A DNA stretch of 64,000 bases from an uncultured Prevotellaceae bacterium. GTDB taxonomy: Bacteria; Bacteroidota; Bacteroidia; Bacteroidales; Bacteroidaceae. The position numbers and the translations under genes are program-made. The stretch covers positions 1-64,000 of the forward strand of contig CAMJZV010000001.1 of assembly GCA_946410305.1 (NCBI GenBank), written 5' to 3'. A model generated the notes under the pieces. That model did no database searches. It was not told where the DNA came from and saw only the letters and a list, made by a program, of their open reading frames with translations. Each line of letters begins with the position of its first letter. Position 1 is the stretch's first letter. Positions 1 through 64,000 of the stretch are shown one piece after another.

Positions 1-38
1 ACGGAGGGATGAAGCGGCATAGAAGGGGAATGACTAAC

Positions 39-69
39 CTCTTGCCCCCTGCTCCTTGCTCCTTGCCCC
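39..69. repeat. CTCCTTGC word repeat (single arm)
   Basis: Tandem variants of CTCCTTGC and CCCCTTGC in a C-rich tract. Its reverse complement contains GGAGCAAGGAGCA, matching the left arm of the insert in argS. Only one arm is visible, so this is either half an element or a decayed copy. Confidence 0.65.
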
Positions 70-159
70 AAGAAAAGTGGAGCATGTGAAACATGCGAAA
101 CTTGAATATAATATAGTGAAAAACTGATGAAAAACTAGAGTCATTCCATTTCTTTTTTG

Positions 160-167
160 TAATTTTG
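160..167 (+). promoter_or_regulatory. -7 box TAATTTTG for the DUF3237 gene
   Basis: The octamer fits the Bacteroidota TAnnTTTG consensus and lies 29 nt before the start codon at 197, which leaves a leader of about 25 nt. Confidence 0.7.
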
Positions 168-196
168 CACCATCGAACATAAACTAACAAGAAAAG

Positions 197-709
197 ATGA
201 AAAGACAACTATTCATGGCTCTGCTGGCAGCCTTCATGTTACAGGTCAGCGCGCAAGACTATCCACCCAAGTACACCCCACAACTAGAATTCGCCCTACA
301 GCTCAAGGTGACACTCGGTCAGACATTCTCTATCGAGAACACGCAACACGGTCGCCGAACAGTGATCCCCATCACGGGTGGAACATTTGAAGGTCCTGGC
401 ATCAAGGGAACCATCATCAATGGCGGCGCCGACTACCAGTTGGCCAACCCTCAGGGACGCACAGAACTGGAAGCAATCTACTGCATCAAGACCGACGACG
501 GCGTCTACATCCACGTACGCAACCGTGGCATCATAGCCAGTGGGAAGGATGCTGACGGCAAACCGACATTCTATTTCCGTGCTGCCCCACAGTTTGAGGC
601 GCCCGCTGACAGCAAGTACGGCTGGCTGAACGATGCACTGTTTGTCTGCGCACCAGAGTTCTCACAACAGTTCCAGGGCATCGTCCTTAACGTCTGGAAG
701 GTGAAATAA
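197..709 (+). CDS. secreted DUF3237 domain protein
   Basis: A 170-residue protein with a Sec signal peptide (lysine-arginine start, hydrophobic core, likely cut after QVSA near residue 19). The mature part has the DUF3237 pattern: an LEFALQLKVTLGQ strand, then GRRTVIPITGGTFEGPGIKG and an NGGADYQ turn, and a C-terminal strand ending LNVWKVK. DUF3237 is a small beta-barrel-like family without an assigned reaction, so no function is claimed. Predicted location is the periplasm or outside the cell. It has its own promoter and appears monocistronic; the next gene starts after a long leader. Confidence 0.85.
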   Translation: MKRQLFMALLAAFMLQVSAQDYPPKYTPQLEFALQLKVTLGQTFSIENTQHGRRTVIPITGGTFEGPGIKGTIINGGADYQLANPQGRTELEAIYCIKTDDGVYIHVRNRGIIASGKDADGKPTFYFRAAPQFEAPADSKYGWLNDALFVCAPEFSQQFQGIVLNVWKVK

Positions 710-806
710 CCTTCTGACGGATGAAAAACACCACCACTGATTGTTAAATAAACATAAATATTCACTTATTCGGGCTGCAAGGTGCACATATTTTAATGAA
801 AAGCAG

Positions 807-814
807 TACCTTTG
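807..814 (+). promoter_or_regulatory. -7 box TACCTTTG for the ribosomal-protein operon
   Basis: Perfect TAnnTTTG match, about 206 nt before the rplM start. It implies a leader of about 200 nt on the rplM message. Confidence 0.75.
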
Positions 815-817
815 CAG

Positions 818-1020
818 TCCGATTATGGGGGAGAGACTTAGAATCCCCGTGGATTAGTACGGAATAGCGGTGTCTTTGGCCGGGCGCTGTGGTTCGTGAG
901 AGTACTGATTCAGAGTACGTTAGACTGCTTGCAGGGAGTTAGACCTCTGCTAGTGGCTATATGTGCGCATAAGAGAGTAAGAAAAAAAATGTTTTTTAGT
1001 AGTAAAATTTAAATTTAGAA
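818..1020 (+). ncRNA. structured 5' leader of rplM-rpsI, candidate L13 autoregulatory RNA
   Basis: About 200 nt lie between the -7 box and the rplM start with no ORF. The leader is much more GC-rich than the flanking AT-rich sequence and contains complementary segments, such as GGGGA near 827 and TCCCC near 844. Long structured leaders on ribosomal-protein operons often bind the encoded protein as feedback control, and leader candidates for L13 in Bacteroidia have, as I recall, been proposed. The structure here was not computed, so the regulatory call is an inference. Confidence 0.5.
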
Positions 1021-1488
1021 ATGAACACTTTAAGTTACAAGACCGTTTCCGTATCTAAGGAAGCTGCTCGCGAACAGAAGGAATGGGTGGTTATCGACGC
1101 TACCGACCAGGTAGTAGGCCGCCTCGCTTCAAAAGTAGCTAAGATTATTCGCGGTAAGTACAAGCCAACCTTCACTCCTAATCAGGACTGTGGAGACAAC
1201 GTCATCATCATCAACGCCCAGAAGGTGATCTTCACCGGCAAGAAAGAGACTGACAAGGTTTACACCCGCTACACTGGTTATCCCGGTGGTCAGCGTTTCA
1301 ACACACCCGCTGAGCTTCGCAAGAAGCCTTTCGGCGTAGAGCGCATCATCAAGCACGCCGTAAAGGGTATGCTGCCCAAGGGTCCTCTTGGCCGCGCCCT
1401 GCTGAACAACCTCTATATCTATGAGGGCACAGAACACAAGCACGAGGCTCAGAAGCCAAAGGCTATCGATATTAACCAGTATAAATAA
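1021..1488 (+). CDS. rplM: 50S ribosomal protein L13 (uL13)
   Basis: 155 residues. The L13 core starts at WVVIDATDQVVGRLAS and continues through the GDNVIIINA strand, the YTRYTGYPGG segment and the LPKGPLGRALLNNLYIYEG C-terminal region, all typical of uL13. It assembles early into the large subunit and binds 23S rRNA. The N-terminus has about 20 extra residues ahead of the core, as in other Bacteroidota. It is 10 nt upstream of rpsI, the usual L13-S9 pair, so the two are co-transcribed and probably controlled by the long leader in front. Confidence 0.97.
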   Translation: MNTLSYKTVSVSKEAAREQKEWVVIDATDQVVGRLASKVAKIIRGKYKPTFTPNQDCGDNVIIINAQKVIFTGKKETDKVYTRYTGYPGGQRFNTPAELRKKPFGVERIIKHAVKGMLPKGPLGRALLNNLYIYEGTEHKHEAQKPKAIDINQYK

Positions 1489-1498
1489 ATAAGGAACG

Positions 1499-1885
1499 AT
1501 GGAAGTAATAAATGCAATAGGTCGTCGTAAGAGCTCTGTAGCTCGCGTTTATCTGTCAGAAGGTACTGGCAAGATCACGATCAACAAGAAAGACTTGGAA
1601 GTATATTTCCCCTCTGCTATTCTGCAGTACGTGGTAAAGCAGCCGCTGAACCTGCTGGAGGTAGCTGAGAAATATGACATCAAGGCCAACCTCGACGGTG
1701 GTGGTTTCACTGGCCAGAGCCAGGCACTGCGCCTCGCTATCGCCCGTGCACTCGTTAAGGTTAACGAAGAGGATAAGAAGAACCTGAAGGACCACGGTTT
1801 CCTGACCCGCGATGCTCGTGAGGTTGAGCGTAAGAAGCCAGGTCAGCCCAAGGCTCGTCGTCGCTTCCAGTTCAGTAAGCGTTAA
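1499..1885 (+). CDS. rpsI: 30S ribosomal protein S9 (uS9)
   Basis: 128 residues. GRRKSSVARVYL at the N-terminus, GGGFTGQSQALRLAIARAL in the middle and a basic tail ending in FQFSKR are the S9 signatures; the tail reaches the P-site tRNA in known ribosomes. It follows rplM by 10 nt. A 113-nt spacer with a short hairpin (AGTTTAG/CTAAACT near 1896-1912) separates it from rpsB, so rpsB may be read through or have its own control. Confidence 0.97.
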   Translation: MEVINAIGRRKSSVARVYLSEGTGKITINKKDLEVYFPSAILQYVVKQPLNLLEVAEKYDIKANLDGGGFTGQSQALRLAIARALVKVNEEDKKNLKDHGFLTRDAREVERKKPGQPKARRRFQFSKR

Positions 1886-1998
1886 TATACTGAACAGTTT
1901 AGTATCTAAACTCGTTGGATTCCTATGGACTACCAGCGGGCTGATTCTGGACAAAAGAATTAAAAAGAAAGTAAACAACAAGTAAAAAGAAAAGCAAA

Positions 1999-2826
1999 AT
2001 GGCAAGAACAAATTTTGACCAACTGCTGCAGGCTGGCTGCCACTTCGGCCACCTGAAGCGTAAGTGGAACCCCGCAATGGCTCCCTACATCTATACCGAG
2101 CGTAACGGTATTCATATTATCGACCTGCATAAGACCGCAGCTAAAATTGACGAGGCTGCCGATGCTCTGAAGCAGATTGCCAAGAGTGGCAAGAAGATCC
2201 TGTTCGTCGCTACTAAAAAACAGACCAAGGAAATCATCGCCGAGAAGGCTCAGAGCGTTGGTATGCCTTACGTGATTGAGCGCTGGCCGGGTGGTATGTT
2301 GACCAACTTCCCGACTATCCGCAAGGCCGTAAAGAAAATGGCGAACATCGATAAGCTGATGCAGGACGGTACTTACAGCAACCTGTCAAAGCGCGAGTTG
2401 CTGCAGATTACCCGTCAGCGCGCAAAGCTGGAGAAGAACCTCGGTTCTATCGCTGACCTGACCCGTCTGCCCAGCGCTCTGTTCGTTATCGACGTGATGA
2501 AGGAGAACATTGCCGTTCGCGAGGCTAACCGTCTGGGCATCCCCGTATTCGGTATCGTTGACACCAACTCTGACCCCAAGAACATCGACTTCGTAATCCC
2601 TGCTAACGACGACGCTAAGGATTCAGTAGAGGCTATCCTCACTGCTTGCTGCGCTGCCATCAACGAGGGTATCGAGGAGCGTAAGGTTGAGAAGGCTGAC
2701 GAGAAGGCTGCTGACGCTCAGGCTGACGCAGACGCTGAAGAGGTAAAGCCCAAGCGCCAGGCTCGCAAGCCCCGCAAGGCTGCTGAGGAGGCTCCCGCTG
2801 CTGAAGAAGTGAAAAGTGAAGAGTGA
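1999..2826 (+). CDS. rpsB: 30S ribosomal protein S2 (uS2)
   Basis: 275 residues. The N-terminal CHFGHLKRKWNPAMAPYIY motif, the ERWPGGMLTNF segment and VIDVMKENIAVREANRLGIP are diagnostic of S2, which sits at the head-body junction of the small subunit and binds S1 in many bacteria. After about residue 225 the protein carries a low-complexity Lys/Glu/Ala tail (KPKRQARKPRKAAEEAP) longer than in many S2 proteins. The last codons and the TGA stop lie inside a GTGAAAA word repeat, so the repeat sets the C-terminus. tsf follows after 80 nt, the usual partner. Confidence 0.96.
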   Translation: MARTNFDQLLQAGCHFGHLKRKWNPAMAPYIYTERNGIHIIDLHKTAAKIDEAADALKQIAKSGKKILFVATKKQTKEIIAEKAQSVGMPYVIERWPGGMLTNFPTIRKAVKKMANIDKLMQDGTYSNLSKRELLQITRQRAKLEKNLGSIADLTRLPSALFVIDVMKENIAVREANRLGIPVFGIVDTNSDPKNIDFVIPANDDAKDSVEAILTACCAAINEGIEERKVEKADEKAADAQADADAEEVKPKRQARKPRKAAEEAPAAEEVKSEE

Positions 2827-2840
2827 AAAGTGAAAAATTT
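2808..2840. repeat. GTGAAAA word repeat at the 3' end of rpsB
   Basis: Four tandem variants of a 7-bp word (GTGAAAA, GTGAAGA, GTGAAAA, GTGAAAA). It runs across the rpsB stop codon and supplies the TGA and the final residues VKSEE. Confidence 0.7.
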
Positions 2841-2868
2841 GCTGCCGCCCCACGTGAGCGGCAGTAAA

Positions 2869-2904
2869 TAAATAGTAAATTGTAAATCGTAAAATCGTAA
2901 ATAA
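2869..2904. repeat. GTAAATC word repeat in the tsf leader
   Basis: Tandem variants of GTAAATT/GTAAATC/GTAAAATC fill the spacer just before the tsf start codon at 2907 and include its translation-initiation region. Confidence 0.55.
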
Positions 2905-2906
2905 TT

Positions 2907-3902
2907 ATGGCTATTTCAATTGACGATATCAAGAAGCTTCGCGCAATGACCGGCGCAGGTCTGGCAGACGTAAAGAAGGCTCTGACCGAGGCTGAGGGCG
3001 ACTTCGACAAGGCTAAGGAGCTGCTCCGTGAGCGTGGCCTGGCTATCGCTGCTAAGCGTAGCGACCGTGAGACATCAAATGGTTGTGTACTCGTAAAGAG
3101 CGTTGACGGCTTCGCTGCTATACTCGCTCTGAAGTGCGAGACCGACTTCGTTGCCAACGGTGCAGACTTCATCGCTCTGACACAGAGCATCCTCGACGCT
3201 GCTATCGCTGCTAAGGCTACCGACCTGGAGGCTGTAAAGAACCTGACTGTTAACGGCCAGACCGCTCAGGAGGCTGTTACCCAGCGTTCTGGTATTACCG
3301 GTGAGAAGATGGAGCTGGACGGCTACCTGACACTCGAGGGTGAGAACATCGAGGTTTACAACCACATGGGCAAGAACACGCTGTGCACCATGGTACAGAC
3401 CAACAAGCCCGCTGCTGAGCAGGGTCACCTCGTAGCTATGCAGGTTGCTGCTATGAAGCCCGTTGCTCTTGACGCTGCCAGCGTTGACCAGAAGATTCTC
3501 GACGAGGAGTACAAGACCGCTGTTGAGAAGACCAAGCTCGAGCAGGTTGAGAAGTTCGTAGAGATGAAGTTGAAGAAGGCTGGTCTGAACCCCAACCTCG
3601 TTGACTCTGAGGATCACATCGAGAGCAACATGGCTAAGGGTTGGCTGACTCAGGAGCAGGCTGACGAGGCTCGCAAGATCATTGCTGACGCAAAGGTTGA
3701 GGGCGAGGCTAACCTCAAGATGCCTATGATTGAGAACATCGCCAAGGGTCGTGTTCAGAAGTTCCTGAAGGAGAACTGTCTGGTAGACCAGGAGTTCCAG
3801 TTCGGTGACGGCGACAAGGCTACTGTTGCTCAGTGGCTTGCCAAGCAGGACAAGGATCTGAAGATCACCGCTTTCAAGCGCTTCACCCTCGTTGCTGACT
3901 AA
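2907..3902 (+). CDS. tsf: translation elongation factor Ts
   Basis: 331 residues. The N-terminal UBA-like domain reads IKKLRAMTGAGLADVKKALTEAEGDFDKAKELLRE in pieces, followed by the core motif KCETDFVAN, which inserts into EF-Tu to displace Mg-GDP. It acts as the nucleotide-exchange factor of EF-Tu in the cytosol. The length is above the about 280 of E. coli EF-Ts, with an extended C-terminal half that is normal in Bacteroidota. It ends the rpsB-tsf unit and is followed at once by a strong intrinsic terminator. Confidence 0.96.
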   Translation: MAISIDDIKKLRAMTGAGLADVKKALTEAEGDFDKAKELLRERGLAIAAKRSDRETSNGCVLVKSVDGFAAILALKCETDFVANGADFIALTQSILDAAIAAKATDLEAVKNLTVNGQTAQEAVTQRSGITGEKMELDGYLTLEGENIEVYNHMGKNTLCTMVQTNKPAAEQGHLVAMQVAAMKPVALDAASVDQKILDEEYKTAVEKTKLEQVEKFVEMKLKKAGLNPNLVDSEDHIESNMAKGWLTQEQADEARKIIADAKVEGEANLKMPMIENIAKGRVQKFLKENCLVDQEFQFGDGDKATVAQWLAKQDKDLKITAFKRFTLVAD

Positions 3903-3923
3903 TCACTTAGTTGACAATAAAAT

Positions 3924-3957
3924 AAAACGGCATTGCTCAATGAGCAGTGCCGTTTTT
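3924..3957 (+). terminator. intrinsic terminator after tsf
   Basis: Inverted repeat AAAACGGCATTGCTC / GAGCAGTGCCGTTTT with a very short loop and a following T-run. The arms are A/T-flanked, so it could also stop transcription from the convergent BASS gene. Confidence 0.9.
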
Positions 3958-3960
3958 CTA

Positions 3961-4003
3961 TTTCATCTTTCATCTTTAATCTTTAATTTTTCATCTTTCA
4001 TCT
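3961..4003. repeat. GATGAAA / GATTAAA word repeat at the 3' end of the BASS gene
   Basis: About six variants of a 7-8 bp word (on the minus strand GATGAAA, GATTAAA and similar). It encodes the C-terminal residues MKDEKLKIKDER of the transporter and supplies its TGA stop. Confidence 0.7.
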
Positions 4004-4943
4004 TCCTGTATTGCCATAGCTCGATAGAGTTAATGATGTTCTGCCACAACACATAGCAGCCGGCACCAATGGAAGCGACGGGATGCAGATACATATAGGC
4101 CACCCAGATGCTGAGTGCCGTATTCTTTTGGAACAACGCCTGTCCGGCATTAATCTCCTCACCCAGATGGTGACCGATGGCACGACCTATGCCGAACTGT
4201 ACCCAGCAGAGCACAAAGGTGGTGCCGGCTATCAACAACAGCAATGTCAGCGAGGCCGTACTATGCACGATGTTTTTCACCGTGATGCCCGTCGTGATAG
4301 ACAAGGAGATTGCCCAGAAGTAAAAGCTGAGGTTAGGCATAGCAGCGATCATCGCACAGATGCCTTTCATATAATGCTGCATGATCCAACCTAACACCAA
4401 GGGGAGCAAGAGCACAATGCTCACCTTCTCTAAAATAATAAGAAATGCCTCCATGAAGGACACCTTGATAGCCTGCTCTAACATCGGAAAGACAAGAGGT
4501 ATCAACAAGGCGGATGCCAGGGACGAAATCAGCACATAGGTGGTCATCGTCGAGATGTTTCCCCCCAGTTTACCAGTTACCACTGGTGATGCAGAGGCTG
4601 CAGGTCCAATGATGCAGGTTAACATGGCTTCCCAAAGCAGTTTTTGCTCCACGTCAGCCTCCACAAGGAAGACAATACCAATGTTGGCAGCGACCAATAG
4701 CAGCTGGGCCACCAACACACCGATATGCCAGCGATGGGGGCGCATCTGGTGGAAATCCACCTTACAGAACGTTACCCACAGCGTCAGGAACACAAACAGC
4801 GGAAAGATGACATCAAACACGGGTGCCAGTTGTGTACCCAACTCGTCAAGCTGTGGCACATAGTAGAAAGTCAGATAGCACACCGTACCTACTGTAATGG
4901 ATACGGGCAGCGTCCAATCTTTAAGAAATTTGATAATGTTCAT
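3963..4943 (-). CDS. BASS-family (bile acid:Na+ symporter-like) transporter
   Basis: 326 residues with about nine to ten hydrophobic segments and a short cytoplasmic end. The LTCIIGPAASASPVVTGKLGGN segment matches the substrate- and sodium-binding crossover region of BASS-fold carriers, and the second half repeats the fold. BASS members move bile acids, pantoate, pyruvate or other organic anions; the substrate here cannot be read from sequence. The last 12 residues (MKDEKLKIKDER) come from a tandem word repeat and are probably not conserved. The -7 box ends only 11 nt before the start codon, so the leader is very short. Confidence 0.8.
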   Translation of the reverse strand: MNIIKFLKDWTLPVSITVGTVCYLTFYYVPQLDELGTQLAPVFDVIFPLFVFLTLWVTFCKVDFHQMRPHRWHIGVLVAQLLLVAANIGIVFLVEADVEQKLLWEAMLTCIIGPAASASPVVTGKLGGNISTMTTYVLISSLASALLIPLVFPMLEQAIKVSFMEAFLIILEKVSIVLLLPLVLGWIMQHYMKGICAMIAAMPNLSFYFWAISLSITTGITVKNIVHSTASLTLLLLIAGTTFVLCWVQFGIGRAIGHHLGEEINAGQALFQKNTALSIWVAYMYLHPVASIGAGCYVLWQNIINSIELWQYRKMKDEKLKIKDER

Positions 4944-4953
4944 AATTTTGCTG

Positions 4954-4961
4954 CAAAGTTA
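4954..4961 (-). promoter_or_regulatory. -7 box TAACTTTG for the BASS gene
   Basis: Minus-strand TAnnTTTG match ending 11 nt before the ATG. It is one arm of a 38-bp imperfect palindrome shared with the comM promoter. Confidence 0.75.
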
Positions 4962-4983
4962 ATCATTTTTGGCGGGAAATGAT

Positions 4984-4991
4984 TATCTTTG
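4984..4991 (+). promoter_or_regulatory. -7 box TATCTTTG for comM
   Basis: TAnnTTTG match 19 nt before the comM start. It lies opposite the BASS -7 box; the two boxes and their inner flanks form 15-bp arms with 14 matches (CAAAGTTAATCATTT against AAATGATTATCTTTG). Confidence 0.75.
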
Positions 4992-5010
4992 CAACTAAAA
5001 CTATATTACT

Positions 5011-6558
5011 ATGCTTGTAAAAACTTACTGTGCCGCTGTCAATGGACTGGATGTCAACACCGTAACCTGTGAGGTCAGCATGTCGCGTGGTGTGCAGTTT
5101 CACCTGACAGGACTGGCTGACACCGCCGTCAAGGAGAGCTACGACCGCATCAAGGCTGCCCTCATCAACAACGGCTTCAAGATGCCAACCATGGACATCA
5201 CCATCAACCTATCACCTGCCGACATCAAGAAAGAAGGGTCGGGCTACGACCTGCCCTTAGCCATCGGTATTCTTGCTGCCAACGGCAAGGTAGAAGACGG
5301 TAACCTCGACAAATATATGCTGGTGGGCGAGTTAGGACTCGACGGCCATCTGCAGCCTATCCGTGGTGCACTGCCTATCGCCATCCGTGCGCGCAAGGAG
5401 AAATTCAAGGGACTCATCGTCCCTCAGCAGAATATCCGCGAGGCCGCCGTGGTCAACCAGCTGGAGGTCTACGGCATGGAGACGCTGATGGATGTCATCC
5501 ACTTCCTGAACGGCACCACGACATACCAGCCTACCATCATAGACACCCGCAAGGAATTCTACGAGCAACAGTTACAGTTCGACCTCGACTTCTCCGACGT
5601 CAAAGGTCAGGAGAGTGTCAAGCGCGCCTTGGAGGTAGCGGCAGCTGGTGGTCACAACCTCATTATGATTGGTCCGCCGGGTAGTGGTAAGTCGATGTTG
5701 GCCAAACGTCTGCCCAGCATTCTGCCTCCGCTGTCATTGGCTGAGAGCTTAGAGACCACCCAGATACATAGTGTTGCCGGCAAAATCAGCCGTGACACCA
5801 GCCTCATCAGTCAACGTCCCTTCCGTGCGCCCCACCACACCATCTCGCAGGTGGCCCTCGTAGGTGGTGGCAACAATCCACAGCCTGGTGAAATATCACT
5901 GGCACATAATGGGGTACTCTTCCTCGACGAGATGCCTGAGTTGTCACGCAGTGTTCTCGAAGTGCTACGTCAGCCGTTGGAAGACCGCAAAATCAGTATT
6001 GCCCGTGCCAAATACAGTGTGGAATATCCATGTTCTTTCATGTTGGTGGCAAGCATGAACCCGTGTCCATGCGGCTATTATGGCGACCCGACACACAACT
6101 GCGCCTGTACGCCAGGACAAATACAGCGCTACATGAACAAAATCAGCGGTCCCCTACTCGACCGTATAGACATCCATTGCGAGATACAAGCGGTGCCCTT
6201 CTCCGAACTCAGCCAAATGCAGCCGGGAGAGCCGTCTGCCACTATCCGCGAGCGCGTCATTGCTGCCCGTAAGATACAAGAAGAACGCTTCAAGCCCTAC
6301 AAAGGCGTCCACTGTAACGCACAGATGTCAGAGAAGATGCTCCATGAGTTTGCTGAACCCGACGCCACATCTATGGACATGCTCCGCATGGCTATGGAAC
6401 GTCTGAAACTCTCCGCCCGTGCCTACAGTCGCATACTGAAAGTTGCCCGCACCATCGCTGACCTTGCAGGCAGCGAGCAAGTACAGTCCATGCACATTGC
6501 CGAAGCCATCGGCTACCGCAACCTGGACCGTGGCGACTGGGCAGAAAGAGGAATATAG
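5011..6558 (+). CDS. comM: YifB/ComM-family Mg-chelatase-like AAA+ ATPase
   Basis: 515 residues. The N-terminal Lon-protease-like domain (about 1-170) is followed by the chelatase AAA+ module with Walker A GPPGSGKS at 221-228, Walker B LFLDEMPE and a cysteine-rich loop NPCPCGYYGDP. The C-terminal part is the Mg_chelatase_C helical domain. ComM is a hexameric helicase that drives branch migration during natural transformation in gamma-proteobacteria; it is widespread in bacteria without known competence, so the role here is less certain. The SGNH hydrolase gene follows 21 nt later and is probably co-transcribed. Confidence 0.93.
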   Translation: MLVKTYCAAVNGLDVNTVTCEVSMSRGVQFHLTGLADTAVKESYDRIKAALINNGFKMPTMDITINLSPADIKKEGSGYDLPLAIGILAANGKVEDGNLDKYMLVGELGLDGHLQPIRGALPIAIRARKEKFKGLIVPQQNIREAAVVNQLEVYGMETLMDVIHFLNGTTTYQPTIIDTRKEFYEQQLQFDLDFSDVKGQESVKRALEVAAAGGHNLIMIGPPGSGKSMLAKRLPSILPPLSLAESLETTQIHSVAGKISRDTSLISQRPFRAPHHTISQVALVGGGNNPQPGEISLAHNGVLFLDEMPELSRSVLEVLRQPLEDRKISIARAKYSVEYPCSFMLVASMNPCPCGYYGDPTHNCACTPGQIQRYMNKISGPLLDRIDIHCEIQAVPFSELSQMQPGEPSATIRERVIAARKIQEERFKPYKGVHCNAQMSEKMLHEFAEPDATSMDMLRMAMERLKLSARAYSRILKVARTIADLAGSEQVQSMHIAEAIGYRNLDRGDWAERGI

Positions 6559-6579
6559 CATCATCAAAAAAACGATAGT

Positions 6580-7725
6580 ATGACAAACAACAGTACATGG
6601 GTGGCCTGCTGGGGCAACGCTACCTCCATCACCAATCGCAGCGAGGCTATCTACGCAAAAGACCTCACGCTGCGCTATCCCATTCGGATGTGTTTCAGCG
6701 GTTCGATGCTTCGTTTCCGCTTCTCCAACCTCACAGGTACAGAGCCTGTCACACTTGACAAGGTCTTGGTGGGACACACACCCATCACCTTCGGTGGCGA
6801 GAAGAGCGTCACCCTCATGCCGGGCACAGAGACGGAGAGCGACGCCATCAGCTATGCGGTGAGTCGTGGCGACACCATCGAGGTGAGCATGTATCTGGCT
6901 GGTTATACACAGATGAACAGTGGCACACTCATCACGGGACCACTCTCTAAAGGATTCTATGCCTATGGTGACTATGCCGAGGCCGACGAGCTGCCCCTCA
7001 ACCTGTCGCGCCGCACGAACTGGTTCTATTTCCTAAACACCATCGACGTGCTGACATCAGCAGAGAACCACGCCATTGTCTGCTATGGTGACTCTATCAC
7101 AGCACAGTCGTGGCCCGACTACATGGCACAGCAGGCCTTTGGTTCCAATGTCTCTATCATCCGCCGTGCCGTCAGTGGCACGCGCATCCTGCGCCAGTAT
7201 GACTGCATTACCTATCAGGCCTACGGACTGAAGGGAGCCACCCGTTTTCCCATCGAGATGAATGTGGCAGGTGCCACAGATGTCATCATTCAGCACGGCA
7301 TCAACGACATCATCCACCCCGTGGGTACTGATATCAACCCCTTCCGTCCGTGGAGCGACCTGCCCACAGTAGAGGAAATGGAGCGTGGTGTAGAAGATAT
7401 CTACGTGAAGCCCGCCAAAGCGATGGGACTAAAGGTGTGGAGTGGCACATTGCTACCCATCTATGGCTGGCGTACCTACAACGAAGACCGCGAGACGATG
7501 CGTCAGCAGTTCAACGAATGGCTACGCACATCGCCCATCTTTGACGGATGCATTGACTTCGATGCTGCCGTGCGTAGCATCACTAATCCCAAGGCTTTTG
7601 CCGATGGCTTTGACAGCGGCGACCACCTGCACCCCAGCGAACGTGCATACGAGATGATGGCGCAGGCTGCAGCACACAAACTGATACGCTACACTCCGCG
7701 ATACGACCACGAAGAGTCGTATTAA
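6580..7725 (+). CDS. SGNH/GDSL hydrolase
   Basis: 381 residues without signal peptide. An N-terminal beta-sandwich-like part (about 1-150) precedes the SGNH core: block I YGDSIT with the nucleophile Ser172, block II around AVSG, block III GIND with Asn242, and block V DHLHPS with Asp348 and His351. All catalytic residues are present. Family members deacylate lipids, remove acetyl groups from polysaccharides or hydrolyse other esters; the substrate is not evident. The domain order resembles carbohydrate esterases, which usually are exported, so the missing signal is worth noting. It sits 21 nt behind comM and converges with the AsmA gene. Confidence 0.85.
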   Translation: MTNNSTWVACWGNATSITNRSEAIYAKDLTLRYPIRMCFSGSMLRFRFSNLTGTEPVTLDKVLVGHTPITFGGEKSVTLMPGTETESDAISYAVSRGDTIEVSMYLAGYTQMNSGTLITGPLSKGFYAYGDYAEADELPLNLSRRTNWFYFLNTIDVLTSAENHAIVCYGDSITAQSWPDYMAQQAFGSNVSIIRRAVSGTRILRQYDCITYQAYGLKGATRFPIEMNVAGATDVIIQHGINDIIHPVGTDINPFRPWSDLPTVEEMERGVEDIYVKPAKAMGLKVWSGTLLPIYGWRTYNEDRETMRQQFNEWLRTSPIFDGCIDFDAAVRSITNPKAFADGFDSGDHLHPSERAYEMMAQAAAHKLIRYTPRYDHEESY

Positions 7726-7746
7726 TCACGGGGAAAAGGTTCGGCA

Positions 7747-9891
7747 TTATTCCGTCACACCAGCCTCAGCAGCTTTAGCAGCGGCTTTGGCTGCCTTTCG
7801 AGCAGCCTTGGCCTCAGCTTTAGCGGCTTTGCGGGCAGCCTTCTCCTCTGCTTTAAGGGCTTTCTCCTCAGCACGAAGGGCCTTGCGTTCTGCCTTCTCT
7901 TCTGCTTTCAAGGCTTTCTTCTCTGCCCGGGCAGCCTGACGTTCCTCCTTAGCAGCCTGCTTGGCCTCTTTCTTAGCGGCGCGTTTCTCTTCGCGCTTGG
8001 CCTTGTCCTCGTCAGACATCTTATGGAAGCGGATGCCTGGCTTGATCTTGGTCTTCTTCATCTCGTTAGTATTGGTAAACGAGAACCCACAGAGCACGTC
8101 GACGCGCTTGCCCTTGACAGTGATGTTACCTGTAGCCACAGCACCGTCGCTCTCCAGCTCAGCAATGAAGTTATGTACCTTGATCTTCTTATATCTGCCC
8201 TCAGCGACATCGGCCTGCACACTGCCAATAGGCAGTTTGCCACCTTTCACCTTACGCATCTGGGCGGTACGGGGTTTCGAGATATCGAACTTGAAGTCAG
8301 CCTTGCAGGTTATCTTTCCCAAATCGGGCATATCCATGGCCTTGCCCAACTCGAAAGAGTCGGTACGCACGGTACCCAAGACGTATTTGCTCTGCTCGTC
8401 AAGCGTCAGTTGGACGTTCAGCTTGCCCGGCACCGTGTTCAACACGCCAGCAAACTGTTCTTTCTTCCAAAGCACATCAAAATGTCCCTGATAGGTAAAA
8501 TGTCCCAAGGCGTGCAACTGCTTCATCATGAATTTCTTGACATCAAACTGGTTGATGACATGCTCGGCATAGACACCTTCCGTCGCCAATTTGTTTACAT
8601 CAAAATGGACACGTAGACCATACTTATCTTTCAGATTGCTGATACGGCCTGAAGCAGCGATAGTCAGCTTCTTGTCAGTAGTGCTGACCGACACGTTACG
8701 GAAGCGTAGCTCGTTATCATTACCACTCATCTGCGTCTGCAGGTTCAGGGGCAACGAGAATTTCTTCAACACAGGAGCAAAGGTGCGTGCTATATCCTTG
8801 AGCACCACCCTACCCTTTATCTGAGGCGCCGAGAAAGCCAGCGGTCGCTGTTCCTTCTTGCTGGGCAGTTGGATGTCGGCACTGGCAATAGACAACGAAG
8901 TGTTGGGTAGCTTGATAGAGACGTCACTCAGACGTGCCGTACGTTTGTTAGCATTGACTTTCAGCAACAACTCTTTAACGAGGAGTCCTGAACCACGGTC
9001 TTCAGCCACGCCACTGGTGACTTGCGCCACCAAGGTGTCTTTACCCAACGTATCAACCTGGATGTCAAGTTTGGCAAGGACGTCGAAATGTCCCACATCG
9101 AAAGCGCCACGCTTGGGCTTACCAGTATTCTTACGCGGCTGGTGGTTATCCGTCTGATAGCAGAGGTTGTCGATGGTCAGCTGGTATTTAGTGCCCTTGC
9201 CGACAACATTCAGCATACCTATAACGACACGTGTATCAACAGGACCTTTCTTGGTCTTCTTTACGAACGAGGTAGACAGGTCGCGTATTTCGGCGAAATG
9301 TTGTTCCGTGCGGTTCTTCTTGTAGTGGAGCGATCCTAACCGTGCCTGCAAAGAGTCGTTGTAGCTGACCTTGATATCCTCCAGTGAGAGCTTCTTGACA
9401 TCGATGATCATAGGCTTCTTTTTCACCTGCGTGGTATCGACAGCCATAGAATCCTCCTGCGGTTTCTTCTTACTCTTGAAAGCTTCTATGACAAACTGGA
9501 AATTAGCAACAGAGTCGCTATCACTGGCAGGCTTATATAAACGAGCCTCCAAGCCACGAATCTTAGCTTGCGAGATGCTTACCTCATGGTGTAACAAGGG
9601 AAGCATTTTCAGATCTACTCCCAGTTCCTTCATCTGGAACATCTTACGTTGTTGCTGGTCGTCAATCTCGACCCCGTAGAGGCGCACGCCCTGATCGATG
9701 AAGCTGACATTGGCCTTTTCTATCCGTACGGTAGTGCGCAGATAGTCACTCAACATCTGTGTAGCATTTTCCACCAAACGTTCTTGGACAGCATCTGTAT
9801 GGAATGCAGCAAAGGCACCGCCCACCAGAAGTAGTATGACGGCTAATATTCCTCCAAGAATTTTTAGTATTAACAATAGTGCTTTCTTCAT
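7747..9891 (-). CDS. AsmA-like membrane-anchored protein with Lys/Ala/Glu-rich tail
   Basis: 714 residues. One N-terminal membrane segment (about 5-30) is followed by the AsmA-type start FHTDAVQERLVENATQMLSDYL and a long region of repeated beta-strands, as in AsmA/TamB-like proteins that span the periplasm and act in outer-membrane lipid or protein homeostasis. From about residue 625 the protein turns into an uninterrupted run of KAEEKAERKALRAEEK-type repeats up to the end, which should form a highly charged helix or coiled coil. It is last in a minus-strand unit, 15 nt behind the thioredoxin-fold lipoprotein. Confidence 0.8.
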   Translation of the reverse strand: MKKALLLILKILGGILAVILLLVGGAFAAFHTDAVQERLVENATQMLSDYLRTTVRIEKANVSFIDQGVRLYGVEIDDQQQRKMFQMKELGVDLKMLPLLHHEVSISQAKIRGLEARLYKPASDSDSVANFQFVIEAFKSKKKPQEDSMAVDTTQVKKKPMIIDVKKLSLEDIKVSYNDSLQARLGSLHYKKNRTEQHFAEIRDLSTSFVKKTKKGPVDTRVVIGMLNVVGKGTKYQLTIDNLCYQTDNHQPRKNTGKPKRGAFDVGHFDVLAKLDIQVDTLGKDTLVAQVTSGVAEDRGSGLLVKELLLKVNANKRTARLSDVSIKLPNTSLSIASADIQLPSKKEQRPLAFSAPQIKGRVVLKDIARTFAPVLKKFSLPLNLQTQMSGNDNELRFRNVSVSTTDKKLTIAASGRISNLKDKYGLRVHFDVNKLATEGVYAEHVINQFDVKKFMMKQLHALGHFTYQGHFDVLWKKEQFAGVLNTVPGKLNVQLTLDEQSKYVLGTVRTDSFELGKAMDMPDLGKITCKADFKFDISKPRTAQMRKVKGGKLPIGSVQADVAEGRYKKIKVHNFIAELESDGAVATGNITVKGKRVDVLCGFSFTNTNEMKKTKIKPGIRFHKMSDEDKAKREEKRAAKKEAKQAAKEERQAARAEKKALKAEEKAERKALRAEEKALKAEEKAARKAAKAEAKAARKAAKAAAKAAEAGVTE

Positions 9892-9906
9892 TGCTGTAAT
9901 CGGTTC

Positions 9907-10905
9907 TTAGTTCAACAGCTTATTGATCCGTTCTTCCAGGTGTTTGACTGTCAGGTTTCGCGCCAAGACTTTTCCTTTACTGTCTATCAGCAGGTTGGCG
10001 GGGACATCTGCCAGTCCAAATTTCTGTAGCAACGGGGTTTCCCACATGCGACCGTCACACACCGTCGACCATTTCAGCGAGTCACGAGCTATCTGCCGTC
10101 GGCAGATGTCTGCTTGAGCATCCAGACAAATACTGAGCACGCCTAACTTGTCGCCATACTTCTTCTTCAACTGGTTCAGGCGTTGCTGCTGATTGATGCT
10201 CGCATAGCTCCATGAAGCCCATGTTGTCACAACATTCACCTTACTCTTCAGCGCCTTCTCAGTAACTTTATTACCATTCAGGTCGGTGGCTGTGAATTTA
10301 GGTATAAGCGCTTTGACACCACTACTCTCCAGTTGTTTCAGCTGTTTCTTCAGCGTTAGCAACTGTCCGTTATCAGGATTTTCCTGTAAAAGCATCTCTG
10401 TCAACACGCGAGCCTGTCGGTAGTCAGGTTCCGGAGACATAATGAAATAGCGCTGCAGCAGATAGATGCTGACGGGAGAGTCACGATTGTCTTTGATGAA
10501 ATTGCTGACAGCATGAGGGATATCGGGCGGAGTAAGGTCGTTCAACTCCATACGTAGCATGGTCATCTCCTCGTTGTCTGACGTACCCTCAATGATCATC
10601 TCCTTCATATGTGTAGCGTTACCCTTGATAGTTACCTTAGCTCCTGACTTCGCAAAAATGGGCTGCTCGGAGTAGTTAGGGAATACCAACATCAAGGTGG
10701 TTCGATCATAGAGATCCATCTCATACGAGAAACGACCATTACGCACTGCGATGGTGTCGATGCCAACCAATCCACCATCAAGGCTATACACCCAGAACTC
10801 ACCCTGATTGATGTTGCGCAGGCGGCCTTCGAGACGGAATTTACCGCTCTCGGTGCCGCATGCCACCATCATCAGTGCAAATAATATATAAGCAATGTGT
10901 CTCAA
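9907..10905 (-). CDS. TlpA-like thioredoxin-fold lipoprotein lacking the CxxC active site
   Basis: 332 residues. A lipoprotein signal ends at VAC (Cys16). Residues about 20-110 look like the DUF4369 domain that precedes TlpA/ResA domains in Bacteroidota, followed by a helical linker and a C-terminal thioredoxin fold (about 200-332). The fold is recognisable from FTATDLNGNKV, the TTWASW strand and the cis-proline region ADVPANLLID. At the active site the sequence is WASWSYAS, so both redox cysteines of the usual WCxxC are replaced by serines (233 and 236). It cannot act as a dithiol oxidoreductase; a binding or scaffold role is an inference. It lies 3 nt behind the TPR lipoprotein gene. Confidence 0.82.
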   Translation of the reverse strand: MRHIAYILFALMMVACGTESGKFRLEGRLRNINQGEFWVYSLDGGLVGIDTIAVRNGRFSYEMDLYDRTTLMLVFPNYSEQPIFAKSGAKVTIKGNATHMKEMIIEGTSDNEEMTMLRMELNDLTPPDIPHAVSNFIKDNRDSPVSIYLLQRYFIMSPEPDYRQARVLTEMLLQENPDNGQLLTLKKQLKQLESSGVKALIPKFTATDLNGNKVTEKALKSKVNVVTTWASWSYASINQQQRLNQLKKKYGDKLGVLSICLDAQADICRRQIARDSLKWSTVCDGRMWETPLLQKFGLADVPANLLIDSKGKVLARNLTVKHLEERINKLLN

Positions 10906-10908
10906 TGC

Positions 10909-12588
10909 TTATCTCTTAAATTCGAGGTCACTATCAGCGTAGGCTTTCAGCGAAGCATCCTTCTGGATTGCTGAACGCAGGAACGACTGAGCAGCATCGG
11001 CATTACCCTGACGAGCGTTGACGATAGCCTGCAGATAGTCGGTCATGCCATCAGCCTTCTCGACATTCTTCAAGGTCTGGGCAGCCTTAGCATAATTCTT
11101 GTTCAGGATCTGAGCCAGAGCGGCACTGTTGGAATTTACGCCATTGAAATCCTGCTCAGCCAGTGCATAGTTACCCTGTGCCAGATGTAAGTTACCCAAT
11201 GTCTCTGCCAGGCCTTTGGCATTACCTGCCTGACCGATATAGTTCTCAGCAGACTTAACATCGCCACGCTGCAGAGCCAGCAAGCCGAGGTTTGCCTTAG
11301 CTTCAGCACAAGCAGCATCAGCGCCTGTAGCCTGTGTCAGGTAGCGCTGTGCCTCGTCATAGTTACCCTTACTGTAAGCAAGTGCTGCCAAGTTGTTGTA
11401 TGCACGGGCATCCTTCGGATATATGCGTGTTGTGATCTTCAGAATGCTCTCCTGCTCAGCAGGTGTCTCTGCGATAGAAGCGGCATAGATCAGCTCCTCA
11501 ACGGTCAGCTTTGAAGGATCACTCTTAATCTGATTGAAGATAGTCTCATCGTCACGACCCAGTGTCTCATAGTTGATTGTCAGACGAGCACGGCGCAACT
11601 CAGGCAGGATGCCGTCAGCCAACTCCTGGAAGCCATGGCTCATATTCTTAATCTGCTGCTCACGCTCCTGGGGATCTTTGTACATAGAGAGCACGCGAAG
11701 GATAACGTCCTTATCCTGAATGTCGCTAGCCTGTACCAGCTGCTGGAAGCCCTCCCAGTCCTGAGCGGTATAGTTGGCCTCTACGTCAGCCTCCACATTG
11801 GTCTGCTTCATCTGCTGTTTAACAAAGCCCTCAGTATTCTCCTGACGTTTGTTGGCCAATTTCTCATTCAGCGCGAAACCACCATCAGGAGAAGCGTATG
11901 CAGACACCTCAATATTGCCAAGCATCATGTTCTCACGATCACCGCTGATGCGCTTCAACAGATTAACAAATTCCTGTACAGAATTGTTCTGCAGCTCACT
12001 CTTACGAAGTTCAGCCTGCTGAATGAGGAACTTGATATTAGCCTCTTGCTTCTGTTCTACCACGCGCTGGAAAGCATCGGCAGCCACACTGGGCTGAGCA
12101 GAAGTCAGCGTACGATGATACAGTTCACTGGTTGCAATAACGCCATCAGCCACCTTGATAGCAGGAACATCCACCTGCTTCTTGCCCAACTTGGCATCGA
12201 AGGTCAGGTAGAGCTCACTCTTCTGCATAGCAGCCTCAAAGGGATAGCTGGTCTTCATGGTGTAGTGTCCACCCAGCTGATAGCTGATAGTCTGGTCATT
12301 GCCCAGCACCTTCTCACCCTGGAAGGTAGCAGGACGACCCTGTACTTTCTGCTCTACGCCATTCTTCATATAGCGCAGCTCAGGAGTTACCGTAATCACG
12401 GCTTTCTTATTCATGTATTTCTCTGGGAACACACCATTGATGGTAGCGTCCACCTGACCACCGTCAGCGACCAGTGGATTGGGGTTTACCTTGAAGTAGT
12501 CACCAGAGAGTTGGCCCAGTTTTCCTGAGCACGATGTCAACATGGCTACAGCCATCAGCGACATTAGTAGAATGTTCTTTGTTTTCAT
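10909..12588 (-). CDS. TPR lipoprotein with OmpA-like segment
   Basis: 559 residues. The signal peptide ends in a lipobox LTSC (Cys20). The N-terminal third is beta-rich (ITVTPELRYMKNG and similar), the middle contains an OmpA-type peptidoglycan-binding motif (VSAYASPDGGFALNEKLANKR), and the C-terminal half holds about four to five tetratricopeptide repeats (ARAYNNLAALAYSKGNYDEAQRY). This layout fits an outer-membrane lipoprotein in contact with peptidoglycan that organises a protein complex; related Bacteroidota proteins are common but I do not assign a named function. It leads the three-gene unit with the TlpA-like and AsmA-like genes and has its own promoter. Confidence 0.8.
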   Translation of the reverse strand: MKTKNILLMSLMAVAMLTSCSGKLGQLSGDYFKVNPNPLVADGGQVDATINGVFPEKYMNKKAVITVTPELRYMKNGVEQKVQGRPATFQGEKVLGNDQTISYQLGGHYTMKTSYPFEAAMQKSELYLTFDAKLGKKQVDVPAIKVADGVIATSELYHRTLTSAQPSVAADAFQRVVEQKQEANIKFLIQQAELRKSELQNNSVQEFVNLLKRISGDRENMMLGNIEVSAYASPDGGFALNEKLANKRQENTEGFVKQQMKQTNVEADVEANYTAQDWEGFQQLVQASDIQDKDVILRVLSMYKDPQEREQQIKNMSHGFQELADGILPELRRARLTINYETLGRDDETIFNQIKSDPSKLTVEELIYAASIAETPAEQESILKITTRIYPKDARAYNNLAALAYSKGNYDEAQRYLTQATGADAACAEAKANLGLLALQRGDVKSAENYIGQAGNAKGLAETLGNLHLAQGNYALAEQDFNGVNSNSAALAQILNKNYAKAAQTLKNVEKADGMTDYLQAIVNARQGNADAAQSFLRSAIQKDASLKAYADSDLEFKR

Positions 12589-12626
12589 GTTTTTATCAAT
12601 AGCTATTTATACATTATTCTAATCTG

Positions 12627-12634
12627 CAAAGATA
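12627..12634 (-). promoter_or_regulatory. -7 box TATCTTTG for the TPR lipoprotein unit
   Basis: Minus-strand TAnnTTTG match 38 nt before the start codon at 12588. Confidence 0.7.
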
Positions 12635-12738
12635 AATAATATATTCGGTATAACGGCGAAAAGCGTCTGTTTTTTTATATTATTGGTTGTAATTTTTATT
12701 TTTTTATTCTTTTCTTCTTGTTTTTCCGAATTTATGTG

Positions 12739-12746
12739 TAACTTTG
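12739..12746 (+). promoter_or_regulatory. promoter of tRNA-Val
   Basis: -7 box TAACTTTG with a TTG trinucleotide at 12718-12720 as a possible -33 element, 18 nt upstream. It lies 18 nt before the mature tRNA 5' end. Confidence 0.7.
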
Positions 12747-12764
12747 CAGCCGCTTACGAAACGA

Positions 12765-12838
12765 GTCGGCATAGCTCAGCTGGTTAGAGTACCACCTTGA
12801 CATGGTGGGGGTCCTTGGTTCGAGTCCAAGTGTCGACA
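12765..12838 (+). tRNA. tRNA-Val (GAC anticodon)
   Basis: 74 nt. The acceptor GTCGGCA pairs with TGTCGAC with one G-T pair, the anticodon stem CCACC/GGTGG encloses the loop TTGACAT, and the T-arm contains the standard GGTTCGAGTCC. The anticodon GAC reads GUC/GUU valine codons. No CCA is encoded after the discriminator A. Confidence 0.95.
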
Positions 12839-12840
12839 CA

Positions 12841-12880
12841 AAAAATAGCACTGACAACCTGTGTTGTTAGTGCTATTTTT
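12841..12880 (+). terminator. intrinsic terminator after tRNA-Val
   Basis: Arms AATAGCACTGACAAC / GTTGTTAGTGCTATT with a short loop and T-run, directly behind the tRNA. The A-run on the left makes it usable from the opposite strand by the DUF3857 gene, which ends at 12897. Confidence 0.9.
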
Positions 12881-12896
12881 ATAATCACCCGCAATC

Positions 12897-14921
12897 TTAC
12901 ATTTTCTTGATAGTCAGCTTTTCACTGGTGTACTTCATGACATCATCGAAAATCAAGTGCAGATCAGCATAGCTTTTGTCCGAATGAAGTATTTTGTTGA
13001 TGCTAAACTGACAGCTGAGCTGTATTTTTCCATCACCTGTAGTTGTCAAGATACGGCCCTCAAGACCCTTGTCCTGTGTGATAACAGTGGTATTACGCTG
13101 TTCTCCATCAAGCATATAGCCCTCGGGCAATGTAATATTGACAACAACACGGTGGGTTCCCAAGCTCCTGAACTCTACAGGAGTCTTACGGACCTCAGCA
13201 GTGAAAGGATTCTCGGCAATAATAGTCGGGAAGGGACAAATCTTGATGGTATTACCATCAACCTCTCCATTACGGGTAAACGTAGTTTCCTCCGTCACAT
13301 CAGGAGTAAAGGCTGTAATGCCTTTCTCATTACGGTAATTCATGGCTGCCAGTCCCTCATAACGTGTCGTCTGTGTGCCTGTCAGCGTACCGTCAGAAGC
13401 GAGTTTAGCATTGATGATGGTACTTTTCTGCGACTTCGACAGTCTTTGCAAGTTCACCCATGCACTCTTTCCCTTCTTCTGCACCAGACGGGCTCTCTCC
13501 ACCAACAATGGTTCAGCAAGCACGTTCAAATAGCCATTCTTCGACGAAGCATCAAGATAAACATTTGCCCCTGGCATTACCACACCCACTATAAAGGTTG
13601 ACAATTTGCGCAAGGCAGGGAAGTTATAGGGCAAAGCACCAAGATCACGCGTTCTAAGCATGACGGGAGCAGCAGTGAGTCCCACTTCGTTGAGTGACTG
13701 TATCAACAGCAGGTTGATGTCTGCATTCGAGCCCCCCTGATTCTTGAGCGTCTCAGTAGTAAGAGCTGGACTAATTTTATATTTCCCATTCCAGTTAACC
13801 TTGCTCATCACCAGCTTGAATACAGCCTCAGTGCGTTGCTTCAAATCGGCAATCTCCTCAATTTTCGCTTCCTTCAACTCTTTGGACAACGGACTACGTT
13901 CGTTGAGACGTATGCCTAAATCGTCTGAGGTAAGAATCATCTCGTCAATCTGTTCCCAGGTACGGGCATAGTCCATCTGCGCTGTACCAGGCAGACGATA
14001 CTGCTTCAGCTCGGCAGTGATGCCTGCACAATAGTCCTGGGCATTCCACACATAGTCGTCCTTGTGTATAGCCATCAGGTCACGTCCTACGTAAACATAG
14101 TGATTGGTCATGACCTTTGACTGTTTAGCCAGCGGATCGCTATCTAACTTAAAATTCATAGAACCGGCCGTACAAGTATATGTCAAGCGCTGAATGCCGT
14201 GATCCTCGATATTAAAAATCAGGTAACTCGGAATATTCATATCCAACTTGGCATAGGCTACGGGAATCTCGCGCTGGGCATACCAGTCACGCAACTGCCA
14301 GAACAGCTGACTATGGATGGTGTATTCATACTCTATCACCGTACCCTCTTTTACATTGGGAACGGTAAACTCCACCTGATAGTTATGATCGTCTATCTTT
14401 GTCTTGACAATGTCGCTTTTCTTCAAGGATGTCTTCACCACCTTGCTACCCTCCAGATTAAATGCAGTAGCCTTAAGGCTCTCCAAATCCTCGTCACCTT
14501 CAACAGCAAAGATATCCTCCGTCATGGAAACTCCTTCACCCTCGAAATAAGAATCGGAACTGCCATCAGGCTTGGGCAAGCTCATACCATTCGTTTTCAG
14601 ACCACCAATATTATTATATACAGACATCGCTACCTGATAAGGAATAACCACCTTAGCCAATCGGGCACCGCTAGGTTTCAGCACCTTGATGCGGCATTTC
14701 TCTTTATAGTCGGTCAGAAAACCGATGTTCTGTACAGAATACTCCACATCAGTCAGTCGGCAGAGTACCACCGCCTCTGCATCTGGGTCAGCGGCATACG
14801 TTGTCATCTGCATCTCTTCCTTAGTGGGTTTACCAAACTTCATGTTGACGTCGTTTTGAGCCACAGCGGAACAAATAGGCCAAAACAACAGCGAGAAAAG
14901 CTGTAATAAAAAGATCTTCAT
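12897..14921 (-). CDS. DUF3857 protein with degenerate transglutaminase-like domain
   Basis: 674 residues with a Sec signal peptide (cut near SAVAQ). An N-terminal DUF3857 region (about 30-300, including VKEGTVIEYEYTIHSQLFWQLRDWY) is followed by a transglutaminase-fold section and a C-terminal beta domain. Where active transglutaminases carry a cysteine before the helix, this protein has GGSNADINLLLIQSL, so the catalytic cysteine is missing and enzymatic activity is unlikely. Location is the periplasm or outer-membrane face. The start codon lies only 27 nt after the 3' end of tRNA-Leu on the same strand, with no room for a separate promoter and terminator. Confidence 0.83.
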   Translation of the reverse strand: MKIFLLQLFSLLFWPICSAVAQNDVNMKFGKPTKEEMQMTTYAADPDAEAVVLCRLTDVEYSVQNIGFLTDYKEKCRIKVLKPSGARLAKVVIPYQVAMSVYNNIGGLKTNGMSLPKPDGSSDSYFEGEGVSMTEDIFAVEGDEDLESLKATAFNLEGSKVVKTSLKKSDIVKTKIDDHNYQVEFTVPNVKEGTVIEYEYTIHSQLFWQLRDWYAQREIPVAYAKLDMNIPSYLIFNIEDHGIQRLTYTCTAGSMNFKLDSDPLAKQSKVMTNHYVYVGRDLMAIHKDDYVWNAQDYCAGITAELKQYRLPGTAQMDYARTWEQIDEMILTSDDLGIRLNERSPLSKELKEAKIEEIADLKQRTEAVFKLVMSKVNWNGKYKISPALTTETLKNQGGSNADINLLLIQSLNEVGLTAAPVMLRTRDLGALPYNFPALRKLSTFIVGVVMPGANVYLDASSKNGYLNVLAEPLLVERARLVQKKGKSAWVNLQRLSKSQKSTIINAKLASDGTLTGTQTTRYEGLAAMNYRNEKGITAFTPDVTEETTFTRNGEVDGNTIKICPFPTIIAENPFTAEVRKTPVEFRSLGTHRVVVNITLPEGYMLDGEQRNTTVITQDKGLEGRILTTTGDGKIQLSCQFSINKILHSDKSYADLHLIFDDVMKYTSEKLTIKKM

Positions 14922-14948
14922 TGTGTGTTAGTTAGTATGATTGTGTTG

Positions 14949-15032
14949 TGCCGCGAGCGGGACTCGAACCCGCACAGCCGTTATGGCCAAGGGATTTTAA
15001 GTCCCTCGTGTCTACCATTCCACCATCGCGGC
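14949..15032 (-). tRNA. tRNA-Leu (TAA anticodon)
   Basis: 84 nt with the long variable arm of class II tRNAs. The acceptor GCCGCGA pairs with TCGCGGC, the anticodon stem GGGAC/.TCCC region encloses CTTAAAA, giving anticodon TAA, and the T-arm has GGTTCGAGTCC. It reads UUA/UUG leucine codons. The next gene downstream, DUF3857, begins 27 nt later. Confidence 0.93.
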
Positions 15033-15047
15033 AGCCGTAAGTGGTTG

Positions 15048-15055
15048 CAAAGGTA
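15048..15055 (-). promoter_or_regulatory. -7 box TACCTTTG for tRNA-Leu
   Basis: Minus-strand TAnnTTTG match 15 nt before the tRNA 5' end; it is also the nearest promoter for the DUF3857 gene behind the tRNA. Confidence 0.72.
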
Positions 15056-15093
15056 AACAAAATTTGGTACACAGCCAAATTTTTTATCAAGAA

Positions 15094-15681
15094 TTATCGT
15101 CTGAACACACTGACAACACCGGAAGGTCCCGTTGTGGATGCTACATATTTGTCCAATCCACGGTCGCCTTCTTCCCCATTCAGGATAATGCCGCCATTGT
15201 TCATATCATACTTCTTGTCACACTTGCTGCATGTGGCAATGCCGCTACTTTCCATCGTCACACGAAAATTAGGATTGGCGGTATTGTTCGTACGACTCAC
15301 ACAGTTAGGGCACTGTACATCGTAAGCCACAAAGCCGCCATTGGCACCATCTGTATTCAGTGTCTGGAAGCCTACAATAATACCATTGTTTAAACCCAAA
15401 ATGAATTTAGCCTCTACCTCCTCAGCCGTCTCCACCTGTTCAGACTTCATGCCCGCACTGTTCTCAAAAACAATATATTTCACGCCAGCGCGTGTGTTCT
15501 CGGAAATCAAGCAGAACACACCACGCGAGCTATTGTTCATTGCCGATGCCAGCGTGGCATCGTTGTGAATCATGTTGTTATACGAGAATCGGCATGCATG
15601 CGTAGAGTATTCCTCGTCAGCACTGCACGCTGCCAACAAGCAACAGCTAACAGCTAACAGTAAAGTACCAAGGATCCTCAT
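15094..15681 (-). CDS. small lipoprotein with two CxxC pairs (Rieske-like or zinc-ribbon layout)
   Basis: 195 residues. The signal peptide ends at LLAAC (Cys19). The C-terminal half has CPNC (124/127) and CSKC (151/154) followed by DKKYDMNNGGIILNGEEG. This spacing and the trailing G-rich loop resemble a Rieske domain, but the Rieske histidines of CxH and CxxH are replaced, so all four ligands are cysteines; zinc or rubredoxin-like iron binding is more likely than a [2Fe-2S] cluster. The start overlaps the argH stop as ATGA, so the two are translationally coupled. Codons for LLAVSCC in the signal peptide come from a TGTTAGC word repeat. Confidence 0.72.
   Translation of the reverse strand: MRILGTLLLAVSCCLLAACSADEEYSTHACRFSYNNMIHNDATLASAMNNSSRGVFCLISENTRAGVKYIVFENSAGMKSEQVETAEEVEAKFILGLNNGIIVGFQTLNTDGANGGFVAYDVQCPNCVSRTNNTANPNFRVTMESSGIATCSKCDKKYDMNNGGIILNGEEGDRGLDKYVASTTGPSGVVSVFRR
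15637..15662. repeat. TGTTAGC word repeat inside a signal peptide
   Basis: Tandem TGTTAGC variants on the minus strand (ACTGTTAGCTGTTAGC and a TGTTGC tail). They encode part of the hydrophobic core of the lipoprotein signal peptide. The same words recur at 29437-29482 and 47104-47136. Confidence 0.6.
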
Positions 15682-17015
15682 CCTAACAGTTTTTTCTCGG
15701 CATCAGTCATACGCTCGAAGGCAAAACCTTCGAACACCTGACTCATCAATGCACTGATGCGATCATTACAGAGGTTACCGATAGACCCCTCATGGGTGTG
15801 GTGGATATCTTTGTCAGGACGGAAGGTGCCAGCTTCAATGTCAAGACCCACCTTCTTGTAGGCCTCTCTGAAGGGTAAACCCTCAGCCGCCAACTTATTC
15901 ACCGTTTCTACGGAGAACATGGGGTCGTACATTGGGTTATCGAGAATGTTCTCGCGTACCTCTATCTTATTGATAATGTAGGCAGCCATCTGCAGACAGT
16001 CCTTCAGCTCGTCAAAGGCCGGCAGGAATACCTCTTTAATAATCTGCAAGTCGCGGAAATAACCTACGGGCAAATTGTTCATGATGAGTGTCACCTGCTG
16101 AGGCAGTGCCTGAATCTTGTTGCACTTGGCACGAATCAATTCAAAGACATCGGGATTCTTCTTATGTGGCATAATACTCGAACCTGTCGTACACTCCTTG
16201 GGCAGCTTGACAAACGAGAAGTTCTGCGAGTTAAACATACAGGCGTCAAAGGCCATCTTCGCCAGCGTACCGGCAATGGTAGCCAGTGCGAAACCAACGT
16301 TGCGTTCCATCTTGCCGCGTCCCATCTGAGCATACACCACATTATAGTCCATAGAGTCGAAACCCAGCAGGTCGGTGGTCATCTGGCGATTCAGCGGGAA
16401 CGATGAGCCATAGCCTGCAGCAGAACCGAGGGGATTACGATTGGTCATCTTGTAGGCAGCCTGCAGGAACAGCATGTCGTCTGTCAACGACTCAGCATAG
16501 GCACCAAACCACAGTCCGAACGATGAGGGCATAGCAACCTGCAAATGGGTATAGCCAGGCATCAGCACGTGCTTGTACTGTTCACTCTTCTGGATAAGTT
16601 CGTCGAAGAGCACCTTGACAGCCTCTGCCACCTCCATCAGTTCGTGGCGGGTAAAGAGTTTCAGGTCTACCAACACCTGGTCGTTACGACTGCGACCTGA
16701 ATGAATCTTCTTGCCCATGTCGCCCAACTTACGTGTCAACATCAGCTCCACCTGCGAGTGGACATCCTCGACGCCCTCCTCAATGATAAATTCGCCACGC
16801 TCAGCCATCTGATAGATGTTCTTCAGCTCTGCCAACAGCTGTGGCAGTTCATCATGGCCGATGAGCCCAATACTTTCCAGCATGGTGATATGAGCCATAG
16901 AGCCCAGCACGTCGTACTTGGCCAGATAGAGATCCATCTCGCGGTCGCGACCAACGGTGAAGCGTTCAATCTCTGCATTCACCTCGAAATTCTTTTCCCA
17001 GAGTTTGTTTGCCAT
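15678..17015 (-). CDS. argH: argininosuccinate lyase
   Basis: 445 residues. The fumarase/aspartase superfamily signature GSSIMPHKKNPD is intact, as are SGRSRNDQ and the TATAxxD-like region near the middle; it splits argininosuccinate into arginine and fumarate in the last step of arginine synthesis in the cytosol. It follows the SRPBCC gene after a 50-nt spacer made of TTTCGATG words and overlaps the lipoprotein gene by 4 nt. Other arginine genes are not nearby, so it is encoded with pyrE rather than in an arg cluster. Confidence 0.95.
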   Translation of the reverse strand: MANKLWEKNFEVNAEIERFTVGRDREMDLYLAKYDVLGSMAHITMLESIGLIGHDELPQLLAELKNIYQMAERGEFIIEEGVEDVHSQVELMLTRKLGDMGKKIHSGRSRNDQVLVDLKLFTRHELMEVAEAVKVLFDELIQKSEQYKHVLMPGYTHLQVAMPSSFGLWFGAYAESLTDDMLFLQAAYKMTNRNPLGSAAGYGSSFPLNRQMTTDLLGFDSMDYNVVYAQMGRGKMERNVGFALATIAGTLAKMAFDACMFNSQNFSFVKLPKECTTGSSIMPHKKNPDVFELIRAKCNKIQALPQQVTLIMNNLPVGYFRDLQIIKEVFLPAFDELKDCLQMAAYIINKIEVRENILDNPMYDPMFSVETVNKLAAEGLPFREAYKKVGLDIEAGTFRPDKDIHHTHEGSIGNLCNDRISALMSQVFEGFAFERMTDAEKKLLG

Positions 17016-17025
17016 ATCTATTTCG

Positions 17026-17062
17026 ATGTTTCGATACTTCGATGCCTCGAAGATTCTATGCT
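17026..17062. repeat. TTTCGATG word repeat between the SRPBCC gene and argH
   Basis: Tandem 8-bp variants TTTCGATG, TTTCGATA, CTTCGATG and CCTCGAAG, then GATTCTATG and CTTCG. It fills nearly the whole spacer ahead of the argH start. Confidence 0.65.
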
Positions 17063-17065
17063 TCG

Positions 17066-17479
17066 TTATACAAAAGGAATCTGCGACAGGGCGTCAGCTA
17101 TCTTCTCTACGCCATCCTGCAACGGACCACTAACCATTCCCTTTAACATGAAAGGAATGTCGGCCTTGACAGTGACCTTCATCTTGCTGGAAGCGCTGTC
17201 TACGGGCAGTACCTGAATCCAAAGGTTGAAAGCCAGCGGCGACTGCTCGGTTTCAAACTTCACACACTTATTCTCCTCACGCTCGCAGATACGTAGTTTG
17301 ATAGTACCTACGGGCGATACGCTGACCTGCACGGAGTCGCTATCGAACTGGAAGTCCTGCAACTTATCCTGAGGGATACGGTCACGGACACGCTCCAGAT
17401 TGCTCAGGTCACTGATATTACGATACACATCCTCTACGGGATAAGGTATTTGCTTGACGTTACTTTCAAACTTTGTCAT
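17066..17479 (-). CDS. SRPBCC-fold (START-like) small protein
   Basis: 137 residues from the start MTKFESN, chosen because its ATG overlaps the pyrE stop as ATGA; the longer track start adds three residues. The pattern of an N-terminal strand, YPVEDVYRNISDLSNLERV helices, then alternating strands ending in a long helix (GPLQDGVEKIADALSQI) fits the SRPBCC/polyketide-cyclase-like fold. No ligand or enzyme function can be read. The location between pyrE and argH suggests a conserved housekeeping operon rather than a specialised pathway. Confidence 0.75.
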   Translation of the reverse strand: MTKFESNVKQIPYPVEDVYRNISDLSNLERVRDRIPQDKLQDFQFDSDSVQVSVSPVGTIKLRICEREENKCVKFETEQSPLAFNLWIQVLPVDSASSKMKVTVKADIPFMLKGMVSGPLQDGVEKIADALSQIPFV

Positions 17480-18108
17480 TTCTTCCAATTTGCTGGATCC
17501 TTACGCCATTCTTTCAATACTTCAAGGTCGTCAGCCTTGATATAGCCTGTCTCAGCAGCTTGCTCAAGGACAGCATTATAGTCGCTCAGCGTGATTAGCT
17601 TGACACCAGCCTCACGGAAAGCCTCCTCAGCAACAGGGAAACCATAGGTGAACGATGCCACCATACCAATCACCTCCACACCATATTGACGCAGAGCCTC
17701 AACAGCCTTCAGACTGGAACCACCCGTAGAGATGAGGTCTTCTACGACAATGACCTTGGCACCTTTCTTCAGTTCACCCTCTACCTGATTACCCATGCCA
17801 TGGTCTTTTGGCTTCGGACGAACATATGCATAAGGCAGTCCGAGCTCGTCAGCAACCAGTGCGCCCTGGGCGATAGCTCCTGTAGCCACACCTGCCACAG
17901 CCTCAGCCTCAGGGAAATTCTGCTGGATAGCATGACAGAGTTCAAGCTTGACAAACGAACGGACATCGGCATAGCCAAGCGTCTTACGGTTGTCAGTATA
18001 GATAGGTGAATGCCAACCGCTGGCCCATGTAAATGGCTCGTTGGGTTGTAACTTGATGGCCTCGATATCCATCAACTTCTGCGCAAATTGTTTCTTAATC
18101 GTATCCAT
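17476..18108 (-). CDS. pyrE: orotate phosphoribosyltransferase
   Basis: 210 residues from MDTIKKQ. The track start at 18129 is rejected because it overlaps the -7 box. The PRPP-binding motif VIVVEDLISTGGSS is intact and YVRPKPKDHGMGNQ forms the flexible catalytic loop. It converts orotate and PRPP to OMP in pyrimidine synthesis. It leads the unit pyrE-SRPBCC-argH-lipoprotein, with 4-nt overlap to the next gene. Confidence 0.95.
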   Translation of the reverse strand: MDTIKKQFAQKLMDIEAIKLQPNEPFTWASGWHSPIYTDNRKTLGYADVRSFVKLELCHAIQQNFPEAEAVAGVATGAIAQGALVADELGLPYAYVRPKPKDHGMGNQVEGELKKGAKVIVVEDLISTGGSSLKAVEALRQYGVEVIGMVASFTYGFPVAEEAFREAGVKLITLSDYNAVLEQAAETGYIKADDLEVLKEWRKDPANWKK

Positions 18109-18126
18109 TTCTCTACAATTTTGGCG

Positions 18127-18134
18127 CAAAGGTA
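18127..18134 (-). promoter_or_regulatory. -7 box TACCTTTG for pyrE
   Basis: Minus-strand TAnnTTTG match 18 nt before the chosen pyrE start. This decides the start, since the upstream ATG at 18129 would not be transcribed. Confidence 0.75.
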
Positions 18135-18172
18135 CGAAAAAAAAGGGGAATACTTTTGTAGCATCTGCATTT

Positions 18173-18206
18173 TTTTAATTTTTAATTTTTAATTTTTAAT
18201 TTTTCT
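18173..18206. repeat. TTTTTAA word repeat upstream of the thiamine operon
   Basis: Four tandem copies of the 7-bp word TTTTTAA, in the upstream region of the TPP-riboswitch promoter (-7 box at 18210). It occupies the position expected for the -33 element. Confidence 0.6.
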
Positions 18207-18209
18207 TCG

Positions 18210-18217
18210 TACCTTTG
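18210..18217 (+). promoter_or_regulatory. -7 box TACCTTTG for the thiamine-uptake operon
   Basis: TAnnTTTG match about 20 nt before the riboswitch; transcription would begin just ahead of the aptamer. Confidence 0.75.
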
Positions 18218-18237
18218 CACCCGATTTAGCAAAGTGC

Positions 18238-18318
18238 TTGTCAAGGGGTGCTCACTATTGTGGGCTGAGATGATACCCTCCAACCTGATACGGATAATGC
18301 CGGCGTAGGGATGATAGA
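18238..18318 (+). ncRNA. TPP riboswitch (THI element)
   Basis: The conserved TPP aptamer blocks appear in order and spacing: GGGGTGC, GGCTGAGATGATACCC, ACCTGATACGGATAATGCC and GGCGTAGGGA. It senses thiamine pyrophosphate and normally switches thiamine genes off. The segment CCCCTTATTT at 18331-18340, before the start codon, can pair either with AAGGGG of the aptamer (18243-18248) or with AAATAAGG at 18355-18362 next to the ribosome-binding region, which suggests translational control. Confidence 0.95.
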
Positions 18319-18371
18319 GTAACAGAACAACCCCTTATTTTGTAGTAGTATTATAAATAAGGTAAAAAGAA

Positions 18372-20645
18372 ATGAGAAAATTTTTCATGATGGCACTGAT
18401 GGGAGTAGCGACTGCCCATGCTGCCGAAGTGGACACACAGTTGGACACGCTGAAAAGCGTGGAGTTGCAGAATGTACAGGTGGTAGCCACACGCGCTACA
18501 CACAAAACACCTGTCGCCTTCACAAACATGTCGAAAGAACAGCTGAAGGCTGTCAACTTCGGACAGGACATTCCCTATCTGCTGTCGCTGACACCCAGCA
18601 TTACAATGACCAGCGATGCTGGTAACGGCATTGGCTACACCTCATTACGTGTTCGCGGTACTGATCCCAGCCGTATCAACATTACGACCAACGGCATCCC
18701 CATGAACGATGCTGAGAGTGCCCAGCTCTATTGGGTGAATATGGGCGACTTCGCCTCATCAGTACAGTCTATGCAGATACAGCGCGGTGTCGGAACCTCG
18801 ACCAATGGTGCTGGTGCCTTCGGTGCTACGCTGAACATGCAGACAGAGAACATTGGTGTAGAGCCATTCATCGGATTGGACCTGAGCGGTGGCAGCTACT
18901 ACTCACACAAGCAGACGCTGCGTTTTGGCACTGGTCTGTTGGGTGAGCACTGGGGCATACAAGGACGTCTGAGCAACATCGGCTCAAAAGGTTATATCGA
19001 CCGTGCCTCTACTAAGTTGAACTCTTACTTCCTGCAGGCTGGCTACTTTAGCGACAACACCATGGTCAAGTTCGTCACCTTCAACGGCGTAGAAGAGACC
19101 TACCACGCCTGGAACTATACGTCGAAATACGAGCAGTCACTCTATGGACGCCGCTACAACTCATGTGGCGAGTACTACGATGCTGACGGCAACACCCGTT
19201 ACTATGACAACCAGACCGACAACTACCACCAGCAGAACTACCAGCTCATCTGGAACCAACATCTCAGCAATGTGCTGAGCCTCAATGCAGCCCTGCACTA
19301 TACCAAGGGACAGGGCTACTACGAGGAATACAAGCGCAAGCGTACCTTGTTTGAGTATGACTTGGACAATGCAATGACTTGGGCTACGAGCGACCTGGTG
19401 CGTCAGAAGAAGATGGACAACGACTTCTACGGTGTCATAGCCTCCATTCAGTATGACAACAAGAGCAACCTGCAGGCAACCTTCGGTGGTGGTTGGAACA
19501 AATACGACGGCAACCACTTCGGACTGGTCAAGTGGGTAAAGAGTCCCGTCGACGCGCTGCTGCCTGACCACAAATACTATGACAACAACACCAAGAAGAC
19601 CGACTTCAACGTCTATGGCAAGGTAACCTATGAATTCCTGCGTGGACTGAATGCATTCGTCGACCTGCAGTATCGTCATGTAGGTGTCAAGATGGAAGGT
19701 CCTACGGACGAAATCAATTGGGACAACAACCAGCGCATCGTCTACAACATGGACGAGTCGTTCAACTTCTTCAATCCTAAGTTCGGCGTAAACTACGACA
19801 TCACCCCCAACCACAAGGTGTATGCTTCGTACGCCATTGCTCACAAGGAGCCTACCCGCAACAATTTCGAGAACAACATCAATGCCGAACTGGAGATGCC
19901 CAAGGCTGAGCGTCTGAACGACCTGGAGATTGGATACAAATACCAGAGCACCCTGTTCTCTGCCGGCGTCAACTTCTACTGGATGAACTACAAAGACCAG
20001 TTTGTGCTGACAGGCGAAATCGACAAGATTGGCGAGGCCATCACCCGCAATGTCGACAAGAGCTACCGCCTCGGTGTAGAAGTAGAGGCAGCCCTGAAGC
20101 CCGTCGACTGGTTCCGCTGGGATGTTAATGCCACATGGTCAAAGAACCGCGTGAAGGGCATTACCGTACAACTGACCGACAAGAGCATTGCCGACCTCGG
20201 CGACCAGCCGTTGGCTTTCTCACCCGAGTGGATTGCCAACAACATTTTCACCTTTAATTATAAAGGCCTGAATGCCAGCATACAGAGCCAGTATATCGGT
20301 GAACAGTACATGACCAACACAGGTTTCAAGAGCTACAAGACGCTCGACGACAATGGTCAGCCTACTGATGTCAGCATGATGCTCGACGGACATTTCGTTA
20401 CCAATATCGACCTGTCTTACAACTTTAAGTTGCCCAAGCTGGGCATTAAAGATGCCACCATTGGTGTGACGCTCTACAACCTGTTCTCTGCCGAGTACGA
20501 CAACAACGGATGGGCCGCTCCTGCTTACGAGAAGGAGAATGGCAAGGTCGTTGCCACAGGTTGGGGCACCTCTGACCTCTATGAGGCAGGCTTTGCCCCC
20601 TCTGCTCCATTCAATATGATGGCACATCTCTCAGTCAATTTTTAA
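18372..20645 (+). CDS. TonB-dependent outer-membrane receptor for thiamine (OMP-thi type)
   Basis: 757 residues with a signal peptide (cut near AHA/AEV). The plug domain contains VRGTDPSRINITTNGIPMNDAES and the barrel ends with the aromatic residue expected for outer-membrane insertion (LSVNF). TonB box-like residues precede the plug. Its position directly under a TPP riboswitch and ahead of a PnuT permease and thiamine pyrophosphokinase gives the substrate: thiamine or a phosphorylated derivative. The same gene set was described for thiamine uptake in Bacteroides. There is no SusD partner, typical for vitamin receptors. Confidence 0.9.
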   Translation: MRKFFMMALMGVATAHAAEVDTQLDTLKSVELQNVQVVATRATHKTPVAFTNMSKEQLKAVNFGQDIPYLLSLTPSITMTSDAGNGIGYTSLRVRGTDPSRINITTNGIPMNDAESAQLYWVNMGDFASSVQSMQIQRGVGTSTNGAGAFGATLNMQTENIGVEPFIGLDLSGGSYYSHKQTLRFGTGLLGEHWGIQGRLSNIGSKGYIDRASTKLNSYFLQAGYFSDNTMVKFVTFNGVEETYHAWNYTSKYEQSLYGRRYNSCGEYYDADGNTRYYDNQTDNYHQQNYQLIWNQHLSNVLSLNAALHYTKGQGYYEEYKRKRTLFEYDLDNAMTWATSDLVRQKKMDNDFYGVIASIQYDNKSNLQATFGGGWNKYDGNHFGLVKWVKSPVDALLPDHKYYDNNTKKTDFNVYGKVTYEFLRGLNAFVDLQYRHVGVKMEGPTDEINWDNNQRIVYNMDESFNFFNPKFGVNYDITPNHKVYASYAIAHKEPTRNNFENNINAELEMPKAERLNDLEIGYKYQSTLFSAGVNFYWMNYKDQFVLTGEIDKIGEAITRNVDKSYRLGVEVEAALKPVDWFRWDVNATWSKNRVKGITVQLTDKSIADLGDQPLAFSPEWIANNIFTFNYKGLNASIQSQYIGEQYMTNTGFKSYKTLDDNGQPTDVSMMLDGHFVTNIDLSYNFKLPKLGIKDATIGVTLYNLFSAEYDNNGWAAPAYEKENGKVVATGWGTSDLYEAGFAPSAPFNMMAHLSVNF

Positions 20646-20651
20646 TCGACC

Positions 20652-21275
20652 ATGAATATTTTGGAAGCCTATTGGCTGGACATACTGACCACGATACTCG
20701 GCCTGATATACATCTGGCTGGAGTATCGGGCCAGTATTGCCTTATGGCTTATAGGCATCATCATGCCCGCCCTTGACATCATCCTCTACTGGCAGCACGG
20801 CCTGTATGGTGATGCAGGTATGGCATGCTACTACACGCTGGCTGCCATCTACGGACTCATCATGTGGGGCCTCTCCCCCAACCCCTCCCCAAGTAGGGAG
20901 GGGAGTGGCGAGCATGAAGTCTCCTCTACTGTGAGCGAGCTCCCCATCACCCACATGCCCCTCAGCAAATATCTGCCCGCCACACTGTTCTTCTTTGCAG
21001 CGTGGGGCGCCACCTACTACGTACTCATCACGTGGACCAACTCTACCGTTCCCCTACTCGACTCCTTCACCAATGCCTTGTCGTTTGTCGGCATGTGGGC
21101 ATTGGCTCGTAAATATATCGAGCAGTGGTTCTTCTGGATTGTTGTTGATGTGGTCTGCTGTGTGCTCTACGTACAGAAAGGCATTCCCTTCAAGGCAGGT
21201 CTCTACGGACTCTATGTCGTCATCGCTATAGCAGGATATTTCAAATGGAAAAAACTTTCGACGCAGTCATCATAG
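20652..21275 (+). CDS. pnuT: PnuC-family thiamine permease (PnuT)
   Basis: 207 residues with about seven membrane segments. The first segment IWLEYRASIALWLIGI and the C-terminal Trp-rich segments fit the PnuC fold, a facilitator whose substrate is trapped by phosphorylation. The riboswitch context points to thiamine rather than nicotinamide riboside. It starts 7 nt after the receptor gene and overlaps thiN by 31 nt. Residues GLSPNPSPSREGSGE in a loop are encoded by a GC-rich palindrome and look like an insertion. Confidence 0.88.
   Translation: MNILEAYWLDILTTILGLIYIWLEYRASIALWLIGIIMPALDIILYWQHGLYGDAGMACYYTLAAIYGLIMWGLSPNPSPSREGSGEHEVSSTVSELPITHMPLSKYLPATLFFFAAWGATYYVLITWTNSTVPLLDSFTNALSFVGMWALARKYIEQWFFWIVVDVVCCVLYVQKGIPFKAGLYGLYVVIAIAGYFKWKKLSTQSS
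20871..20905. repeat. GC-rich palindrome inserted in pnuT
   Basis: Perfect 8-bp arms CCCCTCCC / GGGAGGGG around CAAGTA, preceded by CTCTCCCCCAA. It is in frame and encodes a Ser/Pro/Gly-rich loop. A similar element in opposite orientation lies 455 bp downstream in thiN, and a variant in miaB. Confidence 0.8.
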
Positions 21276-21859
21276 CCAACGGAGCGTTTCCCACGCATGC
21301 CGTACCGTTACACATTCTGCACCACGCAGCACATCTCATTGCCTGCGACGGAGCCATTACTCCCCTCCTTTTGGAGGGGTTGGGGGAGGCTGTTATCATT
21401 GGCGACGGCGACAGCGTACCTGCCGAATACCGCGACCGCCTTATCCAGATTGACGAGCAGGACGACAACGACCTGACGAAAGCCACGCGCTACTGCGTGG
21501 AGCATGGTTGGAAGCGCATCGCCTATCTGGGATGTACAGGCAAGCGCGAAGACCACACCTTAGGAAACATCTCGCTCCTCATGCGCTACTACCGCGACAT
21601 GGGTGTCGAAGGCATCCTGTATACCGACTACGGTTTCTTCACCCCCGCCTATGGCCATCGCACCTTCCTTTCCATGAAGGGTCAGCAGGTCAGCCTCATC
21701 AATTTCGGCAGCCACCAACTCGCCTCCACAGGTCTTCGCTGGGATGCCTACAACTTCTCCGAGTGGTGGCAGGGCACCCTCAACGAATCCCTCGGCGACT
21801 CCTTCTCCCTCCAGTCCGACGGTTACTACCTGGTCTACCAGACCTACGACGTCAAGTAA
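21245..21859 (+). CDS. thiN: thiamine pyrophosphokinase
   Basis: 204 residues. The family motifs ACDGA, IIGDGDS, DEQDDNDLTKA and GCTGKREDHTLGN are all present, and the C-terminal beta domain ends with the usual SEGxYLVY-like strand. It transfers pyrophosphate from ATP to thiamine, which traps imported thiamine as TPP and feeds back on the riboswitch. The start overlaps pnuT by 31 nt. Residues TPLLLEGLGEA between ACDGA and IIGDGDS are encoded by a CCCCTCC-type palindrome inserted in frame. Confidence 0.92.
   Translation: MEKTFDAVIIANGAFPTHAVPLHILHHAAHLIACDGAITPLLLEGLGEAVIIGDGDSVPAEYRDRLIQIDEQDDNDLTKATRYCVEHGWKRIAYLGCTGKREDHTLGNISLLMRYYRDMGVEGILYTDYGFFTPAYGHRTFLSMKGQQVSLINFGSHQLASTGLRWDAYNFSEWWQGTLNESLGDSFSLQSDGYYLVYQTYDVK
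21360..21389. repeat. GC-rich palindrome inserted in thiN
   Basis: Arms CCCCTCC / GGAGGGG around TTTT, followed by TTGGGGGAGG. Its reverse complement closely matches the element in pnuT, so two copies lie in opposite orientation in adjacent genes. Confidence 0.8.
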
Positions 21860-21861
21860 CA

Positions 21862-21890
21862 GGCAATCTTTCGATTGCCACCTTTTTCTT
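21862..21890 (+). terminator. intrinsic terminator of the thiamine operon
   Basis: Hairpin GGCAATC / GATTGCC with loop TTTC, directly after the thiN stop, followed after ACC by a T-rich run. Confidence 0.75.
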
Positions 21891-22007
21891 TGTTGCTTCG
21901 GAAAATTCCTATATATTTGCGACGTATTTCTACCGCAGGGAATTTACGAGGCTTTATTTTTGCCACATCGTGGACATAGTTGACAAGGGAAGTTGCCGAC
22001 CTCACGG

Positions 22008-22745
22008 TTATTGGAAGCAACGGGCCAGCAGGCCTATTACCGCCATGTGGGCGGGATAGTAATAGTAGAAGAACTTGCCGAGCCACTTCAGCCGTCCTCG
22101 CTGGCCGTTGTACATCGCCAGCAGCGGTACTGCCAGCCAGCAGGCCAGGTGGACCATGCCGTAGGTGGGACTGTGGAATATGAAGAAGGCGACGGCGTAG
22201 AGCGAGATGATGGCCATCATCCAGAGCATCTGCTTGTGGAAGCAGCCCCGGTTCCGGCCTATCATGAGTATGGCCAGCGGGGCGGCACAACTCCAGTCGG
22301 AGGTGCAGGTGAGCAGGCAGGCCACCAGCGTGACACCGGCCTTCTGCCATCGGGCAAGTCGCTCCATGTCCCATACTTTCAGCAGTATCAGCCCCCAGAG
22401 CAGCGGCCAGGCGATGCTCGTGGCATTGAAGAGCAGGTTGCCGAGCGGGTTGAAGCCTGACATATTGAAATAGCAGAAGGCGAAGTGGCTCACCACGGCC
22501 AGCATGAGCAGACGGCGTAGGTAGCGGCGGAAGTCGTGCGTGTGGTGATAGCCCTCGGCCACGAAGAATATCATCATCGGGGCCGTCAGCCGTCCGATAC
22601 AGTGCAGGAATATCTGCGTCGGCGTCTCTGCCTGCTCGTAGGTCTCGATGCCCACCCATGCCAGGTGGTCGATCGTCATGGCGACGATGGCGATGACCTT
22701 CAGTGCGTTGCCGCTCAGTCCTTTTTCCGTCATTACTCTAATCAT
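22008..22745 (-). CDS. TraX-like integral membrane protein
   Basis: 245 residues, about seven membrane segments. The N-terminal SGNALKVIAIVAMTIDHLAW and the HCIGRLTAPMMIFFVAEGY segment are the TraX-family hallmarks. TraX acetylates F-pilin in conjugative plasmids, but chromosomal relatives are common and their substrate is unknown; no conjugation gene is nearby, so a pilin role is not supported. It lies 124 nt downstream of the vanX-like gene on the same strand. A 271-residue track ORF in another frame over the same bases is a shadow. Confidence 0.82.
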   Translation of the reverse strand: MIRVMTEKGLSGNALKVIAIVAMTIDHLAWVGIETYEQAETPTQIFLHCIGRLTAPMMIFFVAEGYHHTHDFRRYLRRLLMLAVVSHFAFCYFNMSGFNPLGNLLFNATSIAWPLLWGLILLKVWDMERLARWQKAGVTLVACLLTCTSDWSCAAPLAILMIGRNRGCFHKQMLWMMAIISLYAVAFFIFHSPTYGMVHLACWLAVPLLAMYNGQRGRLKWLGKFFYYYYPAHMAVIGLLARCFQ

Positions 22746-22869
22746 AATGTTTACGATGTTATCTGATTACTTGCCTATCATTCGGGGGATCATGGGGTCG
22801 GTTCTTCTGATCTTTTTTCAAATTAAATGAAATGCGAATAAGACAGGTAATAAAGCATAGAGATATTCT

Positions 22870-23670
22870 TTATTGGCCCAGTTTCTTGACGGGGAAAGTG
22901 AAGTAGGTGTCGGGAAAAGGCTCGTCGCGGAGCGTGAAGTGCCACCACTCCGTGTCAAGGGGCTTGAAGCCGTGGGCGAGCATGGCGCGGCGCAGTATCA
23001 TGCGGTGCTCGAACTGCTCGGCGGTGATGCTGCGCTTCGGCTCGGCGGGCGATTTGCTATTGTCGCCCGTATATTCACCCGTGTCGGGATTGCCGCAGAA
23101 GTCGGGATGGCTCTCGGGGCCGAACCAGTCGAAGGTGCCGCCCATGTCAAGTTCCTTTTCCGTGGCCATGTCGAAGAGCGTCAGATCGATGGTCGAGCCG
23201 CGGGTGTGACCACTGCGCTCATAGATGTACTCCTGCTCGAAGAGCACGCTCTTGTCAAGATCGGGATAGAAGTAGGGCTTCATCTTCGTGTCGGCGAGGT
23301 CCTGCGCCCAGCGCACGAAGTGGTCAACACCCTTCTGCGGACGGTAGGCATCGTAGATCTTCAAACGATAGCCTTGGGCCATCACGTCGTCGCTCACCGT
23401 CTTCAGCGCCAGGGCTGCCTGCTTGGTGAGCAGGGCCGTAGGCTCCTCATAGCCGTCGATGCGTTGTCCCACGAAGTTGTACGTGCCGTAGTAGCGTATC
23501 TCCAGGATGGCGTCGGGCACGACATCCGTCAGGGTTACAAACTGACTGCTGTCGTCCGTCGGACTGACAGCGGGACTGTCGTCCTTGCTGCCGCAACAGG
23601 TTATCACACACGCGCCGCAGATAATAAATAGGATGGCGGCCATCATCCAGAGTTTTTTCTGTTGTTTCAT
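22870..23670 (-). CDS. VanX/DdpX-like D-Ala-D-Ala dipeptidase (M15D), lipoprotein-like
   Basis: 266 residues with an N-terminal membrane anchor and a CVITCC motif that may be an atypical lipobox. The M15D motifs are complete: SGHTRGSTIDLTL supplies His155 and Asp162, and EWWHF supplies Glu241 and His244, the zinc ligands and catalytic base. The family cleaves D-alanyl-D-alanine. In a cell without vancomycin-resistance genes nearby the likely job is recycling of peptidoglycan dipeptides in the periplasm. The gene overlaps the stop of the CstA-like gene by 4 nt, which ties the hydrolase to a peptide or pyruvate carrier. Confidence 0.88.
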   Translation of the reverse strand: MKQQKKLWMMAAILFIICGACVITCCGSKDDSPAVSPTDDSSQFVTLTDVVPDAILEIRYYGTYNFVGQRIDGYEEPTALLTKQAALALKTVSDDVMAQGYRLKIYDAYRPQKGVDHFVRWAQDLADTKMKPYFYPDLDKSVLFEQEYIYERSGHTRGSTIDLTLFDMATEKELDMGGTFDWFGPESHPDFCGNPDTGEYTGDNSKSPAEPKRSITAEQFEHRMILRRAMLAHGFKPLDTEWWHFTLRDEPFPDTYFTFPVKKLGQ

Positions 23671-25130
23671 TGTTGATTCCTTTCTTGTTTATTATACCAT
23701 ATTGTGAACCACACGGCAGCCACCACGAGGCAGGCGATGCCCAGGCCGTAGGCCAATGGCTCGGGCAGGTGGAGCATCTGACGGGAGATAAATACGTAGG
23801 TGCTGCAGACGGTGGTCATGAAGAGGGCGGGGATGAGCATGATCCAGAAGTTCTTCTTCTGACGCACGAGATAGACGGTAACGGTCCAGAGGGTGAACAC
23901 GGAGAGGGCCTGGTTCGACCATCCGAAGTACTGCCAGATGGTGTTGAAGCCGTCGGGGTTGCCTATCTGCCAGATGAGCATGGCGATGCTGCACGCAAAG
24001 ATCGGCACGCAGATCATCAGGCGCTTCGGGATGGGCCGCTGGTCGAGCTTCAGCCACTCGGCCACGATCAGACGGGCTGAGCGCAGGGCCGTGTCGCCGC
24101 TGGTGATGGGCGCAGCCACCACGCCGAGCATGGCCAGGATGGCACCAGCCACACCGAGCCAGTCGTTGCACACGAGATGGACCACTGCTGGCGCAGAAGT
24201 ATGGAAGCCATCGGTGGCTCCGGCGATAAGCTCATAGCCAGGCGTGGGGTCGCCGTAGAAGAACCAGGCCGACACCGTGGCCCATATCAGTGCCACGGCT
24301 CCCTCGGTAATCATCGCGCCGTAGAACAGCGGGCGCCCCATGTGTTCGCTCTTTACGCAGCGGGCCATCAGCGGGCTCTGCGTGGCGTGGAAGCCGGAAA
24401 TGGCTCCGCAGGCGATGGTGATGAAGAGCGCCGGGAAGATGTTGTCGGTCCACCGATCTGGCTCCGTCGCAGCCCCCATGTTGTAGTAGTGCGTCCACAG
24501 TTCGGGCAGCGTGGGCCAGTGGAAGATGAGCCACACCATCAGTGCCCCGGCCATGAACAGCAGCGACATGGCGAACAGCGGATAGACCTTGCCGATGATC
24601 TTGTCGATGGGCAGCATCGTGGCGATGAAGTAATAGCAGAAGATGATGATGATCCACATCAGTGTGTCGCCGCCGATGGAGTGGAGGATCTCGGCGGGGC
24701 TATAGACGAACACTGCGCCCACCACGATGAGCAGCAGCACGGTGAACACCAGCATCACGTTCTTCGTGGTCTTGCCTAAATAGTGGCCGATCATCTCGGG
24801 CAGTCCGGCACCGTCGTGGCGCATGGAGAGCATGCCCGAGAAATAGTCGTGGACGGCTCCGGCGAAGATGCAGCCGAAGACAATCCACAGATAGGCCGCC
24901 GGACCGAACTTCGCGCCCATGATGGCACCGAAGATGGGGCCTGTGCCCGCGATGTTGAGGAACTGGATCATGAAGATCTTCCATCCGGGCATCACGATGT
25001 AGTCCAGCCCATCGGCCTTGCTGACGGCGGGCGTCACACGGTCGTCGGGGCCGAATACGCGCTCAACAAAGCGGCCGTAGAAGATGTAACCTAAGACAAG
25101 AGCCGCAAGGCTCAGAATAAATGTAATCAT
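23667..25130 (-). CDS. cstA: CstA-family carbon-starvation transporter
   Basis: 487 residues, around 12-13 membrane segments. The N-terminal motifs DGLDYIVMPGWKIFMIQFLNIAGTGPIFGAIMGA in pieces and GAVHDYFSGMLSMRHDGAG are diagnostic of the CstA family. E. coli CstA (about 700 residues) imports pyruvate and possibly peptides; this shorter form is usual in Bacteroidota. The 4-nt overlap with the D-Ala-D-Ala dipeptidase suggests uptake of a breakdown product. A tiny hydrophobic ORF ends 9 nt upstream. Base composition is richer in GC than the flanking genes. Confidence 0.88.
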   Translation of the reverse strand: MITFILSLAALVLGYIFYGRFVERVFGPDDRVTPAVSKADGLDYIVMPGWKIFMIQFLNIAGTGPIFGAIMGAKFGPAAYLWIVFGCIFAGAVHDYFSGMLSMRHDGAGLPEMIGHYLGKTTKNVMLVFTVLLLIVVGAVFVYSPAEILHSIGGDTLMWIIIIFCYYFIATMLPIDKIIGKVYPLFAMSLLFMAGALMVWLIFHWPTLPELWTHYYNMGAATEPDRWTDNIFPALFITIACGAISGFHATQSPLMARCVKSEHMGRPLFYGAMITEGAVALIWATVSAWFFYGDPTPGYELIAGATDGFHTSAPAVVHLVCNDWLGVAGAILAMLGVVAAPITSGDTALRSARLIVAEWLKLDQRPIPKRLMICVPIFACSIAMLIWQIGNPDGFNTIWQYFGWSNQALSVFTLWTVTVYLVRQKKNFWIMLIPALFMTTVCSTYVFISRQMLHLPEPLAYGLGIACLVVAAVWFTIWYNKQERNQQ

Positions 25131-25139
25131 TTTTTGTAT

Positions 25140-25196
25140 TTAAATTGTTAATAAACTCAGCAGCAGGGTGATTACGATTATTATCAAGTTCTTCAT
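25140..25196 (-). CDS. putative 18-residue hydrophobic peptide upstream of cstA
   Basis: ATG to TAA ORF encoding a short start MKN and then an unbroken hydrophobic helix of Leu, Ile, Val and Thr. It ends 9 nt before the cstA start on the same strand. Such single-helix peptides can be small transporter subunits (KdpF, CydX-like), but a chance ORF or leader peptide is equally possible. Too short for the ORF track; no relatives known to me. Confidence 0.35.
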   Translation of the reverse strand: MKNLIIIVITLLLSLLTI

Positions 25197-25200
25197 TTTT

Positions 25201-25229
25201 AAAAGGAAACGGGGATGTACCCCGTCTCC
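25201..25229 (-). terminator. hairpin with T-run in the cstA leader (attenuator candidate)
   Basis: On the minus strand GGAGACGGGG / CCCCGTTTCC around TACAT, followed by TTTT. It lies between the 36-residue ORF and the 18-residue ORF, so it could end a short leader transcript or attenuate cstA. Confidence 0.6.
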
Positions 25230-25257
25230 TCGTTGTAATTGATATTATTTCTTCAGT

Positions 25258-25368
25258 TTAATTACGACCTTGAGCGTATGCGCCGTTAGCTCCGACAAGT
25301 AGCAGGAACAGCAGCAATAGCACTTGTAGTCCGAAGCCTCCGTGCCTGTTCTTAAGTCTTTTTCTCAT
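25258..25368 (-). CDS. putative 36-residue signal-peptide-like ORF in the cstA leader
   Basis: ATG to TAA. It has a basic N-terminus (MRKRLKNRH), a strongly hydrophobic core of mostly Leu (QVLLLLFLLLVG) and an A-Y-A type cleavage site followed by only QGRN. It therefore reads as a Sec signal peptide with almost no mature part. The promoter box lies 177 nt upstream and a terminator-like hairpin begins 29 nt downstream, a layout compatible with a leader peptide or a small secreted peptide. Confidence 0.45.
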   Translation of the reverse strand: MRKRLKNRHGGFGLQVLLLLFLLLVGANGAYAQGRN

Positions 25369-25544
25369 ATTTATTGTCGTTTAGTTTATTCTTGTTATTA
25401 TTATCATTAACCAAGTAAATCGGTCATTTTCTGCACTCGCTTAGTAATAATTATCTCTCGGCTGGGCATGTGATTTGTTAAATCATTCTTTTTCTGCGAT
25501 TAGTAGTGCCATAATAAATACGTATTTAAGTTAAAGATTCGGTG

Positions 25545-25552
25545 CAAAGGTA
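25545..25552 (-). promoter_or_regulatory. -7 box TACCTTTG for the cstA unit
   Basis: Minus-strand TAnnTTTG match; the transcript would carry a leader of about 400 nt to cstA, containing the 36- and 18-residue ORFs and the hairpin. Confidence 0.65.
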
Positions 25553-25753
25553 CAAAAAAATATTGTTATTATGCTCCAATACGGAAGAGAATTTTCTTAA
25601 AAGGACGCAAAAATAAACCTAACAACCTAACATAATCGCTGAAAAAGCCTCTGTGTAAAGAATCCCTTTATGGCTGTTCGGCTTCTTATATTAAACAAGC
25701 ATCGCTCAGCAGGCATTACAACTTTCAAAATATGTACGATAATAGTAACGATG

Positions 25754-25771
25754 AAATTCTCTAGAGAATTT
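25754..25771. promoter_or_regulatory. perfect 18-bp palindrome, operator candidate
   Basis: AAATTCTCTAGAGAATTT is fully self-complementary. Length and symmetry suit a dimeric regulator, though it is about 110 bp upstream of the first argS -7 box. No regulator gene is near. Confidence 0.45.
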
Positions 25772-25801
25772 TTGCGAAATACAGCTGATACAGAAATGGG
25801 A

Positions 25802-25829
25802 ACAGCTAATACGCAACTGTATTAGCTGT
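25802..25829. repeat. 11-bp perfect inverted repeat
   Basis: ACAGCTAATAC and GTATTAGCTGT flank GCAACT. No T-run follows, so it is not an intrinsic terminator on the + strand. Confidence 0.6.
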
Positions 25830-25835
25830 ATATCG

Positions 25836-25887
25836 CTCGGAAAATTGCAAATAAATTTGCATTTTCGCTCGCTTATTCGTACCTTTG
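25836..25887 (+). promoter_or_regulatory. promoter module copy 1 upstream of argS
   Basis: CTCGGAAAATTGCAAATAAA followed by TTTGCATTTTCGCTCG, an imperfect palindrome, then TACCTTTG at 25880-25887. The second copy begins 84 bp later. Confidence 0.6.
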
Positions 25888-25919
25888 AGTTGATTTCTCA
25901 ACTCGAAGGTAGGCTGCAT

Positions 25920-25971
25920 CTCGGAAATATCCAAATAAATTTGGTATTTCGCTCGATTTGCACTACCTTTG
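25920..25971 (+). promoter_or_regulatory. promoter module copy 2, proximal argS promoter
   Basis: CTCGGAAATATCCAAATAAA, TTTGGTATTTCGCTCG and then TACCTTTG at 25964-25971, 22 nt before the argS start. Same length (52 bp) and architecture as copy 1, with matching changes in the two palindrome arms (GCAAAT/ATTTGC against CCAAAT/ATTTGG). Confidence 0.65.
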
Positions 25972-25992
25972 TACCCGCTTAACGTTAAGAGT

Positions 25993-27834
25993 ATGAAGAT
26001 AGAACAACAGATAGAGCAGGCCGCGATGGCCGCAGTGAAGGCACTCTACGGACAAGAGGTGCCTGAGAAGATGGTGCAGCTGCAGAAGACACGCAGCGAG
26101 TTTGAGGGTAGTCTGACACTGGTGGTATTCCCCTTTGTCAAGATGGCTCGCAAGAGTCCTGAGCAGACTGGTCAGGAGATTGGCCAGTATCTGGTTGACA
26201 ACTGTGAGGCTGTCAGCAAGTTCAACGTGGTGAAGGGTTTCCTGAACCTGAGCATCGCTGACGCTGCATGGCTTAACCTGCTGGCAGACATCGACAAGGA
26301 CGACCACTACGGTGAAAAGAAAGCGGACGAGAGTTCCCCTCTCGTGATGATTGAGTATAGCTCGCCCAACACCAACAAACCTCTGCACCTTGGTCACGTG
26401 CGCAACAACCTGCTGGGTTGGTCGCTGGCTCAGATCATGGAGGCCAACGGCAATAAGGTGGTGAAGACCAATATTGTCAACGACCGCGGCATTCATATCT
26501 GTAAGTCTATGCTCGCTTGGCTGAAGTACGGCAACGGCGAGACTCCCGAGACGTCTGGCAAGAAGGGCGACCACCTGATTGGCGACTACTACGTAGCCTT
26601 CGACAAGCACTACCGTGAGGAGGTAAAGGAACTGACCGCCCAGCTAGTGGCCAGCGGTTTACCCGCTGAGCAAGCTGAGGAGAAAGCTAAGCAGGAGGCT
26701 CCACTGATTAAGGAGGCTCACGAGATGCTGGTAAAGTGGGAGAACAACGACCCCGAGGTACGTGCCCTGTGGGAGAAGATGAACAACTGGGTGTATGCCG
26801 GTTTCGACGAGACCTACAAGAAAATGGGTGTTGCCTTCGACAAGATTTACTACGAGAGCCAGACATACCTGAAGGGTAAGGCCAAGGTAGAGGAAGGACT
26901 CGCCAAGGGTCTCTTCGAGCGCCACGAGGACAACTCTGTTTGGGCCGACCTGACCAACGAGGGTCTGGACCAGAAACTGCTGCTCCGTAGCGATGGCACC
27001 TCTGTATATATGACACAGGACATCGGTACGGCCGAGATGCGTTTCCAGGACTACCCCATCGACAAGATGATTTATGTGGTGGGCAACGAGCAGAACTATC
27101 ACTTCCAGGTGCTCTCTATCCTGCTGGACCGTCTGGGCTTCAAGTGGGGCAAGGAACTGGTACACTTCTCTTACGGTATGGTAGAGCTGCCTAATGGTAA
27201 GATGAAGAGCCGTGAGGGAACCGTTGTTGATGCCGACGACTTGATGGAGCTGATGGTAGAGGATGCCTACAAGACCTCTATGGAACTGGGTAAATTCGAC
27301 GATATGACTGAAGAGGAGCGCCGCGAGATTGCCCGCATCGTGGGTATGGGTGCCCTGAAGTACTTCATCCTGAAGGTGGACGCTCGCAAGAACATGCTGT
27401 TCAACCCAGAGGAGTCTATTGACTTCAATGGTAATACGGGTCCTTTCATCCAGTACACCTACGCCCGTATCCGCAGTATCATTAGGAAGGAGCAAGGAGC
27501 AAGGAGCAAGGAGCAAGAGAATACTCCAAGCTCTGACAAATCTCTTGCCCCCTGTCCCCTGCCCCTTGCCCCTAAAGAGATTGAACTTATCCAGAAGATG
27601 TCCGAGTATGGCGCAGCTGTAGAGCAGGCTGGTAAGGACTACTCTCCCTCTGGCATCGCCAACTACTGCTACGAGTTGACAAAGGTGTTCAACCAGTTCT
27701 ACCACGACTTCTCTATCCTCAACGAGCCCGACGAGCAGAAGAAGGCCATCCGCCTGGTGCTGGCTAAGAACGTCGCTAAGATCATCAAGAACGCTATGTC
27801 TCTGCTGGGCATCGAGGTGCCTGAGCGCATGTAA
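25993..27834 (+). CDS. argS: arginyl-tRNA synthetase with an in-frame repeat insertion
   Basis: 613 residues from MKIEQQ; the track start at 25969 overlaps the -7 box and is rejected. The N-terminal Add-1 domain is followed by the class I core with HLGH (in NKPLHLGHVRNN) and a KMKSREGT loop in place of KMSKS, normal for ArgRS, then YTYARIRSI and the anticodon-binding helical domain. An 87-bp foldback of GGAGCAA-type words adds 29 residues (starting KEQGARSKEQ and ending LPLAP) between the catalytic and anticodon domains. The frame is kept and both flanks match the family, so the enzyme should be functional with a surface loop. Confidence 0.95.
   Translation: MKIEQQIEQAAMAAVKALYGQEVPEKMVQLQKTRSEFEGSLTLVVFPFVKMARKSPEQTGQEIGQYLVDNCEAVSKFNVVKGFLNLSIADAAWLNLLADIDKDDHYGEKKADESSPLVMIEYSSPNTNKPLHLGHVRNNLLGWSLAQIMEANGNKVVKTNIVNDRGIHICKSMLAWLKYGNGETPETSGKKGDHLIGDYYVAFDKHYREEVKELTAQLVASGLPAEQAEEKAKQEAPLIKEAHEMLVKWENNDPEVRALWEKMNNWVYAGFDETYKKMGVAFDKIYYESQTYLKGKAKVEEGLAKGLFERHEDNSVWADLTNEGLDQKLLLRSDGTSVYMTQDIGTAEMRFQDYPIDKMIYVVGNEQNYHFQVLSILLDRLGFKWGKELVHFSYGMVELPNGKMKSREGTVVDADDLMELMVEDAYKTSMELGKFDDMTEEERREIARIVGMGALKYFILKVDARKNMLFNPEESIDFNGNTGPFIQYTYARIRSIIRKEQGARSKEQENTPSSDKSLAPCPLPLAPKEIELIQKMSEYGAAVEQAGKDYSPSGIANYCYELTKVFNQFYHDFSILNEPDEQKKAIRLVLAKNVAKIIKNAMSLLGIEVPERM
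27487..27573. repeat. 87-bp word-repeat foldback inserted in argS
   Basis: Left arm of tandem AAGGAGC words, right arm of CCCCTTGC/CCCCTGTC words, complementary to the left arm with variations and separated by about 25 bp. Length 87 is a multiple of three. The window start (39-69) carries one arm of the same family. Confidence 0.8.
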
Positions 27835-27840
27835 GAGCAT

Positions 27841-27859
27841 GTTGCGACTGAGTCGCAAC
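27841..27859. repeat. short perfect hairpin after argS
   Basis: GTTGCGACT and AGTCGCAAC around one G. It is followed by an A-run instead of a T-run, so it is not a + strand terminator; it may be a processing or stability element between argS and the RNase H gene. Confidence 0.5.
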
Positions 27860-27873
27860 AATAAAAAAAAGGT

Positions 27874-28332
27874 ATGCAAAACCCTCCCGACTATAGACAC
27901 GACACCGTACTGCCCTTGCCCATGGAGGTAAGGGCAGACGCGTGGGCCGTGGATGCTGCTTGTAGTGGCAACCCTGGCCCTATGGAGTATCAGGCTATTG
28001 ACCTGCAGACGGGTGCACAGGTGTTCCATTTCGGTCCTATGAAGGGTACAAACAATATCGGAGAGTTTCTAGCCATCGTCCATGCCCTGGCACTCTGCTG
28101 GCAGAAGGGATTGCACGACAAAACCATCTACTCAGACTCTTACAATGCCATTCTGTGGGTGCAGAAACGCCAATGTAAGACCAAGTTAGAACGCACTCCC
28201 GAGACGGAGCCGCTCTATCAGATTATTCTTCGTGCCGAAACCTGGCTGCGCACCCACAACTTCCGCAACCCCATCATCAAATGGGAGACCAGCAAGTGGG
28301 GCGAAGTACCTGCCGACTTCGGTAGGAAGTAA
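27874..28332 (+). CDS. ribonuclease H-like protein
   Basis: 152 residues. The RNase HI catalytic carboxylates can be placed: Asp in VDAACSGNPGPMEY, Glu in TNNIGEFLAIVHAL, Asp in IYSDSYNAI and a final Asp in EVPADFGRK. The GNPGP turn and NxxxE motif are typical. It probably removes RNA from RNA-DNA hybrids in the cytosol. It lies 39 nt behind argS with a hairpin in between and may be co-transcribed. Bacteroidota often encode this short form in addition to other RNases H. Confidence 0.85.
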   Translation: MQNPPDYRHDTVLPLPMEVRADAWAVDAACSGNPGPMEYQAIDLQTGAQVFHFGPMKGTNNIGEFLAIVHALALCWQKGLHDKTIYSDSYNAILWVQKRQCKTKLERTPETEPLYQIILRAETWLRTHNFRNPIIKWETSKWGEVPADFGRK

Positions 28333-28365
28333 TCAGGAAGAGAATGCCGCTAAAGCAGGAAAAAT

Positions 28366-28570
28366 GGTTTTCAAAAAAAAGGTTCCACCTTTCACGGACA
28401 TGCGGGACCCCCAGTAAATAAAGGGATTGCGAGCGTGGAGGGAGGCTTCCAACGTTCCGCGCGCACACAAAACGCCCAGAATCCCTTTAAATAAAGGATT
28501 CTGGGCATATCCGTGGAACGTGAAAGCATTTTATTTGAAAACCCCACAGCGTGCGCACGCGCGAACCTAC
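28366..28570. repeat. non-coding foldback island
   Basis: Outer arms GGTTTTCAAA (28366-28375) and TTTGAAAACC (28534-28543) are perfect. A central hairpin has 11-bp perfect arms GCCCAGAATCC / GGATTCTGGGC (28474-28506). Between them, the words GTTCCAC and CTTTCAC occur in opposite order in the two arms. G+C-rich palindromic tracts (CCGCGCGCACAC, GTGCGCACGCGCG) add to the structure. No ORF of note and no T-run. Confidence 0.6.
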
Positions 28571-28672
28571 TTAAGTATGAGCCCATCCATTAGTATCATT
28601 GAATCACAGAGAGGAACCAAAAATAGTTTCTAAAAAGGACGGAAGATGTTTGGTACTTTGAAGGATTATGCT

Positions 28673-28680
28673 TAATTTTG
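28673..28680 (+). promoter_or_regulatory. -7 box TAATTTTG for the GT2 gene at 28686
   Basis: TAnnTTTG match ending only 5 nt before the ATG at 28686; transcription would start at or next to the start codon. It rules out the track start at 28668. Confidence 0.65.
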
Positions 28681-28685
28681 CAAGC

Positions 28686-29444
28686 ATGAATGAAAAAATA
28701 TCGGTAGTAATCAACACCTACAATGCCGAGCAACATCTGGAACGGGTGTTGGAGGCGGTGAAGGACTTCGACGAGATCGTGGTATGCGACATGGAGTCGA
28801 CAGACCAGACGCGGGCTATCGCCCAGCGCTATGGCTGCAGAATCATCACCTTCGAGCGCAAGGCGTATAACATTGTGGAGCCTGCCCGTGAATATGCTAT
28901 CCACGAAGCCCTGCACGAATGGGTGCTGGTAGTGGATGCCGACGAGATTGTCACCAAGGAGTTGCACGACTACCTCTATCAGCGCATCAGTGAAGCCAGC
29001 TGTCCTGACGGACTGGCCATTCCACGCAAGAACTATTTCATGGGACGCTTCATGCGTAGCCACTATCCAGACTATATCCTCCGCTTCTTCCGTAAGGACA
29101 AGACCCACTGGCCTCCAGTGATACACTGTGCGCCAGAGATTGATGGCCGTGTGGAGCGCATCAGCAGGAGTCGCAAGGAACTGGCCTTCGAGCATCTGGC
29201 CAACGACTCCGTCAGCGACATTCTGCGCAAGCACAACACCTATTCCACCAACGAGGTTCCTCGCCGCAGACACAAGAACTACGGCGTAGGGGCTATGATG
29301 TTACGTCCACTGGTACGCTTCATCAAGTCATATATTATAAAAGGTGGATTCCTGGATGGTAAGGCAGGCCTCATTCAGGCTCTGCTCGATGCCCACTACC
29401 AGTTTGCGGTAGTGGCGAAACTCATCGAAGAGAAAAGCTGTTAG
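28686..29444 (+). CDS. GT2 glycosyltransferase, WaaE/KdtX-like
   Basis: 252 residues from MNEKISVV. The GT-A fold is shown by ISVVINTYNAEQHLERVL, the CDMESTDQT segment and the DxD-like motif VVDADEIV. The overall size and the YILRFFRKDKTHWP segment fit the WaaE/KdtX group that adds glucose to the inner core of LPS. It probably acts at the inner face of the cytoplasmic membrane. The final Cys codon and TAG stop come from a TGTTAGC word repeat. It converges with the LpxL-like gene, which fits a lipid A/core region. Confidence 0.85.
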   Translation: MNEKISVVINTYNAEQHLERVLEAVKDFDEIVVCDMESTDQTRAIAQRYGCRIITFERKAYNIVEPAREYAIHEALHEWVLVVDADEIVTKELHDYLYQRISEASCPDGLAIPRKNYFMGRFMRSHYPDYILRFFRKDKTHWPPVIHCAPEIDGRVERISRSRKELAFEHLANDSVSDILRKHNTYSTNEVPRRRHKNYGVGAMMLRPLVRFIKSYIIKGGFLDGKAGLIQALLDAHYQFAVVAKLIEEKSC

Positions 29445-29482
29445 CTGTTGGCTGTTAGCCGTTAGCCAAAAGCCAAAAGCCA
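29437..29482. repeat. TGTTAGC / AAAAGCC word repeat between convergent genes
   Basis: Tandem 7-bp words (CTGTTAG, CTGTTGG, CTGTTAG, CCGTTAG, CCAAAAG, CCAAAAG). It fills the space between the stop codons of two convergent genes and supplies the TAG of the left one. Confidence 0.7.
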
Positions 29483-30475
29483 CTAATGATGCCAATAGCT
29501 ACGCCATCCCATCATCTTGGCGTACTCCTCCTCTGTGACCTTCTCGTAAACCTTGCCATCACGAACTTCCCAACGGATGTCAAACTCCTCTTTAGTGCGT
29601 GACCAGCGGTCGTGGCTCCACAACCACAGGGCTGGGTCGCGACGGATGGTGCGTTCCAATTCCTGCATATAACGCTCCGTCAACTCGTAGTCGGGAATAG
29701 TCCCTGACTCACGCTCTATCAGTTTAAACTCACATTCGTAGTAGCCACGCTTCACGCGACGCACATCGCCATAGAAGAAAGCCTGCTTGGTGCGCTTGAT
29801 GATGCGCTCAGAACCAGTAAAGACAGGCGTCAGGTGGTTGAGGAAAGGTACCCACAAGTGGATGTTGCGCCAGTTAGGCTTTTGGTCAGCGATATATCCC
29901 ACAACAAGGGGTTTGCCTTCCTGATGGTACTTCACGATATGGCGCAGAGTCTCCTCCATAGGAATGCATACACTACCAAAACGCTGGCGGATATAGAGGA
30001 ACAGTCGGTCGAAGTCAGGATTCTCGATGGGGTGATACAACTCGGCACAGACACCATTGTCAGACATGGCCAATGGCAGGGTGCTGACCCACTCCCAGTT
30101 ACAATAGTGACCCAGCATGACACCACACGAGACACCCTCGCTCCACAGCTTCTCAATAGCCTCCGTGCCCTTGAACACCATACGACGACGCATCTCCTTT
30201 TCGCTGATGGTCATCAGTTTGATGCTCTCTACCAGATAGTCGCAGAACCAATGGTAAAAGTCTTGCTCTATCCGTTTCAGTTCTTTGGCACTCTTCTCAG
30301 GAAAGGCTGTGGCAATGTTTTGTCGGACGATTTTGGTGCGATAGCCAGCGATACGATATAAGACAAAGTACATAATATCAGAGAAGATATAATGTACCCA
30401 CATAGGAAATATTGACGTCACCCAAATCAGGGCAAAGCAACAGTAAGCCAACAATTTGTTTAATCGTCTTTTCAT
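29483..30475 (-). CDS. LpxL/HtrB-like lipid A acyltransferase
   Basis: 330 residues from MKRRLNKLL; the track start lies upstream of the -7 box. One N-terminal membrane segment is followed by the LPLAT motif GHYCNWEW, an HX4E catalytic dyad, and by YIADQKPNW and the ERIIKRTKQAFFYGDVRR region. It transfers an acyl chain to lipid A or a related glycolipid on the cytoplasmic side of the inner membrane. Bacteroidota LpxL homologues can use long chains; the chain here is unknown. Confidence 0.88.
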   Translation of the reverse strand: MKRRLNKLLAYCCFALIWVTSIFPMWVHYIFSDIMYFVLYRIAGYRTKIVRQNIATAFPEKSAKELKRIEQDFYHWFCDYLVESIKLMTISEKEMRRRMVFKGTEAIEKLWSEGVSCGVMLGHYCNWEWVSTLPLAMSDNGVCAELYHPIENPDFDRLFLYIRQRFGSVCIPMEETLRHIVKYHQEGKPLVVGYIADQKPNWRNIHLWVPFLNHLTPVFTGSERIIKRTKQAFFYGDVRRVKRGYYECEFKLIERESGTIPDYELTERYMQELERTIRRDPALWLWSHDRWSRTKEEFDIRWEVRDGKVYEKVTEEEYAKMMGWRSYWHH

Positions 30476-30485
30476 ATCGCCGATG

Positions 30486-30545
30486 CAAAGATACAAAATA
30501 ATTCATAATTCATCATGCATAATTCATAAATATTTTGTAATTTTG
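30486..30545. promoter_or_regulatory. 60-bp divergent promoter cassette, copy A
   Basis: Minus-strand -7 box TATCTTTG (30486-30493) and plus-strand -7 box TAATTTTG (30538-30545) enclose a TAATTCA word repeat with outer arms ACAAAATA / TATTTTGT. It drives the LpxL-like gene to the left and the GT4 gene to the right. It matches the cassette at 42280-42339 in 55 of 60 positions with no gap. Confidence 0.75.
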
Positions 30546-30565
30546 CGCTCTAAGAGATAAAAAAC

Positions 30566-31738
30566 ATGACAAGAATACTGTTTCTGCTAAGCCGTTTCCT
30601 GGATGGAGGCATCGATGCGGTGCTGCTGGACTACCTGCGCTATCTGGCACAGCGCGAGGACTACAGCATCACGCTGGCCATCAGCATTCACATGGGTGAG
30701 TTGGAGGTTTTCCGGAAACAAATTCCTGAACAAGTCAAGGTGGTATACCTCGTCGACCAGCCCATGCTGACACGCTGGCGCCAGCAGAAAATCACCCAGC
30801 GGTTACCTTTTTATATAAAGATGTACGACGAGGCACTGCTCTCCCCTATCCGCCGCCACATGATAGGTCAGAAGCTACGCCAGCTGGCTACACTGCACGA
30901 CGTGGTCATCGACTTCGACTGTTGCCACTATGCATACCTGAAGAACGTCAAAACGTGGAAGGTGGCATGGTTCCACTTCAGCTTCAAGCAACTCATGGAG
31001 CAGAACAGGCGACGCACACAGCGCATCGGCAACCACCTGCGCTACTACAGCCGCATCGTCACCATCTCACAGGCCATGCTCGACGAGGGCAAGGAGCTGT
31101 TCCCCTGGTTGGAAGGCAGGTGGCGCCTCATCTATAATGCCAAAGACGAGGAGCTATTGCGGCAGCGTGGCAGCAAACCTGTCGACGATATACGCATCAA
31201 TGACAGCTACATCTTAGCCATTGAGCGACTGGAAGAGTCGCAGAAAGACCTGTCGACGCTGATTCGTGCCTACCAGCTATTACGCAGCGAATACCACCAT
31301 GAAGAAAAGCTTTACCTGCTGGGCAAAGGACGCGACGAACAACTATTGCGCCAACTGGCAGAGAGTCTTGGCATCTCCGACCATGTGGTATTCCTTGGCT
31401 TCAGCAGCAACCCCTACCCTTGGATAGCTCATGCCAAAGCCATTGCCCACAGTGCCAAGTTCGAAGGACTGCCCACCGTGATGATTGAGTCACTCATCAT
31501 GGGCAAGCTCATCGTGGCTACCGACTGTCCTACAGGTCCTCGCGAGATACTGGACCAAGGACGTGCCGGACTGCTGACGCCCGTCGGCGATGCGGCAAAG
31601 ATGGCAGAGAGTCTGCACCAGCTGCTGACCGACGAGGATCTACAGACATCCATCCTCGCCCATGCCAAAGAATATAAGCGGCAGTTCCTTTTCGACTATG
31701 CTGGCAAACTATTCGACGAAGTGATACACCCCTCATAA
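30566..31738 (+). CDS. GT4 glycosyltransferase
   Basis: 390 residues with a two-domain GT-B layout. The N-terminal domain begins ILFLLSRFLDGGIDAVLLDYL, and the C-terminal domain holds the GT4 motifs FLGFSSNPYPWIAHAKAIAHSAKFEGLPTVMIESL, with the E-x7-E glutamates around KFEGLPTVMIE. It probably transfers a sugar from a nucleotide donor to a lipid-linked or LPS acceptor in the cytosol. It is followed 11 nt later by a GT2 gene, so the two form one unit. Confidence 0.88.
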   Translation: MTRILFLLSRFLDGGIDAVLLDYLRYLAQREDYSITLAISIHMGELEVFRKQIPEQVKVVYLVDQPMLTRWRQQKITQRLPFYIKMYDEALLSPIRRHMIGQKLRQLATLHDVVIDFDCCHYAYLKNVKTWKVAWFHFSFKQLMEQNRRRTQRIGNHLRYYSRIVTISQAMLDEGKELFPWLEGRWRLIYNAKDEELLRQRGSKPVDDIRINDSYILAIERLEESQKDLSTLIRAYQLLRSEYHHEEKLYLLGKGRDEQLLRQLAESLGISDHVVFLGFSSNPYPWIAHAKAIAHSAKFEGLPTVMIESLIMGKLIVATDCPTGPREILDQGRAGLLTPVGDAAKMAESLHQLLTDEDLQTSILAHAKEYKRQFLFDYAGKLFDEVIHPS

Positions 31739-31749
31739 CCTTTATCTAT

Positions 31750-32712
31750 ATGTCTCCCATTGTAAGCGTCATCATCCCCAACTATAATCATGCGCCCTAC
31801 CTGAAGGAGCGCATCGACAGCGTACTGAATCAGACCTACCAGGATTTCGAGGTCATTATCCTCGACGACTGCTCGCCCGACAACAGCGTAGAGGTCATCG
31901 AACAGTACCGCAGCAATCCGCATGTGGCGCATATTCTTATCAACGAGCAGAACACCCGCAACACCTTTATCCAATGGGAGCGTGGCATCAGTCTGGCCAA
32001 AGGCAAATACATCTGGATTGCTGAGAGCGACGACGTGGCAGAGCCTCAGCTGTTGGAGGCACTGGTGGGACAGTTGGAATTGCACCCTGACGCTAGCGTA
32101 GCCTTCTGCCACTCACGACTGATTGACGGAGAAGGGCGTCTGCTATCAGAGCAGAACGCCAAGAACCCTGCCCAGCCAGGACAGGTGACCATCGATGACA
32201 GCAGGACATTCTTGCGCCACCTGCTCATCTTCAATTATATCTATAATGCCAGTATGGTGGTATTCCGCCGCGACGTCTACGACAAGGCGAATCCTGACTA
32301 CAAGCAGTTCCGCTACTGTGGCGACTGGCACTTCTGGGGCAGTGTCTGTGCAGCAGGTCGCGTCATCGAGGTACACGACATGCTGAGCCGCTTCCGCCAG
32401 CACCAGCGCAAGGTAACAGAGCATGCCAAGAAGGATGTCGCCAAACGATGGAACGACGAGATGAAGACCATTGGGTATATTGCCTCGCTGTGCAACCTGT
32501 CAGCAATAGAGCAACGCTGCTTGAAAGGGCGTCTCAGCAAGCGTCTGAAGAAGGCAGACATGACAGCAGACGAGCGTCAACAGTTGCGCAACGAATATCC
32601 TGCACTCTGCAACGGTAGCACGTTTGACATCGTCTGCTACGAGGTGGGCAAGAACCTCTTCGGCTTCCTGCGCCACAGAGAGAACATGGGATTCCTGAGC
32701 AAATTCTTTTAG
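31750..32712 (+). CDS. GT2 glycosyltransferase
   Basis: 320 residues. GT-A motifs are clear: VSVIIPNYNHAPYLKERIDSVLNQTY, ILDDCSPDNS and the metal-site motif IAESDD. A C-terminal helical extension (about 230-320) is basic. It follows the GT4 gene by 11 nt. Its stop codon overlaps the stop of the minus-strand glycosyltransferase by 4 nt. Confidence 0.88.
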   Translation: MSPIVSVIIPNYNHAPYLKERIDSVLNQTYQDFEVIILDDCSPDNSVEVIEQYRSNPHVAHILINEQNTRNTFIQWERGISLAKGKYIWIAESDDVAEPQLLEALVGQLELHPDASVAFCHSRLIDGEGRLLSEQNAKNPAQPGQVTIDDSRTFLRHLLIFNYIYNASMVVFRRDVYDKANPDYKQFRYCGDWHFWGSVCAAGRVIEVHDMLSRFRQHQRKVTEHAKKDVAKRWNDEMKTIGYIASLCNLSAIEQRCLKGRLSKRLKKADMTADERQQLRNEYPALCNGSTFDIVCYEVGKNLFGFLRHRENMGFLSKFF

Positions 32713-33731
32713 TGCTTGCGGTGGATAATCCTATACCAAAGGAACTTTGACAACAGACGACCACGCTTTTTTGCATAGGGGGAGCGCAGGTACTCTTTAA
32801 CACCTGTCCAGGCCTCTGATGTCGTCATCTTCTTGTCCTTTAGATAGACACGGCGGCACCTATACGCTGACTTGTCAATGCGTTTCTTCTCCTGCTTAGT
32901 CAACTTGCGGGTATCCGCACGTTGACTCTTCTGGATTAGCAGCCTGCGCAATTCGATCTTTCTATGGTCATCAGACATTCTGCCATTAAAATAGTCTTGA
33001 GCCTCCTTAACCGCATGGTCAATCTCCTCCTTGGAGAGCATCATACCCTTAACCATTGGCAAACAATCCTTCCACTTACGATGAAAAATCTCCAGATTCT
33101 CTTGATAGCTATCAGAGAACACACCCATAGACTTATGTTCCAGCAACACATCATAAGTCACAAAGATACCTAAACCCAACTGATTGATCTGCATACAGAT
33201 ATCCGAGTCATACAGATGAAAATCATGGAAAGTCTGGTCGTCAAAGCGTATCTGTTGGAATAGATCACGACGGATACATATCCACACGCCATCCAGTGTA
33301 GCGACCTGAACCAACGAGGGATTCTTAGCTTTCTTCGCTGGTGAAGAGACATAATAGCGGGGCTTTTCCTCCTCAGTATAAGAACCCTGAATCAAGTATG
33401 TTGTCTGATAATCCAAAAAACGCCAGTCCAAACGGTCTGGTATCACACAACCACCTGCAACGCCAATGGCTCCAACAAAGGGCTGACTAAGATGGTTCAC
33501 GACAGCCTGTCCCCAATTCTGACTATGGTACGAGATGTCCTCATGCATAAAACACAAATATTCACCATGAGCCTGCTCCACACCTTTATTATATGCCTCG
33601 AAAATGCTATACTTACGCTGAGAATTGTCAATATGAACAATCTCGTGATCCACACCCACCGTCTCTTCGATATTACGAGACAATGCGTTGCTCAGTACAG
33701 CATTCTGTGAACAGATAATCAATGATAACAT
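32709..33731 (-). CDS. GT2-like glycosyltransferase
   Basis: 340 residues from MLSLIICSQN; the GTG track start at 33755 overlaps the -7 box. The N-terminal part has a shortened GT-A pattern (IICSQNA, IVHIDNSQRKYSIFEAYNKG, CFMHEDISY), where HED stands in for the usual DxD, as in the Glyco_tranf_2_5-like group. The C-terminal 100 residues are very basic and might bind membrane or acceptor. It is transcribed away from the ATP-grasp unit across a shared intergenic region. Confidence 0.8.
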   Translation of the reverse strand: MLSLIICSQNAVLSNALSRNIEETVGVDHEIVHIDNSQRKYSIFEAYNKGVEQAHGEYLCFMHEDISYHSQNWGQAVVNHLSQPFVGAIGVAGGCVIPDRLDWRFLDYQTTYLIQGSYTEEEKPRYYVSSPAKKAKNPSLVQVATLDGVWICIRRDLFQQIRFDDQTFHDFHLYDSDICMQINQLGLGIFVTYDVLLEHKSMGVFSDSYQENLEIFHRKWKDCLPMVKGMMLSKEEIDHAVKEAQDYFNGRMSDDHRKIELRRLLIQKSQRADTRKLTKQEKKRIDKSAYRCRRVYLKDKKMTTSEAWTGVKEYLRSPYAKKRGRLLSKFLWYRIIHRKH

Positions 33732-33754
33732 GATACGTGTTTTAATAACGGCCA

Positions 33755-33833
33755 CAAAGGTACTAATAATTCTTAAATAGAAGAAATTTGCATATACTAT
33801 TTTCTATTATGTTTTGATTTTTAACTACCTTTG
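33755..33833. promoter_or_regulatory. divergent promoters for GT2-like gene and ATP-grasp unit
   Basis: Minus-strand TACCTTTG (33755-33762) and plus-strand TACCTTTG (33826-33833) are exact inverted copies that enclose 63 bp of AT-rich sequence. They place the starts of both flanking genes inside the track ORFs. Confidence 0.7.
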
Positions 33834-33851
33834 TGTACAAATTGCTATGAA

Positions 33852-34976
33852 ATGAAAAAACTCGCAGTTATTGGAGCCAGCTACTTGCAACTCCCCGTGG
33901 TAAAGAAAGCCAAGGAGATGGGTATCGAGGTACACTGTTTCGCTTGGAGAGAGGGAGCAGTATGTGCAGATGTGGCTGATTACTTCTATGACATCTCTAC
34001 CATTGACAAGGAAGCGATACTCAAAGAGTGTCAGCGCATCCACATTGACGGTATTGTCACCATCGCCTCCGATGTTGCCGTGCTAACCGTCAACTATGTG
34101 GCTACGCACTTGCAACTACCTGGCAACGACGACAGCTACTCTGAGGTGGTTACCAATAAGTTCAAGATGCGTGAGTGTTTCCTACAAAGCGACATTCCAT
34201 CGCCCAAATTCTGTATGGTCAAAGGGGCACAAGACTTCGATACTGTGAAAGCATTCCGTTTTCCAGTTATCGTAAAACCCACCGACCGCTCTGGCAGCCG
34301 TGGCGTAGAGAAAGTGATGACTGCCGACCAACTTCCTGAAGCAATAGACAGAGCTGTTGGCGAATCGTTTGCTCACGAGGCCATCATTGAGGAGTTTGTA
34401 GAGGGACGTGAGATTAGCGTAGAATGTATTTCATGGCAGGGACGCCACTACTTACTGCAGATTACCGATAAAGTAACAACAGGGAGTCCGTTCTTCGTAG
34501 AGTTGGAACATCACCAGCCCACCACTCTTCCCAAAGAGATTACTGACAAGATACGCGAAATCGTTCCCCAAGCCCTTGATGCGCTGCATATCCGCTATGG
34601 AGCATCGCACTCCGAGATAAAGATAACACCCAACGGTGAACTGTTCTTCATAGAGATCGGTTCTCGCATGGGTGGCGACTTCATCGGCTCTGACCTTGTA
34701 CGTCTATCTACCGGTTATGACTTCCTGCAAGGTGTCATCGAGGTTGCATTAGGTGAGTTCCATGAACCACAACTTGAAAGCGGCAAATATTCAGGTGTGT
34801 ATTTCTTGTCGGCCGAGACGGCATGGTTACAACCCATGATTGAGCATGCCGCAGATATGCCCGACGTGGTGGAAGCGGAAATAACAGACACCACGCTACG
34901 CCATATCGAGAGTAGCAGCGACAGAAGCGGTTATTTGATTTATCAGAGTGACAAAGGTAAAGTAGAACTGAGATGA
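33852..34976 (+). CDS. ATP-grasp ligase (CarB-like)
   Basis: 374 residues. An N-terminal preATP-grasp part (KLAVIGASYLQLPVVKKAKEMG) leads into the ATP-grasp fold with VIVKPTDRSGSRGV (about 140-153), the IIEEFVEGREISVECIS lid strand and the metal-binding FFIEIGSRMGGDF segment. Such enzymes join a carboxylate to an amine or thiol through an acyl-phosphate. It overlaps the epimerase gene by 4 nt, heading a four-gene coupled cassette with epimerase, aminotransferase and glycosyltransferase. An obvious guess is acylation of an amino sugar made by the partners, but nothing in the sequence names the substrate. Confidence 0.85.
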   Translation: MKKLAVIGASYLQLPVVKKAKEMGIEVHCFAWREGAVCADVADYFYDISTIDKEAILKECQRIHIDGIVTIASDVAVLTVNYVATHLQLPGNDDSYSEVVTNKFKMRECFLQSDIPSPKFCMVKGAQDFDTVKAFRFPVIVKPTDRSGSRGVEKVMTADQLPEAIDRAVGESFAHEAIIEEFVEGREISVECISWQGRHYLLQITDKVTTGSPFFVELEHHQPTTLPKEITDKIREIVPQALDALHIRYGASHSEIKITPNGELFFIEIGSRMGGDFIGSDLVRLSTGYDFLQGVIEVALGEFHEPQLESGKYSGVYFLSAETAWLQPMIEHAADMPDVVEAEITDTTLRHIESSSDRSGYLIYQSDKGKVELR

Positions 34977-35992
34977 ATAAAAAGGTTATTATATTTGGAG
35001 CAACAGGTACAGTAGGTGCCTATGCCGCTCTACACCTTAAAGACTGTGGGTTCGATGTTGTTGCCGTAGGCCACCGTGCCAGCGACAATGGTTTCTTTGC
35101 CGACTACGGAATAACATACGTCTCTGTCGACATTACTGACAAGAGCCACTTCGCCCGTCTGCCCCAGCAGGAAATCTATGGCATCGTCAATCTGGCGGGC
35201 ATGCTGCCGGCCCGAATGAAGGGCTACCAGCCCCAAATCTATATAGACACCAACATTACGGGTATGCTCAACATTCTGGAATATGCTGCCCAAACTGGTG
35301 TCAGTCGTTTTGTCTACTCACAGTCCATCTCTGATGTGGCCTATCTCTGTGGCTCAGCAACACCTATCCCCCCTGATGCGGCGTCGCACTTTCCCTTAGA
35401 CAACGACCATAGTGTCTACTCCATTGCCAAAAATGCTGCTGCCGACCTGCTACGCCATTATTCCTGTCGCTATGGTTTCCAGCACTACATCCTGCGTTTT
35501 CCCAACATCTACTTATACCATCCCAATCCTTACTACTATGTAGACGGGCAACTTCGCATGCAGGGCTATCGCCGCCTCATCTACACAGCTTTGAAGGGTG
35601 ACGAGATACAGATTTGGGGCAATCCCAACAAAGTACGTGACATGGTATATGTTAAGGACTGCACGCAGATTATCGGACTTTGTCTATCGCAAGAACAGGC
35701 AGAAAGCGGAGTATACAATGTCGGCACAGGCATTGGCACTTCACTGGAAGATCAGGTAAAGGGTATCGTAGAGGTTTTCTCACCCGCCAGCAACCCATCC
35801 CCTATTGTCTATCTGCCAGATAAGCCCGATGCAGCAGAATATATCTTCGACGTCAGCAAGACCATGAAGAACTTAGGATATACTCCTAAATACGATTACC
35901 TTTCTTACCTAAGAGACTTCAAGCTAGAAATGGAACAACAGCGCTTCAAGAAACTTTGGGGCAACGAACAAGACTATTATAACGAACTATGA
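34973..35992 (+). CDS. NAD(P)-dependent sugar epimerase/dehydratase (extended SDR)
   Basis: 339 residues. GATGTVGAYAALHL is the Rossmann dinucleotide motif; the catalytic tyrosine and lysine are in YSIAKNA, with a serine in YSQSISD upstream. The C-terminal substrate domain and GTGIGTSLED fit nucleotide-sugar epimerases or 4,6-dehydratases. It overlaps both neighbours by 4 nt, so it is translated together with the ATP-grasp and aminotransferase genes. The exact reaction cannot be assigned. Confidence 0.88.
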   Translation: MNKKVIIFGATGTVGAYAALHLKDCGFDVVAVGHRASDNGFFADYGITYVSVDITDKSHFARLPQQEIYGIVNLAGMLPARMKGYQPQIYIDTNITGMLNILEYAAQTGVSRFVYSQSISDVAYLCGSATPIPPDAASHFPLDNDHSVYSIAKNAAADLLRHYSCRYGFQHYILRFPNIYLYHPNPYYYVDGQLRMQGYRRLIYTALKGDEIQIWGNPNKVRDMVYVKDCTQIIGLCLSQEQAESGVYNVGTGIGTSLEDQVKGIVEVFSPASNPSPIVYLPDKPDAAEYIFDVSKTMKNLGYTPKYDYLSYLRDFKLEMEQQRFKKLWGNEQDYYNEL

Positions 35993-37128
35993 AGATAGAT
36001 TTCAATCGCCCATTCCTTACGGGCAAAGAGGCTCACTACATGTACCAGGCCGTTTACACCAAGAAACTGTCTGGCAATGGTGTATTCACGAAGAAGTGCC
36101 AACAGTTCTTCGAAGAGAAATACGGCTTCAAAAAGTGCGTGCTTACCACATCAGGGACTGACGCCCTGGAGATGGCAGCCATCCTCTGCGACGTACAACC
36201 AGGCGACGAGGTCATCGTACCATCCTACACCTTTGTGTCGTCAGCCCTTGCCTTTGTACGTCAAGGTGCCCGCATCATCTTTGCCGACAGCTATGCCGAC
36301 AATCCCAATATAGACGCTGACAAGCTAGAGAGCCTCATCACCGACAAGACCAAGGTCATCGTACCCGTCCACTATGCCGGCGTGGCCTGTGACATGGACA
36401 AGATCATGGACATTGCCAATCGTCACGGCATCTTTGTGGTGGAGGATGCTGCACAGGCCATCGACTCCTATTATAAAGAGCGCCCACTAGGTAGTATCGG
36501 ACACTTTGGTTGTTTCTCGTTCCATGAAACCAAGAACGTCACGGCTGGTGGTGAGGGAGGTCTCCTCTGTGTCAACGACGAACGCTTCATCCGTCGTGCA
36601 GAGATTATCTGGGAGAAAGGTACCAACCGCGCAGAGTTCTTCCGTGGCATGGTCAATAAATATGGATGGGTGGATACGGGTTCCTCCTTCTTGCCATCAG
36701 AAATCAACTCAGCTTTTCTGTGGGCACAGCTAGAGAATCTGGAAGTTATACAGGCTCGTCGCAAAGCTATCTGGGAGACCTACCAAGAAGCCTTGCAACC
36801 GTTGGCAGACAAGGGGTGTTTCAAAACGCCCAACATCCCCAGCTATGCCACCAATAACGGGCACATGTACTATCTTGTCTGCAACTCACTGGAGGAGCGC
36901 ACAGCACTGATTAACTTTCTGAAACAACATGATGTATGTGCTGTATTCCACTATCTCAGTCTGCATCTGAGCGATTATTACAGAGAGCATCACCAAGGAG
37001 CCATCCCAGCCCTACCCTGTTGCGACCACTTTGCCGACTGTTTGGTACGCCTACCGATGTACTATGAATTGTCGGAAGAAGATATTACACTGGTCATCAA
37101 ACTCATCAAAGAATTCTATCATGCCTGA
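35989..37128 (+). CDS. DegT/WecE-type PLP sugar aminotransferase
   Basis: 379 residues. The PLP lysine is Lys182 in FHETKNVTAGGEGG, a motif found in WecE/RffA, which transaminates dTDP-4-keto-6-deoxyglucose to dTDP-4-amino-galactose. LTTSGTDALEMAA and VEDAAQAID are also typical of the family. It therefore probably makes a 4-amino-4,6-dideoxy sugar nucleotide. It overlaps the epimerase gene by 4 nt and the GT4 gene by 8 nt. Confidence 0.92.
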   Translation: MKIDFNRPFLTGKEAHYMYQAVYTKKLSGNGVFTKKCQQFFEEKYGFKKCVLTTSGTDALEMAAILCDVQPGDEVIVPSYTFVSSALAFVRQGARIIFADSYADNPNIDADKLESLITDKTKVIVPVHYAGVACDMDKIMDIANRHGIFVVEDAAQAIDSYYKERPLGSIGHFGCFSFHETKNVTAGGEGGLLCVNDERFIRRAEIIWEKGTNRAEFFRGMVNKYGWVDTGSSFLPSEINSAFLWAQLENLEVIQARRKAIWETYQEALQPLADKGCFKTPNIPSYATNNGHMYYLVCNSLEERTALINFLKQHDVCAVFHYLSLHLSDYYREHHQGAIPALPCCDHFADCLVRLPMYYELSEEDITLVIKLIKEFYHA

Positions 37129-38428
37129 AAAGTTGCCGCGTGTGCTTGTCTTGTCAGCAACAGACCCCACTAAAGCACTGGGGGCTGTGGCATTGAACTT
37201 CTACAATGCCCTGAAAGCGCATGGATATGAGGTCGACTTTTTGACCAAGCATCGTGTGGAAGGACATCCTGAATTCAAGTATATCCTTGATCTAACCCGC
37301 TGGCCCAACTATATCCGTTATAAACTGCACAAACATCAAGAGCGACTTTCCACACACAAAGGAACGGATATTGAGCAACAAGGCAATCATGCCTTTGACT
37401 ACGGACGCGAGGACGATCCCCCCATTCCCGTAGAGAAGGTATTAAAGCAAATTGATAAGCAATATGATGCCGTCTTTGTCGTTTTCTGGTACCAGATGCT
37501 GTCGTATAAAACCATCGAAGCCATCTACAATAAGTTACATTGTCAGATACACATCCGCTGTGCTGACAACCAGCCCATCGCTGGCGGCTGCCACTTCATT
37601 GGCGGTTGTCCACGACTGTCAGAAGGTTGTGGGCAGTGTCCTGGACTTGTGCATGGCGGAGAAGATGACTTCACCCGTTTCAACATAGCGTACCGTAAAC
37701 GGGTATTGGCAAATGTTCACCCCATCATCTATGGCAACACCCACATGCAGATGATTTACCGCCAGGCAACATTATTGAAAGACTACAACCGTCTGGAGAC
37801 CGTCTATCCGCTAGTAGACAACGAGCATTTTCATCCTGTCGATAAGCAGGAAGCACGACAGCAGTTAGGGCTTCCAACTGGCAATAAATTTATTCTATTC
37901 TTTGGTTCTACGGTACTTACCGAGGAGCGCAAAGGCATGAAGTATCTCCTACAGGCACTGGACATCTTTTATGACAAACTGACAGAAGACCAGCGCAAGG
38001 ATGTATTGTTAGTGATAGCTGGCTACCATGTTGATGCCTTGAGAGAACATATCCGTTTCGACATGAAGGATGTCGGTTTTGTACCCTTCGACCAGCTTCC
38101 ATTATACTATGCTATGGCCAATGCGTACCTTTCTCCTTCTATCGATGATGCCGGGCCATCAATGGTCAATCAATCACTGTCATGCGGCACACCCGTTGTA
38201 GCCTTTAACATCGGTACTGCTCTCGACATGATACTACACGAGAACACAGGCTACTGCGCACAACTGCGTGATGCTGCGGACTTTGCCCAAGGTATTAACA
38301 ACATCTATCAGAGGACACAGGAAGAATACCAAGCCATGTGTGAGGAGTGTCGCCATGTAGCAATAAAAAAGACCTCCGAAGAGGCCTTTGTTCGTGAGTT
38401 CCAACGTATCTACGAGAAATACAAGTAG
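37121..38428 (+). CDS. GT4 glycosyltransferase with Cys-rich loop
   Basis: 435 residues from MPEKLPRV; the ATG overlaps the aminotransferase stop by 8 nt, which decides the start over the track position 37031. GT-B fold with VLSATDPTKALGAVALNFYNAL at the N-terminus and SIDDAGPSMVNQSLSCGTPVVAF in the donor domain. A CxxIGGCPRLSEGCGQCP loop resembles the metal-binding-like Cys cluster of some capsule and colanic-acid transferases. It is last in the ATP-grasp cassette and probably attaches the sugar made by it. Confidence 0.87.
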   Translation: MPEKLPRVLVLSATDPTKALGAVALNFYNALKAHGYEVDFLTKHRVEGHPEFKYILDLTRWPNYIRYKLHKHQERLSTHKGTDIEQQGNHAFDYGREDDPPIPVEKVLKQIDKQYDAVFVVFWYQMLSYKTIEAIYNKLHCQIHIRCADNQPIAGGCHFIGGCPRLSEGCGQCPGLVHGGEDDFTRFNIAYRKRVLANVHPIIYGNTHMQMIYRQATLLKDYNRLETVYPLVDNEHFHPVDKQEARQQLGLPTGNKFILFFGSTVLTEERKGMKYLLQALDIFYDKLTEDQRKDVLLVIAGYHVDALREHIRFDMKDVGFVPFDQLPLYYAMANAYLSPSIDDAGPSMVNQSLSCGTPVVAFNIGTALDMILHENTGYCAQLRDAADFAQGINNIYQRTQEEYQAMCEECRHVAIKKTSEEAFVREFQRIYEKYK

Positions 38429-38431
38429 CAC

Positions 38432-40267
38432 TTACAGCTGCTGCATGTCGTACAGGCGCTTGTAGTAGCCGTTCTTAGCAATGAGTTCGTCATGCTGGCC
38501 ACGCTCCACGATCTCACCTTCGTAGAGCACATAGATTTCGTCGGCATTCTTGATAGTCGAGAGACGGTGAGCAATCGCGATAGTGGTGCGTGACTTCATC
38601 AGACGTTCCAAAGCTTCCTGTACTAAGCGCTCCGACTCGGTATCCAGTGCTGACGTAGCCTCATCGAGAATGAGGATAGGCGGATTCTTCAGAATGGCAC
38701 GGGCTATGCTGACACGCTGGCGCTGTCCGCCACTCAGGCGTCCGCCACGGTCACCAATCATCGTGTCATAGCCATGTTCCGACTCCATGATAAACTCATG
38801 GGCGTTGGCAATCTTGGCAGCCTCGATAACCTGTTCCATCGTCGCATTCTCCACACCAAAGGTGATATTATTGTAGAAGGTATCGTTGAAGAGGATAGCC
38901 TCCTGATTGACGTTACCGATCAGTGCACGCAACTCAGAGATACGTACCGACTTGATGTTCTTACCGTCGATGAGCACCTCGCCATCCTTTACGTCGTGAT
39001 AGCGGGGAATAAGGTCTACCAATGTCGACTTACCAGAACCTGACTGTCCCACCAGCGCGATGGTCTTACCTTTAGGTACTGTCAGATTAATATTCTTCAG
39101 CACGGGACGATTCTCGGTATAGCTGAACGACACGTTGCGAAGCTCAATGTCTTTATCGAACGACGGCATCGGCTGTGGCTCTGCTGGTTCCTTGATGGGA
39201 TTGTCAGCCTTGAGGATAAAGTCGATACGATCCATAGAAGCCAGTCCCACGGGTATCTGATAGGTAGCCTTCGACAGTTCCTTGATAGGGTTGATGACGC
39301 TATACAGGATAACCATGTAGAAGATGAAGGTAGAAGCATCAATGAGATTCGACTCGCTGAGAATCAGATAGCCGCCAAACCACAATACGACAACGATAAT
39401 GATAGTACCCAGAAATTCTGACATGGGATGCGCAGCACTCTGACGGATAGCCATAGCATTAACGTTCGAGCGATAACGGTCGTTGATATTGATGAAGCGC
39501 TGCAACATCTTATGCTCAGCGATGAATGCCTTGATGATACGCAATCCGCCTAATGTCTCGTCGAGCTGTGCTAACAGGTCACCCCACTGGTTCTGTACTG
39601 TTGCTGACTGTGACTTCAGCTTACGGCTCACAGCACCCATAATCCAACCAGCAATAGGAGCGACAATCAACACAAACAGCGTCAGCTGCCAACTCACAGT
39701 GATCATCGTGGCAAAGCAGACAATAATGGCGATAGGCTGACGTATCAGCATATCAATACTGCTAGTGATAGAGTTCTCCACAGCGCCAACGTCCGATGAC
39801 ATACGGGCAATGATGTCACCCTTGCGCTCGTCAGAGAAGAAACTCAGTGGCAACTTCAACACCTTCTCATACACCTCAATACGGATATCACGAACCACAC
39901 CTGTTCTGAGTGGTATCATCACCGCTGACGAGGCAAAATAGCCAAGGGTCTTCAGACCTGTCATGATAATGAGTGCCAAGCCCATATATACCAATGTCAT
40001 AAAGGCACCGTGGGCAGCAATCAGTTCCTGTACCCATGCATAGGCATTGTTGACAACGATATCCTTGTCCAGGGTGTCCCATGTCCACTCCTTGTAGGTA
40101 TATACCTGTGTATCAATCTTAAACAGGATATTCAAGATAGGTATCAGCACAGCAAAGGAGAACACGTTCATCCACTGTGACAGGAAGTTCAGCACCACTG
40201 ACCATCCCAGATACTTGCGGTAGGGACGCAGATAGCGTGCCATAACGGAGAAAAACTGTTTCAGCAT
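38432..40267 (-). CDS. MsbA-like ABC exporter (half transporter)
   Basis: 611 residues: a six-helix transmembrane domain (about 1-320) fused to one ATPase domain. Walker A GQSGSGKST, the signature LSGGQRQR, Walker B ILILDEATSALD and the H-loop IAHRLSTI are intact. It should work as a homodimer in the inner membrane. Lipid A or lipid-linked glycan export is plausible given LpxL-like and glycosyltransferase genes nearby, but the substrate is an inference. It follows the first LTA-synthase-like gene by 57 nt on the same strand. Confidence 0.9.
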   Translation of the reverse strand: MLKQFFSVMARYLRPYRKYLGWSVVLNFLSQWMNVFSFAVLIPILNILFKIDTQVYTYKEWTWDTLDKDIVVNNAYAWVQELIAAHGAFMTLVYMGLALIIMTGLKTLGYFASSAVMIPLRTGVVRDIRIEVYEKVLKLPLSFFSDERKGDIIARMSSDVGAVENSITSSIDMLIRQPIAIIVCFATMITVSWQLTLFVLIVAPIAGWIMGAVSRKLKSQSATVQNQWGDLLAQLDETLGGLRIIKAFIAEHKMLQRFININDRYRSNVNAMAIRQSAAHPMSEFLGTIIIVVVLWFGGYLILSESNLIDASTFIFYMVILYSVINPIKELSKATYQIPVGLASMDRIDFILKADNPIKEPAEPQPMPSFDKDIELRNVSFSYTENRPVLKNINLTVPKGKTIALVGQSGSGKSTLVDLIPRYHDVKDGEVLIDGKNIKSVRISELRALIGNVNQEAILFNDTFYNNITFGVENATMEQVIEAAKIANAHEFIMESEHGYDTMIGDRGGRLSGGQRQRVSIARAILKNPPILILDEATSALDTESERLVQEALERLMKSRTTIAIAHRLSTIKNADEIYVLYEGEIVERGQHDELIAKNGYYKRLYDMQQL

Positions 40268-40287
40268 ATCTTTATTTTTCTTATCTT

Positions 40288-40317
40288 TTCACCATTCATT
40301 TTTCATTATTCACTAGC
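40288..40317. repeat. TGAAAAATGAATG word repeat upstream of the ABC gene
   Basis: Minus-strand words GTGAATAA, TGAAAAA, TGAATGG and TGAAAAG in tandem in the spacer between the LTA-synthase-like gene and the ABC gene. Confidence 0.5.
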
Positions 40318-40324
40318 GAAGCGT

Positions 40325-42274
40325 CTACGGTGTCAGCCTATTTTGTGTCATACGCTCCATGTACTGCTGGATGATAGCCTTCAGCTCTCGTTCCATCTGT
40401 GGCTGTTCAGGAATCTTGCCAACAAGGTTCTGCTGCATCAGCGAGTCGCTAAGTGCATAGACACCACGGGTGGTCTGACCATCAAACTGTAGGATATGAC
40501 CGTGTTTTACATATTGATAGATACCATTTAGATAGTTTACGGCCCACGTATCCTCAGCAGGCGTCGTCAACAGGTCAACACCAAATGAGAGGTACGGCTT
40601 GTCATAGCCCAGATGCTCCAGAATAGTCGGCATGATATCGGTCTGCTGCGCAATGGCATCGACCATACCCTCTCCCATCTCACCACTGGGGTCGTAGAAG
40701 ATGACGGGCGACGCAAAGCCACCTATATCCGTACGGTAGTGCTGGTACTTCGTCATATTGGTGTGGTCGCTGGTGATGGCGAAGATAGTATTCTTATACC
40801 ATGGCTGTTTCTTAGCACTTTCGAAGAAGTGTTGCAGCGCCATATCGGTATAACGTATCACCGGATAGATTTCCATCTCAGGATCTTCATTCTTGAAGAC
40901 ATCCTTATAAGCATCGGGTACACGGAACGGGTGGTGACTGGATAGGGTAAACAACGCCGTCATAAATGGTTCTTTCATATCGGTCATCTTCTGACACATA
41001 TACTGCATGAAGGGCTCGTCACTGATTCCCCACCAGCCGTCATACTCCTTGTCGCCATTGGTTCGCGGATCAGCATTGAAGTCCTCGCGACCGTAGTACT
41101 CCTTGAACTTCGTAGCACGGGCGAAGGCCATAAAGCCCATAGAACCGCGCTCAGCACCATGGAAGAACGCTGTCTCGTAGCCCTTACCATTCAGACAGTC
41201 TGCCAGTCCCGATACATCGTTGACACTATAGGGTGACAGGAAGAACGGCTCGACGAACATTGGGATGGATGAGAGTATCGAAGGCATACCATCTATCGAC
41301 TTACGCCCATTGCAGTAACTGTAGCGATAGGTCAGTGCACCATGTGCCAACAGCGAGTCGGTAAACGGAGTCTGCGACGGATAGCCTGCCTCCTTATTAT
41401 ACGTTCCTATATATTCTCTGCCGAAGCTCTCGATGATAATCACCACCACATTCTTCTTGACGAATGGATGACGACGCTGCGGCTGGCGCACAGGATTGAA
41501 AATCTGCTCCAACTGCTTAGCATCGTAGTAGGTAACGACTTCAAAATTATTCTTGCCAATAGTTCGTATCAGTGAGAATGGTGTGTTCAGCACCAGACCA
41601 GTCTCGGTAGGACGGTCGCAATAGTTGTTAGCATTCGACACGGTGATAGGACGGATGTCGCGCGTCCAGCCACCACGCATACCTGCTACGCAGAACGGTG
41701 TAAAACCCAACAGGGACACCAGCAAAGCCAGTGTACACCAGCGCCAATCCACCTCTTTGCGCAATGTGCGAGGCTTGATATACAGTCGCCACAGTCCCCA
41801 AGCCACCAAACCTGTCAACAGAAAGAAATACCAGTGGCGCACCATCTCTGTCCAAAAGATGCCACCAAGATTGTTCTCGTTCTCAAACTCCTGGAAGATG
41901 GTTGTCGTAGTACGACGCATGGAGTAGCGGAAATACACCGTATCCACGAGGTTTACAATCAGTGTCAGCGTATTGATGACCACAAATACCCAACGGCACA
42001 CCTCGTGGTAGGTCTTCGTTTCTTTCAAGTGCAGAGGAAACAACACCATCACCACCCACAAGGCGTTTGTATAGAGTATCGCCGTGGTGTCGAACATCAG
42101 TCCACCGCGCAACATCTCCATCAGATGCGGCCACGACAGATTGTCGGCATAGAGGCTCCAGTTCTCGGCCAAAAAGGTCATACGGGCTATAAAGTACACC
42201 ACATAGGCCAACAGCAAGTTGCCCAGCACGCTGACCAGCGGTGACAGGTATGTCTGTACGATTTTCCGTTTCAT
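40325..42274 (-). CDS. LTA-synthase-family membrane phosphotransferase/sulfatase (1)
   Basis: 649 residues from MKRKIVQT; the track start would be upstream of the promoter and read through the word repeat. About five N-terminal membrane helices precede an extracytoplasmic alkaline-phosphatase-superfamily domain with VVIIIESFGREYIG (metal-site Glu) and ITSDHTNMT (metal-site Asp-His). At the nucleophile position it has NGRKSIDGMPS, a serine where LtaS-type enzymes usually have threonine. Members transfer phospho-head groups such as phosphoethanolamine or glycerol phosphate. The -7 box ends 5 nt before the ATG. Confidence 0.83.
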   Translation of the reverse strand: MKRKIVQTYLSPLVSVLGNLLLAYVVYFIARMTFLAENWSLYADNLSWPHLMEMLRGGLMFDTTAILYTNALWVVMVLFPLHLKETKTYHEVCRWVFVVINTLTLIVNLVDTVYFRYSMRRTTTTIFQEFENENNLGGIFWTEMVRHWYFFLLTGLVAWGLWRLYIKPRTLRKEVDWRWCTLALLVSLLGFTPFCVAGMRGGWTRDIRPITVSNANNYCDRPTETGLVLNTPFSLIRTIGKNNFEVVTYYDAKQLEQIFNPVRQPQRRHPFVKKNVVVIIIESFGREYIGTYNKEAGYPSQTPFTDSLLAHGALTYRYSYCNGRKSIDGMPSILSSIPMFVEPFFLSPYSVNDVSGLADCLNGKGYETAFFHGAERGSMGFMAFARATKFKEYYGREDFNADPRTNGDKEYDGWWGISDEPFMQYMCQKMTDMKEPFMTALFTLSSHHPFRVPDAYKDVFKNEDPEMEIYPVIRYTDMALQHFFESAKKQPWYKNTIFAITSDHTNMTKYQHYRTDIGGFASPVIFYDPSGEMGEGMVDAIAQQTDIMPTILEHLGYDKPYLSFGVDLLTTPAEDTWAVNYLNGIYQYVKHGHILQFDGQTTRGVYALSDSLMQQNLVGKIPEQPQMERELKAIIQQYMERMTQNRLTP

Positions 42275-42279
42275 GGCTG

Positions 42280-42339
42280 CAAAGGTACGAAATAATTCAT
42301 AATTCATAATGCATAATTCATAATTATTTCGTAATTTTG
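42280..42339. promoter_or_regulatory. 60-bp divergent promoter cassette, copy B
   Basis: Minus-strand -7 box TACCTTTG (42280-42287) and plus-strand -7 box TAATTTTG (42332-42339) enclose TAATTCA words with outer arms CGAAATAATT / AATTATTTCG. It drives LTA-synthase-like gene 1 leftward and the YejM-like gene rightward, each with only 5 nt between box and ATG. Near-copy of 30486-30545. Confidence 0.78.
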
Positions 42340-42344
42340 CGCCC

Positions 42345-44186
42345 ATGAAACTCATAAAACAAGGATTTATCTACTATTTGCTGGCTACCATCCTGGGTGG
42401 CTTGCTGCTTCTGTTCTACATACAGGGCGATAGCGTGGCATCCACGCTTGATAAGGTAGGATGGTTGTTCTTCCTGACATCGTGTTTCTCACATGCCGCC
42501 ATTCTTATGTTGGCTCTTTGGCTTATATTCTTCCTGCCGTGGGCACTGCTGAAGCTGCGCCGACTGGCGGCTACGCTATTGGTGACAGCAACCAGTCTGC
42601 TGATGATGACAGGCTTCATCAATATGCAGGTGTACAAGATATACCGCTTTCACCTGAACGGCTTCATCCTTAACATGCTGACAGGCCCTGCTGCCGGTGA
42701 CATTTTTGACTTCAGCTGGCAGCTATATGTCACTGAGGGACTCATGCTGGCTTTTATCCTTGCCTTATGTATTGGTGGCTGGTGGCTCAGCGGACGTATC
42801 CTACAGCGTTGGCAGAAACGCCATACCCTCATCTCCATTCTGTCGCTCGTCGGCACCCTGCTTATTGCCAACGGCATTCATATCTATGGCTCATTCGTTG
42901 CCAAGCCGACAGTGCTTAAAGTTGTCAAACTAGTGCCCTACTACTTTCCGTTGTCTACAAGCGATTTGTTGGAGGATATGGGGTTCGAACGCCACACCAT
43001 ACAAGTAGACGAAATCACAGACGGCGACTTCATCTATCCGTTACATGCCATCAAGACGGACACCACACTCACCAAGCGTCCCAACATTCTCGTTATCCTT
43101 ATCGACTCCTGGAGCCGTCGGGCACTGACAGAAGAGTGCATGCCCAACCTCTGGCAGCTGGCTCATCAGGAACAGTGGTACCAGAACCACGTCAGCTGTG
43201 GCAACGGTACGTCATACTCCGTCTTCGGCATGTTCACGGGCTTACAGCCTTACTATTGGACTGCCTGGGACACCAACCGCAAGAGTCCGGTACTCATCGA
43301 CCAACTGCTGAAGCAGGGTTACAATGTACGCACCTATCCCAGCGCCTCGCTGGTAGACCCTCCCTTTGCGCGCATGCTCTTCGGTCATGTTCCTAACCTT
43401 ACGATACGTACGGCAGGCAACTCGTCCTTTGAACGCGATACGAACATCAAGGACAACCTTATCAGCGATCTGCCCACACTAAAGGACAGCGATAAACCCT
43501 TCTTTGCCTTTATTTTCTTCGACCTGCTGCATGCCTACAGTCTTCCAAAGGAATACCTACTCCGCTTCCAGCCGTCGTGGGAGTACGGCCGTTTCGATGA
43601 ATTACACAACGATATGGATCCTACCCCCTTCTGGAATCTCTATCGTAATTCCGCCTATCAGACCGACAGGATGGTGGGTGAGATTATCAATAGCATGAAA
43701 GTACTGGGTATGTACGACAACACCTTAATATATATTACTGGTGACCACGCTCAGGAGTATAACGAGAACCACAAGAACTACTGGGGCCACAACTCAAATT
43801 TCTCACAGTACCAGATTGGCGTGCCCCTCATCGTGCACGATCCCGACACATCTTCCATTAACCATCATCCATCAACCATCTATAAGCATCGCACCACCCA
43901 TCTAGACTTCGTGCCAACACTGATGCACGACTATCTGGGCGTCACCAATCCCATTGAGGACTACAGCAATGGCTATCTACTCAACGATACCACTCCCCGT
44001 CTATGGCACTATGTTGGCAACGAGCTACGCTATGCTTTCATCGTAGATGGTGACACTATTCTCACCAAGGAAGGTGCTGGCTACATCGAAGTTACTGACA
44101 AGCATCTTAATCCCGTCCCCGACTACCACATCAATCCAAAAGATTTTGATGCAGCCATCAAACGTCTCAACAGGTTTTACAAATAG
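42345..44186 (+). CDS. YejM/PbgA-like membrane sulfatase-fold protein
   Basis: 613 residues. Five N-terminal helices with the DUF3413-like segment LPWALLKLRRLAATLLVTATSLLMMTGF and YRFHLNGFILNMLTG, followed by a periplasmic alkaline-phosphatase-fold domain (ILVILIDSWSRRAL, GNGTSYSVFGMFTG, YITGDHAQEYNEN). This is the layout of E. coli YejM/PbgA/LapC, which monitors LPS in the inner membrane and controls LpxC. Presence of a Thr at the nucleophile position leaves enzyme activity open. It is divergent from LTA-synthase-like gene 1 and ends exactly next to the stop of gene 2. Confidence 0.82.
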   Translation: MKLIKQGFIYYLLATILGGLLLLFYIQGDSVASTLDKVGWLFFLTSCFSHAAILMLALWLIFFLPWALLKLRRLAATLLVTATSLLMMTGFINMQVYKIYRFHLNGFILNMLTGPAAGDIFDFSWQLYVTEGLMLAFILALCIGGWWLSGRILQRWQKRHTLISILSLVGTLLIANGIHIYGSFVAKPTVLKVVKLVPYYFPLSTSDLLEDMGFERHTIQVDEITDGDFIYPLHAIKTDTTLTKRPNILVILIDSWSRRALTEECMPNLWQLAHQEQWYQNHVSCGNGTSYSVFGMFTGLQPYYWTAWDTNRKSPVLIDQLLKQGYNVRTYPSASLVDPPFARMLFGHVPNLTIRTAGNSSFERDTNIKDNLISDLPTLKDSDKPFFAFIFFDLLHAYSLPKEYLLRFQPSWEYGRFDELHNDMDPTPFWNLYRNSAYQTDRMVGEIINSMKVLGMYDNTLIYITGDHAQEYNENHKNYWGHNSNFSQYQIGVPLIVHDPDTSSINHHPSTIYKHRTTHLDFVPTLMHDYLGVTNPIEDYSNGYLLNDTTPRLWHYVGNELRYAFIVDGDTILTKEGAGYIEVTDKHLNPVPDYHINPKDFDAAIKRLNRFYK

Positions 44187-45983
44187 TTACTTATTCTTCA
44201 GGTCGTGGCTGGTCAACTGAAGGATAGCTTTCGACAGGCGCAGCAGTCGTTCGCTGTCGTCACCTTCTTGAGTGATCATACTGTTGGCATCAAGATCGTA
44301 GGCCATCCACCCTGTAGAGTCGTACACGGATACGCAACTAGTAGAGTTGTGGTAGGCCATCGGATAACGATAGCTACTACTGGCGACATCACGACTGAAG
44401 GTGAAGTCATCATGGGCAATACCCAACTGTCCTAACAGTGTAGCGGCAAGGTCGCTTTGGTTACACAGACGGTCAATAACGATAGGCTGCTTCACAGCGC
44501 CACCGACCCACAACATCGGGATATGGTTATAGAGGCGTGTCGCCTCATCAATGCCCTGATAACGATAGCCATGATCGGGGAGAATGACAACCAACGTGTT
44601 CTGCCACACAGGTGTCTTGCGCAGATCATCGATAAAACGGCCAATGCACTGGTCCAGATAGTTGAAGGCATTATATACCTCGTCGTCCAACACCTTGGTA
44701 GGCACATCCCAGGGCTCGTGACTGGACAGGGTAAGCAATGTCTTCATCCAATGATTACCCTTCTCTGCCTTGATGTCACGCAAGAGCGTGTCGAACATGA
44801 TGTCGTCACGTACACCCCACTGACAAGTCTTCTGTTCCTCGCTGCTGAAATCTGACTTCCATAGCAGCTGGTCGTAGCCCGTACCCAACACATAGCTGCG
44901 CATATTGGTAAAATTGATGTCGCCACCATAATAGAAGGCATTATGATAGCCTACCTGCTGTAGCGAGTGAGCTATCGACGGCATCTTACGACTCTTCTCA
45001 GGCACCTTCATAATAGAGGTCACGGGGAAGGCAGGATAACCGCTGAGAATGCTCACCATACCCTTATCCGTACGCCACGAGTTGGCATAGCACTCGCTAA
45101 AACTGACGCCCTCACTGGCCAGTTGGTTCAGACGAGGCGTTATCTCCGGATGTCCACCGATTGCAGTAAACTGTCCACCACAACTCTCCATCACTATCAG
45201 CACAATATTGGGGCGCTGAGTGGTCAGTAACGTGTCAGCCCCCGTACTGTCAGTATAGTACAGACCATCCGTCAACTGGCGACATTCCTCATCCGTCATG
45301 TAGTCGTAGCCAACGATATAGCTGCCCGACTTGCCGAGGGACGACAGAAATGAGAACACTGGATTCACCGCCGCATGATTCAAGAACTGATTCTGCGAGA
45401 AATACACCTGTCCAATGTTCGTTGTTGACTCGCCCAGTCCACCACGAATACCAATAATAATAGGACCTATCAGCAGTAGTGCGCCAAGAGTACCAAGCAG
45501 TCTATGGCGTACTGGCTTAAAGTGGGTACGCCACCAAGAAAGTGCTACCCAAATCAAAAGAACCAGTATCAATAATAGTATCAATCTACCTAACAGATAC
45601 CATGTAGTGACGCTGGCCATGGCCTCAGTGGGTGTCTCCAGATACTGCAAGCACGACGCATCGAGTTTGAAGTGCCAGAAAGGATAGAGGCTTGTGTCTG
45701 CTACGAAAGCCAGCGCAAAGGCAATAGCCACCACCCCATTATAAATAAGGTACACGTAACGAGGGATCCTCACCCATAGTGACACTGTTGTTAGCAGAAA
45801 GGGAACGCCAAAGAAGTAGAGCGCCGTAGAGAGGTCTAGCGACAGGCCATGCCATACGACAGTAGCATAGTCACCTATCGACAAAGCGTCGCCACATGCC
45901 AGCATAAACACCCCCTTGGCAACCACAAACAACGCAATGGTCACCAAGTAGTATTTCAGCAGGTATATGACTCTCTCCTTCAC
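44187..45983 (-). CDS. LTA-synthase-family membrane phosphotransferase/sulfatase (2)
   Basis: 598 residues with five membrane helices, then a soluble domain with VLIVMESCGGQF (metal Glu), NSWRTDKGMVSILSGYP with the nucleophile Thr, and VVILPDHGYRYQG (metal Asp-His). This matches LtaS-type enzymes more closely than its neighbour at 40325. In a Gram-negative cell the product would be a modified glycolipid or glycan rather than lipoteichoic acid. The start overlaps the miaB stop by 4 nt, an unexpected coupling, and the stop abuts the YejM-like gene without spacer. Confidence 0.85.
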   Translation of the reverse strand: MKERVIYLLKYYLVTIALFVVAKGVFMLACGDALSIGDYATVVWHGLSLDLSTALYFFGVPFLLTTVSLWVRIPRYVYLIYNGVVAIAFALAFVADTSLYPFWHFKLDASCLQYLETPTEAMASVTTWYLLGRLILLLILVLLIWVALSWWRTHFKPVRHRLLGTLGALLLIGPIIIGIRGGLGESTTNIGQVYFSQNQFLNHAAVNPVFSFLSSLGKSGSYIVGYDYMTDEECRQLTDGLYYTDSTGADTLLTTQRPNIVLIVMESCGGQFTAIGGHPEITPRLNQLASEGVSFSECYANSWRTDKGMVSILSGYPAFPVTSIMKVPEKSRKMPSIAHSLQQVGYHNAFYYGGDINFTNMRSYVLGTGYDQLLWKSDFSSEEQKTCQWGVRDDIMFDTLLRDIKAEKGNHWMKTLLTLSSHEPWDVPTKVLDDEVYNAFNYLDQCIGRFIDDLRKTPVWQNTLVVILPDHGYRYQGIDEATRLYNHIPMLWVGGAVKQPIVIDRLCNQSDLAATLLGQLGIAHDDFTFSRDVASSSYRYPMAYHNSTSCVSVYDSTGWMAYDLDANSMITQEGDDSERLLRLSKAILQLTSHDLKNK

Positions 45984-47350
45984 TCTTTCTCTACGATTTC
46001 TCCTAGCAATGTAGCACTTGTACTTCCAGTGATGCGTACACGTACCGTTTCACCGATATGGTGGTTACCCTTATTGACTACGACGGCCTTGTTCTGTTCC
46101 GTACGTCCCATCAGCTGCTCACGGCTACGCTTCGAGAAAGCCTCCAGCAGCACGTCGAACTCCTTGCCCTCATCCTTCTTGTTCTGTTGAGCAGAGATCT
46201 CTGTCTGCAAGGCAATCATCTCGTTCAGTCGACGTATCTTCTCCTCGTCAGCGATGTCATCGGGCAGATGCTTTGAGGCATAGGTGCCTGGGCGCTCAGA
46301 ATATTTGAACATAAAAGCAGAGTCGTAGCCCACCTCGCGCATCAGCGACAACGACAGCTGGTGGTCTTCCTCCGTCTCCGAGTGGTACCCTACAAAGATA
46401 TCCGTTGACAAGCCACAATCGGGGATAATGCGACGGATGGCTGCCACACGATCCAAGTACCACTCACGGGTATACTTACGGTTCATCAGCTTCAAGATGC
46501 GGTCTGAACCACTCTGTACGGGCAGGTGGATATGCTTGCAGACGTTGGGCACCTCAGCTACCACGCGCAGTGTGTCGTCGCTCATATCCTTCGGATGACT
46601 GGTCGTGAAGCGCACCCTCATCTCAGGCACTTCTTCAGCCACCATTCTTAATAGTTCAGGGAATTTAATCTCCCTCTCCCCTTGGAGAGGGTCAGGGGAG
46701 AGGCTTTTATAGCTGTTTACATTCTGTCCCAACAGTGTCACCTCCTTGAAACCACGGTCGCGCAAGTCGCGTACCTCTCTCAGGATGCTCTCCACGTCAC
46801 GGCTACGCTCACGACCACGGGTATAGGGGACGATACAATAGTGACAGAAGTTGTTGCAGCCACGCATAATGCTCACAAAACCGCTGATCTTAGCACCATG
46901 CAAGCGCTGTGGCACCACGTCGCGGTAGGTTTCCGTTGTCGACAGTTCGATATTCATCGCCTTATGTCCCAGCTCAGCCTGTGCTATCAGGTCGGGTAGC
47001 GACATATATGAATCCGGACCAGCCACCAAGTCACAGTGGTGGTTCTCCAGCAGGTCGTCCTTCACGCGCTCAGCCATACAACCCAGCACGCCGATAATAA
47101 GGCCGTTAGCTGTTAGCTTTTGGCTGTTAGCTTTTTGACGCTGGCGCTTGATGGCATCCAACGCATCCAGGCGGTGGTATATCTTCTGTTCTGCATTGTC
47201 ACGTATCGAACAAGTGTTCAGGAATACGGCATCAGCCTCATCCAGTGTTTCTGTTGTCTCGTAGCCAGCCATCTGCATGACCGATGCCACAACCTCAGAG
47301 TCTGCCACATTCATCTGGCAGCCATAAGTCTCAATATACAGTTTCTTCAT
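45980..47350 (-). CDS. miaB: tRNA-2-methylthio-N6-dimethylallyladenosine synthase
   Basis: 456 residues. N-terminal UPF0004 domain with its cysteines (YGCQMNVAD, NTCSIRDNAEQK, GVLGCMAERV), a radical-SAM domain with CNNFCHYC, and a C-terminal TRAM domain (VVVNKGNHHIGETVRVRI). It adds a methylthio group to i6A37 of tRNAs. Two in-frame insertions are visible: RQRQKANSQKLTANG from a TGTTAGC-type word repeat between the first and second domains, and LSPDPLQGEREI from a GC-rich palindrome. Both fall in spots that tolerate length variation, so the enzyme is probably active. Confidence 0.94.
   Translation of the reverse strand: MKKLYIETYGCQMNVADSEVVASVMQMAGYETTETLDEADAVFLNTCSIRDNAEQKIYHRLDALDAIKRQRQKANSQKLTANGLIIGVLGCMAERVKDDLLENHHCDLVAGPDSYMSLPDLIAQAELGHKAMNIELSTTETYRDVVPQRLHGAKISGFVSIMRGCNNFCHYCIVPYTRGRERSRDVESILREVRDLRDRGFKEVTLLGQNVNSYKSLSPDPLQGEREIKFPELLRMVAEEVPEMRVRFTTSHPKDMSDDTLRVVAEVPNVCKHIHLPVQSGSDRILKLMNRKYTREWYLDRVAAIRRIIPDCGLSTDIFVGYHSETEEDHQLSLSLMREVGYDSAFMFKYSERPGTYASKHLPDDIADEEKIRRLNEMIALQTEISAQQNKKDEGKEFDVLLEAFSKRSREQLMGRTEQNKAVVVNKGNHHIGETVRVRITGSTSATLLGEIVEKE
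46670..46703. repeat. GC-rich palindrome inserted in miaB
   Basis: CCTCTCC / GGAGAGG around CCTT, followed by GTCAGGGGAGAGG. Architecture as in pnuT and thiN (arm, loop, arm, then a partial third arm). It encodes SLSPDPLQGERE within the loop before FPELLRM. Confidence 0.75.
47104..47136. repeat. TGTTAGC / TTTTGGC word repeat inserted in miaB
   Basis: 33 bp of tandem GTTAGCT, GTTAGCTTTTGGCT and GTTAGCTTTTT words in frame, adding about 11 residues. The words match those at 15637-15662 and 29437-29482. Confidence 0.7.
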
Positions 47351-47369
47351 AAATAGCTTTTTTCGGGTG

Positions 47370-47377
47370 CAAAATTA
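47370..47377 (-). promoter_or_regulatory. -7 box TAATTTTG for miaB
   Basis: Minus-strand TAnnTTTG match 19 nt before the miaB ATG. Confidence 0.7.
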
Positions 47378-47438
47378 GTAAAAAATAAGGGAAACACCAA
47401 ATTTACTCGTATTTTCCGAACAATCACCGATAATGGCA

Positions 47439-47477
47439 TCACGCCTAACGTTCAGTAAGACCAAACATTAGGCGTGA
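47439..47477. terminator. hairpin downstream of the SDR gene
   Basis: Arms TCACGCCTAACGTT / AACATTAGGCGTGA with one G-T-compatible mismatch. It lies between the end of the minus-strand SDR gene and miaB. There is no T-run, so factor-independent termination is doubtful. Confidence 0.45.
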
Positions 47478-47503
47478 CGGTAAAGCTTCTATTTAGCGAA
47501 AAA

Positions 47504-48301
47504 TTATTTCGGTTGTTTGCCGATATAGGCTAAGATGCCGCCATCGACATAAAGGATATGACCGTTGACAGCGTCTGAGGCATGAGAAGCCAGGAACACA
47601 GCAGGACCACCCAGCTCTTCTGGCTCGAGCCAACGACCAGCGGGCGTCTTGGCACAGATGAACGAGTCGAAGGGATGACGGCTACCATCGGCCTGACGCT
47701 CGCGGAGTGGAGCAGTCTGTGGCGTAGCGATATAGCCAGGACCAATGGCGTTGCACTGGATATTATACTCACCATATTCTGAACAGATATTGCGCGTCAG
47801 CATCTTCAGACCACCCTTGGCGGCAGCATAGGCGCTGACTGTCTCACGGCCCAGCTCAGACATCATAGAGCAGATATTGATAATCTTACCCTCGCGACGC
47901 TCAATCATCTCTGGAATAACGGCCTTGGTCATGATGAACGGACCAACAAGGTCGATGTCGATGACCTGCTGGAAATCTGCGCGTGACATCTCATGCATGG
48001 GGATACGCTTAATGATACCGGCATTGTTGACAAGGATGTCGATATGTCCCAACTCACGACGAATGTCAGCCACCATCTTTTGCACGTCATCCTCGTTGGT
48101 GACATCACACAGATAGCCATGCGCCTTGATACCCTTGGCTTCATAGTCTGCCAGTGCCTTGTCCATGTGCTCCTGTCCGCGACAGTTGAAAGCGATTTCC
48201 GCACCAGCCTTAGCCAGCGCCTCAGCAATAGCAAAGCCAATACCGTAAGCAGCACCCGTAACCAGCGCTACCTTACCTTCCAAAGAAAATAGATTCTGCA
48301 T
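47504..48301 (-). CDS. SDR dehydrogenase, gluconate 5-dehydrogenase-like
   Basis: 265 residues. Rossmann motif TGAAYGIG, NNAG (in VNNAGIIKR), catalytic Ser in NICSMMSE and YAAAKGG with catalytic Tyr and Lys are complete. The C-terminal YIATPQTAPLRERQADGSRHPFDSF pattern is close to gluconate 5-dehydrogenase/KduD-type enzymes that interconvert 5-keto-gluconate or keto-uronates. No kduI or transporter is next to it, so the substrate is uncertain. It stands alone with its own promoter. Confidence 0.83.
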   Translation of the reverse strand: MQNLFSLEGKVALVTGAAYGIGFAIAEALAKAGAEIAFNCRGQEHMDKALADYEAKGIKAHGYLCDVTNEDDVQKMVADIRRELGHIDILVNNAGIIKRIPMHEMSRADFQQVIDIDLVGPFIMTKAVIPEMIERREGKIINICSMMSELGRETVSAYAAAKGGLKMLTRNICSEYGEYNIQCNAIGPGYIATPQTAPLRERQADGSRHPFDSFICAKTPAGRWLEPEELGGPAVFLASHASDAVNGHILYVDGGILAYIGKQPK

Positions 48302-48329
48302 AGTAAATTGTTTTAATAGTTTATTGCTG

Positions 48330-48337
48330 CAAAGGTA
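48330..48337 (-). promoter_or_regulatory. -7 box TACCTTTG for the SDR gene
   Basis: Minus-strand TAnnTTTG match 28 nt before the start codon. Confidence 0.7.
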
Positions 48338-48350
48338 AGCATTATTTATG

Positions 48351-48381
48351 AAAAAAGAGTGGAATCATCCACTCTTTTTTT
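48351..48381 (-). terminator. intrinsic terminator after tRNA-Gln
   Basis: AAAAAAGAGTGGA / TCCACTCTTTTTT with a 4-nt loop. A/T runs on both sides make it bidirectional; it ends the tRNA-Gln transcript. Confidence 0.88.
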
Positions 48382-48390
48382 CCGTAAACG

Positions 48391-48461
48391 TTGTCCAAGG
48401 CGGATTCGAACCACCACAAACAGAACCAAAACCTGTTGTGCTACCATTACACCATTGGACA
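48391..48461 (-). tRNA. tRNA-Gln (TTG anticodon)
   Basis: 71 nt. The acceptor TGTCCAA pairs with TTGGACA, the anticodon stem ACAGG/TCTGT holds loop TTTTGGT with anticodon TTG, and the T-loop has GGTTCGAATCC. U1-A72-type end and the anticodon indicate glutamine. Located between tyrS and its terminator with its own promoter. Confidence 0.94.
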
Positions 48462-48479
48462 ATCCGAGTTTTGCGGGTG

Positions 48480-48487
48480 CAAAATTA
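48480..48487 (-). promoter_or_regulatory. -7 box TAATTTTG for tRNA-Gln
   Basis: Minus-strand TAnnTTTG match 18 nt before the tRNA 5' end. Confidence 0.72.
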
Positions 48488-48522
48488 GCAAAAATTTCGC
48501 ACACCACAAACTTTTTTGCCGA

Positions 48523-49818
48523 TTATTTCACAATCAGCAGATAATAATTCTTCTTACCCTTCTGTGCCAATAGGTACTTGCCGTCAATCAAGTCTTCAGC
48601 AGTGACTGGACGATTCTGGTCGGTGAGCTTCTCCTTGTTCAGTGAAACACCCCCACCCTGCACCATCTTACGCATCTCACCCTTTGAGGGGAAGACGGGA
48701 GCAACAGTGGTGAATAGCTCGATAGCGGGCTGACCCAGTTGGTCCTTGCTAATCTCAAACTGTGGAACACCGTCGAAGACATCGAGGAAGGTCTGCTCAT
48801 CGAGCTTCTCCAGTCCTTCCTTAGTAGACTTGCCAAAGAGCAGATTACTGGCTTCGATGGCGGCATCGAGAGCCTCCTGAGAGTGTACCATGATGGTAAC
48901 CTCCTCAGCCAGGCGCTTCTGCAGCACACGGCGACCAGGATCCTGCTTGTGCTCCTCAACGAGGGCATCAATAGTCTCCTTCTCCAGCGAGGTAAAGATT
49001 TTGATATAGCGCTCGGCATCGTCGTCAGAAACGTTGAGCCAGAACTGGTAGAACTTATACGGTGTGGTACGCTTGGGATCGAGCCAGATGTTACCAGACT
49101 CAGTCTTACCGAACTTCTTACCGTCGCTCTTGGTAATCAGCGGGCAGGTCAGTGCGAAGGTCTCTACCTCATTGCCCAACGTGCGACGAATGAGTTCTGT
49201 ACCCGTGGTCATGTTACCCCACTGGTCGTTACCACCCAACTGCAGCTTCACGCCATAGTGCTGGTAGAGATACAGGAAATCGTAGCCCTGCAGCAGCTGA
49301 TAGGTAAACTCAGTGAATGAAAGACCATCGCGGGCAGTACCATTCAGACGCTGCTGAACACTCTCCTTAGCCATCATATAGTTAACGGTAATGTGCTTAC
49401 CCACCTCACGAGCAAAGTCAAGGAAGGTAAAGTCCTTCATCCAGTCGTAGTTGTTGACCATCAAGGCAGCATTGGCGTCCTTGCTCTCAAAGTCCAGGAA
49501 CTTAGCCACCTGAGCCTTGATGCACTCCTGGTTGTGTCGCAACGTTTCGTCGTTCAGCAGATTACGCTCCTGAGACTTACCAGAGGGGTCACCAATCATA
49601 CCTGTTGCACCACCCACAAGGATAACGGGACGATGTCCGCAGCGCTGCAAATGACGCAGCATCATGATGCCACAGAGGTGACCAATATGCAGTGAGTCAG
49701 CCGTAGGATCAGTACCCAAGTAGGCTGTCACCATCTCCTTCTGGAGCAGTTCTTCAGTACCTGGCATCATCTGTGCCAGCATTCCGCGCCAGCGTAGTTC
49801 TTCTACAAAATTCTTCAT
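48523..49818 (-). CDS. tyrS: tyrosyl-tRNA synthetase
   Basis: 431 residues. Class I motifs: [11 protein letters not shown] (HIGH) and KKFGKTESG in place of KMSKS, the usual KFGK variant of bacterial TyrRS. The C-terminal S4-like RNA-binding domain is present ([13 protein letters not shown]). It charges tRNA-Tyr. It has its own promoter at 49850 although the neighbouring yidD gene runs in the same direction. Confidence 0.95.
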
Positions 49819-49849
49819 ATCTTATTCTTATTTAATGCTTTTGAGCGTG

Positions 49850-49857
49850 CAAAGGTA
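49850..49857 (-). promoter_or_regulatory. -7 box TACCTTTG for tyrS
   Basis: Minus-strand TAnnTTTG match 31 nt before the start codon. Confidence 0.7.
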
Positions 49858-49926
49858 CGAAAAAACGAGGGAAATGCAAAAAGAAAATATATTTTTCTTT
49901 GTTTTCCCGAGTGAAACCCAAAAACA

Positions 49927-50169
49927 CTATGGTACAGGATCGTAGCCAGAACCACCCCAGGGATTGCAGCGCAGAATGCGCCAAATGGCCAGATAAAGTC
50001 CCTTGAAAGGACCATGCTTAATGATAGCCTGTCGAGCATACTCACTACAAGAAGGAGTAAAACGACAGGAAGGAGGAGTCAGTGGGGAGATAGACGTCTG
50101 ATAGAAACGGATGGGTAATACCAGCAGCATTACCATCAGGCGACGAAGAAAATGCCACAAGGTCTTCAT
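49927..50169 (-). CDS. yidD: membrane protein insertion efficiency factor YidD
   Basis: 80 residues. [31 protein letters not shown] in pieces and the C-terminal GGSGYDPVP are the YidD signatures, with three conserved cysteines. It assists YidC in membrane-protein insertion. The ATG overlaps the rnpA stop by 4 nt, the classical rnpA-yidD order. Confidence 0.95.
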
Positions 50170-50552
50170 AGCTTTTCCTGTAAACGCTTGACAATGCCTG
50201 TTACACGTTCCTCAACCTCTTGAGTTGACAGAAAAGTATCGGACGACCACACGAAGGCAATAAGTAACTGCTTGTCAGAAGCAAGAGCTTCGGCAAGCAG
50301 TTGTTTATGATGTCGCCAAGCCTCGCGGACTTGACGCTTGACGCGATTACGGTCGACAGCATGATGGAAGTGCTTCTTAGGAACACTGATAAGCATCTGC
50401 AGAGGCTCGTCATGGTCGTTGCGCTCACACAACTTATACACAGCACGCAACGGGAAGGATGACACAGAATGGCTGTTGCCTCCTGCAAAGAGGTCATCGA
50501 TGAGTCGCTGACTCACCATGCGCTCACGCTTACGGAATGTCAGAGCCATCAT
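50166..50552 (-). CDS. rnpA: ribonuclease P protein component
   Basis: 128 residues. The basic motif [13 protein letters not shown] is the RnpA signature, after [16 protein letters not shown] at the N-terminus. It is the protein subunit that helps the RNase P RNA trim tRNA 5' ends. Here it follows hemD by 14 nt instead of rpmH, the common Bacteroidota arrangement. Confidence 0.94.
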
Positions 50553-50566
50553 GCTAATAATAGGTA

Positions 50567-51316
50567 TTATCCCTGTTTCTCCAAAAGATAGTGCTGCAGA
50601 GCACCCGTCATCGAAGGATACTTCTCAGAGGGAGCTTCGATATCCAGACGCAAGCCTGCATCCTTGGCAGCCTGTGCAGTGGTAGGGCCAAAGGTTGCAA
50701 TGGCAATATCGCCCTGTTTGAAATCTGGGAAGTTCTTGGTCAGCGACTCAATACCCGACGGGCTGAAGAATATCAACATGTCATAGTCGAAGGTCTTAAC
50801 CTCTTCTGGCGTAAAGTCGTTGCTGACAGTACGATACATGATACATTCCTGATGGTTCAGCTTTTTGGAATCAAGCAACTTGGCAACACTGTCGTTATGA
50901 ACGTCACTCATCGGCACGAGATACTTCTCGGTCTTGTGCTTCACCATGGTGGGCAGCAAATCGTCCATCTTACCAGTAGTACCGAAGAACACCTTGCGCT
51001 TGCGATACTGAACATACTTCTGAATATACAGCGAAATCGTCTCCGTCACGCAGAAATACTTCATGTCCTCAGGAATAGCTACACGCAGTTCCTTCGCCAA
51101 GGTAAAGAAGTGATCAATAGCATGGCGAGAGGTGAAGACAATGGCAGTATAGTCCAGAATGTTCACCTTCTGGGTTCGAAATTCCTTTGCCGTGATTCCC
51201 TCTACCTTGATAAATGGACGGAACACGAGTTCTACGTCAAACTTTGAAGCGATGTCGTAGTAAGGTGACTTCTCACTTGTAGGTTTAGGTTGTGAAACCA
51301 AAATCTTTTTTATCAT
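50567..51316 (-). CDS. hemD: uroporphyrinogen-III synthase
   Basis: 249 residues. Two-domain HemD layout with IVFTSRHAIDHFF in the first half, IFFSPSGIESLTKNFPDF and ATFGPTTAQAAKDAGL in the second, which match the family. It closes hydroxymethylbilane to uroporphyrinogen III. It lies 6 nt behind the DUF4271 gene. Other heme genes are not in the window, and Prevotella-like species may use an incomplete heme or siroheme branch. Confidence 0.87.
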   Translation of the reverse strand: MIKKILVSQPKPTSEKSPYYDIASKFDVELVFRPFIKVEGITAKEFRTQKVNILDYTAIVFTSRHAIDHFFTLAKELRVAIPEDMKYFCVTETISLYIQKYVQYRKRKVFFGTTGKMDDLLPTMVKHKTEKYLVPMSDVHNDSVAKLLDSKKLNHQECIMYRTVSNDFTPEEVKTFDYDMLIFFSPSGIESLTKNFPDFKQGDIAIATFGPTTAQAAKDAGLRLDIEAPSEKYPSMTGALQHYLLEKQG

Positions 51317-51322
51317 TGTGTC

Positions 51323-52156
51323 CTAAAAATTTGTTTTCAAACTGTTTGCTGTGATATCCAGAACTCCCCATAATACCATCAAAGGCACTATTTCGAGCGC
51401 ACAAAGGTACAAAATAATTTGCAGACCAACGACATTTTGACGAAAAAAGATGATATAAGCCTTATAAAATGTCATCAATTTAACCAAAATAAGCGCTATT
51501 GAGAAATAAATTTCAACTTTTCCGATGGACATGTCAAAGTATGGTCCCATGACAATAGCAGGAAATGAGATAATACCTTCCAAGGCGATAACGAATAGCA
51601 GAGACTTAATCCATTGTAAGTTTCTTTTACCGTCAAAAAAGACTTTATTAACCAAAGTATATAATCCCACCTTCACTAGAAAATATAATAGGAAGATAGC
51701 CCAGAATATAAGAATGAGATAATACTGCGAACTCAAAACATAGGCATCACCCTTGTAGTGGAGCGAATAGAAATAATAGAGCGTAGAGAGCATGAGGCTC
51801 GTTAGGAAGACAATGTACACCTGGAAGCGTTCCTCGGTGCCAGTCTCAGTCATAGTGGTCGCTCCTTCACGAGGTTTTGAGAAGAAGTTCTTGGCTTGAC
51901 GAGTAAAGAAACCACGCACATGAGAGTAGGCGATGACCGCCAAGACAAAGAACACCAGCAATAATGATGTAATAACATCGTCGCCACGCACACTGTAGGG
52001 AACAGGATCACCCATCGCACCATAGCGTCCACCTTCCAATTCAGGGTGAAAGAGGGAATCTTTAGAAAAGAATCCCTCTTTATAATACTGGGGCAGGTCG
52101 ACGTGTGTCTCCTCCACCGGCATCTCAATCCATGATATGCTGTCAGATGGTATCAA
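51323..52156 (-). CDS. DUF4271 integral membrane protein
   Basis: 277 residues with about seven membrane segments after a soluble N-terminus of about 60 residues. DUF4271 is restricted to Bacteroidota and usually encoded next to hemD, as here; no function is known. It starts 3 nt after metK. A perfect TACCTTTG box inside its 3' end may serve hemD. Confidence 0.8.
   Translation of the reverse strand: MIPSDSISWIEMPVEETHVDLPQYYKEGFFSKDSLFHPELEGGRYGAMGDPVPYSVRGDDVITSLLLVFFVLAVIAYSHVRGFFTRQAKNFFSKPREGATTMTETGTEERFQVYIVFLTSLMLSTLYYFYSLHYKGDAYVLSSQYYLILIFWAIFLLYFLVKVGLYTLVNKVFFDGKRNLQWIKSLLFVIALEGIISFPAIVMGPYFDMSIGKVEIYFSIALILVKLMTFYKAYIIFFRQNVVGLQIILYLCALEIVPLMVLWGVLDITANSLKTNF
51402..51409 (-). 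promoter_or_regulatory. possible internal promoter for hemD-rnpA-yidD
   Basis: Minus-strand TACCTTTG inside the DUF4271 coding region, 86 nt before hemD. Perfect match to the -7 consensus, but it could be a coding coincidence. Confidence 0.4.
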
Positions 52157-52159
52157 TGC

Positions 52160-53419
52160 TTACAATGCAAATGCCTTCTTGATATCCTCTACCCTATCCA
52201 GCTTCTCCCACGTAAACAACTCGACATCGATGGTCTTGGTCTCATGATAGCGGCTGGTAAATGTCTTTTTCACCACTTCGCACTGACGACCCATGTGTCC
52301 ATAGGCAGCAGTCTCCACGTACATCGGCTGGCGCAGTTTCAACGAGCGCTCTATGGCTTTTGGACGCAGGTCGAAGAGTTGTTCTATCTTCTTGGCAATC
52401 TCACCATCCGTCATATTGACGTGTGAGCGGCCATAGGTGTTGACATAGATATTCATGGGCTTGGCCACACCGATGGCATAGCTGATTTGTACCAGCATCT
52501 CGTCAGCGACACCAGCAGCCACCATGTTCTTAGCAATATGACGGGCAGCATAGGCAGCACTACGGTCCACCTTGCTTGAGTCCTTGCCAGAGAAAGCACC
52601 ACCACCATGAGCGCCCTTACCACCATAGGTATCAACAATAATCTTACGGCCTGTGAGACCGGTATCGCCATGAGGGCCACCGATAACAAACTTACCCGTG
52701 GGGTTAACGAAGTACTTGATGTCGTTGCCAAACAATGCCAACACCTTCTCAGAGTTAATCTTTGCCTTGACACGTGGTATCAAGATATTAATGACATCCT
52801 CGCGGATTTTGGCAAGCATACGCTCGTCATCGCTGTCAAACTCATCGTGCTGAGTAGAGACGACAATAGTATCGATACGCTCAGGAATGCCTGCATCACT
52901 ATATTGAATAGTTACTTGGCTCTTAGAGTCTGGACGCAGGTAGGTCATTACCTTACCTTCCTTGCGTATCTCTGCCAAAGTGCGCATAATGAGGTGTGCC
53001 AAATCGAGAGAGACTGGCATAAGGTTCTCCGTCTCGTTAGTGGCATAGCCAAACATCATACCCTGGTCGCCAGCACCCTGCTCATCCTCGTCGCCATTAT
53101 CTACACCACGATTGATATCCTCACTCTGCTCATGGATGGCAGTCAGAATACCGCAGGAGTTTCCGTCGAACTGGTATTCGGCCTTAGTATATCCTATCTT
53201 CTTGATAGTATTACGTGCAATGGTCTGCAGGTCGATATACACATCACTGCGTACCTCGCCCATCAACACCACCTGTCCTGTTGTGACAAACGACTCACAA
53301 GCCACACGGGCACAATCGTCGTAGGCCAGAAACTGGTCGAGAATGGCGTCACTAATCTGATCGGCCACCTTGTCGGGATGGCCTTCTGATACTGATTCTG
53401 ATGAAAATAAATATGACAT
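52160..53419 (-). CDS. metK: S-adenosylmethionine synthase
   Basis: 419 residues. [19 protein letters not shown] at the N-terminus, [10 protein letters not shown] (adenine/phosphate site) and [19 protein letters not shown] are complete. It makes S-adenosylmethionine from ATP and methionine. It heads the unit metK-DUF4271-hemD-rnpA-yidD with gaps of 3, 6 and 14 nt and a 4-nt overlap. Confidence 0.97.
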
Positions 53420-53436
53420 AGCTTAAAATTTTGGTG

Positions 53437-53444
53437 CAAAGGTA
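53437..53444 (-). promoter_or_regulatory. -7 box TACCTTTG for metK
   Basis: Minus-strand TAnnTTTG match 17 nt before the metK start. Confidence 0.75.
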
Positions 53445-53466
53445 CGGACTTTTCAGCAAATGACAA

Positions 53467-53505
53467 AATAAAACGACCCGCTCTTTTCAGAAACGAGTCG
53501 TTTTT
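53467..53505 (-). terminator. intrinsic terminator after the M16 protease gene
   Basis: On the minus strand AAAACGACTC / GGGTCGTTTT with a loop of about 16 nt and a T-rich tail, directly between the protease stop and the metK promoter. Confidence 0.8.
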
Positions 53506-53524
53506 ATTGATTCTAATGGGTGAA

Positions 53525-56362
53525 TTACTTTGTCTCTGGCAGCATGATAACTTCTATGTGGTTACCACTCTTCAACAACTTATTCAGGAAGTCACGGACG
53601 TTGTCGACTGTCAGCGACTCAACAGTCTTCTTGTAGTCGGTGAAGAAGTCGATACCATATTCCTTATAAGCAGTAATAGTGTTGATCCAGTAGTTGTTCT
53701 TCTTGGCATCCACGTCAATCTGCTTGAGCATATACTCCTTGGTCTTAGCCAGTTGGTCAGCATCGATAGCCTTCTGCATCTTGGCAATACCCTCATGCAA
53801 CAGACGGATGGCAATCTCCTGCTTGTCAGGATTCATAGGACAGTAGCCCTGCAGGGTTGCCTTAGGCTGATGCGTGCCGAGATTGAAATTACCAGCAGCA
53901 CCACAAGAGTAGGCAGCACTCTCGTCCTCACGGATGGTCTTCAGATAGATCATCGAAAGAATCTGCCCAACAGCATCCAGTTTCACTGAATTCTCCAGTG
54001 TGTATGGCATGTCAGCATACCAGTATTCCATAGCAATGGCCTTAGGAGACTCGGTCTTCACCTTGAAGTTGTTGACAACCTCACCCTTGGCAAGGGTCAT
54101 AATCTCCTTGAAGTCCTCAGCCTTCTGTTTGGTAGCAGGCAGCGAAGCAATATACTGTTCAATAAGTGGACGGAGCGTCTGCTCGTCGAAGTTACCAGCG
54201 AAGACAAAGGTGAACTGTCCTGCATTCTTGAAGCGGTCCTTGGCAATCTCCAAGATACGATCGTAACTGATATCCTTCAAGTCCTCTACCTGGATATTAG
54301 CAAAGCGAGGATTATGCTGATACAGCGTATTGCTCAATGAGTCGCTAAAGACAGCCTGCGGGTTCAGGTTCTTGTTCTTCAATGCCATTTCCAGTGAAGT
54401 CATCAGGTTCTGGAACTGCTTCTCGTCCTTATTAATGGCTGTAAAGTAGAGGTACTGCATCTGCATCATGGTCTCGATGTCCTTCGGTGTAGAGTGTGCA
54501 GTGATATACTGACGGGTATTTCCCAGAGAAGCATCGGCATTACACTCCTTGCCAGCCAATGCCTTGGTGAGCTCGTTGCTGGAGAAGTTACCGATACCAC
54601 TCATGCCAATCACCTGATCAAAGACCTTCAGGTTCGTATAGTCTGAAGGACCAAACAGCGACTTACCACCCCATGCAGAAGCCTGCATCTGAATTTCATC
54701 GTCCTTGAAGTCGGTCTTCTTCAGAATAACAGTAGCACCATTAGAGAGCGTCAACTCCTTATAACCAAAGACCTTGTTCTCAGTCTCCTTGACAATCTTA
54801 CCAGCCTTAATCTTGGTGACATCAACCAATGGCTCATCCTTGACATTATCGACATATGCCTCAATCTTCTCAGCACGGGCAGCAGCAATGGCAGCAGCCA
54901 TATCCTGCTCGGTGGGATACACCTTACCATCTTTCTCCTGAGCCCACTCCATGACAACGAGGTTGCTGTCAGAAACGGAAATCAATTCAGAAAGTAGCTG
55001 GTTGACAGTAGCAACAGGGATATTGGGGGCAATCTGCTGCATCAACTGATATAGCACATCCAATGGAGGAATAGGCTCGTTAGAGAGATAGTGGTCGCGA
55101 TATTGGTCACCGAACTCAGCATTTCTGCGCTTGTCGCGGTTGGTATACTGCTTCTCCAAAGAACTCAGGTAGTCTGCCTGGGCACGAGCATACTCCGTAG
55201 CGGTGAAGCCGAACTCACGGGCACGCTTTGCCTCACGGTAGAGTGTCTGCAGCGTCTCCATGTCCTTGCCTTCCTTAGGCACACCAATCAACTCGAAGCA
55301 GTCCTTGGTCTTCGACAGTAGATACTGGCCATCGTCAGCATATGCCTGGAAGAAGGGGCAGCTCTCCTCCTGTGTCATCTCGTTCAGGCGCAGACTCATC
55401 ATACGAGAAATCACATTTGTCATATAGCTTTGAACAAGATAGCCGAGATTAGCTTTCTCCTCTTCAGGGAAAGCATCGTGCTTCATCATAACCATGATCT
55501 GGCTCATCTGCATCTCCTTGTCCTTATCGAAGATATAGATAGCCTCATTGTTGTCGGGAACACCCTCAGCAATGACCTTGGGAGCATTGGCGTCAACCTT
55601 AATACTACCAAAGAGTTCCTTAATCTTGGCCTCCATGTGATCAACATCAACATCACCGACTACGATGATGGCCTGATTGTCAGGACGATACCACTTATGA
55701 TAGTAAGCACGCAACGTAGCGGGTTTGAAGCTGTCAATAACAGACATCAGACCAATAGGCATGCGCAGACCATACTTAGAGCCTGGATACATCTTAGGCA
55801 GCGAACGGGTAATCATACGCTGTGAAGGACCTTCACCCAGACGCCACTCGTTGTGTACCACGTCGCGCTCCTTGTCAATCTCTTCAGCTTCCAAGAGCAG
55901 ACCGTTTGACCAGTCCTTCAGGATGAGCAGACAAGAGTCGAGGGCAGTAGCACGCTTGGTGGGCACGTCGCAGACACGATAGACGGTCTGATCGATGCTG
56001 GTATAAGCGTTCAAGTCAGAACCGAACTCAACACCCAGCGAACGGGTATAGTCGATGATGCCCTTACCTTCCGGCTTTGAGGGGAAATGCTCTGAACCAT
56101 TGAAGGCCATGTGTTCCAGGAAGTGGGCCAAGCCACGCTGGCTCTCATCCTCGTTGATAGAGCCGACACGCTGGGCGATGTAGAAGTTGGCCACATGTTC
56201 AGGATACTCGTTGTGACGGATGTAATACGTCAGTCCGTTGTCAAGCTTACCCATACGTACGGCAGGGTCTACTGGAATAGGCGGCATCTGCATCTCTTGA
56301 GCCACCATGACCGCACTACACAGCAAGGTGAGGGCAGCCACAAACATTCTCTTCAGTTTCAT
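53525..56362 (-). CDS. M16-family zinc protease, periplasmic
   Basis: 945 residues from MKLKRMFVAALTLL, the start of a signal peptide; the track start adds 11 residues. The inverted zinc motif HFLEH (in LAHFLEHMAFNGSEHFP) is in the N-terminal domain with the downstream glutamate in EEIDKERDVVHNE. Four M16 half-domains are recognisable by length, as in pitrilysin and PqqL-type proteases. It degrades peptides in the periplasm or is lipoprotein-independent on the envelope. It lies behind the Oar-like receptor gene but has its own promoter. Confidence 0.9.
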   Translation of the reverse strand: MKLKRMFVAALTLLCSAVMVAQEMQMPPIPVDPAVRMGKLDNGLTYYIRHNEYPEHVANFYIAQRVGSINEDESQRGLAHFLEHMAFNGSEHFPSKPEGKGIIDYTRSLGVEFGSDLNAYTSIDQTVYRVCDVPTKRATALDSCLLILKDWSNGLLLEAEEIDKERDVVHNEWRLGEGPSQRMITRSLPKMYPGSKYGLRMPIGLMSVIDSFKPATLRAYYHKWYRPDNQAIIVVGDVDVDHMEAKIKELFGSIKVDANAPKVIAEGVPDNNEAIYIFDKDKEMQMSQIMVMMKHDAFPEEEKANLGYLVQSYMTNVISRMMSLRLNEMTQEESCPFFQAYADDGQYLLSKTKDCFELIGVPKEGKDMETLQTLYREAKRAREFGFTATEYARAQADYLSSLEKQYTNRDKRRNAEFGDQYRDHYLSNEPIPPLDVLYQLMQQIAPNIPVATVNQLLSELISVSDSNLVVMEWAQEKDGKVYPTEQDMAAAIAAARAEKIEAYVDNVKDEPLVDVTKIKAGKIVKETENKVFGYKELTLSNGATVILKKTDFKDDEIQMQASAWGGKSLFGPSDYTNLKVFDQVIGMSGIGNFSSNELTKALAGKECNADASLGNTRQYITAHSTPKDIETMMQMQYLYFTAINKDEKQFQNLMTSLEMALKNKNLNPQAVFSDSLSNTLYQHNPRFANIQVEDLKDISYDRILEIAKDRFKNAGQFTFVFAGNFDEQTLRPLIEQYIASLPATKQKAEDFKEIMTLAKGEVVNNFKVKTESPKAIAMEYWYADMPYTLENSVKLDAVGQILSMIYLKTIREDESAAYSCGAAGNFNLGTHQPKATLQGYCPMNPDKQEIAIRLLHEGIAKMQKAIDADQLAKTKEYMLKQIDVDAKKNNYWINTITAYKEYGIDFFTDYKKTVESLTVDNVRDFLNKLLKSGNHIEVIMLPETK

Positions 56363-56412
56363 CTTTTTAATAGTTGGAAATATTAGATTGTTCAAATTGT
56401 TTTTTCAGCGGG

Positions 56413-56420
56413 CAAAGATA
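56413..56420 (-). promoter_or_regulatory. -7 box TATCTTTG for the M16 gene
   Basis: Minus-strand TAnnTTTG match 50 nt before the chosen start. Confidence 0.7.
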
Positions 56421-56487
56421 ATAATAATTATTGACGCGCACGCATGTACCTATATATTATTATGCTTTTTTATACTTCTAAAGGGCA

Positions 56488-56528
56488 TAAAAAAAGGCCT
56501 TTCAGCCACTTTTTACGTAGCTGAAAGG
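56488..56528 (-). terminator. intrinsic terminator after the Oar-like receptor gene
   Basis: CCTTTCAGC / GCTGAAAGG around a 13-nt loop, followed on the minus strand by a T-run (A-run at 56488-56495). Confidence 0.88.
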
Positions 56529-56555
56529 ATTATTTAGAATTCTCAGACAGTATTC

Positions 56556-59500
56556 TTAATTAAAGAAATACTTGAAACCAATCTGCAAGCTCCAGCACTG
56601 ACTGTAACTCTTGACGGTATCGTAAGACTTTGAGTAGTACTTACCTGAAGAATCAGAATTCATAGAGAAGATTGGCGTATTCTGTGAGTCAACACCCTCA
56701 TACTTCAAGATGCGACCATAGTTACAGCACTCATCATTCTTAGGAACGCCCCACTTAGAGTTGAGCATATTGCCAAAGTTGATAATGTCGACAGAAACCT
56801 GGAACTTCTGCTTGGTGCCAAACACCTTCATTTCAAAATCTTCAGCGACACGCAGGTCGACACGATGCAACCAAGGAGCACGTCCGCTATAAGCCTCCGC
56901 ATACTCGCCCTTATGGCTCTTCAGATAGTCATCCTGCTCGACAAAGTTCCAGAAAGCGATACGGTCTTCGTCAGTCTTGAACTTAATCTCGCTATCATCC
57001 TTCGGAATGTACATGAGGTCGTTGGTCAAACCATCGCCATTCATATCGTTAGAATACATGAAGCTGGTACCAGTATATGAGTAGCCCTTATAGAAGAGGT
57101 TGATATGGGTTCCCAGCGTCATCTCCTTCAACTTAATGGGGAGATAGTAACCTACAGAAGCGGTAACCTGATCAGGTGTTACGAAATAAGAACGCTGTGC
57201 TGAACAGAAGTTAGGACCATCCACTGAGATAACACCCTGCCAAGCTGATACAGGGTCACTTCCTGGCAGACCAGAAACTTCCTTACTCTCCGTATGGGTA
57301 TAAGCAGCCATCAACTTCAAGTTACGAATGGGCTCTGCATTGACTGTGATATTGGCTGTATAGCCATAACCCTTAGAGGTATTGTCAAGCATGATAGCAT
57401 TCTTGCCAGAATAGTACTGATAGTTCTTGGGATAGATATAGCGGTTGTCAGCACCATTGAAACGCTGCCATCCCTCTGCCTCAGGATTCTTAATGTTGAC
57501 ATTGCGCATATACACGGCATTGATGTTCTTGTTGTAGATAAACTCACCCGTGACAGACAATGGGAAGGATACAGGAATCTGATAATCAACAGCGATGCTC
57601 GACTTCCATACCTGAGGCATCTTAAAGTCACTGTAAACGCCAGAAATCTTGGAACCAGCAACATGATTCTCATTAGTAGTAGGAACCTCGAAATGCTGCA
57701 TCAGGTCATTAACACCCAAGAACTTACCTGCCAAGCCATTCATCTTGTCCTGAATCCATGCTTCATCATGGCCATTGGTATCAACCCACTTGCCAGTCTT
57801 GTAGTTATAACCTACGCTATAGGTTGTCTTGTCGATGTTAGCATTACCGGGCTGGTTGGTGAAGAATACCAGAGGCAGACGACCAGTAAAGATACCCGTA
57901 CCACCACGAACCTTCAGAGATCTGTCACCAAAGACATCCCATGAGAAACCTACACGAGGAGAAATCTGGATATGGTTATCAGGCCACTTGCCAGTATCAA
58001 TCCTATAGCCGTCGAAGCCATAAACGGTATTGCCACTTGCATCCTTGTAATTCAAGTCGTAGATGGCATTATTGCGTGCTACATCCTGCTCATCGAACAT
58101 CAAGTCATCGAAGCGGATGCCGTAAGTCAGCTTAAACTTGGAAGTGACATTCCACTCATCCTGCAAATAAATACCAAACTGGTTGAAACGTACAGCTGAG
58201 GTGGGACTATCATTGCCATTGAAGCCATAAGTAAAGTTAACAGCCTCAGGAGCAGCACCACTCAGGAATTCAGTGATATTACGGAAACGGTACTGTCCTG
58301 TTCCCTCACGAATGTATGAGTTATCAGCAAACTGGTGCTCATAGGTGAATCCACCAGTTACCTTATGACTACCCAAATAAAGTGTAATATTATCTGTCAG
58401 CGTAGACACCTTATTCTCCACATGGTTCTTCCAAGAGAACAACTCATAACCAGCACTGATATAAGGCTCGATAGAGGGAGCTTTGGAAGTAGCATCATAT
58501 GGATAAGAGATATCGATGAATGGGAAAGTGGCAGACTCAGAAGTACGAGTAGGATCCTTTATATAAGAATAGGTGTAAAGCAACTGGTTGCTGATGACAT
58601 CACTAAAGCGGCTGTTCAAATCAACAGAGACAGACTTTACAGACTTCTCGTTGCCATACATTGAATTGGCAAAAATCATGGCTTTTTCACCTGTGCGGTA
58701 ATCGCCAGTACCTTTGTACTGATAGTCACCTGTAGAACGGCTAGCTCCAGAATAGCTGGTATCCTTCGTACTGTTATAGCGTACTGCCAAATGATGGTTG
58801 TCCGTAATGTTCCAGTCAATACGTGCTAAGAACTTCTCATTCTTCTCGTCTGCAGGGAAGCTAGTCCATGAGCCAGCCTCATAGCCGTAATTATTGAGCA
58901 GGTAGTCATGCACCTTCTCCATATCACTGGCATATACGCGAGATACCATACCACCGGCTTCTTCTCCCTGTTGACGGGCACGATACTTGATAACCTCTCC
59001 AGGAACTTTCTCGTACTCATAGTTGGTAAAGAAGAACAGCTTATTCTTAATGATAGGGCCACCCAAGGTAAAGCCATAAACGGTCTTACGATCCTCAGCT
59101 CTCGGGCCGAGATCCACACCATCAATCTTATTACCGCGCATGTGCTCGTTGCGGAAATAAGTATAGGCAGTTCCCTTGAAGGTATTGGTACCAGACTTTG
59201 TAACAGCGTTCACACCACCACCGATGAAGTTGGTCTGACGAACATCGTAAGGAGCAATAACCACCTGAACCTCCTCAATAGCATCCAGTGAGATAGGACT
59301 GCCACCACCAGGGAGACCATCATTCAGACCGAAGTTATTGTTGAAGTTTGCACCATCAACAGTAAAATTGCTCATCTTACCGTTAGCACCGGCAAAGCTC
59401 ATACCACCTCCTGCATAAGGAGACAGTTTAGCAATATCCGTGATACTACGGGAAATCATTGGCATAGACATCATCTGCTCATTGTTAATGTTGGTAGAAG

Positions 59501-59900
59501 CACCTGTCTTGTCACCAGCAAACTTTGAAGCCTTACCACTGACAACAATTTCCTTAAGTTCATTTGCATCCTCAGAAATCCAAACATTCAACTCGTAAGT
59601 TTCTGCCAGCTGAAGCGTGATCTCACGGAACGTCTTGGTCTCATAGCCGATATAGCTTACACTAACCGTGTATGGGCCACCGCTACGCATACCTTGAATG
59701 GCAAAACGACCACTAATGTTAGTCACTGCCGTGTACTTTGTACCTGAAGGCTCGTGAACAGCTACTACCGTTGCACCAATCACTTCCTCTTTGGTATCTT
59801 GCATGGTCACCTTACCACTGAGGGCTGAGGTGGTCACCTGTGCCATTATTGTTAACGAAAAAGTCAACATCATGGCGGTTAAAAATAGGATTCTTCGCAT
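56556..59900 (-). CDS. Oar-like TonB-dependent receptor with carboxypeptidase-like domain
   Basis: 1114 residues from MRRILFLTAMM; the 1181-residue track ORF extends through the promoter into the upstream gene and is rejected. Signal peptide (cut near IMAQ), then a CarboxypepD_reg-like repeat (SGKVTMQDTKEEVIGATVVAV, YIGYETKTF), a plug (IVVSGKASKF, VDGANFNNNFGLNDG, GGGVNAVTKSGTN) and a long barrel ending in KYFFN. The VTKSGTNxFxG and YAGGGMSFAG segments are typical of Oar proteins. The substrate is unknown; relatives are abundant surface proteins with roles in adhesion or uptake. Confidence 0.88.
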   Translation of the reverse strand: MRRILFLTAMMLTFSLTIMAQVTTSALSGKVTMQDTKEEVIGATVVAVHEPSGTKYTAVTNISGRFAIQGMRSGGPYTVSVSYIGYETKTFREITLQLAETYELNVWISEDANELKEIVVSGKASKFAGDKTGASTNINNEQMMSMPMISRSITDIAKLSPYAGGGMSFAGANGKMSNFTVDGANFNNNFGLNDGLPGGGSPISLDAIEEVQVVIAPYDVRQTNFIGGGVNAVTKSGTNTFKGTAYTYFRNEHMRGNKIDGVDLGPRAEDRKTVYGFTLGGPIIKNKLFFFTNYEYEKVPGEVIKYRARQQGEEAGGMVSRVYASDMEKVHDYLLNNYGYEAGSWTSFPADEKNEKFLARIDWNITDNHHLAVRYNSTKDTSYSGASRSTGDYQYKGTGDYRTGEKAMIFANSMYGNEKSVKSVSVDLNSRFSDVISNQLLYTYSYIKDPTRTSESATFPFIDISYPYDATSKAPSIEPYISAGYELFSWKNHVENKVSTLTDNITLYLGSHKVTGGFTYEHQFADNSYIREGTGQYRFRNITEFLSGAAPEAVNFTYGFNGNDSPTSAVRFNQFGIYLQDEWNVTSKFKLTYGIRFDDLMFDEQDVARNNAIYDLNYKDASGNTVYGFDGYRIDTGKWPDNHIQISPRVGFSWDVFGDRSLKVRGGTGIFTGRLPLVFFTNQPGNANIDKTTYSVGYNYKTGKWVDTNGHDEAWIQDKMNGLAGKFLGVNDLMQHFEVPTTNENHVAGSKISGVYSDFKMPQVWKSSIAVDYQIPVSFPLSVTGEFIYNKNINAVYMRNVNIKNPEAEGWQRFNGADNRYIYPKNYQYYSGKNAIMLDNTSKGYGYTANITVNAEPIRNLKLMAAYTHTESKEVSGLPGSDPVSAWQGVISVDGPNFCSAQRSYFVTPDQVTASVGYYLPIKLKEMTLGTHINLFYKGYSYTGTSFMYSNDMNGDGLTNDLMYIPKDDSEIKFKTDEDRIAFWNFVEQDDYLKSHKGEYAEAYSGRAPWLHRVDLRVAEDFEMKVFGTKQKFQVSVDIINFGNMLNSKWGVPKNDECCNYGRILKYEGVDSQNTPIFSMNSDSSGKYYSKSYDTVKSYSQCWSLQIGFKYFFN

Positions 59901-59932
59901 AGTATTATTCGATTTGTTTATATTTTCCGCTG

Positions 59933-59940
59933 CAAATTTA
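59933..59940 (-). promoter_or_regulatory. -7 box TAAATTTG for the Oar-like gene
   Basis: Minus-strand TAnnTTTG match 32 nt before the ATG at 59900, downstream of the preceding gene's stop. It fixes the start. Confidence 0.7.
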
Positions 59941-59967
59941 ATATTTTTTTTTGAAACTACACAATTT

Positions 59968-61719
59968 TTACGCTTCTTTTTGACGTAGTCCCATACGAGC
60001 CTCAACAACATTGACGACGTAGTCGCCCAACTTCTCGCACTCGTTGATGAGGTCCATATAGATAGTTCCGACTGCGTAGGTGTATTCGCGGTTGTTGACA
60101 TCGTTGATATTCTGCGATTTCAGCTGATTACGATAGTTATTGATTTCGTTCTCAATATTGAACGTACGGTTCACGTCGAACGACTCCTTACGACCACCCA
60201 TCAAACGGTTCATCTGCGAGAGACTTTGGTCTGTCAGCTCCATCATCTGGTGCAGATGGTCGTACTGTTTGTCAACGAAGTGGTCCTGCTTGCCGTTATA
60301 TTTACGGGAAATGGTACGGGCCATATTGAAGCAAGCATCACCAATAGACTCCAACTCAGAGACCTCACGGAGCATGGCGCGAATCTTTGCCTTGGTATCG
60401 TCAGACAGATGAGCGTCACTGACAGAGTTCAAATAGTTGGCAATCTCCAGCTCCATATTATCCGAGATGCCCTCATACTTCTCAATACGGGTATAGAGCT
60501 TATTAAACTCGCCAGCCTGGTTGTCTTTCTTCTTACCACTTGAGCTGGATGACAGCGTCAACAGCTCTCTCACCATACCAAACATGCGCTGCATACGGTT
60601 TGAGAATTGCTGTATCTCCTTCTGAGCCTCCAGGACAGAGAGCTCTGGAGTCTTCATGAAGCCAGCAGTAATGAAGTGCAGACGGAAGTCCTCCTCCTCG
60701 TCGACCTTCTTCGGCTTGATGACCCAGCAAACGAAGCGTTCTATCTGTGGGATGAACCATATCAGGATAAAGGTATTCGCCACATTAAATGACGTGTGGA
60801 ATGCAGCCAGCACAAAGCTCAGCTTGGCAGAGTTGGCTAAGACAGCGTGCGTACCGGCATTTTCTACCGTCATATTGACATCGTAGCCTACCCAACCGCA
60901 CACCATGTCGATGAAGGGGCGGAACACAAAGAGTATCCAGATGACACCAAAGACATTGAAGAACATGTGAGCCAATGCGGCACGACGGGCTTGTGTATTT
61001 GCTGACATCGCTGCCAGGTTAGAGGTCACGGTAGTACCGATGTTCTCACCCATCACGAGTGCAATACCCTGATAGATGGGCAGGGCACCACTCGAACAGA
61101 GTATCATGGTGATAGCCATCACTGCTGCCGACGACTGTACGCAGAACGTCAGTATGCCACCCAGCAGCAAGAAGATGAGCGTGGTCAGGAATGAGTCGGG
61201 GTCGAAAGAGGCAAAGAATTCAAGCACCGTCTGATTCTCACCTAAGTGCATATTCTGCCCCGTGACGCGCAGTGTTGCCAACGCGAAAATCAAAAAGGCA
61301 ACACCAAAGAGGAAGTCGCCGATATAGCGGTACTTCTTCTGGTATATCAGGATGATACCCACGAAGAATGCAGGGAAGGCCAGCTGACTGATATCGAACG
61401 ACATACCAGCAGACATAATCCACGCAGTCAGCGTGGTACCAATATTGGCACCCATAATGACGGAGATAGCCTGCGCCAGCGTTAACAAACCTGCGTTAAC
61501 GAAGGATACCGTCATCACCGTGGTTGCCGTCGATGACTGAACGGAGGCCGTCACCAACATACCCGTAAGCATTCCCGTAAATCTGTTTGTGGTCATAGCG
61601 CCCAACACATGGCGCAACTGGGGACCAGCCATCTTCTGCAAAGCCTCACTCATTGACTTCATACCATACATCAGCAGCGCCAAGGAGCCCAGAAGCGTGA
61701 AAATTACCCAAATGGACAT
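59968..61719 (-). CDS. Na/Pi cotransporter with C-terminal PhoU-like domain
   Basis: 583 residues from MSIWVIFTL; the track start lies in the promoter. The Na/Pi motif repeats QSSTATT (VTASVQSSTATTVM) and QSSAAV (CVQSSAAVMAI) are both present, with GANIGTT and GENIGTT following them. After about residue 370 a PhoU-like helical domain (FSNRMQRMFGMVRELL, ESIGDACFNMARTI) completes the NptA/YjbB type. It moves phosphate, with export and import both reported for the family. Divergent from the uridine-kinase gene. Confidence 0.92.
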   Translation of the reverse strand: MSIWVIFTLLGSLALLMYGMKSMSEALQKMAGPQLRHVLGAMTTNRFTGMLTGMLVTASVQSSTATTVMTVSFVNAGLLTLAQAISVIMGANIGTTLTAWIMSAGMSFDISQLAFPAFFVGIILIYQKKYRYIGDFLFGVAFLIFALATLRVTGQNMHLGENQTVLEFFASFDPDSFLTTLIFLLLGGILTFCVQSSAAVMAITMILCSSGALPIYQGIALVMGENIGTTVTSNLAAMSANTQARRAALAHMFFNVFGVIWILFVFRPFIDMVCGWVGYDVNMTVENAGTHAVLANSAKLSFVLAAFHTSFNVANTFILIWFIPQIERFVCWVIKPKKVDEEEDFRLHFITAGFMKTPELSVLEAQKEIQQFSNRMQRMFGMVRELLTLSSSSSGKKKDNQAGEFNKLYTRIEKYEGISDNMELEIANYLNSVSDAHLSDDTKAKIRAMLREVSELESIGDACFNMARTISRKYNGKQDHFVDKQYDHLHQMMELTDQSLSQMNRLMGGRKESFDVNRTFNIENEINNYRNQLKSQNINDVNNREYTYAVGTIYMDLINECEKLGDYVVNVVEARMGLRQKEA

Positions 61720-61754
61720 AAACTGAAATTTTGTGTTTTTGAAATATTTCGGTG

Positions 61755-61813
61755 CAAATATACAAAAAAAATCGTCTTTACACAAATAGTATGCAGTTTT
61801 TTTTATACCTTTG
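61755..61813. promoter_or_regulatory. divergent promoters for the Na/Pi gene and the kinase gene
   Basis: Minus-strand TATATTTG (61755-61762) and plus-strand TACCTTTG (61806-61813). Total span 59 bp, close to the 60-bp cassettes elsewhere, but without their word repeat. Confidence 0.7.
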
Positions 61814-61836
61814 CGAAATCAATAACGAATATTACC

Positions 61837-63519
61837 ATGACAGAACAAAATGTAAGGATTATTTGCCGCAACTTGGGACAGACGTTGGAGGTACCCGTAG
61901 GCTGCACGTTGGAGGAGGTTTATCAGCAAACTGGACTAACGATGGATTTTGGTCCAGTCAGTGCAAAAGTAAACAATAAGGTAGAGGGTATGCACTATCG
62001 TATCTACAAGCAGAAAACGATAGAATTTCTGGACTTGCAGTCTGCCAGTGGCATCCGTGCCTACACCCGTACCTTGTTTTTTGTGTTGTGCAAGGCAGCT
62101 CACGACATCTGGCCACAGTGCCGCGTCATGATTGACATTCCCATCAGCAACGGATACTATGTGGACATCGACCGTAAGGACGAACAAGGAAACAGGATAG
62201 AGATTACCCCCGACGACATCGCCGAGTTGCGAGAGCGCATGATGGCCATCATTGCTGAAGACCATCCCATTCACCGCTACGAGGCTACCACCGAAGAGGC
62301 CATTGAGATGTTCCGTAAAGAGGGAAGCTTGTCGAAGGTTAAACTGTTGGAGTATTCCGGCAGACTGTATACCACCTACTATGACCTGGACGGCTACCAG
62401 GACTACTACTATGGTACCCTGCTGACCTCAACAGGCAAGTTGCACCTCTTTGGTTTGGAATACTATTATAACGGCATCCTGCTGCGCATACCCTCACGCG
62501 AGAATCCAGAGAAGTTGGGAGCCTTCATCCGCCAGGACAAGATGTTCGAAATCTTCCAGGAGCACCACCAATGGCAGGACATCCTGAAGTTGCGCACCGT
62601 TGGCGACCTGAATGCGGCCATTGAACACGGCTATGCCAATAACCTGATACAGATCAGCGAGGCTCTACAAGAGAAGAAGATAGCGCAGATAGCTGACGAA
62701 ATAGCCCACCGCAAGGGCGTAAGAATGGTACTCATCGCAGGTCCTTCATCGAGTGGCAAGACTACCACCTGCAAACGTCTCTCTGTACAACTGGCCGTCA
62801 ACGGCATCAAACCCATTGGCATCTCGTTGGATGACTATTTCCTTGATCGTGACCAGACTCCTCGTGACGAAACTGGCGACTATGACTTCGAGCACCTACA
62901 TGCGCTGAACATTCCACTGCTCAACGAGCAGATGAATGCGCTGTTCCGTGGTGAGGAAGTGGAGCTGCCACGTTATAACTTCCAGAAGGGTAAGAGCGAG
63001 TGGAGCGGCAAGAAACTGAAGTTGAATGGCAACGAGATACTGGTGGTAGAGGGCATCCATGCTCTCAACCCGGAACTGACGGCACAGATTCCCGACGAAC
63101 AGATATATCGTATCTATGCGTCTGCATTGACCACCATTCTCCTCGACTCGCACAACTACATTCCTACCACCGACAACCGTCTGCTGCGCCGTATCATTCG
63201 CGACCACAAGTATCGTGGTGTATCCGCCAAAGATACCATACGTCGCTGGCCCAGCGTGCGCAAGGGTGAGAACCGCTGGATATTCCCCTTCCAGGAGAAT
63301 GCCGACGCCATGTTCAACTCAGCTATGCTCTTCGAGTTGGCCGTCATTAAGAAACAGGCCGAGCCTCTGTTGGAGGAGGTCTACGAAAACTGTGAGGAAC
63401 ATGCAGAAGCCTATCGCCTACTGAAGTTCCTGCATTATATCAAGCCCATATCCGAAGACCAGATACCTCCTACATCGCTGTTACGCGAGTTCTTAGGAGG
63501 CTCGTCATTCGAATATTGA
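61837..63519 (+). CDS. TGS-like domain fused to uridine/nucleoside kinase
   Basis: 560 residues. The N-terminus (about 1-60) looks like a TGS domain (VRIICRNLGQTLEVPVGCTLEEVY) and is followed by a threonyl-tRNA-synthetase-like second domain. From about 290 a uridine-kinase domain begins with Walker A GPSSSGKTT (302-310), DDYFLDRDQTPRD and the EGIHALNP lid region. This Bacteroidota-style fusion is annotated as nucleoside kinase; phosphorylation of uridine or cytidine is likely, the role of the tRNA-synthetase-like front part is unknown. It ends at a strong terminator. Confidence 0.88.
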   Translation: MTEQNVRIICRNLGQTLEVPVGCTLEEVYQQTGLTMDFGPVSAKVNNKVEGMHYRIYKQKTIEFLDLQSASGIRAYTRTLFFVLCKAAHDIWPQCRVMIDIPISNGYYVDIDRKDEQGNRIEITPDDIAELRERMMAIIAEDHPIHRYEATTEEAIEMFRKEGSLSKVKLLEYSGRLYTTYYDLDGYQDYYYGTLLTSTGKLHLFGLEYYYNGILLRIPSRENPEKLGAFIRQDKMFEIFQEHHQWQDILKLRTVGDLNAAIEHGYANNLIQISEALQEKKIAQIADEIAHRKGVRMVLIAGPSSSGKTTTCKRLSVQLAVNGIKPIGISLDDYFLDRDQTPRDETGDYDFEHLHALNIPLLNEQMNALFRGEEVELPRYNFQKGKSEWSGKKLKLNGNEILVVEGIHALNPELTAQIPDEQIYRIYASALTTILLDSHNYIPTTDNRLLRRIIRDHKYRGVSAKDTIRRWPSVRKGENRWIFPFQENADAMFNSAMLFELAVIKKQAEPLLEEVYENCEEHAEAYRLLKFLHYIKPISEDQIPPTSLLREFLGGSSFEY

Positions 63520-63539
63520 ATCAGGCCCGCCTATCAATG

Positions 63540-63590
63540 AATAAAAATGCAGGTTTAGCTAAAATTTTACGCTAAATCTGCATTTTTATT
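63540..63590 (+). terminator. intrinsic terminator after the kinase gene
   Basis: Long arms AATAAAAATGCAGGTTTAGC / GCTAAATCTGCATTTTTATT with one G-T-type mismatch and an 11-nt loop. The A/T ends make it bidirectional. Confidence 0.9.
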
Positions 63591-63598
63591 GCAATTTA

Positions 63599-63630
63599 TT
63601 TGGATATTACACAATAATTTGCGACCTTTG
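63599..63630 (+). promoter_or_regulatory. likely korA promoter with off-consensus -7 box
   Basis: TTTG at 63599-63602 and GACCTTTG at 63623-63630, 20 nt apart. The spacing fits the Bacteroidota -33/-7 pair, but the -7 starts GA instead of TA. Confidence 0.5.
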
Positions 63631-63679
63631 CAGGCGTTTATTCTTAGGAAAAGAAATACGTATATTCTAAATAAAAACT

Positions 63680-64000
63680 ATGGCTGAAAAATTAGAAGTG
63701 AAGGAGCTGGATCAGGTTGTTGTCCGCTTCTCTGGTGACTCCGGCGATGGTATGCAACTCGCAGGAAACATCTTCTCTACGGTTAGTGCCACCGTTGGTA
63801 ATGGCATTTCCACATTTCCCGACTATCCCGCCGACATCCGCGCCCCGCAAGGCTCGCTGACAGGTGTGTCTGGTTTCCAGGTACATATCGGTGCTGGTAA
63901 GGTGTACACCCCTGGTGACAAGTGCGACGTATTGGTAGCTATGAATGCTGCTGCACTGAAGACACAGTACCGCTATGCCAAGCCTGGTGCTACTATCATC
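63680..64000 (+). CDS. korA: 2-oxoacid:ferredoxin oxidoreductase subunit alpha (5' part)
   Basis: The first 107 codons; the gene runs off the window and is therefore absent from the ORF track. It begins MAEKLEVKELDQVVVRFSGDSGDGMQLAG, in which the GxSGDGxxxxG pattern is that of the gamma domain, fused at the front of the alpha subunit in KorA-type enzymes (2-oxoglutarate or other 2-oxoacids). The enzyme links CoA-dependent oxidative decarboxylation to ferredoxin. Which 2-oxoacid is used cannot be judged from this part. Confidence 0.88.
   Translation, partial: MAEKLEVKELDQVVVRFSGDSGDGMQLAGNIFSTVSATVGNGISTFPDYPADIRAPQGSLTGVSGFQVHIGAGKVYTPGDKCDVLVAMNAAALKTQYRYAKPGATII

Follow-up and report, generated by a model that had tools for sequence, protein, structure and literature searches.

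The window, that is, the whole 64,000-nucleotide stretch of DNA from an uncultured Prevotellaceae bacterium analysed here, contains two closely similar 60-bp segments, each located between a pair of divergently oriented genes, with the following features:

29483-30475, minus strand: LpxL-type lipid A acyltransferase gene (PF03279)
30486-30545, no strand: putative 60-bp bidirectional promoter cassette, copy B (sequence, BLAST)
30486-30493, minus strand: -7 box TATCTTTG of the LpxL-like gene
30498-30529, no strand: copy B heptamer array, (ATAATTC)x4.6
30538-30545, plus strand: -7 box TAATTTTG of the GT4 gene
30566-31738, plus strand: GT4 glycosyltransferase gene (PF13692)
40325-42274, minus strand: Sulfatase-family (LtaS-like) gene (PF00884)
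42280-42339, no strand: putative 60-bp bidirectional promoter cassette, copy A (sequence, BLAST)
42280-42287, minus strand: -7 box TACCTTTG of the LtaS-like gene, ending 5 nt before its ATG (42274)
42290-42297, no strand: A/T tract adjoining the minus-strand -7 box, at about -35 to -42 of the plus-strand promoter (sequence, tract profile)
42292-42325, no strand: copy A heptamer array, (ATAATTC)x4.9, with one TGC unit
42308-42312, plus strand: AATGC, with T at -22 and G at -21 of the plus-strand promoter; apparent partial -33 element, presumably derived from the deviating third unit
42322-42329, no strand: A/T tract adjoining the plus-strand -7 box, at about -35 to -42 of the minus-strand promoter (sequence, tract profile)
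42332-42339, plus strand: -7 box TAATTTTG of the YejM-like gene, ending 5 nt before its ATG (42345)
42345-44186, plus strand: DUF3413+Sulfatase (YejM-like) gene
2802-2836, 3961-4004, 18172-18204 and 27487-27517: unrelated period-7 repeats

An earlier note on this DNA had reported that copies A and B agree at 55 of 60 positions, that each contains two -7 boxes (TAnnTTTG), and that they separate an LpxL-type acyltransferase from a GT4 gene and an LtaS-like from a YejM-like sulfatase; all of this was reproduced. The mismatches are at positions 6, 10, 29, 45 and 51. The window contains the 26-base left half two times, whereas none of 100 shuffles contains it, which excludes chance. The TAATTCA words, in contrast, do not face inward as described in that note, but are direct tandem copies of one 7-base unit; the inverted repeat of the cassette consists of its outer arms, CAAAnnTACnAAATAATT and AATTATTTnGTAnnTTTG. 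In single-stranded form, the cassette folds into a hairpin much stronger than those of shuffled sequences (z -5.3). In Bacteroidota promoters, TAnnTTTG is placed at -12 to -5 (PMC9723704). The ATGs of the LtaS-like (42274, minus strand) and YejM-like (42345, plus strand) genes follow TTTG by 5 nt, which predicts mRNA leaders of about 1 nt; very short leaders are described as rare in Bacteroidota (3.7-5.5%).

A search for further copies detected about 30 in the 3.2-Mb assembly (BLAST E<1e-9), almost all between divergent ORFs, and more in related genomes, with a near-exact copy in 47 of 200 congeneric genomes. Scanning GTDB genomes with a pattern that specified the left box and array but not the right box yielded 108 stretches. 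The source records, most of them metagenome assemblies, are named Prevotella, Prevotellaceae, Bacteroidales, Bacteroidaceae or simply uncultured bacterium, and many are from ruminants, going by name. The right box is at a span of exactly 60 in 82 of the 108 loci (76 counted by script and six logged at 52, where a chance TATTTTTG lies ahead of the true box at 60), and ORFs are divergent in 83 of the 91 loci with ORFs on both sides. The proposal of a bidirectional promoter module is thus borne out: further copies are numerous, divergent genes flank nearly all of them, and the second -7 box keeps a fixed distance; the two copies in the window belong to a large family of compact putative two-way promoters in rumen Prevotella. 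The orientation of the array is linked to the type of -7 box: the second n is C in 62 of 67 left boxes and 25 of 67 right boxes. The only RNA models that matched the cassette were those of eukaryotic miRNA precursors, far below gathering scores, as expected from an AT-rich palindrome, and a structured RNA was accordingly rejected.

Elsewhere, the cassettes mostly adjoin housekeeping genes: greA/exbB, release factor/queA, proS/ompA, thymidine kinase/TP-methylase and FKBP/Sir2. Another such pair is what we take to be murF/folP, names that come from reading the protein starts rather than from a family scan.

The paired difference at positions 10 and 51, A-T in one copy and G-C in the other, is real, but its proposed role in keeping the palindrome does not hold in the family. 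Over 63 gene pairs, the two positions were complementary in 22 cases, whereas shuffling gave an expectation of 26.5 (p=0.96); none of the other symmetric pairs of positions covaries in this set. In copies A and B, two bases that adjoin the -7 boxes and vary independently happen to differ together.

The fixed span turned out to be one case of a broader regularity. Divergent GCAAAnnTA...TAnnTTTGC pairs with gaps of 26-87 were gathered genome-wide, giving 49 pairs at gaps 26-56 and 57 pairs at gaps 57-87 (spans for the latter were taken from the 49 of the 57 that were listed), compared with none for the reversed-pattern control. Among those listed, the spans of the 80 non-heptamer pairs cluster at 50-51, 60-63, 69-72, 80-84, 91-95 and 100-105, and spans of 52-59, 64-68, 73-79, 88-90 and 96-99 are empty. 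The best period is 10.45 bp with a Rayleigh power of 45; in 2000 uniform simulations in which the period was likewise scanned, the 99% level was 8.5 and the maximum 12.3. With period and phase fixed, four congeneric genomes (G007, G011, G010, G008) agree among the matches listed (V-test p 1e-11 to 6e-5). For four genomes of other families, again among the matches listed, G014 and G019 agree, G013 does so weakly, and G012 shows no phasing at this period and phase. The heptamer cassettes occupy the 61-bp slot. Separately, two identical 87-bp divergent promoter regions were observed on different contigs of genome G000 (C1:93093-93179 and C11:59295-59381), probably representing a repeated mobile element.

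Matching helical steps are found within individual promoters. In 114 single promoters from the neighbourhood of cassettes (no array, and no divergent box closer than 150 bp), A/T tracts are centred, relative to the T of TAnnTTTG, near -28, -38, -48, -58, -69 and -80, with a period of 10.6 bp (Rayleigh 53.5 versus a jitter maximum of 16); in Prevotella promoters the tracts are strongest near -38. Thirty promoters behind co-directional genes have a matching lattice (Rayleigh 17), so hidden divergent partners do not explain the lattice. A further A/T tract of each promoter is centred near -6.5, and the requirement that this tract of the partner fall on a promoter's own lattice predicts spans of 51.5, 61.5, 71.5, 82, 92.5 and 103.5. 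The observed modes (near 50.5, 61, 71, 81, 92 and 102.5) lie close to these predictions, which suggests a shared A/T element as a cause of the spacing.

The single promoters are also enriched in T at -24 to -22 and G at -21/-20. In the window cassette, the -33 TTTG that would be sought about 20 bp upstream is reduced to TG on the plus side and is absent on the minus side. The G of the third array unit lies at -21 relative to the right promoter, and it accompanies a weaker right -7 box (29/33 versus 18/34, p=0.003), a link that may in part reflect shared ancestry. Arrays of AATTATC units have a deviating GTC or GCC unit that puts a G at -20 (L155; C20:32276; G007 C4 and C16). Together, these cases suggest that deviating units tune the -33 element: the changes from TTC to TGC and from ATC to GTC or GCC all place a G at -20/-21 and thus appear to supply this element.

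We consider it probable that the cassette is a compact bidirectional housekeeping promoter, helically phased, with the heptamer array as an exchangeable spacer. Under this reading, the TAnnTTTG -7 boxes face outward at a T-to-T distance of 45 bp, the upstream parts of the two promoters would overlap, and the distance between them would be set by helical phase. At the spacing of the cassette, the A/T tract beside one box is at -38 of the partner, so that one element could serve both promoters. The phase itself may instead stem from avoidance of polymerase clash or from shared bending by a nucleoid protein. The array would be a filler of fitting length, four to five heptamer units fitting the 61-bp slot, produced by the strong tendency of these genomes to slip or duplicate in 7-bp steps. 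Whether a genome-wide helical rule arising from the doubled -7-proximal A/T tracts, together with a 7-bp repeat process that continually supplies fitting spacers, applies in Prevotella is, in our estimate, evenly balanced.

Period-7 arrays of varied sequence are the main class of tandem repeat in the cassette loci: they account for 225 of 534, 114 of these without cassette units, compared with none in Markov-resampled DNA. In the window, too, tandem repeats most often have a period of 7. Heptamers have been described as over-represented in bacteria, and polymerase slippage has been put forward tentatively as the cause (PMC4692102, PMC4679880). The ATAATTC unit contains TAA in one strand and TGA in the complementary one and hence places stops in all six frames. 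In three loci (L026, L029 and L030, near 1500-1545), the same heptamer arrays start where a gene ends and include its TAA stop codon, and in L023 (about 1500-1560), an array takes up an entire co-directional intergenic gap, reaching from the stop codon as far as the following -7 box.

Comparison of orthologous sites shows that, between species, the spacer was flipped, swapped for other heptamers or lost, with the geometry usually kept. The murF/folP pair mostly has spans of 58-61, 38-39, 89-90 or 102, and its arrays are of several heptamer types or absent. Its slot holds an ATAATTC array with a TGC unit in L115, L123 and L154, the inverted array without a TGC unit in L055, L068 and L194, AATTATC units in L155, TCGTAAA units in L160 and CTCTAAA units in L179; L168, L191, L192 and L198 have the 60-bp slot without an array. 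In L157, three units were lost and the span is 39; the 21 bp removed would amount to two helical turns. Longer spans are seen in L162 and L197 (89-90) and in L203 (102), and some orthologs depart from the spacing rule, with a span of 143 in L183 and several lacking the pair. Spacer insertions of about 30 bp, or about three turns, with the phase kept, were observed in L162 (murF/folP, span 89) and in L209 (window-type, span 92). At the window site in the sister species G162 (L205; also L073), the cassette is inverted including the boxes, and the 70-bp ATG-to-ATG gap is retained.

The latter observations bear on how the cassettes spread. Ectopic gene conversion or template switching, with near-palindromic ends letting cassettes overwrite each other or flip, is quite possible, if slightly doubtful, and can operate alongside the phased-promoter reading. 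At six gene pairs, the window included, both orientations are found among orthologous cassettes, and the -7 boxes move with the array: the window cassette matches L205 at 58/60 positions inverted versus 40/60 direct, and greA/exbB orthologs match at 58/60 inverted versus 40-42 direct. The strong single-stranded hairpin, the known inversion of spacers through template switching (PMC8604942), and the concordance of the third-unit base within genomes (186 pairs versus 137 expected, sd 8) also fit. However, flipped orthologs in general agree at 53-58/60, hardly above unrelated loci (mean 54.3, 7% reaching 58), so that in-place inversion and replacement leave the same trace, and conversion would account for spread and flips, not for helical spacing. 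The earlier proposal that the module is mobile or gene-converted is thus partly borne out, by the two orientations and the swapping of heptamers; inheritance, however, is often vertical.

We regard it as improbable that the cassette is a MITE-like small mobile element, a 60-64 bp unit with inverted ends that transposes carrying both promoters. The many copies, the inverted ends at which similarity halts, and the link between array orientation and -7 box type fit such an element, but the ends are merely promoter boxes, non-heptamer divergent promoters have equal spacing, and orthologous pairs with other arrays or none keep it. In addition, cassettes of this genome are no more alike than those of other genomes (49.8 versus 52.3 of 60), and whole-cassette homogenisation within genomes was not seen. 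No copies were found in the viral contigs and plasmids searched, which also led us to reject spread by phages or plasmids.

Two further explanations have very little to recommend them. An operator for envelope genes, as the earlier note had envisaged, bound in this version by a dedicated regulator, would agree with the position of both window copies between envelope genes, but most other copies flank the housekeeping genes listed above, unrelated heptamers take the place of the array in orthologs, and symmetric covariation is absent. Phase variation by a recombinase-driven invertible promoter, suggested by the inverted ends and the inverted states between species, is similarly far-fetched, given that either state would drive both genes, that the arms differ at the nn positions of the boxes and are only about 24 bp apart, and that flips were seen between species and none within one genome.

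The phased promoter with an exchangeable spacer shares parts with several known systems; in the open-access literature, we found no description of a phased two-way promoter with a repeat spacer and no paper containing the array sequence. If correct, it would offer a simple, testable rule for how divergent promoters are spaced in a genus that dominates gut and rumen, of use in promoter annotation and in building two-way expression parts, and an example of promoter geometry that persists while successive heptamer repeats replace the intervening DNA. Like the cassette, the bidirectional promoters with -10 symmetry described by Warman et al. in 2021 (as summarised in PMC10268837) are short, near-symmetric sequences transcribed both ways. 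In that summary, however, their -10 elements overlap, with a usual distance of 18 bp (7-25) between starts, whereas the cassette boxes have a T-to-T distance of 45 bp and predicted starts about 69 bp apart, distances are helically quantised, and genes lie to either side; assignment to this class was rejected. The BrickBuilt MITE of Porphyromonas gingivalis (PMC4596501) is likewise intergenic and repeat-bearing, with bidirectional promoter activity, but is larger, with 23-nt repeats and IS-like or other terminal repeats. Intergenic arrays of the heptanucleotide TAACTGA in Beggiatoaceae, Cyanobacteria and some Bacteroidetes (PMC4679880) resemble the cassette arrays, which are also intergenic tandem 7-nt units, and have stops in all forward-strand frames. 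The TAACTGA arrays, however, directly precede start codons, whereas the cassette arrays, with the unit ATAATTC, lie between head-to-head -7 boxes at a fixed span and were not assigned to that family. A periodic upstream signal that replaces or accompanies the -35 box is also known from the RpoD promoters of Campylobacter jejuni (Petersen 2003, as cited in PMC4132750); relative to that account, the periodicity here also fits the distance between divergent promoters, and a weak -33 element remains. Finally, the cassettes have TAnnTTTG ahead of a gene, as do Bacteroidota sigma-AB promoters (TAnnTTTG with a -33 TTTG; PMC7366714, PMC9723704), and the T/G enrichment of the single promoters corresponds to the -33 element of that class; what the cassettes add to these descriptions, in the sections of both papers available, is divergent phasing and periodic A/T tracts.
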